NCBI GenBank assembly: GCA_025062075.1
Contig: JANXBA010000002.1
Coordinates: forward strand, 1 to 43,705
Direction: 5' to 3'
DNA: 43,705 bases
Source of the DNA: Aquificaceae bacterium
GTDB lineage: Bacteria > Aquificota > Aquificia > Aquificales > Aquificaceae
Position 1 is the first letter of the stretch; every line of letters begins with the position of its first letter. The notes under the pieces were generated by a model. It saw only the letters and a program-made list of their open reading frames with translations, had not been told where the DNA came from and ran no database searches. A program made the translations under genes and the position numbers. Positions 1 to 43,705 of the stretch are shown here, piece after piece.

Positions 1-1776
1 ATGCTCTACTCTTTGCTTTTTGTCATGGGCTACGATATAGGCTTGGAAGACCTCAAAAGCTTCAGACAGCTCCACAGCATAACCCCGGGGCATCCCGAGA
101 ACTTCCTCACCCCAGGCGTGGAAGCCACCACTGGACCCTTAGGTCAAGGCATAGGAAATGCGGTAGGTATGGCTTTGGCGGAAAAGTATCTTTCCAGCTA
201 CTTTAACCGTGATGGTTTTCCTATCATAGACCACTACACTTTTGCCCTTGTGAGCGATGGGGACCTAATGGAAGGCGTCTCGTGCGAAGTAGGACAGCTG
301 GCAGGACACTGGAAGTTAAACAAGCTCATAGTAATCTGGGACAACAACAGAGTTTCCATAGACGGTCCTACATCTCTCTCATGGTCCGAGGATGTTTGCA
401 AGAGGTTCGAAGCCTTTGGCTGGTTTGTCCAACACATAGAGGATGGCTATAACCTTCAGAAAATAGAAGAAGCCATAAGAAAAGCCATAGAACAAAAGGA
501 AAAGCCATCTCTTATCTCCGTGAGAACTCACATAGGCTATGGCTCTCCCAAGCAGGACGATGCCAGCGTTCACGGTGCACCCTTGGGCAGAGAAAATGCC
601 CTGCAGACCAAGAGAAACCTCGGCTGGACAGAGGAAGACTTTTACGTGCCAGAGGAGGTCTATGCATACAGAGAGCAAAAGAGAAGAAAAGGTCAAGAGC
701 TCCAAAAAGAGTGGGAAAGGCTTTTTGATGCTTACAAAGAAAAGTATCCAGAGCTTGCACAGCTTCTTCTAAATTCCTTTAAGAGAGAATGGGGAGAGGA
801 GTATAAAAAGCACATACCCGTCTTTACCGAGCCTATGGCTACTCGTCAGGCGAGCGGTAAGGTGCTAAACGCCATAGCTCCTCATATGCCCCTTCTCTTC
901 GGTGGCTCTGCGGACCTCTCTGAGTCCAACAACACCTACCTACACGGTATGGGCGACTTTTCCTCCGAAAATCCCTTGGGTAGAAACATACACTTCGGCG
1001 TAAGAGAACACGGCATGGGAACAATCCTGAACGGCATGGCTTACCACGGTGGCGTGCTTCCCTACGGGGGGACTTTTCTCGTCTTTTCTGACTACATGAG
1101 GCCTACCATAAGGCTTGCCAGCATGGCCGGACTTCAGGTAATTTATGTCTTCACCCACGACTCTATAGGTCTTGGGGAGGACGGTCCTACCCACCAGCCG
1201 GTGGAACAGCTGAGCTCCCTAAGGCTCATTCCAAACCTCTGGGTTATAAGGCCGGCGGATGCCAACGAGACCGCGGTGGCCTGGGAAATAGCCATAGAGA
1301 GGAAGGAAGGGCCCACGGCGCTGGTGCTCACCAGGCAGAAGTTGCCCCTCATCGACCGCTCTAAGTATCCGCCTGCGCAGAGCATACGCCGGGGGGCTTA
1401 CGTTCTTCTGGACTGCGACGGGCTTCCGGACCTAATACTGCTGGCCAGCGGTTCAGAGGTTCACCCCACCCTGAAGGTGGGCCACTTGCTCGCAGAGCAA
1501 GGCCTAAAGGTAAGGGTCATAAATGTGGCCAGTTTTGAGCTCTTTCAGGAGCAAGAAGAGAGCTACCAGACTCAGCTTTTACCTCCGCAGGTGAGGAGGA
1601 GGGTAGCCGTAGAAGCGGGCAGGGGCATGTGCTGGCACAGGTACGTGGGCCCGGAGGGGCTTATCATCAGCCTAGAGACCTACGGCAAGTCCGCACCCGG
1701 GGAGGAGCTCATGGAGCACTTCGGCTTCAGCGCGGAGCGGGTAGAGAGGAGAGTCAGAGAGTTCTACCAACTCTAA
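1..1776 (+). CDS. tkt: Transketolase, 5'-truncated by the window edge
   Basis: Translation contains transketolase motifs (GPLGQGIGNAVGMALAEKYL, VSDGDLMEG, FGVREHGMG, THDSIGLGEDGPTHQPVEQL); N-terminal part lies outside the window. Confidence 0.97.
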   Translation: MLYSLLFVMGYDIGLEDLKSFRQLHSITPGHPENFLTPGVEATTGPLGQGIGNAVGMALAEKYLSSYFNRDGFPIIDHYTFALVSDGDLMEGVSCEVGQLAGHWKLNKLIVIWDNNRVSIDGPTSLSWSEDVCKRFEAFGWFVQHIEDGYNLQKIEEAIRKAIEQKEKPSLISVRTHIGYGSPKQDDASVHGAPLGRENALQTKRNLGWTEEDFYVPEEVYAYREQKRRKGQELQKEWERLFDAYKEKYPELAQLLLNSFKREWGEEYKKHIPVFTEPMATRQASGKVLNAIAPHMPLLFGGSADLSESNNTYLHGMGDFSSENPLGRNIHFGVREHGMGTILNGMAYHGGVLPYGGTFLVFSDYMRPTIRLASMAGLQVIYVFTHDSIGLGEDGPTHQPVEQLSSLRLIPNLWVIRPADANETAVAWEIAIERKEGPTALVLTRQKLPLIDRSKYPPAQSIRRGAYVLLDCDGLPDLILLASGSEVHPTLKVGHLLAEQGLKVRVINVASFELFQEQEESYQTQLLPPQVRRRVAVEAGRGMCWHRYVGPEGLIISLETYGKSAPGEELMEHFGFSAERVERRVREFYQL

Positions 1777-1927
1777 AGAGGGTTGACTGGAGGACGCTAC
1801 CTGTGTATCTTCTATATACGAGTGCGGACGAAAGCCGCCTGCTGGGGATGTTCGCACCTTAAAAAGGCGGGATACAAATACCCCAGCCCGGCCCTGACCT
1901 CGTAGGGTCTGGAAAAGGAAAGCAACC

Positions 1928-2797
1928 ATGGGATACGCGGTAAGGAGCGTTATACTGCTTGGAGTCCTAACGGGTCTGTTTCTCTTCGTGGGTAACCTGA
2001 TAGCAGGCAAGGTTGGTATGACCATAGCCCTTCTGCTGGCGGGCATCATGAACTTCCTAGCCTACTGGTTCTCCGACAAAATCGTCTTGGCCATGTACGG
2101 TGCTCGGGAGATACCCTACGAAGAGGCGCCTTGGCTTCACAGGATGGTGGAAGAGCTGGCAAATCGGGCAAACATACCCAAGCCCAGAATCTATCTGGTG
2201 CCCATGGAACAGCCTAACGCCTTTGCCACGGGCAGAGGTCCTTCCAACGGGGCGGTGGCAGTCACTTCAGGTATCCTGCACCTCCTCAACGAGCGTGAGC
2301 TGAGGGGCGTGCTTGCCCACGAGATAGGTCATATAAAGAACAGGGACGTGCTGGTGGCCACCATGGCAGCCACCATAGCCGGGGCCATCTCCTACCTGGT
2401 GAACATGCTCCAGTTTTCCATGCTCTTCGGCAACAAAGAGGAAGAGAACAACAACAATCCCCTGTCTCTCGTAGCCAGCATAGCCATGATAATCATCACG
2501 CCCATCGTGGCCACCATCATACAGATGGCCATATCCCGCTCCAGGGAGTACATGGCGGACGAGACAGGTGCAAGAATCAGCGGAGACCCCGAGGCCCTTG
2601 CCAGCGCCTTGGAAAAGATACACAACTATGTTTACGAGATACCTACGCAGGTCAACCAGGGCACCGCTCACCTGTTTATAGAGAACCCTCTCTCTGGCCA
2701 CGGCATATGGGAGCTCTTTTCTACACACCCCTCCACGGAGAAGAGAATACAAAGGCTCAGAGAACTGGCCAGAAGCATGGGCACTTATGCCTACTGA
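1928..2797 (+). CDS. htpX: HtpX-family membrane zinc metalloprotease (M48)
   Basis: HEIGH zinc motif in VLAHEIGHIKNRD, N-terminal TM segments, SREYMADETGA motif. Confidence 0.95.
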   Translation: MGYAVRSVILLGVLTGLFLFVGNLIAGKVGMTIALLLAGIMNFLAYWFSDKIVLAMYGAREIPYEEAPWLHRMVEELANRANIPKPRIYLVPMEQPNAFATGRGPSNGAVAVTSGILHLLNERELRGVLAHEIGHIKNRDVLVATMAATIAGAISYLVNMLQFSMLFGNKEEENNNNPLSLVASIAMIIITPIVATIIQMAISRSREYMADETGARISGDPEALASALEKIHNYVYEIPTQVNQGTAHLFIENPLSGHGIWELFSTHPSTEKRIQRLRELARSMGTYAY

Positions 2798-3177
2798 GAC
2801 AAGACGTGCCTGTCTGGAACCACGCAGAGGAACTCCCCCTCTGCTATCCTCTCCCCGTCTCTTTTCACTTCCACCACCACCCAGCGCTTTTTTCCTTCCG
2901 CCCTCGTAAGCCTGCCCTCCGCCCAGAGCTCTTGTCCTACTACCACGGGCTTGAGAAACCTTACACTCGCCTGGGCAAGCACCACCGTAGGCTCGTTTAC
3001 TACAGCCATGGCGCAGAAGTCCGCCAGTGAGAAGATGAAACCCCCGTGAACCAACCCTTCCTCGTCCGCACGCATGCACTCAAGAGTTTTTAGTCTTAGT
3101 TTTGCGTAGCCCTGAGAGAGCTCTACCACCTGACCGCACAGAGAGGTATCAATCCTCTGGTGAGTCCTTAACAGCAC
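2791..3177 (-). CDS. Hotdog-fold thioesterase (PaaI-like)
   Basis: 128 aa; GLVHGGFIFSLADFCAMAVVNEP hotdog helix; overlaps the htpX 3' end convergently. Confidence 0.8.
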   Translation of the reverse strand: MLLRTHQRIDTSLCGQVVELSQGYAKLRLKTLECMRADEEGLVHGGFIFSLADFCAMAVVNEPTVVLAQASVRFLKPVVVGQELWAEGRLTRAEGKKRWVVVEVKRDGERIAEGEFLCVVPDRHVLSQ

Positions 3178-3763
3178 GGACGAACTCCTCCATCTTTCTG
3201 TGGTCCTTTATGCCAGGGCTCTGTTCTATTCCTGAGGACACGTCCACGCAGTAGGGCCTTACGCGTAGGAGAGCTTCTTTCACGTTGCTCGGGTTCAGGC
3301 CTCCTGCCAGAAACACTCTGAAGCCCTCTTCTACCAGCGCCTTAGCCCTGTACCAGTCCGCCCGTTTGCCACTTCCACCGTAGAGCTCCGAGCACGCATC
3401 CAGAAGAAGCCCGTGGACCCTTTTCCAGCATGCGGGAATCTCCAAGTGAGGGCAGGTTCTAAAGGCTTTTATCACTCTTTCAAGGTCCACCTTCTGCGCC
3501 AATGAGCAGTCTTCGTCGCCGTGGAGCTGGACCAGGTCAAAGCCCAGCTCAAAGGCCTCTTCAACCTCTCCCGGGCTGGGGTTTACCATCACTGCCACCT
3601 TCTTGACCTTCCCACCTACTTTTAGGAGTTCCTCTAGCCCCTTCTTGGGCACGTACCTAGGGCTTTTATGGTATAGCACTATGCCCACGTAGTCAACTCC
3701 TAGCTCCACCGCCCTTTGAACGTCCTCGCCTCTAGTAAAACCGCACAGCTTGACGCGGACCAT
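3149..3763 (-). CDS. trpF: Phosphoribosylanthranilate isomerase
   Basis: VKLCGFTRGEDVQRAVELGVDYVGIV; FLAGGLNPSNV; VDVSSGIEQSPGIKD. Confidence 0.96.
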   Translation of the reverse strand: MVRVKLCGFTRGEDVQRAVELGVDYVGIVLYHKSPRYVPKKGLEELLKVGGKVKKVAVMVNPSPGEVEEAFELGFDLVQLHGDEDCSLAQKVDLERVIKAFRTCPHLEIPACWKRVHGLLLDACSELYGGSGKRADWYRAKALVEEGFRVFLAGGLNPSNVKEALLRVRPYCVDVSSGIEQSPGIKDHRKMEEFVRAVKDSPED

Positions 3764-3793
3764 GAAGGGACTCCTACTGATATAATACGTAAG

Positions 3794-4006
3794 ATGAAGG
3801 TAAAAGTGCTCATAATGCCCAGAAAGGGCCTGCTGGACCCTGAAGGTAGGGCGGTCAAGGAGATGCTCTTAGAGGAAGGGTTTCCAGTCAGAGAAGTAAA
3901 GGTGGGCAAGGTGGTGGAGCTGGAAGTGGAAGAGACGGCAGACGTAAAGACCATAGCGGAGAAGTATCTTGTCAACCCCCTGGTGGAAGAGTATCAGATA
4001 GAATGA
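3794..4006 (+). CDS. purS: Phosphoribosylformylglycinamidine synthase subunit PurS
   Basis: Internal ATG at 3794 gives MKVKVLIMPRKGLLDPEGRAVKEMLLEEGF, typical PurS; the ORF track start at 3716 is too early. Confidence 0.93.
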   Translation: MKVKVLIMPRKGLLDPEGRAVKEMLLEEGFPVREVKVGKVVELEVEETADVKTIAEKYLVNPLVEEYQIE

Positions 4007-4683
4007 AGTTTGCGGTCTGCGTCTTCCCGGGCTCTAACTGCGACTACGACACTTACTACGTGCTGAGAGACTTGCTTGGGCAGGAGGTGAGCTTTGTGGA
4101 CTACCAGAGGCGCTCCTTGCAAGGCTTTGACTGCGTGGTCATACCTGGGGGCTTCTCCTTTGGAGACTACCTGAGAGCCGGCGTGCTGGCCAGTAAGACC
4201 CCGCTCGGTCAGGCTCTTGTGGACTTTGCCCAAAAGGGCGGGCTAATTCTCGGCATATGCAACGGCTTTCAAGTGCTTACCGAGCTCCATCTGCTACCGG
4301 GAGCTCTGTTAAAGAACAGGGACCTTAACTTCCTCTGCACGGACGTGTACCTGAGAGTGGAGAACAACTCCTTGCCTTTTACCAGAAGTTTTGAGAAGGG
4401 GGAGGTCATAAGGTTGCCAATCGCCCACGGAGAGGGAAGGTATTACGTCCCAGAAGAGGAACTCCGAAGAATGGAAGAGAGGGGTCAGGTGGTCCTGCGC
4501 TACTGCAGTCAGGAAGGCAAGGTAGAGGAGGCTTTCAACCCCAACGGTTCTGTGGGCAACGTGGCAGGGGTGTGCAACCGGGAGGGAAACGTCTTTGGTC
4601 TGATGCCTCACCCTGAGAGGGCCTGCGAAGACCTTCTCGGCTACAGGGACGGCATACTCCTGTGGCATTCTCTCATCACGTAG
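4003..4683 (+). CDS. purQ: Phosphoribosylformylglycinamidine synthase subunit PurQ (glutaminase)
   Basis: FPGSNCDYD, GGFSFGDYLRAG, GICNGFQVL, LMPHPERA; ATGA overlap with purS. Confidence 0.97.
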   Translation: MKFAVCVFPGSNCDYDTYYVLRDLLGQEVSFVDYQRRSLQGFDCVVIPGGFSFGDYLRAGVLASKTPLGQALVDFAQKGGLILGICNGFQVLTELHLLPGALLKNRDLNFLCTDVYLRVENNSLPFTRSFEKGEVIRLPIAHGEGRYYVPEEELRRMEERGQVVLRYCSQEGKVEEAFNPNGSVGNVAGVCNREGNVFGLMPHPERACEDLLGYRDGILLWHSLIT

Positions 4684-4698
4684 GACTATAATTTAGCT

Positions 4699-6249
4699 AT
4701 GAAACTCTCTAACGAGTTCAAGGTTGGTCTTCTCGTTTTGCTGTTCTCTCTCGGTTTTGCCTTTCTCGTCCTTACCTTTGGGGAAGTTCCCTTCTTAGGC
4801 CCCAAGGGGAAGACCTACAGAGTATTCTTTGATGACGTGGCGGGGCTTGGGGTGGGTGCGGAGGTAAGGGTGGCGGGCATAAGGAGCGGTAGAGTTAAGT
4901 CCGTCTCCCTCAAGGAGGGAAAGGTAGAAGTGGTCTTTGAGCTGGAAAAAGATGCGGTCCTGTACCGGGATGCGGTGGCGGAGATAGGGACCTTGGGGCT
5001 TATGGGAGACAAGTACTTAAACCTCCACCCGGGCACGCCTGCCTCGGGCGTTTTGGAGGAGGGGGGCACAGTCCAGAGGTCTTTGGGCTATGCGGACACG
5101 GACAGGCTGGTGAAGGAAATAACGCAGGCCTCGGAGAGAGTTAGGCTTCTGGCAGAGACCCTTCAGATAATTCTCTCAGAAAACAGGGAAGACATAAGGA
5201 TGCTGGTGAAGAACCTCCAGGAGCTCAGCTACACGCTTAACTTGATAGCTCAAGAAAACAGAGAATCTCTCAAAGGGGCGGTGCACAACGTAAACCTGCT
5301 GGCCTACAACTTAAACAGAAGCCTGCCCAAGACTATAGAGAGCATAGACAGGCTGGCAAGGAGTTTGGAGCAGGTGACCTCAGAAAACAGACAGGAGCTC
5401 AAGGAAACTGTGACCAACTTAAGAGACCTGAGCAGGGAACTCAAGACTACTCTTCCGGAGCTCTCTCGCAATCTCAACGCCATACTAACAGAAAACAGGC
5501 AGGACATAAGGACGACCACCAGCAACCTCTCGGAGTTGAGCAGGTCCTTAAGAGACAGCTCAGAGAGGCTCAACCGCATCTTGGCCCACGTAGAGCGGGG
5601 AGAGGGTACCATAGGCAAGCTCATAAAAGAGGAGGACCTCTACAGGAATCTCTCCACGGGGCTGGGCGTTTTGGCCAAGGCAGGGCAGGTGGCGGAGAGG
5701 ACCAACCTTTACGTAAGCTTTAGGGGAGAGCTCTACAGGGCAGGAGATTCCAAGGGCATTCTGTCCGTCAAACTCCAACCAGACGGGGAGAAATACTACC
5801 TCCTGGAAGTGGTAGGAGACTCAAGGGGAAGGGTCTACAGAGAGGAGTTTCTGCCTAACCAGTACCTCGTAAGAAAGGAATTCAAGCCTGAGCTTACCTT
5901 GCAGTACGCTCGTACGTTTCCCGTGCCCGGCGGTAAGGAGCTCACCTTCAGGGGCGGGCTGAAGGAGTCCACCGGCGGGGTGGGCACGGACCTTGTCCTT
6001 TCTGACAGGCTCTACCTCTACTCGGACCTGTGGGACTTTGGCAGACGGGACAGACCTCAGGACAAAGACCTAAAGCCCAACCTTCAGGTAGGCGTGCACT
6101 ACAGGGTAAGGGGCCCTCTTTACGTAAGGGTGGGGGGAGACGACTTGCTTAACGCCAAGCTCAGAGGAGCCTTCGGCGGGGTAGGTCTGATGTTTACCGA
6201 CAACGACCTTAAGTACCTTATCGGCAGTCTTAGAGTTCCCTTGCGTTGA
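4699..6249 (+). CDS. mlaD: MCE/MlaD-family protein with long helical region and C-terminal beta-rich domain
   Basis: N-terminal TM anchor (FKVGLLVLLFSLGFAFLVLTFG), MCE domain (VFFDDVAGLGVGAEVRVAGIRSGRVKSV...GLMGDKYLNL), helical stretch with repeated ENR[EQ] motifs, then beta-rich C-terminal about 190 aa. Confidence 0.88.
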   Translation: MKLSNEFKVGLLVLLFSLGFAFLVLTFGEVPFLGPKGKTYRVFFDDVAGLGVGAEVRVAGIRSGRVKSVSLKEGKVEVVFELEKDAVLYRDAVAEIGTLGLMGDKYLNLHPGTPASGVLEEGGTVQRSLGYADTDRLVKEITQASERVRLLAETLQIILSENREDIRMLVKNLQELSYTLNLIAQENRESLKGAVHNVNLLAYNLNRSLPKTIESIDRLARSLEQVTSENRQELKETVTNLRDLSRELKTTLPELSRNLNAILTENRQDIRTTTSNLSELSRSLRDSSERLNRILAHVERGEGTIGKLIKEEDLYRNLSTGLGVLAKAGQVAERTNLYVSFRGELYRAGDSKGILSVKLQPDGEKYYLLEVVGDSRGRVYREEFLPNQYLVRKEFKPELTLQYARTFPVPGGKELTFRGGLKESTGGVGTDLVLSDRLYLYSDLWDFGRRDRPQDKDLKPNLQVGVHYRVRGPLYVRVGGDDLLNAKLRGAFGGVGLMFTDNDLKYLIGSLRVPLR

Positions 6250-6278
6250 GATGAGCGGACATAAATTTATGTTAAACC

Positions 6279-7355
6279 ATGTATGAGGCGCACATCTACA
6301 GACTCTACAGGGTAAACTTAAACTTGGGCAAAGAAGAGAGCCTTCTTGTTTTCACCGATACTGAGAAGGACTACTTGGCGGAGCTCTTGGAGGAGTTCGT
6401 GGCGGTAGGAGAAGGCGTGGCAGGAAGGGTAAAGCACATTCTGTATACCTCCTTGGGTGCCCACGGCAAGGAACCTCCGGAGGAGGTCTGGAGGCTCACC
6501 TTCGGGGACGAGGCGGTAGACAAGCTGGCGCAGACGGGTCTTTTAGAAAAAGTCCTGCTCAAAGAGGACTACTCGGAGGCGGAAGTCCTTGAAATGTTGC
6601 TCAAGCACGGCAGGGAGGTGCCTCAGGTAGTGGTGGCCTTTCCCTACTACTCTACCACCCACACCTTTTTTAGGAAGGCGTTGACCCAGGGCTTTGGCTG
6701 TAGATACGCCAGCATGCCCCTATTTGAACCAGAAATGTTTACCGGTCCTATGGAGGTGGACTGGAACTCCGTAGCCACCGTAAGTCAAGATGTGGCGGAC
6801 ATACTCTCAGAGGCCCAGTGGGCCCACATAAGGGCGGAGGGGACTGACCTGGAGTTTTCCTTGGAAAACAGGCAGGCGGTGGCGGACACGGGGATTTTTC
6901 ACCACAGAGGGCAATACGGAAACCTCCCTGCGGGAGAGGCCTTTATTGCACCCCTTGAAGACTCCGCCTTCGGACGGCTTACCATCACCTACGCTCCGGA
7001 CAGACCGCTTCGCCAGCCCATAACTCTGCGCTTTAAGGACGGCTCAGTGGAAGAGTTGGAAGGCTTTGAACCCTACAGAGATTATCTGGAAGAGGTCTTT
7101 CAAAGACACGAAGGGGCGCGCAGGGTGGCAGAGTTCGGCGTGGGGACAAACCCCAAGGCCAGAAGGCCGGACAACCTGCTGGAGGCGGAGAAGATACTCG
7201 GCACGGTCCATGTGGCCATAGGCGACAATCACACCTTTGGTGGTACGAACAGGGTACCCTTTCACACCGATTACGTGATATTTGAACCTGAAGTAACGGT
7301 AGGAGGTAAGGGATGGCAAAAGAGGCTTTTAGAGAAAGGCAAGCTCAGGACCTAA
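6279..7355 (+). CDS. M29-family aminopeptidase (thermophilic aminopeptidase)
   Basis: AEFGVGTNPKARRP, EKILGTVHVAIGDNHTFGG, HTDYVI: M29 metallopeptidase signatures. Confidence 0.9.
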   Translation: MYEAHIYRLYRVNLNLGKEESLLVFTDTEKDYLAELLEEFVAVGEGVAGRVKHILYTSLGAHGKEPPEEVWRLTFGDEAVDKLAQTGLLEKVLLKEDYSEAEVLEMLLKHGREVPQVVVAFPYYSTTHTFFRKALTQGFGCRYASMPLFEPEMFTGPMEVDWNSVATVSQDVADILSEAQWAHIRAEGTDLEFSLENRQAVADTGIFHHRGQYGNLPAGEAFIAPLEDSAFGRLTITYAPDRPLRQPITLRFKDGSVEELEGFEPYRDYLEEVFQRHEGARRVAEFGVGTNPKARRPDNLLEAEKILGTVHVAIGDNHTFGGTNRVPFHTDYVIFEPEVTVGGKGWQKRLLEKGKLRT

Positions 7356-8032
7356 AGCTGGAGATGCTCAGAAAGGTTCACCTCTTTGAGGACCTCTCTG
7401 AGGAGGAACTCAAGGACGCCCTAAAGTACATGCAGGTAGGGGAGTTTAAGAGGAACCAGTACCTCTTTTTTGAGGAGGAGGCAGAGCCTGGCGTGCACAT
7501 ACTCGTGGAGGGGCTGGTCAAGCTCCTCAAGGAGACCCACGACGCCCGCATAGTAATCGTCAGGCTCGTGTATCCAAGAGACATCTTTGGCTGGATAGAG
7601 TGGGGGAAAAAAGTCTCCAGAAACACCTACACTGCCAAGGCCATACTGGACAGCAAGACCCTATACATATCCAACAAAGACTTTATAAACCTTTCCATAA
7701 AGCACCCCGCAATAGCGGTAAAGATGACCTGTGAGGCTACCGCCATCTTGCTCCACAGCTACGAGACCCTGAAGAGCATCGCAGGGGGCAAGGTGGAGGA
7801 GCGCATAGCCCGAGCCCTTCTAGAGATAGCGGACCGAATAGGCAAGCAGTACGACGACATGATTGTGATAGATGCGCCCCTTACCAGACTGGACATTGCG
7901 GAGATGACGGGCACCACGGTGGAGACCACCATAAGGGTGATGAGCAAGTGGAAAAAGCAGGGCATAATAAACGCAGAGAGGGGCCACATTGAGATACTGA
8001 GGAGAAGGGACTTAGAAAGACTTGCCATATGA
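7313..8032 (+). CDS. Crp/Fnr-family transcriptional regulator
   Basis: Cyclic-nucleotide-binding-like N-terminus, C-terminal HTH (TRLDIAEMTGTTVETTIRVMSKWKKQGII); AGGAGG upstream of ATG 7313; 43-nt overlap with the M29 gene. Confidence 0.92.
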   Translation: MAKEAFRERQAQDLKLEMLRKVHLFEDLSEEELKDALKYMQVGEFKRNQYLFFEEEAEPGVHILVEGLVKLLKETHDARIVIVRLVYPRDIFGWIEWGKKVSRNTYTAKAILDSKTLYISNKDFINLSIKHPAIAVKMTCEATAILLHSYETLKSIAGGKVEERIARALLEIADRIGKQYDDMIVIDAPLTRLDIAEMTGTTVETTIRVMSKWKKQGIINAERGHIEILRRRDLERLAI

Positions 8033-8102
8033 GCCGGGCGGGAATCGAACCCGCGACCCACGGATTAAAAGTCCGTTGCTCTGCCGACTGAGCTACCGGC
8101 TC
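8030..8102 (-). tRNA. tRNA-Lys (anticodon TTT)
   Basis: Minus strand GAGCCGGTAGCTCAGTCGGCAGAGCAACGGACTTTTAATCCGTGGGTCGCGGGTTCGATTCCCGCCCGGCTCA; 7-bp acceptor stem, T-loop GGTTCGATTCC, anticodon loop CTTTTAA; CCA not encoded. Confidence 0.97.
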
Positions 8103-8134
8103 TGAGACTTTTTATTATACCTACGTGCAAAGGC

Positions 8135-9520
8135 TCAGTCAAGGAGCTTTTCTCTACCCTTGTCCTTGATAATTCTCAGCTTGGGTCTGGTTATTACCAA
8201 GTCCCCGTCCGGCACATCCTTGGTTATCACCGAACCGCCCGCCACGAAAGAGTAGCTTCCTATTTTTATCGGGGCTACCAGAAGGGAGTTGCTCCCGATG
8301 AAGGCACCTTTACCCACGGAGCTCTGGTGTTTTCTCTTGCCGTCAAAGTTGGCAAAGACTACGCCTGCTCCCACGTTTACCTCGTCCTCTATGGAGGCGT
8401 CTCCTATGTAGCTCAGATGCTTTGCCTTCACGTCTTTGCCGAGGGAGGACTTCTTTACTTCCACGAAGTTGCCCACGTGACTGTTCTTGCCTACGATGCT
8501 ACCCTCCCGCACGTGGGCAAAGGGGCCCACCACCGCCCCTGCTTTTATGAAGGAGTTTTTCACCACCGAGTAGGGCTCTATTATAGCACCATCTTCCACC
8601 GTGCCGTTTTCCACTATGCTCCCCTTACCTACCACCACACCTCTGCCAAGGCGCGTGCTCCCTCTTAGCATGGCGTTGGAAAACACCTCCACTTCACCTT
8701 CTAATACCACCTCTGGTTCAATCCACACGCTCTCCGGCTGGTGGATGGTGTTGCCCTTCTCCGCCCACTCCTGCAGTATTCTCAGTCTTATAAGGTTTTC
8801 CACCACCGCCATGTCCCAGCGCGTGTTGACGCCCAGTATCTCCGAAGAGTCTTCCGCCACGAAGCTTCTGACCTTGTAGCCTGTTTGGTGCATGAGCTGG
8901 AAGACCTCCGTCAGGTAAACCTCCCCCGTTTTTGGACTGGGCTTTACCTTGAAGAGGGCCTCCAGAAGGTGGGGGCAGTAGAAGAGGTATAGACCGCCGT
9001 TGACCTCTTTTATGAGCTTCTCCTCGGGTGTTGCCTCTTTTTCTTCTACCACTTTTACCACGTTGCCCTCTTGGTCCTTTACTATCCTGCCGTAGCCGGT
9101 GGGGTCAGGGAGCTGGGCGGAGAGCAAGAGGGCACTGAGCTTTATGCCTTCGTGCTCCTGCACCAAGTGAAGGTACTTTTGCATGTTTCTTATGGTGTGG
9201 GGCTTTATCAGGGGTGAGTCGCCGTTTACTACGAGCAGGTAATCTTGGTAGTCCCTCCAGAACTCTATGGCGGAAAGCACCGCATCGCCCGTCCCCCCCT
9301 TGGGATTGGACTGGTGAAAGTAGAGGTAGGCCTGACCGAAATAGTCCTTTATCTCCTCCGCCCTGTAGCCCACCACCAAGGCAGTCTCTAAAAAGTTTAC
9401 CTCCTTCAGAGCTCTCAGCACATACCAGAGCATGGGCTTGCCCAGTATGGGGTACATCACCTTGGACCTCTCGCTCCTGAAGCGCGTGCCCATACCCGCA
9501 GAAAGAACGAGAGCTCTCAT
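8135..9520 (-). CDS. glmU: Bifunctional UDP-N-acetylglucosamine pyrophosphorylase / glucosamine-1-phosphate acetyltransferase
   Basis: LSAGMGTRFRSERSKVMYPILGKPML; left-handed beta-helix hexapeptides; IGSNSLLVAPIKIGSYSFVAGGSVITKDVP. Confidence 0.96.
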   Translation of the reverse strand: MRALVLSAGMGTRFRSERSKVMYPILGKPMLWYVLRALKEVNFLETALVVGYRAEEIKDYFGQAYLYFHQSNPKGGTGDAVLSAIEFWRDYQDYLLVVNGDSPLIKPHTIRNMQKYLHLVQEHEGIKLSALLLSAQLPDPTGYGRIVKDQEGNVVKVVEEKEATPEEKLIKEVNGGLYLFYCPHLLEALFKVKPSPKTGEVYLTEVFQLMHQTGYKVRSFVAEDSSEILGVNTRWDMAVVENLIRLRILQEWAEKGNTIHQPESVWIEPEVVLEGEVEVFSNAMLRGSTRLGRGVVVGKGSIVENGTVEDGAIIEPYSVVKNSFIKAGAVVGPFAHVREGSIVGKNSHVGNFVEVKKSSLGKDVKAKHLSYIGDASIEDEVNVGAGVVFANFDGKRKHQSSVGKGAFIGSNSLLVAPIKIGSYSFVAGGSVITKDVPDGDLVITRPKLRIIKDKGREKLLD

Positions 9521-9590
9521 GAGTATATTTTAGCATATGTCAGGTGAGAAACTCAGAGTAGGGGGAGTCCTGCAGTAAAAAGCCTTCCAT

Positions 9591-9831
9591 ATGAACCTAG
9601 AGATTCAGGTAGCTCCTTCAGTCTTCTCTAGTCATGACAAGGTGCGACAAAAACGCACTCGGAGAGCTCAGGACTCAGAGATTAACCTGAAGCTTTTAAG
9701 AAGCCTACGGCTAAGTGGACTGGGAAAGCCTTTTGGAAGGGATTGAGGACATGGCAAGGTCAGACCTCAAGGCATGCATCAGCTACCTTGCGGTAAATCT
9801 ACATAAGCACGTAGAAAAGAACAAGAGATAG
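9591..9831 (+). pseudogene. Possible decayed transposase remnant (frameshifted)
   Basis: Two short frames, MNLEIQVAPSVFSSHDKVRQKRTRRAQDSEINLKLLRSLRLSGLGKPFGRD* then VDWESLLEGIEDMARSDLKACISYLAVNLHKHVEKNKR*, the latter reminiscent of transposase C-termini; no intact ORF, unlike flanking DNA. Confidence 0.35.
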
Positions 9832-10000
9832 CAATGCTTTTATGTCTGTATGCTCGTATGAACTAAAGGCATGGTCTAATTGCCAAAGTAGGAACCCAGC
9901 CCTTATTCAGTTGCCGAGATGACTAAGACACCGGCATTTTAACCTACGTGGGCATCCCTTGTCAAGGGGTTGGCCAGCCACATCTGACCAAGGTAAAGAA

Positions 10001-11515
10001 TCACTTAAAACCACCGAGGGACTCGTCCAACCTCCTCCAGCCTTCTGTTTTCAAGAGCTCTTGAAGTTTACTGCCTTCCTTCACCCCGCCTAATATTACG
10101 TCACCGAAGACCGGCTCTCTCCAAAATTCCCCTGTCCTCCAAGACTCTTTGTAAACTCTGAAAACTTCGCCCGTTGAGGGGTCTCTTACGTAGGTCTGGT
10201 CGCTGAGCAAGTTTGCCCAGCTGTTTGCCATCCAGCTGTTGTATTCTCTGTTTTCCTTCTGTATTTTTGCAATCATACGGTTGAGCTCTCTGTTTTCTCT
10301 CTGGGATTCTTGCACCACTCTGAGGACCCACTCTGGATTCACCTCTTCCCCGGCGTATACTCCGTTTCCTATCTTCAGGAGCTCTTTCAGACTTTCCGCA
10401 CTGTCGCTCGTGGAGCTCAGAAGCTTTACGCTAAACTGACAAAACTCGCTCCTGTCCATCCAGCTACCGCTCACGCCGTAGCCACCTACTAAGTCGTAGA
10501 GCACCAGTCTGTGTGTCCCGTCGTCCGCCTTCAGCACGAGGGCACCGTGAAAGCTCAAAGGAGTGTAGTCTGGTACGGGAGGGATGCCAAACATGGAGGC
10601 CACTCTCCACGCATCCTTTTCCCTGTGTTCTCTCTCCACCACTCTCCAGCTCTGTCCAAAAGCTGCTCTGAAGACGGACAGGAGAAAGTTTTCTAATGCG
10701 TTCGGCGACTTTGCGCAGATGTAGTTAGGCTGTTGACTTGAAGCTCCGTTAACGGTCAGCAAAGACATCTGACTTAAACTCCCCATTATGTTGGATATGG
10801 TGGCCTGCACGCTAAGCGTGTCTTTTCTGATTGAGTTCTTCCCGCTGGTGATGTTGTACACGTAGTCCCGGAGTGTGCCCTCTTTTACGGTCCCTGCGGT
10901 TATGCTGTAGCCTTCTGGAACTGGGATTCTGCTCGCAGGCAGTCCCAAGGCTTGGTCGTATATCTGAACGTACTTCCAGTTTACTCTGCGGTTTGCAGGC
11001 AAAAATTCAATGCTCTGCAAGACTGAGCTGAGCTCTTTCTTCTCCTGCGGTTTTATGTCCTCTGGTATGAAGACAGACACGTCAAGCACCACCCTCTTGC
11101 CCGGCAGAAGAAGGCTAAGCCTGCTGTATCTTAGATTGGAAAACTCTGGTCTGACAAAGTTTAACTGCAAAACCTCGTACGGGTACCTCAACCCTTCTGA
11201 GTAGAAAACGTAGTAGTTAGGGTACTTTTTGTAGGAGTGATTGGTTTGACCAAGCGAGAGCCTTCTTGCCTCTTCCATCAACAGCCTTGCTCCCTTTGCT
11301 ACGTCTGTAGTAGGCAAGCCTCTTACAACTATGTGCACTCTTGCGTTGGATATTACCACACCGCCAGAGAGCCTTTTGTGAGACCATCCCTCCTGGTACT
11401 TGTAAGCCACTCCGTTGAGCCTGTCTTCTACCTGCTCTGGAAAGAGAATGCGTGCATAAGCCCACGCCGAGAGCAACACAAGAAAACACCACACGAGCGC
11501 ATATCTACGCATCAT
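10001..11515 (-). CDS. Hypothetical exported protein (504 aa)
   Basis: Signal-peptide-like N-terminus (MMRRYALVWCFLVLLSAWAYA); GAGGAGGA SD upstream; no family recognised. Confidence 0.8.
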   Translation of the reverse strand: MMRRYALVWCFLVLLSAWAYARILFPEQVEDRLNGVAYKYQEGWSHKRLSGGVVISNARVHIVVRGLPTTDVAKGARLLMEEARRLSLGQTNHSYKKYPNYYVFYSEGLRYPYEVLQLNFVRPEFSNLRYSRLSLLLPGKRVVLDVSVFIPEDIKPQEKKELSSVLQSIEFLPANRRVNWKYVQIYDQALGLPASRIPVPEGYSITAGTVKEGTLRDYVYNITSGKNSIRKDTLSVQATISNIMGSLSQMSLLTVNGASSQQPNYICAKSPNALENFLLSVFRAAFGQSWRVVEREHREKDAWRVASMFGIPPVPDYTPLSFHGALVLKADDGTHRLVLYDLVGGYGVSGSWMDRSEFCQFSVKLLSSTSDSAESLKELLKIGNGVYAGEEVNPEWVLRVVQESQRENRELNRMIAKIQKENREYNSWMANSWANLLSDQTYVRDPSTGEVFRVYKESWRTGEFWREPVFGDVILGGVKEGSKLQELLKTEGWRRLDESLGGFK

Positions 11516-11543
11516 GGCTAAATCCTCCTCTAATGTAGGTATT

Positions 11544-12266
11544 CTACTCTAGCTTGTAGGCCACCGGCAACTTTACCACCACTTCTACTGGAGGTTTTGG
11601 AAAAAGCCCTGCAACTCTTTTCACCGTTTCTACCGCATTCCTGTCTAAGAGCTCGTAGCCTGAACTCTCCGCTATCTTGACCTCTTTCAGAGTTCCGTCT
11701 TCCTTTATGTGGATGCTCAGCACGACCCTACCTTCCCATCCCATCCTGCGAGCAAGGGGTGGGTAGCTTATGCTCCTCTGGACTATGTGGGATATGACGG
11801 AGAGCTTCTCCCTTAAATAGGTCTCCCGCTGGAGCTCTGGGGAGGCCACCGGTGGTCTTTCTTCTGAAGCTCCCTCTCTAGGAGCTTGGGGCTCTGTAGC
11901 CCTTGTCCAGTTGTCTGGTCTCTCATCGTCTCCCGAGGACTGAAAGGGCGCACTTTGGATGCCCGGAGGAGAAGAGGGCAGAGGCCGGTTCTCCTCCGTT
12001 TCCCCTTCGTCGTAGAATGCTGTTTGTCCCTCTTTTGCCTGCACTCTCTGTCCTCCTTCTGACGGCGGAGCCTTCTGTGAGTCTTGTCCGACTTTTCTGT
12101 TAGGTGGTCTTGTATGCTCTTGTGAGTAGGTTTTCTGGATTTGGACGAAGCTCAGGTCCACTTCCACAGGTCTTGTATCGGACTCTTCTTGGAGTAAAGA
12201 CAGGAGGAGAAGGGCCGTGGCGTGAAGCACAAGAGAGAGAAAGTAGGCCTTGATGAAGCGGTTCAC
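11544..12266 (-). CDS. tonB: TonB-family energy transducer
   Basis: GTG start, N-terminal TM, Pro/Glu-rich linker, C-terminal YPPLARRMGWEGRVVLSIHIKEDGTLKEVKIAESSGYELLDRNAVETV. Confidence 0.93.
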   Translation of the reverse strand: MNRFIKAYFLSLVLHATALLLLSLLQEESDTRPVEVDLSFVQIQKTYSQEHTRPPNRKVGQDSQKAPPSEGGQRVQAKEGQTAFYDEGETEENRPLPSSPPGIQSAPFQSSGDDERPDNWTRATEPQAPREGASEERPPVASPELQRETYLREKLSVISHIVQRSISYPPLARRMGWEGRVVLSIHIKEDGTLKEVKIAESSGYELLDRNAVETVKRVAGLFPKPPVEVVVKLPVAYKLE

Positions 12267-12370
12267 CTTTTTACCTCAAACCTTTCAAGGCCCTGCCTTT
12301 TGAACAGGTCCAGAGAGTCTGCGGTCGTGAGCACGACGACGCTTATGGAGCTAAAGCCTCTCTCTTCCAC
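12263..12370 (-). CDS. Small ORF (35 aa) of unknown function, coupled to tonB
   Basis: GTG start preceded by AGGAGG at 5-nt spacing; translation MEERGFSSISVVVLTTADSLDLFKRQGLERFEVKR*; GTGA overlap with the tonB start; below the ORF track length cutoff. Confidence 0.6.
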   Translation of the reverse strand: MEERGFSSISVVVLTTADSLDLFKRQGLERFEVKR

Positions 12371-12391
12371 CTCTTCCTCCTAAATTTAAAT

Positions 12392-13132
12392 TTAGCACCA
12401 CTCCTCGTGTAGCTCTTTCAGGGCTTCTGCGAAGGTCTCCAGAGACTGCAATGCCCTGCGGTCAAGCCCGTAGTCAAGGCAGGAGGTAAAGTACTCCTTG
12501 AGAAAGGGCTCTGGGTAGTCCCCCGCTCTTACTCTGCCCTCTTGCAGGTCTTCAAAAAAGGCCTTCTTTGACCTCTGGCACTGCTCGGAGATAAAGACCT
12601 CCAAGCCTTCCGGAGCATCCCTTCTAACCAAGAAGAGGGCAAAAACAAAAGGAAGGCCGTGCAGGCTGTGCCAGAGTTCTCCAAGGTCGTAGACGAAGGG
12701 CCATCTGGCCGAGAACTTCTCTCTTAGAGCCTCATCTCCTATGAGTAGCACGCCCTCCGCAAGGTCTCTGTCCTCTACTGTTTTTGGCTTGGAGTTGTAG
12801 AGCTTCCTGAACAGGTACAGGGCGAGCGCTCTTGAAGTGAGAGAGGCAGGGGTCAGGTAGAGGGTGCTGACTTGCCTCATGGGTTTGCGGGAGAAGATAA
12901 GCACGGAGCAGGCCTTTTTTAGACAGGACACGGAGACGCCCGGCGTCAGTCTGTAGCTCTGCGGGTTTTGGAGGTATTCCACCGACGAGACTATACCTGC
13001 CTGTATGGCTCCCTCCCTGAGCTGTTGGACCAGCTGGGCAGGGTGGCCCTCTACCAGCTCTACTTCGGTGGTGTCCCAGCGGTAAAAGAGGGGCACGGTG
13101 TTCAAATAGCTAACCTTGCCTATTCTTAGCAT
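12392..13132 (-). CDS. mqnA: Chorismate dehydratase MqnA (futalosine menaquinone pathway)
   Basis: LRIGKVSYLNTVPLFY; EGAIQAGIVSSVEYLQNP; LLIGDEAL. Confidence 0.93.
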   Translation of the reverse strand: MLRIGKVSYLNTVPLFYRWDTTEVELVEGHPAQLVQQLREGAIQAGIVSSVEYLQNPQSYRLTPGVSVSCLKKACSVLIFSRKPMRQVSTLYLTPASLTSRALALYLFRKLYNSKPKTVEDRDLAEGVLLIGDEALREKFSARWPFVYDLGELWHSLHGLPFVFALFLVRRDAPEGLEVFISEQCQRSKKAFFEDLQEGRVRAGDYPEPFLKEYFTSCLDYGLDRRALQSLETFAEALKELHEEWC

Positions 13133-14154
13133 TAAACCTTGTGGGAGAGCTCCACGAACAGCTGGAGCTTCTGGTAAGCCTTGCCTGAGCGGATGGACTC
13201 CTCCGCCGCCTCCAAGGCGGTCTTCCTGTCCTGAGTGAGCCCAGCGACCATAACGCCGAACATGGCGTTCAGCAAAACTGTGTAGTAGGCGGGGGAAACC
13301 TCACCCTTCAACACGGACAGCACCATTCTTGCGCTCTCCTCTACGGAGGACACCTTTATGGATTCTGCGGGGTAGATTTCGTAGCCCACCTCTCCAGGGT
13401 GGAAGTCGTAGAGCAGGACTTCGCCCTCTCTGAGCTCCCCAATACGCGTAGGGGCACTTATGGAGACCTCGTCCATGCCGTCCTTGCCGTGCACCACAAA
13501 GGCCCTTTTTATGCCCAAGCCCTTCAGGGCAAAGGCCACCTTGTCCACCAAACTCTCCGAGAAGACGCCCAAGAGCTGTCTTTTGGCGTCCGCAGGGTTG
13601 GAGAGAGGACCCACCAGATTGAAAAGAGAGCGAAGCCCTACTTCCCTTCTTGGACCTATGACCCGTTTCATGGCGGGATGGAAGAGGGGTGCGAACATAA
13701 AGCCTATGCCCACCTCCTCTATCATCCTGCCCACTTCCTGCGGGCCTAGGTCAATCTTTGCCCCCAGATGCTCCAAAAGGTCCGCACTACCGCTCTTGGA
13801 GGACACGGACCTGTTGCCGTGCTTTGCCACTTTTATGCCTGCCCCTGCTAGCACGAAGGCCACAGTAGTAGAGATGTTGAAAGTCCCAGACATGTCTCCG
13901 CCGGTGCCACACGTGTCCACCAGATTTTCTCTGTCTTCCACCTCCACGCGGGTTGCCTTCTCCCTGAAAAAGCTTGCGGCACCCTCTATCTCCTCGGGCG
14001 TTTCTCCCTTCATCTTGGTGCCCATGATAAAGGCACCTATCTGGGCCTCTGTGGCCCTGCCTTCCGCTATCTCTTCAAGAGCTTGGCGCACCTCCTGCCG
14101 GGAGAGGTTTTTAAACTCGGAGATTTTCCTCAAAAGCTCTCTCATGGCGAACAT
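13132..14154 (-). CDS. trpD: Anthranilate phosphoribosyltransferase
   Basis: VDTCGTGGDMSGTFNISTTVAFVLAGAGIKVAKHGNRSVSSKSGSADLLEHLG; true start may be Met at 14145 (MRELLRK). Confidence 0.97.
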   Translation of the reverse strand: MFAMRELLRKISEFKNLSRQEVRQALEEIAEGRATEAQIGAFIMGTKMKGETPEEIEGAASFFREKATRVEVEDRENLVDTCGTGGDMSGTFNISTTVAFVLAGAGIKVAKHGNRSVSSKSGSADLLEHLGAKIDLGPQEVGRMIEEVGIGFMFAPLFHPAMKRVIGPRREVGLRSLFNLVGPLSNPADAKRQLLGVFSESLVDKVAFALKGLGIKRAFVVHGKDGMDEVSISAPTRIGELREGEVLLYDFHPGEVGYEIYPAESIKVSSVEESARMVLSVLKGEVSPAYYTVLLNAMFGVMVAGLTQDRKTALEAAEESIRSGKAYQKLQLFVELSHKV

Positions 14155-14184
14155 TTTAAACTGGCTTTGCCTATCATATAGGCT

Positions 14185-15192
14185 ATGGAGCTTCTTAAGT
14201 TTGTTAGGGCCTCGGGCTGAGCCAGCAAGCTGGGTCCGGGCGACCTAGAAAAGCTTGTGCAGGGGCTTGACTTGTACACGGACGGAAACACCCTGCTGGG
14301 TGTGGGAGACGATGCGGGCGTCTACCTTTACGGGGGAGAGGTCTTCGTCCACACGGTGGACTTTATAACTCCGGTCGTTAACGACCCTTACCTTTGGGGT
14401 GGTATTGCCGCCGTCAACTCGCTCAGCGACGTCTACGCCATGGGTTGCACGCCCCTTAGTGCCCTTGCGGTGGTAGGTTTTAACCAGTGCGACCTGGGTC
14501 TGGAGGTCTTCAGAGAGGTTATGCGAGGGTGTGCGGACAAGCTCAGGGAGGCCAAGGTGGTCCTGCTGGGAGGGCACACGGTGGAGGACAAGGAGCCCAA
14601 GTTCGGGCTTGCGGTCACGGGCGTGTGTCCACAGGGCAAGTATCTTACTCAGCAAGGTGCAAGGCCGGGAGAGCTCCTGGCCCTTACCAAACCAGTGGGC
14701 GTGGGCATACTCACCAAGGCCCTGAAAGAGGGAAAAATATCAGACCAGGACATGGGCAAGAGCGTGGAGTTCATGCTCAGGCTCAACGACGGGGCAAGCC
14801 AGCTCGCCCGAGAGTTTGCCAGTGCCTGCACGGACGTGACGGGCTTTGGACTGCTGGGACACGCCTACAACATAGCCCGCAAGTCCGGGGTGATGCTCTC
14901 CATAGAGTTCTCCCGGGTGCCTGCCTATCCACTGTCAGTCTCTCTGGTAAAAGAGGGCATATACCCAAAAGGTGCGGTAGACAACTACAACTACCTAAAG
15001 GAGGAGCTCCAGAGCGAGGGCTTGGAGTGGTGGCAACTCCTCCTCCTTTCGGACCCGGTCACCTCTGGCGGTCTTCTCTTCACCTTCCCGCAGGAGAGAG
15101 CTCCTCTCTTGCAAAGGAGAGCCCAAGAGCTGGGAGTGGAGGTGTGGATAGTGGGGCAAGTAGAAGAAGGGCGCGGGCTTCGGGTCTATTAG
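14185..15192 (+). CDS. selD: Selenide, water dikinase (selenophosphate synthetase) with in-frame UGA (Sec) at codon 12
   Basis: Frame from ATG 14185 reads MELLKFVRASG-TGA-ASKLGPGDLEKLVQGLDLYTDG..., matching the SelD active site SG(C/U)A.K.GP; remainder is a full SelD (GDDAGVY, GGHTVEDKEPKFGLAVTG, CTDVTGFGLLGH). Confidence 0.95.
14221..14260 (+). promoter_or_regulatory. Candidate bacterial SECIS hairpin just downstream of the selD UGA
   Basis: GCAAGCT (14225-14231) pairs with AGCTTGT (14252-14258); inner GGGTC (14232-14236) pairs with GACCT (14242-14246); loop CGGGC; manual fold only. Confidence 0.5.
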
Positions 15193-16748
15193 ACCGTCCC
15201 TTCTTGCCGTAGGCTCTCTCTGGAGAGAATGTAGCTCTTGCGCAGGAGAGCTCTGTTCAGAGCGTCCACAAAGCCCCTTACGCTTGCCTTTATCACGTCC
15301 ACGTCCACGCCTCTACCGCTCGCCCTTACCCCTTCCAGCTCTATCACCAGTCTGGACTCCGCCTGGGCGTCCGTGTTAGGCGTCAAGGCCTTGATGGAAA
15401 AGTCCAAGAGCTTGGGCTCTAAGCCCAGGGCCTTCTGCAGAGCTCTTATGACTGCATCCACTGGGCCGTTGCCCGTGGCGGTGGCGGTCCTCTCCTGCCC
15501 TCTGAAGTTCAGCACTACGGTGGCGGTAGGCAGGAGCTTGTCCCCCGTCTGCACCTGGTAGTGCAGGACCTTTATGGGCTCTTCCTGCTCCTGTCTGATG
15601 AAGTCCTCGTAGATGAGGGCCTCTATGTCCTCCTCGTAGACCTCCTTCTTCTTGTCCGCCAGAGCCTTGAACTTTTCAAAGAGCCTGTCCATGTCCTCTT
15701 CTCTGAACTCAAAGCCCATCTCCTTTAGCTTGTTCTTGAGGGCGTGTCTGCCCGAGTGCTTGCCTAACACTATTCTGGTGGAGGGAAAGCCTACGTCCTC
15801 TGGAGACATAATCTCGTAAGTGAGAGGGTTGGCCAACACGCCGTGCTGGTGTATGCCAGACTCGTGGGCAAAGGCGTTGTCTCCTACCACCGCCTTGTTG
15901 GGCTGGACGAAGCTCCCAGTTATCCTACAGAGAAGCCTGCTGGTGCGGTAGAGTTCCCGAGTGTTCACCCCCGTGTGAAGACCTCCGAAAAAGTCCTTCC
16001 GAACCTTGAGTGCCATGACAATCTCCTCCAGCGCCGCGTTGCCTGCCCTCTCCCCTATGCCGTTTATGGTGCACTCCACTTGTCTGGCCCCGTGCTTTAC
16101 CGCTGCGAGGGAGTTTGCCACCGCCATGCCCATATCGTCGTGGCAGTGGACGCTTATTATGGCCTTGTCTATGTTGGGCACGCTGTTTTTTATGCCCTCT
16201 ATCAGCTCTGCGAACTCCTCCGGCACTGCGTAGCCTACTGTGTCAGGGATGTTTATGACGGTAGCCCCTGCCTTTATGGCCTCTTCTATCACCTTGTAGA
16301 GGAAGTCCCTCTGACTGCGGGTGGCGTCCTCGCAGGAGAACTCCACCTCATCCGCAAACCTTTTAGCATATTCTACTGCCTTCTTTGCCCTTTCCAGCAC
16401 CTCCTCCGGGGACATGCGGAGCTTGTACTTCATGTGTATCTCCGAGGTGGCTATGAAGGTGTGGATTCTCTTGCGCTCTGCGGGGGCGATTGCTTGCCCT
16501 GCCATCTGTATGTCCTTCTCCAGAGCTCTGGCCAAGGAGCATATCACGGGACCCTTCACTTCTGAGGCTATGAGGCTGACCGCCTCAAAGTCCCCCTTGG
16601 AGGCCGCCGCAAAGCCCGCCTCTATCACGTCCACCCCCAACTTTGCCAGCTGAAGAGCCATCTGTAGTTTTTCCTCTGCGGTCATGGAAAAGCCAGGTGC
16701 CTGTTCTCCGTCCCTCAGCGTAGTGTCAAAAATGTACACTCTGTCCAT
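15189..16748 (-). CDS. leuA: 2-isopropylmalate synthase
   Basis: IFDTTLRDGEQAPGFSMTAEEKL; HCHDDMGMAVANSLAAVKHGARQVECTINGIGERAGNAALEE; LeuA regulatory domain at C-terminus. Confidence 0.97.
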   Translation of the reverse strand: MDRVYIFDTTLRDGEQAPGFSMTAEEKLQMALQLAKLGVDVIEAGFAAASKGDFEAVSLIASEVKGPVICSLARALEKDIQMAGQAIAPAERKRIHTFIATSEIHMKYKLRMSPEEVLERAKKAVEYAKRFADEVEFSCEDATRSQRDFLYKVIEEAIKAGATVINIPDTVGYAVPEEFAELIEGIKNSVPNIDKAIISVHCHDDMGMAVANSLAAVKHGARQVECTINGIGERAGNAALEEIVMALKVRKDFFGGLHTGVNTRELYRTSRLLCRITGSFVQPNKAVVGDNAFAHESGIHQHGVLANPLTYEIMSPEDVGFPSTRIVLGKHSGRHALKNKLKEMGFEFREEDMDRLFEKFKALADKKKEVYEEDIEALIYEDFIRQEQEEPIKVLHYQVQTGDKLLPTATVVLNFRGQERTATATGNGPVDAVIRALQKALGLEPKLLDFSIKALTPNTDAQAESRLVIELEGVRASGRGVDVDVIKASVRGFVDALNRALLRKSYILSRESLRQEGTV

Positions 16749-16764
16749 TCAAAAACCTCCTGTA

Positions 16765-16783
16765 AATGATAATAATTCTCATT
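16765..16783. promoter_or_regulatory. Fur-box-like palindrome upstream of leuA
   Basis: AATGATAAT-A-ATTCTCATT, 9-1-9 inverted repeat with one mismatch, resembling the Fur consensus GATAATGATAATCATTATC. Confidence 0.5.
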
Positions 16784-16793
16784 AAGTAGGCTG

Positions 16794-17399
16794 TCAAGCC
16801 CTAAGGCACTCGGGACTGCCCACCACGATGGTTCCGTCTCTGCCGGAGAAAAGGGTGGCCTTACCCGCCAAATAGCAAAGGCCCGACAGCCAACAGGCGA
16901 CCGCATCCAACTCGTCCTGGAGAAAGTCTCTGTTTTCTAACTCCAGTCCCAGCTCTCGGTAAAGTCTTAAGATAGCTCCTCTGTCCTTTCTGCTGACCCC
17001 GAAGGCGTCGTAGAGAGCTCCCGGAAAGGTTTCAAAAACCTCAATGCCTAACTTTCTTAGGTGCTCCGCCATTTCCATGCCCCGTTGGGTTAGCTTTCTC
17101 ATGGGTCCCAAGCTCACAGGAAAAAAGCGATGTCCTCGCTGACGCAGGAGCAAATCACACTCTCGCAGGTGAGGTCCTACATCCTCCAAACTTTTCCTGC
17201 CTGCAGGAATAGAGAGAGGCGCATCTACGAAGATGTAGGGAAAGGTCCGTGCAAGCTCTCTTATGTCCTTTTCCTCGTACAGCACGCCCACCCTTAGCTT
17301 GCCTCCTCTACTGTAGGCGTAGCCTGTAGGTCTGCGCGGACTCCCTGCCAGGTCAAGCCCCAAGAGCAGTTCGCCACTTTTACTCTTCTGCCACCACAC
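16794..17399 (-). CDS. DUF429-family protein
   Basis: LLLGLDLAGSPRRPTGYA, IFVDAPLSIP, FETFPGALYDAFG, DELDAVACWLSGL; probable GTG start at 17399; the ORF track extends it to 17462. Confidence 0.7.
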   Translation of the reverse strand: MWWQKSKSGELLLGLDLAGSPRRPTGYAYSRGGKLRVGVLYEEKDIRELARTFPYIFVDAPLSIPAGRKSLEDVGPHLRECDLLLRQRGHRFFPVSLGPMRKLTQRGMEMAEHLRKLGIEVFETFPGALYDAFGVSRKDRGAILRLYRELGLELENRDFLQDELDAVACWLSGLCYLAGKATLFSGRDGTIVVGSPECLRA

Positions 17400-19230
17400 G
17401 GTTTTTGCCCTGCTCCTTTGCCCTGTAAAGGGCCCGGTCTGCCCTCTCCAGCAGGGTTTCAAAAGTGTCCCCTTTTCTGTAGGTGGCCACCCCTATGCTT
17501 ACGCTGACGGAGGGAAGGCCCGGGTGAGAGGACCCTTCTACCCTGCTCCTGAGACGCTCCGCCGTAGCCAGGGCGCTTCCGAGCCCGTCCCCAGACAGCA
17601 GGACGAGAAACTCCTCACCTCCCCACCTTGCCAGCAGGTCGTAGTCTCTCAAGGAGCTCTTCAGCGTCTGGGCAAGAGCCTTCAGGACCTGGTCGCCCAC
17701 TGCGTGTCCGTAGGCGTCGTTTACCGCCTTGAAATCGTCCACGTCAATCAGAAGCAGGCTCAGGGCCGAGCCCTGTCTCCTTGCCTGGGCTATCTCCTTC
17801 CTGCAAAAATCCTCTGCGTACCAGCGGTTAAAAAGGCCCGTCAGCAAGTCGTGAGAAGCCCTGTAGTAAAGGTCCTTTTCTCTTTCTTTACGCTCCGTTA
17901 TGTCATGGAAAGAGAGCACCACCCCCTCCGTGAAGTGGGCCACCTTTATGGGATTCACGGTCAATTCCACCTGTAGGGTTTCTCCGTCCTTTCTCACCAG
18001 GGATGCCTCTCCCCTGTAGGACGTGTCTAAAAGAGGTGGTAGCTCGTCGCGACTGACCATCGTATGAAAAACCTTTCCCGAGAGCTCTTCCGGAGCGTAT
18101 CCCAGCATCTCCAGGGCAGGGGTGTTGAAAAGCTTTATCCTGCCCAAGCTGTCCAGCACCACCACACCTGCGTTGGTAAGAGAGAGCACTGCTTGGAGCT
18201 CCTTGTAACTGAGTTCAAGCCTGTACACTCCTCTTACATAGAAAAAGGTGTAGAGGGCTACTACGAAGGCCAGACCAGAAAAAACGAGCTTGTAAGTGTG
18301 GTAGGAGCGAAATATGTTGCGTATGTCCTGCCCAGAAGGCATACTTACCAGCACTGTATCTTCTTTCCCCATCTTGAACACTATAGCCTTGTAGTAAGAC
18401 CCTCCGCTGTTGAAGACTGTGGTGTGGTTGCCCGGCGCAGACAGAGCCCTTAAAAAGTCCTCCCTCAAGAGGAGACTGTTCAGGAGCTCCTGCTCCTTCT
18501 GCGGTAGGGCTCCGTTAGGATTCTCCACGAGCCAGCCCTTTAGCCCCTGCACTTGTCGGTAGTAGACTTTTTGCTCGGGCGGGAGCTCTTTCAATACGCT
18601 CTCTCTTATCAGGAACAGGTAGCTGACCGGGTTTATCTCTTGGAGAGATTCCTTTATGGCTCGCAAAGAGGTGTAAAAGACTACCAAGCCTAACTTTTCG
18701 CCCGCCCCGTTTTCCAGCGGATAGACGTGCACGTAACCAACCAGAAAGCGGTCGGTACCAAGACCCTTTTGAGGAGACCACTCTCTTAGAGCTCCTGCCA
18801 CCACGGGGTTGACTTCCCTTAGGTTATCTCCGTACAGGTGAGGCGTGTGTAGGCGGAGGAGCACCCTGCCGTCTGGTAGCACCAAATGCATGTCTTTTAC
18901 CATCGCTCTTTCTTTTAGCTGTTGGTAAGGCTGCCAGAGCCTCGTGTAGAGCTCTTCCCTAACTTGAGACTCCTCCCCCTCAAGGGCCCTTTTCATGAGC
19001 TCTTGCACCTCTTGCCCGCCGAGGTGAAACCTCACGTAGTCCCTCAGACTCTTCTCTTGGGAGAGCAAGACTGCTGCTATATACTTCTCCGTAGCGGTCT
19101 TGCACTTTTCAAGCACGCTCTCTACGGACTTTTTCTCCAGGTAGTTCATAAAGCTCAAAAAGGGCAAAGTGAGGGATAAAAACACCAAGAAGGACAAGAG
19201 CAGAGCTCTGCTCTGATACGTGAGCCTCAT
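17380..19230 (-). CDS. Membrane diguanylate cyclase with periplasmic sensor, PAS and GGDEF domains
   Basis: Two TM segments around a sensor region, PAS (LQAVLSLTNAGVVVLDSLGRIKLFN), GGDEF active site RWGGEEF and an RxxD I-site (RDYD) five residues before it. Confidence 0.93.
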   Translation of the reverse strand: MRLTYQSRALLLSFLVFLSLTLPFLSFMNYLEKKSVESVLEKCKTATEKYIAAVLLSQEKSLRDYVRFHLGGQEVQELMKRALEGEESQVREELYTRLWQPYQQLKERAMVKDMHLVLPDGRVLLRLHTPHLYGDNLREVNPVVAGALREWSPQKGLGTDRFLVGYVHVYPLENGAGEKLGLVVFYTSLRAIKESLQEINPVSYLFLIRESVLKELPPEQKVYYRQVQGLKGWLVENPNGALPQKEQELLNSLLLREDFLRALSAPGNHTTVFNSGGSYYKAIVFKMGKEDTVLVSMPSGQDIRNIFRSYHTYKLVFSGLAFVVALYTFFYVRGVYRLELSYKELQAVLSLTNAGVVVLDSLGRIKLFNTPALEMLGYAPEELSGKVFHTMVSRDELPPLLDTSYRGEASLVRKDGETLQVELTVNPIKVAHFTEGVVLSFHDITERKEREKDLYYRASHDLLTGLFNRWYAEDFCRKEIAQARRQGSALSLLLIDVDDFKAVNDAYGHAVGDQVLKALAQTLKSSLRDYDLLARWGGEEFLVLLSGDGLGSALATAERLRSRVEGSSHPGLPSVSVSIGVATYRKGDTFETLLERADRALYRAKEQGKNRVVAEE

Positions 19231-19241
19231 TAAATATTTTA

Positions 19242-20189
19242 TTATCCTAAAATTTTTGTTCTTGGCACGTCCTCTCCGAGACTTCCCAAGTAGTCCGCTA
19301 TACCCTCCTCTAAGGAGTACTGCGGGCTGTAGCCTAGCTCCTTCTGGGCCTTACTTATGTCCGCCTGCGTATGCTTCTGGTAAAAGTCGTAGGGGCAGTC
19401 AAAGTACTCCACCTGACAGCTCACGCCCAAGTACTCTTTCAGCAAGGAGACCACCTCGTTGAAGCTCCTGGCCACGCCGGTGGCTATGTTAAAGATGCCC
19501 GAGACTTCTCTCTCTAAAGCCAGCAGGTTTGCCCTCACCGCATCTTCTACGTAGACGAAGTCTCGCCTCTGCTCTCCCCACTTGAAGAGCCTGGGTCTTT
19601 GACCCTGCTTTATCTGTCTGTAGAGTTGGTAAACCATGCTGGCGGTCTTTCCCTTGTGGGCTTCTCCCGGCCCGTAGACGTTAAAGTACCTAAGACCTAC
19701 AACCCTTATCTCCGCATGTTCCTGAAGGAAGTTCGTGGCTATCCTGTCCATAGCAAGCTTGGAAAAGCCGTATATGTTCTCTGGCACAAGCCCGCTCTCT
19801 TCTCTCATGGGCACAGGGCTGTTGCCGTAGACGCCCGCAGAGGAGGCGTATATGAGCTTGGCTTTCCAGTGCAGGCAGGCCTCTAAGATGTAGCGCAGGC
19901 TGTCCGCGTTTACCTTCATCATCCTGCTCTGGTCCGTTACCGTGGTGTCCGTGATGGCTCCTTGGTGAAAGACCGCATCGAAGCTGAACTTGCTCTTGAG
20001 CCACTCCCAGAGCTCCCTGTGGGAGAGGTCTGCGGTTATCACCTCGCACTCAAGGTGCAGAAGGTTCTTAAAGTGTCCGGAGGAAAAGTCGTCTAACACA
20101 TAAACCTTGGACTTTGGGTAGTGGGCCTTCAGAGCTCTGACCAAGTTAGAGCCTATGAAGCCCGCACCGCCGGTGACGAGAAACCTCAT
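19242..20189 (-). CDS. hldD: ADP-L-glycero-D-manno-heptose-6-epimerase
   Basis: MRFLVTGGAGFIGSNLVRAL; YASSAGVYG; FNVYGPGEAHKGKTASMVYQ typical of HldD/RfaD. Confidence 0.92.
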   Translation of the reverse strand: MRFLVTGGAGFIGSNLVRALKAHYPKSKVYVLDDFSSGHFKNLLHLECEVITADLSHRELWEWLKSKFSFDAVFHQGAITDTTVTDQSRMMKVNADSLRYILEACLHWKAKLIYASSAGVYGNSPVPMREESGLVPENIYGFSKLAMDRIATNFLQEHAEIRVVGLRYFNVYGPGEAHKGKTASMVYQLYRQIKQGQRPRLFKWGEQRRDFVYVEDAVRANLLALEREVSGIFNIATGVARSFNEVVSLLKEYLGVSCQVEYFDCPYDFYQKHTQADISKAQKELGYSPQYSLEEGIADYLGSLGEDVPRTKILG

Positions 20190-21673
20190 TTTTTACCTTT
20201 CTTGCGCTCTTTTTGAGGAGAGCTCTTTTGGGTGAGCTTTTTAATCAGGTAAGTCTGACCGAGGTTGAAGATGTTGTTAAGAGTCCAGTAGAGCACCAGC
20301 CCTGCTGGAAAGTTGGCAAACAGAAGGGTAAAGACCACGGAGGTTATTATCATGATGTAGTTTTGGGACTTGTCCGGGCTTGGACTAATAAACTGCTGGG
20401 CCACCATGGTAAGGCCCATAAGCACGGGCAGGACGTAGTAGGGGTCTTTTAGTGCCAAGCTCTCCACCCACAAAAAGCGTGCCAGCTGTAGGTCTGCGGT
20501 TATGGTCAGCACCTTGTAGAGGGCAAAGAAGATAGGTATCTGCAGGAGAAGGGGCAGACAGCCGGACATGGGGTTAAAGCCCACCTCCTGGTAGAGCTTC
20601 ATCATCTCCTCCTGAAACTTGGCCGGGTTATTCTTGTACTTTTCCTTCAGCTCCTGCATGCGAGGTGCCAGCTCTGCCATCTTACTCATGGCTACCGTGC
20701 TCTTGTAGGTGAGGGGAAACACGAGGATGCGCACCAGAAAGGTAAGAGCCAGAATGGAGAAAAACCAAGAGTTGAGATGCTCGTATATCCAGTACATGAA
20801 CACAAAAAGGGGTTTAACTATGAGACGAAGGCTACCAAAGTCTATGGTGTCCGAAAGCCCCAGAGCTCTAAGGCGGGCATACTCCTTTGCTCCTGCGTAG
20901 AAAACCACCTCCCCCACGGGTTTTACCAAGCTAAGGGTGTGCTTGTCCTCTACTTTGTAGACTACCACCGCAGAAATCCTGCCCGAGAAGCCCTTAAAGT
21001 AGTACCTGCTCTCCTCACCTGCGAACTTTATGTCGCCCGTGACCAGCTCCCTGCCCTTTTTGACCTCAAGCCTCTGAAGGTCGTCGCCCACCTTCAGGAC
21101 GGGCCCCGAGTGGGTGAAAAACTCCTCCTCCTGAACCCGCAGACCCGTGGAAACGAAAGGGGTAGGCAGACTCTCCGTCTCCACCTTCAGCCTGAAGTGG
21201 TCTCCCATGTATTCCAAGGTTTTGACCACGCTAAAGCCCTCGCCTGAGAGCTTGGCCACCACTTTGTTTCCCCTCTGTTCTATCTCGTAGGGAGAGAAGT
21301 TTAGGGCAAGGTCCTTCTCTGGGTCGCCGGTGAAGAGCTCTAAGGGGTATATGCCCAGCCTTTTCTCCTCTTCGGTTATGAGCTCTTTTGCGTACTTTTT
21401 GTCCACCAGACTGACTACTCGGGCACCTTCCTCCGAGAGCGTCAAGGTGAACTTCTCAAAGTCAAAGGTTCTGAGCCTTTGCGGTTTTCTCTCTTCTCGG
21501 GTCGTGCCCAGTAGCAAGGAAGGGACGTCTTGAGGCTTCTCTTCTACTTTTTCCTGAGGAGCTTGCCTCTGGGGCGTAAAAAACAGGAGATAAGCCTGAT
21601 AGACAAAGAGCAAAAAGGTAATAGCCACAAACAGGATAAAAATAGCCCTCAGGTCTGGGTCTTTCCTTTCCAT
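20186..21673 (-). CDS. yidC: Membrane protein insertase YidC
   Basis: Start [81 protein letters not shown]; the ORF track start at 21793 is too early. Confidence 0.97.
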   Translation of the reverse strand: MERKDPDLRAIFILFVAITFLLFVYQAYLLFFTPQRQAPQEKVEEKPQDVPSLLLGTTREERKPQRLRTFDFEKFTLTLSEEGARVVSLVDKKYAKELITEEEKRLGIYPLELFTGDPEKDLALNFSPYEIEQRGNKVVAKLSGEGFSVVKTLEYMGDHFRLKVETESLPTPFVSTGLRVQEEEFFTHSGPVLKVGDDLQRLEVKKGRELVTGDIKFAGEESRYYFKGFSGRISAVVVYKVEDKHTLSLVKPVGEVVFYAGAKEYARLRALGLSDTIDFGSLRLIVKPLFVFMYWIYEHLNSWFFSILALTFLVRILVFPLTYKSTVAMSKMAELAPRMQELKEKYKNNPAKFQEEMMKLYQEVGFNPMSGCLPLLLQIPIFFALYKVLTITADLQLARFLWVESLALKDPYYVLPVLMGLTMVAQQFISPSPDKSQNYIMIITSVVFTLLFANFPAGLVLYWTLNNIFNLGQTYLIKKLTQKSSPQKERKKGKK

Positions 21674-21879
21674 TAGGGATAGTCCACACCGCCCTTGGAG
21701 AAGGGATGGCAACGCAGAAGGCGCCACAGGGCCTTCAGTGTGCCCTTGACCACTCCATACTTTTCCACCGCCAGAATGGCGTACTGGGAGCAAGAGGGAT
21801 AGTACCTACAGGAAGGAGGGTAAAGGGGCGAGATAAAAACCTGCCAGAACTTCAAAAAGGACAAGACCAAGCTCTTCAA
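21673..21879 (-). CDS. yidD: Membrane protein insertion efficiency factor YidD
   Basis: [64 protein letters not shown] start overlaps the rpmH stop. Confidence 0.95.
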
Positions 21880-22019
21880 GGCGTCAACCTTTTCCTTCCC
21901 TTTTGCCTTCTTCTTTTGATGATAGCTCTTCCGCTCTTCGTGGACATACGAGCCAGAAACCCGCTCTTGCGCTTACGCTTTAAGTTTGAAATTCGGGTCA
22001 CATTTCTCTGCGTGGCCAT
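21876..22019 (-). CDS. rpmH: 50S ribosomal protein L34
   Basis: Manually found 47-aa [50 protein letters not shown] with upstream AAGGAGG; not in the ORF track. Confidence 0.95.
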
Positions 22020-22058
22020 TTAGAACCTCCTTAGGAAGGGAGGGGTGCAAGCCCCCCA

Positions 22059-23059
<1,001 letters not shown>

Positions 23060-23101
23060 ATTATACCATAAAACCGCCCTACTCTTGGTATAATCTTGCC
23101 C

Positions 23102-24031
23102 ATGAAAACGGGGATAGTCTACAAAGACGTCTATCTCAAACACAACGAAAAGGGGCATCCCGAGAACAAGGACAGACTCATTGCCATAATGCAGGAGTTG
23201 GAGGGAAAAGGCTTACTGAAAGAGCTGACTCACATAGAGCCCAGGCGGGCCAGGGCTCAGGAGGTTTCTCTCAACCACGACCCGGCCTACGTGCAGGAAG
23301 TGGCAGACTTTTGCTCTGCGGGCGGAGGCCATCTGGACGTGGACACTTACGCGGGGGTAGACTCTTACGAGGTGGCCCTTTACGCAGTAGGTGGCGTGCT
23401 GGAAGGAATAGACAGGCTTCTCGAAGGGGAGGTGGAGGCGGTCTTCTGTGCGGTGAGACCTCCAGGGCATCACGCAGAGTACGCCACAGCCATGGGCTTT
23501 TGCCTTTTCAACAACGTGGCGGTGGGTGCGCACTATCTCCTTCAGAAGGGCTTTGAAAGGGTTTTCATAGTTGACTTTGACGCCCATCACGGGAACGGCA
23601 CCCAGAGGAGCTTCTACGAGGAGGACAGGGTCTTTTACTTCTCCTCCCACCAGTATCCCTTCTACCCGGGCACAGGCTCAAGGGAGGAAAAGGGCGCAGG
23701 CAAAGGTTACGGCTATAACCACAACGAACCCCTGCCCGCAGGTGCTGGCGACCGGGAGTTTGAAAGAGTCTACGGAGAAGTTTTTCCAAAACTCTTCTTT
23801 GAGTACTCACCGCAGTTTCTGCTGGTGTCTGCAGGCTACGACGCCCACGCAGACGACCCGCTCACTTACCTTAACCTCTCCACGCAGGGAATGACCAGAG
23901 TGGTGCATCACCTTCTGGAGAGTGCAAAAAAACTGTCCGTGCCGGTGCTCTTTGCTCTTGAGGGTGGTTACAACTTGCGGGCCCTGGCCCAGTGCGTCCG
24001 CATAACCGTGGAAAAGATGTTGGAGATGTAG
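23102..24031 (+). CDS. Histone deacetylase / acetoin utilization (AcuC/AphA-like) family protein
   Basis: RPPGHHAEYATAMGFCLFNNVAVGAHYLL; VDFDAHHGNGTQRSFYEED; VSAGYDAHADDPL; ALEGGYN. Confidence 0.92.
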   Translation: MKTGIVYKDVYLKHNEKGHPENKDRLIAIMQELEGKGLLKELTHIEPRRARAQEVSLNHDPAYVQEVADFCSAGGGHLDVDTYAGVDSYEVALYAVGGVLEGIDRLLEGEVEAVFCAVRPPGHHAEYATAMGFCLFNNVAVGAHYLLQKGFERVFIVDFDAHHGNGTQRSFYEEDRVFYFSSHQYPFYPGTGSREEKGAGKGYGYNHNEPLPAGAGDREFERVYGEVFPKLFFEYSPQFLLVSAGYDAHADDPLTYLNLSTQGMTRVVHHLLESAKKLSVPVLFALEGGYNLRALAQCVRITVEKMLEM

Positions 24032-24238
24032 ATGATAGGGAAGATAAAGCACTACCTTTTTCAAACGCTCTCCTTGGGGTTTGCGGTTTACGGCTTTTAC
24101 CTGCTCTTTCTATTTCTGTTGGATACGCTCACAAGAGTAAGCCGACCTCTGGCCTATCCAGTCTCTTTTGGCATAACGCTCCTTTTGGCCATTTTGACCC
24201 TTTTGTACTGGATAAAGAAGAAGCGTTTACCCTTTTAG
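24032..24238 (+). CDS. Small membrane protein (68 aa, two predicted TM)
   Basis: ATG follows the stop codon of the HDAC-like gene directly; MIGKIKHYLFQTLSLGFAVYGFYLLFLFLLDTL...VSFGITLLLAILTLLYWIKKKRLPF. Confidence 0.65.
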   Translation: MIGKIKHYLFQTLSLGFAVYGFYLLFLFLLDTLTRVSRPLAYPVSFGITLLLAILTLLYWIKKKRLPF

Positions 24239-24886
24239 GCTTTTACCCTTTATCTCCTCCAGCAGGGTCAGCACCTTGTGCACCACCTGCTCTATGCTCA
24301 TATGGGTGGTGTCTATGAGGACCGCATCCTCTGCGGGCCTGAAAGGGTACAGGGGACGGTTGGCGTCTCTGTGGTCTCTCTCCAGTATAGCCTTCAGCAC
24401 CTCCTCGTAGTCCGCCTGCAGGCCTTCCCGCTTTAGCTGTTGCCACCTTCTTTTGGCCCTTTCCTCTGCAGAGGCGGTGAGGAAAATCTTGAGCTCCGCA
24501 CGGGGGAAGATGTGGGTGCCTGCGTCCCTGCCCTCCACCACCGCCTCTCCTTCGCCCAAGAGCTCCCTGAAAAACCTGTTTATCCTCTCCCTAAAGCCTG
24601 GGAGGGTAGCAATCTGGGAAGCTCTCCTGCCCACCTCCTCCGAATGGAGTCTGTCCTGTATGTCCTCCCCTTCGTACACCACCTGCGTCTGGGCCACCTG
24701 CGGTACTATCTGAATGGGCCTTTCAAAGACTTCAAACACGTCCTGGAGACCGTCTTTCATGCTCACGTAGGCAAAGGCCCGGTAAGCCAAACCCGTGTTC
24801 AGGTATGGAATACCTAACCTTTTAGAGACCTCTTTTGCTACGCTACTCTTACCACTGCCCGCAGGGCCGTCGATGGTTATCTTCAC
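24227..24886 (-). CDS. cmk: Cytidylate kinase
   Basis: [65 protein letters not shown]. Confidence 0.95.
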   Translation of the reverse strand: MKITIDGPAGSGKSSVAKEVSKRLGIPYLNTGLAYRAFAYVSMKDGLQDVFEVFERPIQIVPQVAQTQVVYEGEDIQDRLHSEEVGRRASQIATLPGFRERINRFFRELLGEGEAVVEGRDAGTHIFPRAELKIFLTASAEERAKRRWQQLKREGLQADYEEVLKAILERDHRDANRPLYPFRPAEDAVLIDTTHMSIEQVVHKVLTLLEEIKGKSLKG

Positions 24887-25986
24887 GAGAAGAATCCTCC
24901 GCCTCCTGAGGCTACCCCTTTGAGCCTGAGCTCCAAGTCCGTAGGTCTGCTAGCGTAAAGGAGGGCAGTCTCGTAGTCTATAAGTCTCTTCCTGTAGAGC
25001 TCCTCTAAGTGCTGGTCAAAGAGTTGGGTGCCGTAGGCGGCTTTACCTTTGGCGATAAGTTGGGGTATCTCTTCAAACCTGTTGGGGTCTACGATGGCCT
25101 CTTTTATGGAGGCGGTGTTGATGAGCACTTCCACCGCAGGAACCACGCCCGAGCGGTCCGCCTTTGGCAACAATCTCTGGGAGAAGACTGCCACCAGCGT
25201 GCTCGCCAGCAACATCCTTATCTGCTCTCTCGCTTCCAAGCTGAACATACCTATGAACCTGTTTATAGTCTCTTTGGCGTCAAGGGTGTGCAAAGTGGAC
25301 ATGACCAAGTGTCCCGTCTCCGCCGCCTGCAGGGCTATCTGGGCGGTCTCTGGGTCCCTTATCTCCCCTACCAGTATCACGTCCGGGTCCTCCCTTAAGG
25401 CGGCACGCAGACCTCTGGCGAAGGAGGAGGTGTCCAGTCCCACCTCCCTCTGGACGATAAAGCACTTGTTGTCCCTGAAAATGTACTCGATGGGGTCCTC
25501 TATGGTGACAATCACGTTGTCCCGCGTGGAGTTTATGAAGTTTATGAGAGAAGCAAGCGTGGTGGACTTGCCAGAGCCCGTAGGTCCGGTCACCAGTATG
25601 AGACCCTTGGTGTGCTCCATGACCACCTTCCTCATCACCTCTGGAAGACCCAGACTTTCAAAGGGCGGTATGGTAAAAGGTATGACCCTGAAGGCAAGGC
25701 CCACGTTGTTTCTCTGCTTGTAGACGTTGACCCTAAAGCGTGCCACGCCCGGCAGGGAGTAGGAGGTGTCCGCCTCACCCATCTCCTCAAACTCCGCCAT
25801 TTTGCGCCTGTTTCTCTCCAGCACTTCTCTGACGATGAGCTCCATTAACTTATCGTCCGGGGCGGGAAACTCGTCAAGCTTTACAAGACCCTTCTTCTTT
25901 ATCCTCAGGTAGGGCACGCTCCCCGTTTTTATGTGGATGTCGGAGGCTCCTAATTCTATAGCTCTTTTAAGTATTAGCTGAAGCAA
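24883..25986 (-). CDS. pilT: PilT-type twitching motility ATPase
   Basis: [61 protein letters not shown]. Confidence 0.95.
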
Positions 25987-26989
25987 GGCCGCTTACCTCC
26001 CTTACTTTTTTTTCTATCTCCTGGGCCAGCTCAGGGTTTTCTTGAAGAAGTTTCTTCGCCTGCTCCTTGCCCTGTCCCAGTCTCACCTCTCCGTAGCTGT
26101 ACCAGGCACCGCTCTTTGTTATGATTTTGAGCTCGCTGGCGACGTCTATCAGGTCGCAGAGCTTGCATATACCTTCACCGTAGAGTACGTCAAACTCTGC
26201 CTCTTGGAAGGGAGGTGCCAGCTTGTTTTTCACCACCCTAACTCTCACCCTGTTTCCTGACTTCTCGCCTCCCTCTTTAAGCTCGCCTACGCGTCTCACG
26301 TCCAGCCTCATGTCCGCAAAAAACTTGAGAGCTCTTCCTCCGGGTGTGGTCTCGGGGTTTCCGAACATGACGCCTATCTTCTCCCTGAGCTGGTTTATGA
26401 AAATTATAGCGGTGTTTGCCCTGTGTGCCATTCCTTTCAGTTTGCGTAGGGCTTGGGACATAAGCCTTGCCTGTTTGCCCACGTGGGCCTCGCCTATCTC
26501 TCCCTCCAGCTCGTCCCTGGGCACCAGGGCCGCCACCGAGTCTACCACTATCAGGTCTACCGCGTTGCTGGCTATTAGGCTCTCCGCTATTTCTAAGGCT
26601 TGCTCTCCGTAGTCGGGTTGGGATATATAGAGGTTCTCCGTGTCCACTCCTATTTTCTCCGCGTACTTTGGGTCCAAGGCGTGCTCTGCGTCGATAAAGA
26701 CCGCAATCCCGCCCCTTCTCTGGGCCTCCGCTATGATGTGCAAGGCAAGGGTGGTCTTACCGGAGGACTCCGGCCCGAAAATCTCTATAACTCTACCCCT
26801 CGGTATGCCTCCTACGCCCGTGGCTATGTCCAGGGCGAGCGAGCCTGTGGGTATGACCTCCACCTTTATCTTCTCTGCCTTCTTCAGGGGCATGATAGAG
26901 CCCTTGCCAAACTTTTTCTCTATGCTGACCAGGGCGTTCTCCAGGGCCTTTCTTTTTTCCAGAGCCTCTTTCTGGACTTCTTCCGTCAT
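25967..26989 (-). CDS. recA: Recombinase RecA
   Basis: [64 protein letters not shown]. Confidence 0.98.
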
Positions 26990-26994
26990 CCTTA

Positions 26995-27264
26995 TTATTC
27001 TACCACCCTTGGCACTACAAAGAAAGGGCCCTCACTCTGGGGGGCGTGTTTGAGCAGGTTTGTCGGGTCAAAGTCTCTGACAGGTTCGTCCTCTCTCAGA
27101 GGCGTCTCTTCAAAGGCTGGCAGGAGGGGCTCTACATGCTCCGTGTTCACCTCTTGAAGTTGCTGGACAAACTCCAGGATGCTTTCCAGCTGTTTTGTCA
27201 GGTGGCCTTTTTCTTCCTCTGTCAGGCTCAACCTTGCCAGATGGGCTACCTTTTCCAGATTCAT
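26995..27264 (-). CDS. gatC: Asp/Glu-tRNA(Asn/Gln) amidotransferase subunit C
   Basis: [47 protein letters not shown]; start at 27264. Confidence 0.94.
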
Positions 27265-27286
27265 GAGAATAGAATATAGCGGAGGC

Positions 27287-27772
27287 CTATGTTTTTCCAG
27301 CCTTTTCAAAGGAGCTCTTGAGGAGAAAAAGTGCTATTGCAAGGCTTATGCTGGCGTCTGCCAAGTTAAAGGCAGGCCAAGAAAGACCGCCGTAGGATAG
27401 GTATACAAAGTCTCTCACCTCCCCCAGGAGAGCACGGTCGTGAAGGTTGCCTAGGGCTCCTCCGCCCACCATGCCCATGAGCGCTGCGGTTAAAAAACTC
27501 CCAGACCTCAGGGCGTAGAAAAGGGTCAGAAAGAGGGCTACCACCGGGGTGAGCAGGAGTAGGGGAAGTCTCACCCAGTCAGGGGCCTGCGCCAGCAGAC
27601 CAAAGGCCATGCCCTTGTTGTAGACCAGCACCAGATGGAGGAAGGGCAAAAGGCTCACGTCTCTTTCCTTTAGGTAGAACTCCGCAAGGCTCTTGGTGGT
27701 CAGGTCAAGAGAGAGGACCGTTAAGGTAGTCAGACCGTAGACTAGAGCAAGCCTCTTAGCGGACTTTCCCAT
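27287..27772 (-). CDS. lspA: Lipoprotein signal peptidase
   Basis: VYNKGMAFGLLAQ, GGALGNLHDRALLGEVRDFVYL, FNLADASISLAIAL. Confidence 0.94.
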   Translation of the reverse strand: MGKSAKRLALVYGLTTLTVLSLDLTTKSLAEFYLKERDVSLLPFLHLVLVYNKGMAFGLLAQAPDWVRLPLLLLTPVVALFLTLFYALRSGSFLTAALMGMVGGGALGNLHDRALLGEVRDFVYLSYGGLSWPAFNLADASISLAIALFLLKSSFEKAGKT

Positions 27773-29967
27773 AGCTCTTGGAGCTCCGCCACACTACTCT
27801 CAAATAGGGTCTCGCCGTTGTTGGTCAGGGTAAACAGACCCTCTTCCCTTACCCTTCCTATCAGAAGCCAGTCAACTCCCCAGGCTTGCGCCCTCTCCCT
27901 GAGGGCTTGGGCTCTTTCTTTGTCGGTGCTCACCACCACCTGGGTAGGGCTTTCAGAAAAGAGGAAAAAGTCCAACCTGTCCTCCACGAAGAAGTTGAGC
28001 TCCAGCCCCAGGTCCGTGTCAAAAAGGCTCTCTAGCAGGCACAACAGCAGACCCCCCACCGAAACATCGTGCGCAGACTTTATCAGCCTCTGCTCTATGA
28101 GCTCCAGCAGGAGTCCGTGAAGCCTTTTCTCTTTTTCTAAGTCTACGGCGGGAACATCTCCCAACACCTTCCCGTGTATGACCTTCAGATATTCGCTACC
28201 GGCCACGGAGCGCTCCCTCTTCAGGTCGCCCAGCAGAAAGACCATGTCCCCCCTTTCCTTAAACTGGTGGTCCATGGGGCTTTTGCCCGTCAGGACGCCT
28301 ACCGCCACCACCACGGGCGTAGGATAGATGTTTCTCAACTCTTGCCTCTCCACCGTCTCGTTGTAGAGCGACACATTTCCGCTCACCACCGGCACTTGGA
28401 AAAACTCGCAGGCGTGGGCTATGCCCTCTATGGCCTTTACCAGTTGCCACATAACCTCGGGCCTGTCAGGGTTGCCAAAGTTTAGGCAGTCGGTAATGCC
28501 CAAGGGCTTGGCACCTACGCAGGCCAGATTCCGCAGGGCTTCTGCCACTATGTACTTCCCACCCTCGTAAGGGTTGAGGAAGACCATCCTACCGTTGCCC
28601 TCGCAGGTAAGTGCGATGAGCTTGTCGCTTCTGAGCTCGGGCTTTACCACCCACTTGACCCGAAGGACCGCCGCATCTCCTCCAGGCTTTAGCACCGTGT
28701 TGGTTCCCACCTGATGGTCGTACTGGCGGTATATCCACCTCTTGGAGGCCACGTTAGGAGAGGCAAGAAGCTTGTGAATGCTCTCCCGCAGGTCTTTCTC
28801 CGGTAGAGCCCTCTGGTCAAAGTCTCTCAGGGTCTTTATGTATTCGGGTTCTGCGTAGGGTTTTTCGTAAACTGGAGCTTCCTGCACTATGAGGCTTACG
28901 GGGAGCTCTGCCACCAGCTCCTCCCCCATGTAAGCCCTAAAGGTGTCTCCCTCCGTGAGCATCCCCACCACCTGTCCTTCCAAGTGGTAGTATCGGGCGA
29001 GCTCTTTGAGCCTTTCCACTTTGTCCTCTTGGAGGATAAGTAGCATCCTCTCTTGGCTTTCAGACAGGAGAATCTCGAAAGGTTCCATCCCTTGCTCTCT
29101 GAGTGCCACCCTGTGGAGCCAGAGCTCTACGCCACAGCCCGACTTGCTGGCCACCTCCGAGGCAGAGCCCGCCAGGCCTGCTGCCCCCAGGTCCTGAAGG
29201 CCTTCCACCAGACCCTCTTCCACCGCCTGCAGGACCGCCTCTATGAGCTTTTTGCCAAAGTAAGGGTCTCCCACCTGCACGTTGGGGAGCTTCTCCTGAC
29301 GGTCTTCCCCAAACTCCGCCGAGGCCATCACCGCACCGTGTATGCCGTCCCTTCCCGTAGCAGAACCCAAGAGAAACAGCAGGTTTCCCGGCTTTCCTCT
29401 GGCCCTGAGCATTCTACCCGCAGGCAGGATTCCCAGGCAGAAGGCGTTAACCAAGGGATTTGTCCTGTAGCACTCCTCAAAGTAGGTCTCCCCTGCCACC
29501 GTAGGAATGCCTACGCAGTTGCCGTAGTGGGATATGCCCCGCACTACGCCCCGCAGAATCCTTAAGTCCGGGGGTAGTCCAAAGCGCAGAGAGTCCACCA
29601 GAGCTATGGGCCTTGCCCCCATGGAGAGCACGTCCCTTATTATTCCCCCTACGCCAGTGGCAGAACCATGAAAGGGCTCTACATAGGAGGGGTGGTTGTG
29701 GCTTTCCACCTTAAAGGCCAGCCACACCTGCTGGTCCAGCTCCACCACGCCAGCGTTCTCCCCCGGCCCCTGGACTACCCAGCTGGCCTTCGTAGGAAGC
29801 TTTCTCAGGTGCACCCGCGAAGACTTGTAAGAGCAGTGCTCCGACCAAAGAGCTCCCAAGATGCCGAGCTCTACAAGGTTTGGCTCTCTCTGGAGCCTTT
29901 GCGCTATTTTCTCGTACTCTTCGCTTTTTAGTCCGTAGAGCTCGTAAGCCCTTTCCATGAATACCAT
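27742..29967 (-). CDS. purL: Phosphoribosylformylglycinamidine synthase subunit PurL
   Basis: ALWSEHCSYKSSRVHLRKLP; VESHNHPSYVEPFHGSATGVGGIIRDVLSMGARP; small-type PurL working with PurS/PurQ; start may be 29958 (MERAYELYG). Confidence 0.97.
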   Translation of the reverse strand: MVFMERAYELYGLKSEEYEKIAQRLQREPNLVELGILGALWSEHCSYKSSRVHLRKLPTKASWVVQGPGENAGVVELDQQVWLAFKVESHNHPSYVEPFHGSATGVGGIIRDVLSMGARPIALVDSLRFGLPPDLRILRGVVRGISHYGNCVGIPTVAGETYFEECYRTNPLVNAFCLGILPAGRMLRARGKPGNLLFLLGSATGRDGIHGAVMASAEFGEDRQEKLPNVQVGDPYFGKKLIEAVLQAVEEGLVEGLQDLGAAGLAGSASEVASKSGCGVELWLHRVALREQGMEPFEILLSESQERMLLILQEDKVERLKELARYYHLEGQVVGMLTEGDTFRAYMGEELVAELPVSLIVQEAPVYEKPYAEPEYIKTLRDFDQRALPEKDLRESIHKLLASPNVASKRWIYRQYDHQVGTNTVLKPGGDAAVLRVKWVVKPELRSDKLIALTCEGNGRMVFLNPYEGGKYIVAEALRNLACVGAKPLGITDCLNFGNPDRPEVMWQLVKAIEGIAHACEFFQVPVVSGNVSLYNETVERQELRNIYPTPVVVAVGVLTGKSPMDHQFKERGDMVFLLGDLKRERSVAGSEYLKVIHGKVLGDVPAVDLEKEKRLHGLLLELIEQRLIKSAHDVSVGGLLLCLLESLFDTDLGLELNFFVEDRLDFFLFSESPTQVVVSTDKERAQALRERAQAWGVDWLLIGRVREEGLFTLTNNGETLFESSVAELQELWESPLRGLL

Positions 29968-29994
29968 ATTTTAGCCCAAGTATAATAGGAGTCC

Positions 29995-31128
29995 GTGGCA
30001 GGCTGGCTTCTGCTCCTGTTTGGTCTGGGCCTTTCCTTTGCGTTGGACGTAGTTGGCCTGAGTGCGCAGTCTTATGCCCGCATCGAACACATGAAAAGAG
30101 TAGAGCACTTCCCACCCGTAGTGGAAGGGGCAAAGGTAAGGAGCTGGATTACCGAAGACCAGCCACCGAAGGGAGAGCTCTTCATAGATGGAGAAAGGCT
30201 AAAAGAGAGCGACCTGCGCAAGCTGAGGGAAGAGGCCAACCTCGAAGCCATAGGAGAGGTCGTCTCTGTGAGTTACGGCTGGACGCTCAGGCGGACCAAC
30301 ATGCGCCTTTATCCTTCTGACGCAACCATCCACAAGGGAAACCCGCGCATCGACTACAACCAGTACACTCTGGTAGAGCCTTTCACGCCCTTGGCGGTTC
30401 TCCATACCTCTCGAAGCGGTAAGTGGCTCTACGTGCAAGCCCCATATATGCGCGGTTGGCTAAAGAGAGAGGATGTTTACTTGGCAAGCAGGGAGAAACT
30501 CCTCGAAAACTTAAGCCTTCCCTTTTTAGTGGTAGCCAAGGGGAGGGTGGAGGTGGGTGGCTTCGTCTTCGGGCTGGGTGCGCGCATACCCTACTTGGAA
30601 AAAAAGAGGGACGCATACAGACTTCTCCTGCCGGACCTCTCCAGCCTCTGGGTAAAAAGACAAGAGGGACTGGTGGAAGGTTATCTGCCCTTCAGCGAAG
30701 ACAGGGCTAGGTATATACTGGAAGAGCTCTTGGGGACGCCCTACGACTGGGGAGGTAAGGAAGGCAGGTGGGACTGCTCTTCGTTGGTGCAGAGCCTTTT
30801 CTGGGTCTTTGGTGCGGAGCTCCCGAGAAACTCCGCCCAGCAGGCAAGAGTGGGCAGGGTGGTGGCCACAAACTTCTCCTCTTACGAGGAGCTCCGAAGC
30901 CTTTTGGAGAAACTCCCCCCTTTTAGGACTCTCCTTTTCATGAGGGGGCATGTGATGATTTACGGCGGTATAGAGGGAGGGGATGTGGTAGTCTATCACT
31001 CGGTGCATCGCATGACCCGGGAGGACCGCACCCAGTGGCACATAAACGCAGTGGCAAAGAACTACTTGGAAAGGGACAGACTCAGAAACCTACACAGGGC
31101 CATAGTGAGCGTGAACCTGCTGGAGTAG
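29995..31128 (+). CDS. SH3 / NlpC/P60 (C40) cell-wall peptidase
   Basis: GTPYDWGGKEGRWDCSSLVQSLFWVFG (catalytic Cys), RGHVMIYGG (His), SH3-like N-terminal region, signal peptide. Confidence 0.88.
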   Translation: MAGWLLLLFGLGLSFALDVVGLSAQSYARIEHMKRVEHFPPVVEGAKVRSWITEDQPPKGELFIDGERLKESDLRKLREEANLEAIGEVVSVSYGWTLRRTNMRLYPSDATIHKGNPRIDYNQYTLVEPFTPLAVLHTSRSGKWLYVQAPYMRGWLKREDVYLASREKLLENLSLPFLVVAKGRVEVGGFVFGLGARIPYLEKKRDAYRLLLPDLSSLWVKRQEGLVEGYLPFSEDRARYILEELLGTPYDWGGKEGRWDCSSLVQSLFWVFGAELPRNSAQQARVGRVVATNFSSYEELRSLLEKLPPFRTLLFMRGHVMIYGGIEGGDVVVYHSVHRMTREDRTQWHINAVAKNYLERDRLRNLHRAIVSVNLLE

Positions 31129-31132
31129 AGCT

Positions 31133-31975
31133 TCAGGCCAGCGTCTCCATGTAGAGTTTTGCAACCCTTTGGGCGAGAGTGTTCATCCTCCTTATGTACC
31201 TTGCCCTCTCCTGTACGGAGAGGACGCCCCGGGCGTCTAAGAGGTTAAAAGTGTGAGAGCACTTGAGCAGGTAGTCGTAGGCAGGTAGAACCAGCCCCTC
31301 TTCCAAGAGCCTCTTGGTCTCCTCCTCGTAAAGCTCGTAGAGTTTGAAGAGCTTGTCGGGCTCGGACTTTTCAAAGTTGTACAGGCTCCACTGGTACTCG
31401 GAGACCTTAAAAACCTCACCGTAGGTGAGCCACTCGTTCCACTTTATGTCAAAGACGCTGTCCACGTCCTGCAGGTACATGGCTATACGCTCAAGCCCGT
31501 AGGTTATCTCCACCGAAATCTCCTCCAAGTCCATACCGCCCGCCTGCTGAAAGTAGGTAAACTGCGTTATCTCCATCCCGTCCAGCCAGACCTCCCAGCC
31601 TAAGCCCCAGGCACCCAGCGTAGGAGACTCCCAGTCGTCCTCCACGAACCTGATGTCGTGCTCCTCAGGCTTTATACCCAGAGCTCTCAGGCTCTCCAAG
31701 TAGAGCTCCTGGGAGTCAGAAGGGGCGGGCTTTAGAATCACCTGAAACTGGAAGTAGTGCTGAAGGCGGTTTGGATTCTCTCCGTACCTGCCGTCCTTGG
31801 GTCTTCGGGAGGGCTCCACGTAGGCCACGTTCCAAGGCCTTTTGCCGAGGACCTTCAGGAAGGTGGCAGGGTTCATCGTCCCGGCGCCCGTCTCTATGTC
31901 GTAGGGTTGCCAAAGGGCACAGCCCCTGTCCGCCCAGAACCTCTGCAGGGTCATGATAATGTCCTGAAAGTACAT
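31133..31975 (-). CDS. glyQ: Glycyl-tRNA synthetase alpha subunit
   Basis: [44 protein letters not shown]; true start at 31975 rather than 32035. Confidence 0.97.
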
Positions 31976-32033
31976 AACACTTTTATAACACCGCAAAGTG
32001 CCACAGGTCAAGCTGTGCCTGTATACTATAAGC

Positions 32034-32951
32034 ATGAGACACCTGAAGCTCTTTCTTTTGTTGGTGTTTCTCTCCTTTGCCCTCTCTCCTGAGATGAGGC
32101 TAAGGAGGGTGCAAAAAGACGTCTATATGGTCCGAGGAATAGACAGTATGCCCTCGGTGGAAAACAGGGGGTTTACCTCCAACGCCTTCGGCGTGCTCAC
32201 TTCTGAAGGTTGGGTGGTGGTGGACGCCCTGTCCACGCCAGAGCTCTCCCGAGAGTTCGTGAAAAATCTCATGAGAGTAAAAAGAGCTCCTGTAAAGTAC
32301 GCCCTTATAACCCACTACCACCTCGACCACTGGTACGGTGCAAAAACCTACAAGGAGCTCGGTGCGAAGGTGGTTGCCCACAGAAACCTGCTGGAAGTCT
32401 ACCGGTCCGGCGAAGCCCATAGGATTTTAGAAGTCAACAGACAAAGGTTTGGAACTCTCCTTAAAAGCGTGGAGTTAGTGCCTCCAGACCTCGTGGTGGA
32501 CGAGCGTATGCTCCTGCAGGTAGGCGACAAAAGGTTTGAAATAATAGCCCTTCCTCCCGCCCACACGGACAACGACCTTCTTGTCTACATGCCCAAGGAG
32601 GGCATAGTTTTCGTAGGAGACTTGGTGATGAAAGACCGCATACCCTTCATGGGCGACCAGGGTGCGAGCTCTAAAGGACTCCTGCAGGCACTTCAGAAAG
32701 TAAAGGAGCTCAGACCGAGAGTAATACTGGGAGGTCATAACGAACCTATGGACCTGTCTGCGGTGGACTTCACCGTCGGCTACGTGCAGTTTCTGAGAGA
32801 GAACATAAGGAAGCTGAAAGAGCAGGGCAAAAGCATAGAGGAGATAAAGGGAGCTCTAAAAACCAACCCGTACAGCAAGTATGTGATGTACGAGACCTTT
32901 CACAATATCAACGTTTTCAGAGTGGATGCGGAGTTAGAGATGGAGGAGTAG
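32034..32951 (+). CDS. Metallo-beta-lactamase-fold hydrolase, exported
   Basis: [54 protein letters not shown]-terminal signal sequence from ATG 32034. Confidence 0.9.
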
Positions 32952-34220
32952 ATGAAGGTAGGCGTCATAAGCTTGGGCTGTGCCAAGAACTTGGTGGACA
33001 CAGAACGCCTGCTGGGTAGGTTAAAGGCAGGCGGGGCTAAGCTGGTAAAAGACCCAAAAAAGGCGGACATAATCGTGATAAACACCTGCGGTTTCATAGA
33101 GCCTGCCAAGGTGGAGGCTATACAGACCATCTTAGAGTTTGCGGAGAAGAAAAAGGTCATAGTCATGGGCTGTCTGGTTCAAAGGTACAAGGAGGAGCTC
33201 CAGAGGGAGGTGCCCGAGGTTATGGCTTACTTTGGTACGGAGAGCTGGGAGCAGGTGGCGGACTTCCTCGGCCTGAAAAAAGTAGAAAGCGTCCAGAGAG
33301 TTCTCACCACCCCAAAGTCCTACACATACCTGAAGATTTCCGAGGGCTGTAACAGGCTTTGCTCTTTCTGTGCCATTCCCCTCATGAGGGGCAAGCACCG
33401 CTCCAGACCCGTGGAAGAGATACTCCAGGAGGCCCAGTACTTGGCAGGTCAAGGCGTAAAGGAGCTCTGTCTGGTCTCCCAAGACACCACCTACTACGGC
33501 AGAGACCTTTACGGTAAGGGCTATCTGGTCAAGCTCCTCCAACAGCTTGAGAAGATAGAGGGCGTAAGGTGGATAAGACTTCTCTACCTCTACCCTACGG
33601 AGGTGGGGCAGGAACTCTTGGACCACATCGCCAGCTCAGAAAAGACCCTTCCCTACTTTGACGTGCCGTTACAGCACGTGTCTTCAAAGGTTTTAAAGAG
33701 CATGAGAAGGGGCTACGACGAGACCTTTGTGAGAAAGCTTGTAGAGCACATCAGAAAAACCCTACCCTATGCGGTCCTGCGCACCACCTTTATAGTGGGC
33801 TACCCTGAGGAGGGAGAGGAAGACTACAAAAGGCTGAAAGACTTCGTGCTTGAAGGGCACTTCCACTGGCTTGGGGTGTTCTGCTACTCTCAGGAAGAGG
33901 GCACGCACGCCTACAGCCTTGGTGACCCGATAGGAAAGGAAGAGAAAGAAACAAGAAGGGAAGAGCTCCTCAGTGTCCAGGAGGAGATAACGAAGAAGAA
34001 AAACGAAGAGCTCTTGGGTAAAGAGCTCGACCTTCTCGTGGACGGCTTTGACGAGGAGTTTGGATACGTGCCGGTGGGCAGGATATACGCACAGGCACCG
34101 GAGGTGGACGGTGTTACGTACGTAGAAACGGAGAAGGGCCTAGAACCCGGCGACATGATAAAGGTAAGAATAAATCAGGTGGGAGGATATGACCTGGGGT
34201 GCACAGACATTACCCTTTGA
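32952..34220 (+). CDS. rimO: Ribosomal protein uS12 methylthiotransferase
   Basis: VGVISLGCAKNLVDTERLLG; radical-SAM CNRLCSFCAIPLMRGKHRSR; TRAM-like C-terminus. Confidence 0.96.
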   Translation: MKVGVISLGCAKNLVDTERLLGRLKAGGAKLVKDPKKADIIVINTCGFIEPAKVEAIQTILEFAEKKKVIVMGCLVQRYKEELQREVPEVMAYFGTESWEQVADFLGLKKVESVQRVLTTPKSYTYLKISEGCNRLCSFCAIPLMRGKHRSRPVEEILQEAQYLAGQGVKELCLVSQDTTYYGRDLYGKGYLVKLLQQLEKIEGVRWIRLLYLYPTEVGQELLDHIASSEKTLPYFDVPLQHVSSKVLKSMRRGYDETFVRKLVEHIRKTLPYAVLRTTFIVGYPEEGEEDYKRLKDFVLEGHFHWLGVFCYSQEEGTHAYSLGDPIGKEEKETRREELLSVQEEITKKKNEELLGKELDLLVDGFDEEFGYVPVGRIYAQAPEVDGVTYVETEKGLEPGDMIKVRINQVGGYDLGCTDITL

Positions 34221-35304
34221 GCTTTGGGCGGTCTTACTCGCTTTGATAGCGTTCCTGGTTGCCTATAGCTTATACGAACACATAAGACAAAGGCTTGACT
34301 TCTACCGGGCTCTTGGTGCAAAGATAGTGGGCTATCACCAGCTCATAAACCCGAAGGCGGAGGTTTACTTGGCGGGGCGGAGGTTTGAAATCTTTACCTC
34401 CGGTCCGAAGGGTTTGCACAGTCTAAAAATAAAAACCCAAGTAGAGCCTCTGGGCTACCTGAGCCTCAGAAAGAGGGACTTCTTGGACAGGCTCACCTTT
34501 CAGAAGGACTACGAGGGTCTGTCTTTGGAGTGCGAGGACGAGGAGTGGGCTTATAAACTCTTAGGGCAGGGAGAGTTTAAGAGCTTGATGGCGAGACTTT
34601 TCTCAGAGGCGGGGGCTGACTTTCTTGAGATAAGAGGTAGGGAGGTCTTGGCGGGTTGGTACATAAAGGGGTCTCCAAGGGGTGTGGGCGAAGACAGAGT
34701 TGCGGAGGGCTTGGAAGTTCTAAAGCGCATGTCAGAAACTCTGAAAGGTTTTCCCTCCGCGCAGATATACAAGGCAAACCTCAGAGACTGGATGAGCTTT
34801 AGACTACCTTTGATTGTTGGAGCTCTGGGAACCGCCTCTGGCGTGGCCGGGGGTTTCTACAGGTACAAGCCCCTATGCCTTGCTGAGATGCTTTTGGTGG
34901 GCCTTCTCGTGCTTTCACCCTTTGTTTTTCTTTACCTGACCCTTTCCCTGCTTTTGGCGGGACACGGGACGACAAAGCAGGGGCTTGCGCTGAAGACTTT
35001 ATTTTTCTGCCTTGTGTCTTCCTTTTTTCTGTCTTTGTTTTTCCTTCCCTACGTAAACGGCAGGTTTGACAGCTCCGAGCCTGTTCAAAAGTTAGACAGG
35101 GTCGCATCAAAACAGCGTGGCTTCAGGCACGGACCGAGGGTTGTTTTAGAAGATTTTCACAGACGAAGATGGTTGTGCGAGGGTTTTACAGTGTCCGAGG
35201 AGTTTTACAGGAAGGTTTACAAGGGTGCTGAGGTAGAATACTGGACGAAGAGAGGTCTCCTTGGCGTGGAGTGGCTCTACAGAGGTCTAAGGCTTGCGGA
35301 GTAG
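34189..35304 (+). CDS. Hypothetical multi-TM membrane protein (371 aa)
   Basis: N-terminal TM plus a C-terminal-half cluster of hydrophobic segments; start overlaps the rimO 3' end; no family recognised. Confidence 0.7.
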   Translation: MTWGAQTLPFELWAVLLALIAFLVAYSLYEHIRQRLDFYRALGAKIVGYHQLINPKAEVYLAGRRFEIFTSGPKGLHSLKIKTQVEPLGYLSLRKRDFLDRLTFQKDYEGLSLECEDEEWAYKLLGQGEFKSLMARLFSEAGADFLEIRGREVLAGWYIKGSPRGVGEDRVAEGLEVLKRMSETLKGFPSAQIYKANLRDWMSFRLPLIVGALGTASGVAGGFYRYKPLCLAEMLLVGLLVLSPFVFLYLTLSLLLAGHGTTKQGLALKTLFFCLVSSFFLSLFFLPYVNGRFDSSEPVQKLDRVASKQRGFRHGPRVVLEDFHRRRWLCEGFTVSEEFYRKVYKGAEVEYWTKRGLLGVEWLYRGLRLAE

Positions 35305-35308
35305 ATAG

Positions 35309-35953
35309 ATGAAGAAGGTGGGCAACTACCTACTCTACACGGCCCCTGAGCCAGAGGAGGGGCTCGGCAGGTTCTTCAAAAGTCTGTTAAGGGTGTTTTT
35401 AAAAAGGGAGAGAGTTTGCCACGTTGCCCTGGCAGGCGGGAGGACTCCTGTAGAGTTCTACCGCAGGCTCTCCGGCGAGAGACTCCCTTGGGACAAGCTC
35501 AGGTTTTATCTGAGCGACGAGCGGTATGTCCCCCTGCACTCAGAACTCAGCAACTACAGGATGCTAAGGGAGTCTTTGGGCAACAAGGCGAAGATTGTCT
35601 TTTTTAAGACGGAGATGCCACCGGAGGAGTGTGCCATGGACTACAGCCTGCAACTCCCAGAGAGGTTGCACATAGCCCTCTTAGGCGTAGGTGCGGACGG
35701 ACACACCGCCTCCCTGTTTCCCGGCGTAGAGTGTCAGGAAGTGACAGAAAAGGTCTGTCTGAGCAGTTCTCCGGACGGTCTTTTAAGACTGTCCTTGACG
35801 CAGAGCTACCTAAACCTTTCCTGCGTAGTTCTATTCTTCCTAAAGGGCGAGGAAAAGAGGGGCGTTCTTGAGGCCATGCTCCGAGGAGAACCCTTGCCCG
35901 CCACAAGGGTGAGAGGACAGCTCCGCACCTACCTCTTTACCGACCTTCTATAA
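35309..35953 (+). CDS. pgl: 6-phosphogluconolactonase
   Basis: VALAGGRTPVEFYRRLSGERLPWDKLRFYLSDERYVPLHSELSNYRM; LLGVGADGHTASLFPG. Confidence 0.94.
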   Translation: MKKVGNYLLYTAPEPEEGLGRFFKSLLRVFLKRERVCHVALAGGRTPVEFYRRLSGERLPWDKLRFYLSDERYVPLHSELSNYRMLRESLGNKAKIVFFKTEMPPEECAMDYSLQLPERLHIALLGVGADGHTASLFPGVECQEVTEKVCLSSSPDGLLRLSLTQSYLNLSCVVLFFLKGEEKRGVLEAMLRGEPLPATRVRGQLRTYLFTDLL

Positions 35954-35961
35954 TCTTATCT

Positions 35962-37299
35962 ATGGAGACCCACATCCTGCTGGTGGAGGACGAAAAGTCT
36001 ATAAGGGACACTCTCAGAAGCCTTCTGCAGGAGGAGGGCTACAGGGTCTCCACCGCGGATTCTATAAAGGCTATGAAGCAGATGGTGGAGAGAGACCACT
36101 TTCACTGCGTTCTCCTTGACCTTTGGCTTCCTGACGGCAACGGCCTGGAGTACATACCTTACCTAAGGGAAAACCTACCGGGCTCCGCCATAGTGGTCAT
36201 AACCGGCCACGGCAGGACGGAGCAGGCGGTGAGAGCCATAAAGGAGGGAGCCTACGACTTTATAGAAAAACCCTTCTCCATAGACCGCCTACTCACCACC
36301 GTGGAGAAGTCCCTAAAGGACACCATAAGAAGCAAAAAGACCTCTCAGGAAGACCCCATATTGGGAATTAGCAAACAGATAAGCCAGCTAAAGGAACTCC
36401 TTCAAAAAGTGGCCAAGACGCAGGTGAGCGTGCTCTTTACTGGGGAGAGTGGCACCGGCAAAGAGCTCTTTGCCAGAAGACTGCACGAGCTCTCAGACCG
36501 CTCTCACGGCCCTTTTGTGGACATAAACTGTGCAGGTCTTCCCGAGGAGCTGGTGGAGGCGGAGCTCTTCGGCTACGAGAAGGGGGCTTTCCCCTCCGCC
36601 ACCCAGAGAAAGCTGGGCAAGTTGGAGCTGGCTCACGGTGGCACTCTCTTCCTGGACGAGGTCTCCGAACTCAGCCCAAAGGCTCAGGCAAAACTGCTCA
36701 GGGTCATAGAGACCAGAGAGTTTACCAGACTTGGTGGCGTGCAGAACATAAGGTCTGACTTTAGGCTGGTGTGCGCCTCTAACAAGGACCTAAAGGCGGA
36801 GGTAGAAAAGGGCAGGTTCAGGGAGGACCTCTACCACCGCATCTCCGCCCTCGTCATACATATACCACCGCTCAGAGAACGCAGGGAGGACATCCTTTAC
36901 CTTGCGGAGCACTTCTTAGACCTGTTTTTGAAAAAGCACGGCAAGCCTCCCAAGTACATGACGGAGGAGGCAAAAAAGCTCCTGCTTACCTACCAGTGGA
37001 AGGGAAACGTGCGCGAGCTTAAAAATCTCATGGAGAGGTTGGCAATGCTACACGAGGGGGTCCAGATAGGGGAGAAGGACCTGAGGCACCTGCTGGGCTT
37101 TAGCCACGAGCCTACGGACGTTCTCTCCCTCTTGGAGGAGAAAAGTCTCAAGCAGGCAAAGCAAAACTTTGAGAAGCTGTTCATAGAGAGAAAGCTCAGG
37201 GAGAACGGCTACGACCTGAAAAGAACCGCAGAGGTCATAGGCATAGACCTTTCCAACCTTTACAGAAAGATAAGACACTACGAGATAGAAGTGCCCTGA
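35962..37299 (+). CDS. NtrC-family response regulator (receiver, AAA+, Fis-type HTH)
   Basis: Receiver HILLVEDEKSIRDTL/LLDLWLPDGNG; Walker A GESGTGKELFARRLH; GTLFLDEVSEL; HTH LKRTAEVIGIDLSNLYRKI; GAFTGA position reads GAFPSA. Confidence 0.94.
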   Translation: METHILLVEDEKSIRDTLRSLLQEEGYRVSTADSIKAMKQMVERDHFHCVLLDLWLPDGNGLEYIPYLRENLPGSAIVVITGHGRTEQAVRAIKEGAYDFIEKPFSIDRLLTTVEKSLKDTIRSKKTSQEDPILGISKQISQLKELLQKVAKTQVSVLFTGESGTGKELFARRLHELSDRSHGPFVDINCAGLPEELVEAELFGYEKGAFPSATQRKLGKLELAHGGTLFLDEVSELSPKAQAKLLRVIETREFTRLGGVQNIRSDFRLVCASNKDLKAEVEKGRFREDLYHRISALVIHIPPLRERREDILYLAEHFLDLFLKKHGKPPKYMTEEAKKLLLTYQWKGNVRELKNLMERLAMLHEGVQIGEKDLRHLLGFSHEPTDVLSLLEEKSLKQAKQNFEKLFIERKLRENGYDLKRTAEVIGIDLSNLYRKIRHYEIEVP

Positions 37300-37321
37300 G
37301 GCGAGAGTTCTTATAATTTAA

Positions 37322-38803
<1,482 letters not shown>

Positions 38804-38807
38804 AACT

Positions 38808-40493
38808 CTAACCCTGGAGATACTTGGCCACCTCCTGCTTAAGGGCCGGGTTTATGCCCAACCTTTTGAGCTGGTCGTCCTCCGCCTTGAGAAACTCGTA
38901 GAGGTTCTCAAAGTTTCTGTATATGAGCGTCTTCTTCGCCTCGCCTACGCCTTTTATCCGGTCTAACACCTCTTGCAACCCTTCCTTCAGCCTGAGCTTT
39001 CTGTTGTAGGTCAGGGCAAAGCGGTGAGCCTCGTCCCTGATGAGACCAAAGACCCTGTAGAGCAGTGGGTGCTCTTTGAGCCTAAGCTCTTTACCCTCTT
39101 CTGTGAAGAGTATCTCCTCCGCCTTTGCCAAGGAGAAAACCCTTACGGGTAGGGAGAACCTGTCCCGAACCCTGACCGCCACGCTGAGCTGTCCAAGCCC
39201 CCCGTCTATAAGCCACAGGTCTGGCATCTCCTCCTCTCCCCTCTCTAGCCTTCTTGCCCTGCGGGAGAGCACCTCCTCCAAGGCACGGTAGTCATCCACG
39301 CCCTGAAAGCTCTTTATCCTGTACCTTCTGTAGTCTCTTTTTTCCATCCTGCCCAGCACCCAAACTACGCAGGAGCCCACCGTGTACTCACCGTAGAAGT
39401 GAGATATGTCAAAGCCCTCTATCCTTTTAGGGGCGGGTATGCCGAGCACCCTCTTGAACTCCTCCGCCAGGAGCTCGGGCGGTAGCCCCTCCGCCATGTT
39501 TTCCCTTAACAGCTGCTCCAACTCCGGCCCTATCTCCGTGGAGAGGTGGAAGCTCTTTCTCTGGGTTAGCCACCACAGGAGCTCCTCAGAGAGCTGGAAG
39601 TTCACCAAAAGGGTCTCCGGAAGGGGGTTTTTGTAGTAAAAGCCTATTAAAAACTCCTCCAAGTCCTCTTCCCTGCCCAGGGCCACTACCTGCTTGTCCA
39701 CCAGCTTGCCAGAGCGTATGAGGAAGACCCCCACCAGCCTTCCCATGAGGTAGATAAGGTCCGCATGCCTGTGCCGGAGGCCGGAGACTTTCTGTCCCCT
39801 TGAGAGGTTTTCCAAGGCCTGTATCTGGTCCCTGAGCATGGCGCACCTTTCAAAGTTTAGCCTCTGCATCTCCCTCTCCATCCTCGCGTAGAGCTCCTCC
39901 AGCACGCCACTTACCTCGCCCGAGAGAAGGGCTACCGCTGACTTGGCGGAGAGGGAGTAGCTATCTGGGTCCACCATGTTACAGCAGGGTGCGGAGCAAA
40001 GACCAAGGTGGTAGTCCATGCAAGGCTCTTTCCTGCTGGGTAGTGGGTCGCAGGTACGGAGCTTAAAAAGTCTGTGAAGAAGCCTTTTTACCCTTTTGGC
40101 TTTCGAGGTGCTAAAGAAAGGACCAAAGAGCGAGCCCTCGTGCTCCGTGCCCCTGACCACCTTCACCGTGGGCCAAGGGTCGGAGGTCAGGAGGATCAGG
40201 GGGTAACCTCCCCCGTACTTGTGGAGGACGTTGTACCTGGGCTTGTGGACCTGTATGAGGTCCACCTCAAGGGTGAGGGCCTCAAAGGTGTTGCGCGTTA
40301 CAATCCACTCCACGCTCGTGGCGTTACTCACTATGGCACTCTCTTTTTCCTCCTTCTCCGCCAGCCGGTAGTGTTGCACGAGTCTGTCTCTTAAGTTTTT
40401 CGCCTTCCCGATGTATATGGGTTTGTTGCCCATCTTAAAGAGGTAAACGCCGGGCTTTTCAGGTGCCCTCTGGAGCTCCTTCAAGGAAACCAT
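38808..40493 (-). CDS. uvrC: Excinuclease ABC subunit C
   Basis: GIY-YIG (PGVYLFKMGNKPIYIGKAKNLRDRL), UVR motif, RNase H-like FDISHFYGEYTVGSCVVW, C-terminal HhH. Confidence 0.97.
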   Translation of the reverse strand: MVSLKELQRAPEKPGVYLFKMGNKPIYIGKAKNLRDRLVQHYRLAEKEEKESAIVSNATSVEWIVTRNTFEALTLEVDLIQVHKPRYNVLHKYGGGYPLILLTSDPWPTVKVVRGTEHEGSLFGPFFSTSKAKRVKRLLHRLFKLRTCDPLPSRKEPCMDYHLGLCSAPCCNMVDPDSYSLSAKSAVALLSGEVSGVLEELYARMEREMQRLNFERCAMLRDQIQALENLSRGQKVSGLRHRHADLIYLMGRLVGVFLIRSGKLVDKQVVALGREEDLEEFLIGFYYKNPLPETLLVNFQLSEELLWWLTQRKSFHLSTEIGPELEQLLRENMAEGLPPELLAEEFKRVLGIPAPKRIEGFDISHFYGEYTVGSCVVWVLGRMEKRDYRRYRIKSFQGVDDYRALEEVLSRRARRLERGEEEMPDLWLIDGGLGQLSVAVRVRDRFSLPVRVFSLAKAEEILFTEEGKELRLKEHPLLYRVFGLIRDEAHRFALTYNRKLRLKEGLQEVLDRIKGVGEAKKTLIYRNFENLYEFLKAEDDQLKRLGINPALKQEVAKYLQG

Positions 40494-40511
40494 CGAGTAT
40501 AATTTACTCCC

Positions 40512-41180
40512 GTGGACAAGCTCTACGCCACGCTGACCGCCCTACGCGAGATAGGCTTTGAGCACATCTACTTAGAGGAGAAAACTGCACCAACGCCACC
40601 CCAACCGCAGGAAGACAGGAAAAAGCTCCTTGAGGAGCTCTACCGCAGAATGGAGCAGGAAAGAACATGCGTGCTCTACGAGGGGGCAAGTGGTTACGTC
40701 TTTGGGGAGGGAAACCCCTACTCACCCGTGGTCTTTGTGGGAGAGGCGCCCGGCGAGGAGGAAGACCAGCTAAAAAGACCCTTCGTGGGTAGGGCGGGAA
40801 GGTACTTAGACCAGAAGCTGCAGGAGGTAGGTCTGTCGCGAGAACAGGTTTACATCACCAACGTGGTCAAGTCTCGACCGCCCGGCAACAGAAAGCCCAC
40901 CCCGAAGGAGATGCGAAGCTGTGTTTCCTATCTCAAGAAAGAGATAGAAGTTATAAAGCCTAAGCTTATTGTCTGTCTTGGCTCTACCGCCCTTGAGGGA
41001 GTGCTGGGTAAAAACCTTCAGGTAACCCGCTACAGAGGTCAACTTTTTCCCTACCCCTTCAACCGCCACATAAAGGTCTTCCTCACCTACCACCCCGCCT
41101 ACATCTTAAGAAACCCCCACATGGATAGAGAGTTCTTAGAAGACCTGAAGAAGGTGAAGGAGTTCTTGACCAAGGGCTAA
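40512..41180 (+). CDS. Uracil-DNA glycosylase, family 4
   Basis: VFVGEAPGEEEDQLKRPFVGRAGRYLDQ; VKSRPPGNRKPTPKEMRSC; TYHPAYILRNP. Confidence 0.93.
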   Translation: MDKLYATLTALREIGFEHIYLEEKTAPTPPQPQEDRKKLLEELYRRMEQERTCVLYEGASGYVFGEGNPYSPVVFVGEAPGEEEDQLKRPFVGRAGRYLDQKLQEVGLSREQVYITNVVKSRPPGNRKPTPKEMRSCVSYLKKEIEVIKPKLIVCLGSTALEGVLGKNLQVTRYRGQLFPYPFNRHIKVFLTYHPAYILRNPHMDREFLEDLKKVKEFLTKG

Positions 41181-41380
41181 CCGCCAGATATGGCGTTGAC
41201 CACTCTTACCTCTTCACCTTCGCTTACGTAATCCTTTTCACTCAGGATTTCCTGGCCTCTCACTACGAAGGCGTACTCTCCAGAAAGACCGAGAGCCCTC
41301 AACACCTCCTGAGCCCTGACCTTTTCCCCCTTAAAGTGCAGTTCTTTGACCTGCCCTCTGTAGAGCACTCTTACCTTCAT
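41177..41380 (-). CDS. MoaD/ThiS-like ubiquitin-fold sulfur-carrier protein
   Basis: 67 aa beta-grasp-like sequence ending [14 protein letters not shown] (C-terminal Gly-Gly). Confidence 0.75.
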
Positions 41381-42252
41381 GCCCTTATGGCGGTTTTTAT
41401 GCCCTGGTAGACCATGAGAGTTGCCTTTGACTTGTTCAGGGTGTAGAAGTGAAGACCAGGAGCTCCCCCTTCCATCAGGTCAAGACACTGCTGGATGGCA
41501 AAGTCCACGCCTATGCGTAGAGTGTCCTCAGGGCTCTCTGCGTAGGGTTCAAGCTTGTCTATGAGACTCTGAGGTATGGTAGCACCGCACATGCTGGCGA
41601 ACTTCTGCACCTGCCGGAAGTTGGTTATGGGCATGATGCCCGGTATGATGGGTATGTCTACGCCTGCCTTCTGGCAGAGCTCCACAAAGCGGAAGTAAAA
41701 GTCATTGTCAAAAAACATCTGAGTTATGGAGAAGTCCGCCCCCGCCTCCACCTTCTTCTTAAAAAACCTTATCTCCCACTCCAAGTTGGGCGACTCGGGG
41801 TGTCCTTCAGGGTAGGAGGCCGCGCCTACGGAAAAGTGGTCTCCGAAGCGGTCTCTAATAAGCTGCACCAGCTCAGAGCCGTGCCTGCAGGACCCCTCCG
41901 GAGGTCTGAAGTCCCCCGCAGGTCTGTCACCTCTTAGGGCTAGTATGTTTTCTACGCCCATGTCCCTGTACTCTTGGAGTATCTGCAGGAGCTCTTCCCT
42001 GCTGTGGGCGATGCAGGTAAGGTGTGCCATGGTGGTCAGTCCCGTCTCTTCGTGTATTCTCTTTACCACCCTTCTGGTCCTGTCTCTGGTGCTACCGCCC
42101 GCTCCGTAGGTGACAGACACGAAGGTGGGCTCGAGCTCTTGAAGACTGCTTATGGTCAGGAAGAGCTCTTCCTCCCCTTCTGGGGTCTTGGGTGGAAAAA
42201 ACTCAAAAGATATGCTAAAGCGCCCCTGCCTGAGATACTCTCCTATCTTCAA
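41377..42252 (-). CDS. metF: 5,10-methylenetetrahydrofolate reductase
   Basis: [49 protein letters not shown]; probable TTG start at 42252 with GGAGG upstream (the ORF track uses TTG at 42267). Confidence 0.95.
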
Positions 42253-42562
42253 GGAAGGCCTCCGCAAAGTAAATTAGTCTTATTTTACAAGGTGCGGGCG
42301 ACTTTACGAAAAGGCTCAGAAGACCAATGAGCCTCTCCACCTCCTCCGGATGCTCTTTCACGAACCTATGCATAGACTCGAGGGATTCCTCTATCTCAAA
42401 GCTGAGCTCCTTGCTCTGCCTTACCTCCTGCAGGGTTTTTCCTTCCCGGAAGGCCCTAAGGGCCTTTATGCTTCTGCTTACCAGGTCGTCTCTGGTCTTT
42501 GCCCACCGCAGGTCTGTGTGGCGGGTGGTTATTTCAAAAAAGGCCCTGAGGGTAGGGAGCAT
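42215..42562 (-). CDS. Hypothetical protein (115 aa)
   Basis: ORF between the GYD gene and metF on the same strand, overlapping the metF 5' end; charged helical composition. Confidence 0.6.
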
Positions 42563-42563
42563 T

Positions 42564-42860
42564 TCAGCTTAGCTCTTTCAGGTCCTTTATGAGCTGTTCT
42601 ACCTCTATGGCAGGCATGGTAAGGGTCCTTATGGTACCCCTTGAGCCGAGCTCTACGGCCATTTTTACGATGGTGTCATTGTCAGGAGCCTCCAGAATGT
42701 TGACAAAGTCGTAAGGGCCCATCACCGCATACTGGGCGATAATCTTGACCCCGAAGCGTTCCATCACCTCCCTGTCCACTTCCTTTATTCTTTCAGGCTT
42801 TTGCTTGAGAGTTTCCATCCCCTCGTCGGTCAGCGTGGTAAGCATAACATACACTGGCAT
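42564..42860 (-). CDS. GYD domain-containing protein
   Basis: YVMLTTLTDEGMETLKQKPERIKEVDREVMERFGVKIIAQYAVMGPYDFVNILEAPDNDT; AAAGGAGG SD upstream. Confidence 0.88.
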   Translation of the reverse strand: MPVYVMLTTLTDEGMETLKQKPERIKEVDREVMERFGVKIIAQYAVMGPYDFVNILEAPDNDTIVKMAVELGSRGTIRTLTMPAIEVEQLIKDLKELS

Positions 42861-42970
42861 GGCAACTACCTCCTTTTTTTAATAAAAAATATATCACTCC
42901 AACAAGGAAAGGAATACAAGCCTTTAGGCCAATGCCCGTATAGGTTCTCACTGCAAAGAGGCTGATTGGG

Positions 42971-43005
42971 GACAAGGGTCACCTGCGCTGACCCTGAGGC
43001 TTGTC
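42971..43005. repeat. Inverted repeat upstream of the 43074 gene
   Basis: AGGGTCA-CCTGCGC-TGACCCT with outer GACA...TGTC; no T-run on either side. Confidence 0.5.
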
Positions 43006-43073
43006 TCTGAGAAAAATCATGTTATATTATATTAGTGTTAAGTTAAGGTCAAAATTAAAAAGGAGGTCAAGAC

Positions 43074-43705
43074 ATGGAACTCGTAGGCTTTTATCCCATG
43101 TGGTATGTGCCTACCATAGGTAGTGCCACTGTCATAGCAATCATAGCTTCCATTCACGTGCTCGCCTCTCACACTTCGGTGGGAGCCTCAATACTGCTGG
43201 CATACCTTGCCACCAAAGCCTACAGGGAGAACATCCCGCAGATATACGACTACATCAAAAAGTACCTTCTGGCACTGTTGGTCTTTTCCTACGTTTCTGG
43301 CTCTATAACAGGTCCTGGCATATGGTTTTCCGCAACCGTTGCAAACCCTAGGGGCATATCCGCACTCATTCATAACTTTGTTTGGGTGTGGGCGGCAGAA
43401 TGGATATGGTTTGTGGCGGAGGTGACGCTGGTTTACATCCTCTACTACACTCTTGGCAGGATTGACCAGAAAAGCTGGTTAAGGCTTGCGTGGATCTTCG
43501 CCATAGGCTCTTGGGCAACCATGTACATAATCGTGGGTATACTCTCCTTTATGTTATCTCCGGGACACGAAAAGTGGTTCACCACTGGAAACATCCTTGA
43601 CGCCTTCTACAACAAAAACTACTTCCCACACCTTCTTATGAGAAGTGCCTACATGTTTGCCATAGCAGGCACCATAGGCATCGTCATAGCAAGCCTAATG
43701 AAGAA
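43074..43705 (+). CDS. Multi-TM membrane protein with cytochrome-bd subunit I-like features (3' truncated by the window edge)
   Basis: ATG at 43074 with AGGAGG; MELVGFYPMWYVPTIGSATVIAIIASIHVLASHTSVGASILLAYLATKAYRENIPQIYDYIKKYLLALLVFSYVSGSITGPGIWFSATVANP...WVWAAEWIWFVAEV; missed by the ORF track because it is open at the edge. Confidence 0.6.
   Translation, partial: MELVGFYPMWYVPTIGSATVIAIIASIHVLASHTSVGASILLAYLATKAYRENIPQIYDYIKKYLLALLVFSYVSGSITGPGIWFSATVANPRGISALIHNFVWVWAAEWIWFVAEVTLVYILYYTLGRIDQKSWLRLAWIFAIGSWATMYIIVGILSFMLSPGHEKWFTTGNILDAFYNKNYFPHLLMRSAYMFAIAGTIGIVIASLMK

Follow-up and report, generated by a model that had tools for sequence, protein, structure and literature searches.

The closest described counterpart of the protein examined here is the long MlaD of Veillonella parvula, in which the same domain architecture was described and the barrel was localised to the outer membrane by fractionation (Grasekamp et al. 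2023, PMC10665443). That survey predicted barrels for about 10% of MlaDs, namely 103 long ones spread over diderm phyla (PMC10665443). The authors considered the Veillonella barrel too narrow to let phospholipids through and left open what it does; an arrangement of six narrow barrels about a single tunnel has yet to be described (PMC10665443). The survey's MlaF calls needed synteny and its MlaDE tree was limited to clustered genes (PMC10665443), so scattered systems like those of the Aquificaceae would be under-counted. The term 'Aquific' is absent from the main text of PMC10665443, and among the papers searched none discussing Aquificota MlaD was found.

Other MCE systems share parts of this design. 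The MlaFEDB systems of E. coli and Acinetobacter have in common with the system described below an MlaD-type MCE domain, MlaE and MlaF, but their MlaD is short, carries neither needle nor barrel, and requires MlaC and MlaA. PqiB and LetB (YebT) are likewise MCE tunnel proteins spanning the periplasm, with several MCE rings per chain versus one MCE domain in the protein studied here, to which they gave weak matches only. Mce1 of Mycobacterium smegmatis (PDB 8fed) joins an MCE ring to a long helical needle of repeated modules, with eight helical repeats separated by kinks in each chain and a hydrophobic tunnel lining (PMC9882608).

The DNA analysed was a 43,705-nucleotide stretch of an Aquificaceae genome (the window), in which an mlaD gene at 4699..6249 on the + strand encodes a 516-amino acid (aa) MCE protein with a predicted C-terminal β-barrel; its ATG start is conserved among relatives by alignment. 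A sequence-only reading of this DNA had likened the protein to the long MlaD of Veillonella, and the likeness holds feature by feature. Both proteins consist of a transmembrane (TM) helix, a single MCE domain, a helical section of about 150-170 residues and a C-terminal barrel (Veillonella being known here from its published description), and both genomes have MlaE, MlaF and TamB and are devoid of MlaA and MlaC. The two differ in length (419 aa in V. parvula versus 516 aa) and in barrel strands (10 reported versus 12 predicted); unlike Veillonella, the window MlaD has a conserved C-terminal helix after the last strand, the three mla genes are scattered in Aquificaceae, and LolA is present in the source genome; the phased asparagines described below may be a further difference.

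Domain order and helical section

The full-length AF2 model, for which the input was a 57-sequence alignment of relatives taken from genome contigs, comprised a TM helix at residues 5-27, a well predicted MCE domain, helices at 134-299, strands at 336-500 and a helix at 501-510. The N-terminal inner-membrane helix (4711..4779, + strand) is also conserved in the alignment. The MCE (MlaD) domain (residues 37-112; 4807..5034, + strand) was supported by Foldseek and matched Pfam PF02470 with an E-value of 3e-19 and 69.5 bits versus a cut-off of 25.1, and was the only such domain detected. The protein therefore combines PF02470 with a predicted N-terminal inner-membrane anchor, as is characteristic of the MCE family. 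Two NCBIfam models scored below their cut-offs, at 75.5 bits versus 135 for TIGR04430 (the E. coli-type OM_asym_MlaD equivalog) and 118.3 versus 140.5 bits for TIGR00996 (the actinobacterial Mce family), placing the protein outside the short proteobacterial MlaD and actinobacterial Mce subfamilies. Profile searching matched it to MlaD and to the M. smegmatis Mce1 chains (E-value 1.4e-30), with query residues 6-266 and thus most of the helical section included. When the full-length model was compared to the PDB by Foldseek, Mce1 and MlaD structures were the top matches, and the monomer MCE domain resembled MlaD protomers.

The elongated helix that follows the MCE domain in long barrel-type MlaDs was found at residues 134-299 (5098..5595, + strand), based on AF2, alignment and periodicity, with ENR motifs beginning at residues 161, 186, 229 and 265 and conserved prolines at 210 and 253. 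Thus, the one N-terminal TM segment, single MCE domain and helical stretch of about 170 aa with four ENR motifs that had been read earlier from the letters were each recovered. This section of about 166 residues was not placed by AF2 (pLDDT mostly below 50), and its helices were interrupted at the ENR motifs, breaks that could represent Mce1-like kinks or an artefact of modelling a monomer. At 0.15 nm per residue the section would extend about 25 nm if the helix is continuous, and helices too short for the periplasm were accordingly not what was found. Weak Pfam and NCBIfam matches of the section to apolipophorin, SMC and similar families were put down to helix composition.

Hydrophobic residues in the helical section recurred with a period of 3.58 residues and a power of 5.0, compared to a maximum of 2.5 among 500 shuffles. 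Comparing five segments of the section showed the hydrophobic face in a single phase, with deviations of about 12 degrees at most for the window protein and about 30 degrees at most for Aquificaceae plus nearest kin; giving the segments random phase offsets reproduced this coherence in 0-3% of trials. The in-phase stripe was weaker in Hydrogenothermaceae, Desulfurobacteriaceae and Nitrospirota. The asparagines of the ENR motifs (residues 162, 187, 230 and 266) lie at -14, -20, -16 and +4 degrees from the centre of this face, and in 113 of 114 ENR-type motifs across relatives, which share ancestry and are not independent, the asparagine falls within 60 degrees of it. This phased stripe with central ENR asparagines is one new detail of the Aquificaceae MlaD. 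An unbroken helix lining a parallel helical tube requires such a single-phase stripe. In a hexamer the ENR asparagines would make up polar rings that face the lumen or lie where helices touch, and since the stripe is in phase along the whole section and the asparagines sit at its centre, an Aquificaceae hexamer could carry these rings in a stack. A bolder version is offered tentatively and is rather doubtful: the Aquificaceae needle would be an uninterrupted six-helix tube of about 25 nm, its hydrophobic lumen studded with one-phase rings of six asparagines that give lipid headgroups polar footholds as they travel towards a 12-stranded outer-membrane barrel. Length differences among relatives were also compared to helix turns; several are multiples of 3.58 residues and others are not, and because this fit is partial, no helix-turn rule is claimed.

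The predicted C-terminal barrel

A conserved linker, GEGTIGKLIKEEDLY (residues 301-315; 5599..5643, + strand, from the alignment), joins the helical section to a predicted 12-stranded outer-membrane β-barrel (residues 336-500; 5704..6198, + strand). The 12 strands had pLDDT values mostly of about 90 or more in the full-length AF2 model, and the same 12 strands were obtained when the C-terminal part was folded alone (pTM 0.70). The beta-rich C-terminus noted earlier is hence retained, and the structure prediction returned a transmembrane-type barrel rather than a soluble domain. By Foldseek against the PDB, the C-terminal model matched almost only membrane β-barrels, among them designed transmembrane barrels (one of them 12-stranded), OmpG, Omp33, KdgM and OmpA. 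The best E-value was 9e-5 and TM-scores against the query were about 0.35-0.44 for the best matches; with values this modest, Foldseek supports the barrel at class level only. Searching by sequence with the barrel matched no solved structure, and no Pfam barrel family matched the domain. The outer-membrane barrel typical of long MlaDs is thus present by prediction, with one barrel per chain versus the six-strand portal barrel that the six different chains of the Mce1 heterohexamer build jointly.

The last strand (6172..6195, + strand) reads F492-x-G494-x-G496-L497-x-F499, a pattern that resembles the beta-signal of outer-membrane proteins. Its residues are highly conserved, with G494 found in 57 of 57 sequences and G496 and F499 each in 56 of 57. 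Beyond this strand, AF2 and the alignment place the conserved C-terminal helix DNDLKYLIGS (residues 501-510; 6199..6228, + strand). Hydrophobic residues alternate between faces in the C-terminal strands, with a significant mean difference of 0.40 versus 0.21 for the null; the control strands of the soluble MCE domain gave 0.48. Face alternation was therefore rejected as proof, by itself, of membrane insertion.

Partner genes, gene order and distribution

The source genome (1.25 Mb, 99.7% complete) encodes a single MCE protein, the window MlaD. No mlaE or mlaF ORFs were seen among the ORFs of the window, as the sequence-only reading had stated. That reading had gone on to call the gene physically orphaned. 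MlaE and MlaF are both encoded on other contigs, so mlaD is orphaned in position only, and the idea of an MCE protein standing alone with no transporter was rejected on the same finding. One MlaE was detected (contig C31). The MlaF, on a third contig (C57), was the best match of E. coli MlaF (37%, 1e-45) and of the operon-encoded MlaFs from Desulfurobacteriaceae and Nitrospirota, was a reciprocal best match, and outscored every other ATPase in the comparison by about twofold in bits. MlaC and MlaA were absent from this 99.7% complete genome, leaving MlaE and MlaF without them. TamB, LpxC, LolA and two Omp85 proteins were present. The only STAS_2 match was partial and lay within a 700-codon frame (L145, G000:C11:3017-3181), such that a stand-alone MlaB is not evident.

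Directly upstream of mlaD are purS and purQ (3716..4683, + strand, from ORFs and synteny), and downstream are genes for a putative M29-like aminopeptidase and a Crp/Fnr-like regulator (6279..8032, + strand), named by sequence inspection; mlaD starts 15 bases past purQ and ends 29 bases ahead of the aminopeptidase ORF. The mlaD-M29-crp order was found in most Aquificaceae and mlaD-crp in Hydrogenothermaceae, and purS-purQ stood beside mlaD only in the genus of the window and its nearest kin. One record named 'Acidobacteria bacterium isolate J001' (L067) branched within Aquificaceae in the tree, has purS-purQ-mlaD arranged as in the genus of the window, and is probably a misnamed bin.

Matches to the window MlaD were detected in 79 of 81 Aquificota genomes, and MlaE likewise in 79 of 81. 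Nitrospirota relatives aligned near end to end at 27-30%. In a midpoint-rooted tree, the window MlaD grouped among the Aquificaceae, and Desulfurobacteriaceae split from other Aquificota. The genes mlaE-mlaF-mlaD are contiguous in Desulfurobacteriaceae and Nitrospirota; they are scattered in Aquificaceae and Hydrogenothermaceae, and in the source genome they lie on three contigs and not in one cluster, clustering being a usual trait that is not defining and was treated as variable. The simplest reading, which we infer from these arrangements, is that an ancestral mlaEFD cluster was broken up in the Aquificales lineage with the proteins still functionally together.

Individual genomes showed further variation. 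In one (G047, L037:2383-4060) mlaD is in two pieces by a frameshift, either an error or a real break, and same-genus relatives are intact. Another (G015, L041:2551-12954) has two mlaE-mlaF-mlaD copies that score equally and are separated by 7.2 kb, reflecting either a recent duplication or an assembly artefact. In a distant class member (G059, L048:4142-5500), the MCE protein is divergent, has 452 aa and ends in a C-terminus that does not match the window barrel. Some Aquificota (genus g5, Hydrogenobaculum-like, and G042) have a second, contiguous MCE cluster (L049:98-3021, L053:2544-5722 and L050:223-3482) of an MlaE-like protein, an ATPase, an MCE protein of about 305 aa without a barrel and a lipoprotein-like protein of about 180 aa; the MlaE-like protein has an N-terminal STAS-like extension in two loci. 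This cluster recalls chimeric Mla-Pqi systems (PMC12436622).

Proposed transport route and its meaning

The observed domain order, family and conservation, together with MlaE and MlaF being encoded and MlaA and MlaC missing, lead us to propose that the window MlaD belongs to a phospholipid transporter of three components, MlaEFD, with a hexameric tunnel of about 25 nm leading to outer-membrane barrels, at a probability of roughly 0.78. In this model, an inner-membrane ABC transporter of two MlaE and two MlaF would bear an MCE ring of six MlaD copies, whose parallel helices would form a hydrophobically lined tunnel of about 25 nm across the periplasm. The predicted C-terminal 12-stranded barrels would be seated in the outer membrane, and lipids, presumably phospholipids, would travel through the tunnel on energy from MlaF, with no need for MlaA or MlaC. 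Retrograde transport would be no more than the likelier guess for direction, by analogy to other Mla systems. Counted for this model were the MCE domain, the profile match, the barrel predicted both alone and at full length, the Foldseek matches, the last strand, the hydrophobic stripe, the partner genes, synteny and the 79/81 spread. Counted against it were the unplaced helices, the low barrel TM-scores, a face alternation no stronger than that of the MCE strands, the weaker stripe outside Aquificaceae and the undescribed six-barrel geometry.

The barrel could instead act as an outer-membrane anchor only, a tether or spacer, with lipid entering or leaving the tunnel below the membrane or via other proteins. 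A 12-stranded barrel is narrow, and that of Veillonella was already judged too narrow for phospholipid (PMC10665443); the barrel is strongly conserved, its glycines and the C-terminal helix included, as would suit a specific role while remaining compatible with tethering, and we consider an anchor without further function unlikely. A soluble or peripheral location of the C-terminal β domain, as a cap docking on another outer-membrane protein, is less probable again: the top Foldseek matches were almost all outer-membrane or designed transmembrane barrels and the last strand is beta-signal-like, set against hydrophobic alternation no stronger than in the soluble MCE strands, low TM-scores and Pfam barrel families without a match to the domain. 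Import of a different hydrophobic substrate (fatty acids or some other lipid) rather than inter-membrane phospholipid traffic would follow the example of Mce1, which is a fatty acid importer (PMC9882608) and the best match of the helical section among solved structures. This appears very improbable for the sole MCE/MlaE system of the source genome, one that is near-universal in the phylum (79/81) and whose co-occurrence with TamB and LPS synthesis fits envelope maintenance.

On the preferred reading, that of a trans-envelope phospholipid transporter, the Aquificota have a minimal MlaEFD with a long barrel-type MlaD. As this architecture has been described in Veillonella (PMC10665443), the Aquificota protein is a well-supported further case of a known kind of system and is not novel in principle. 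The finding places a minimal trans-envelope MlaEFD with barrel near-universally in a thermophile phylum unnamed in the main text of PMC10665443, and the Aquificaceae MlaF is an example of what a survey relying on synteny would overlook. A structure of a barrel-type MlaD, still missing, would show how six barrels connect to a single MCE tunnel, and the thermostable proteins of Aquificota could lend themselves well to that work.
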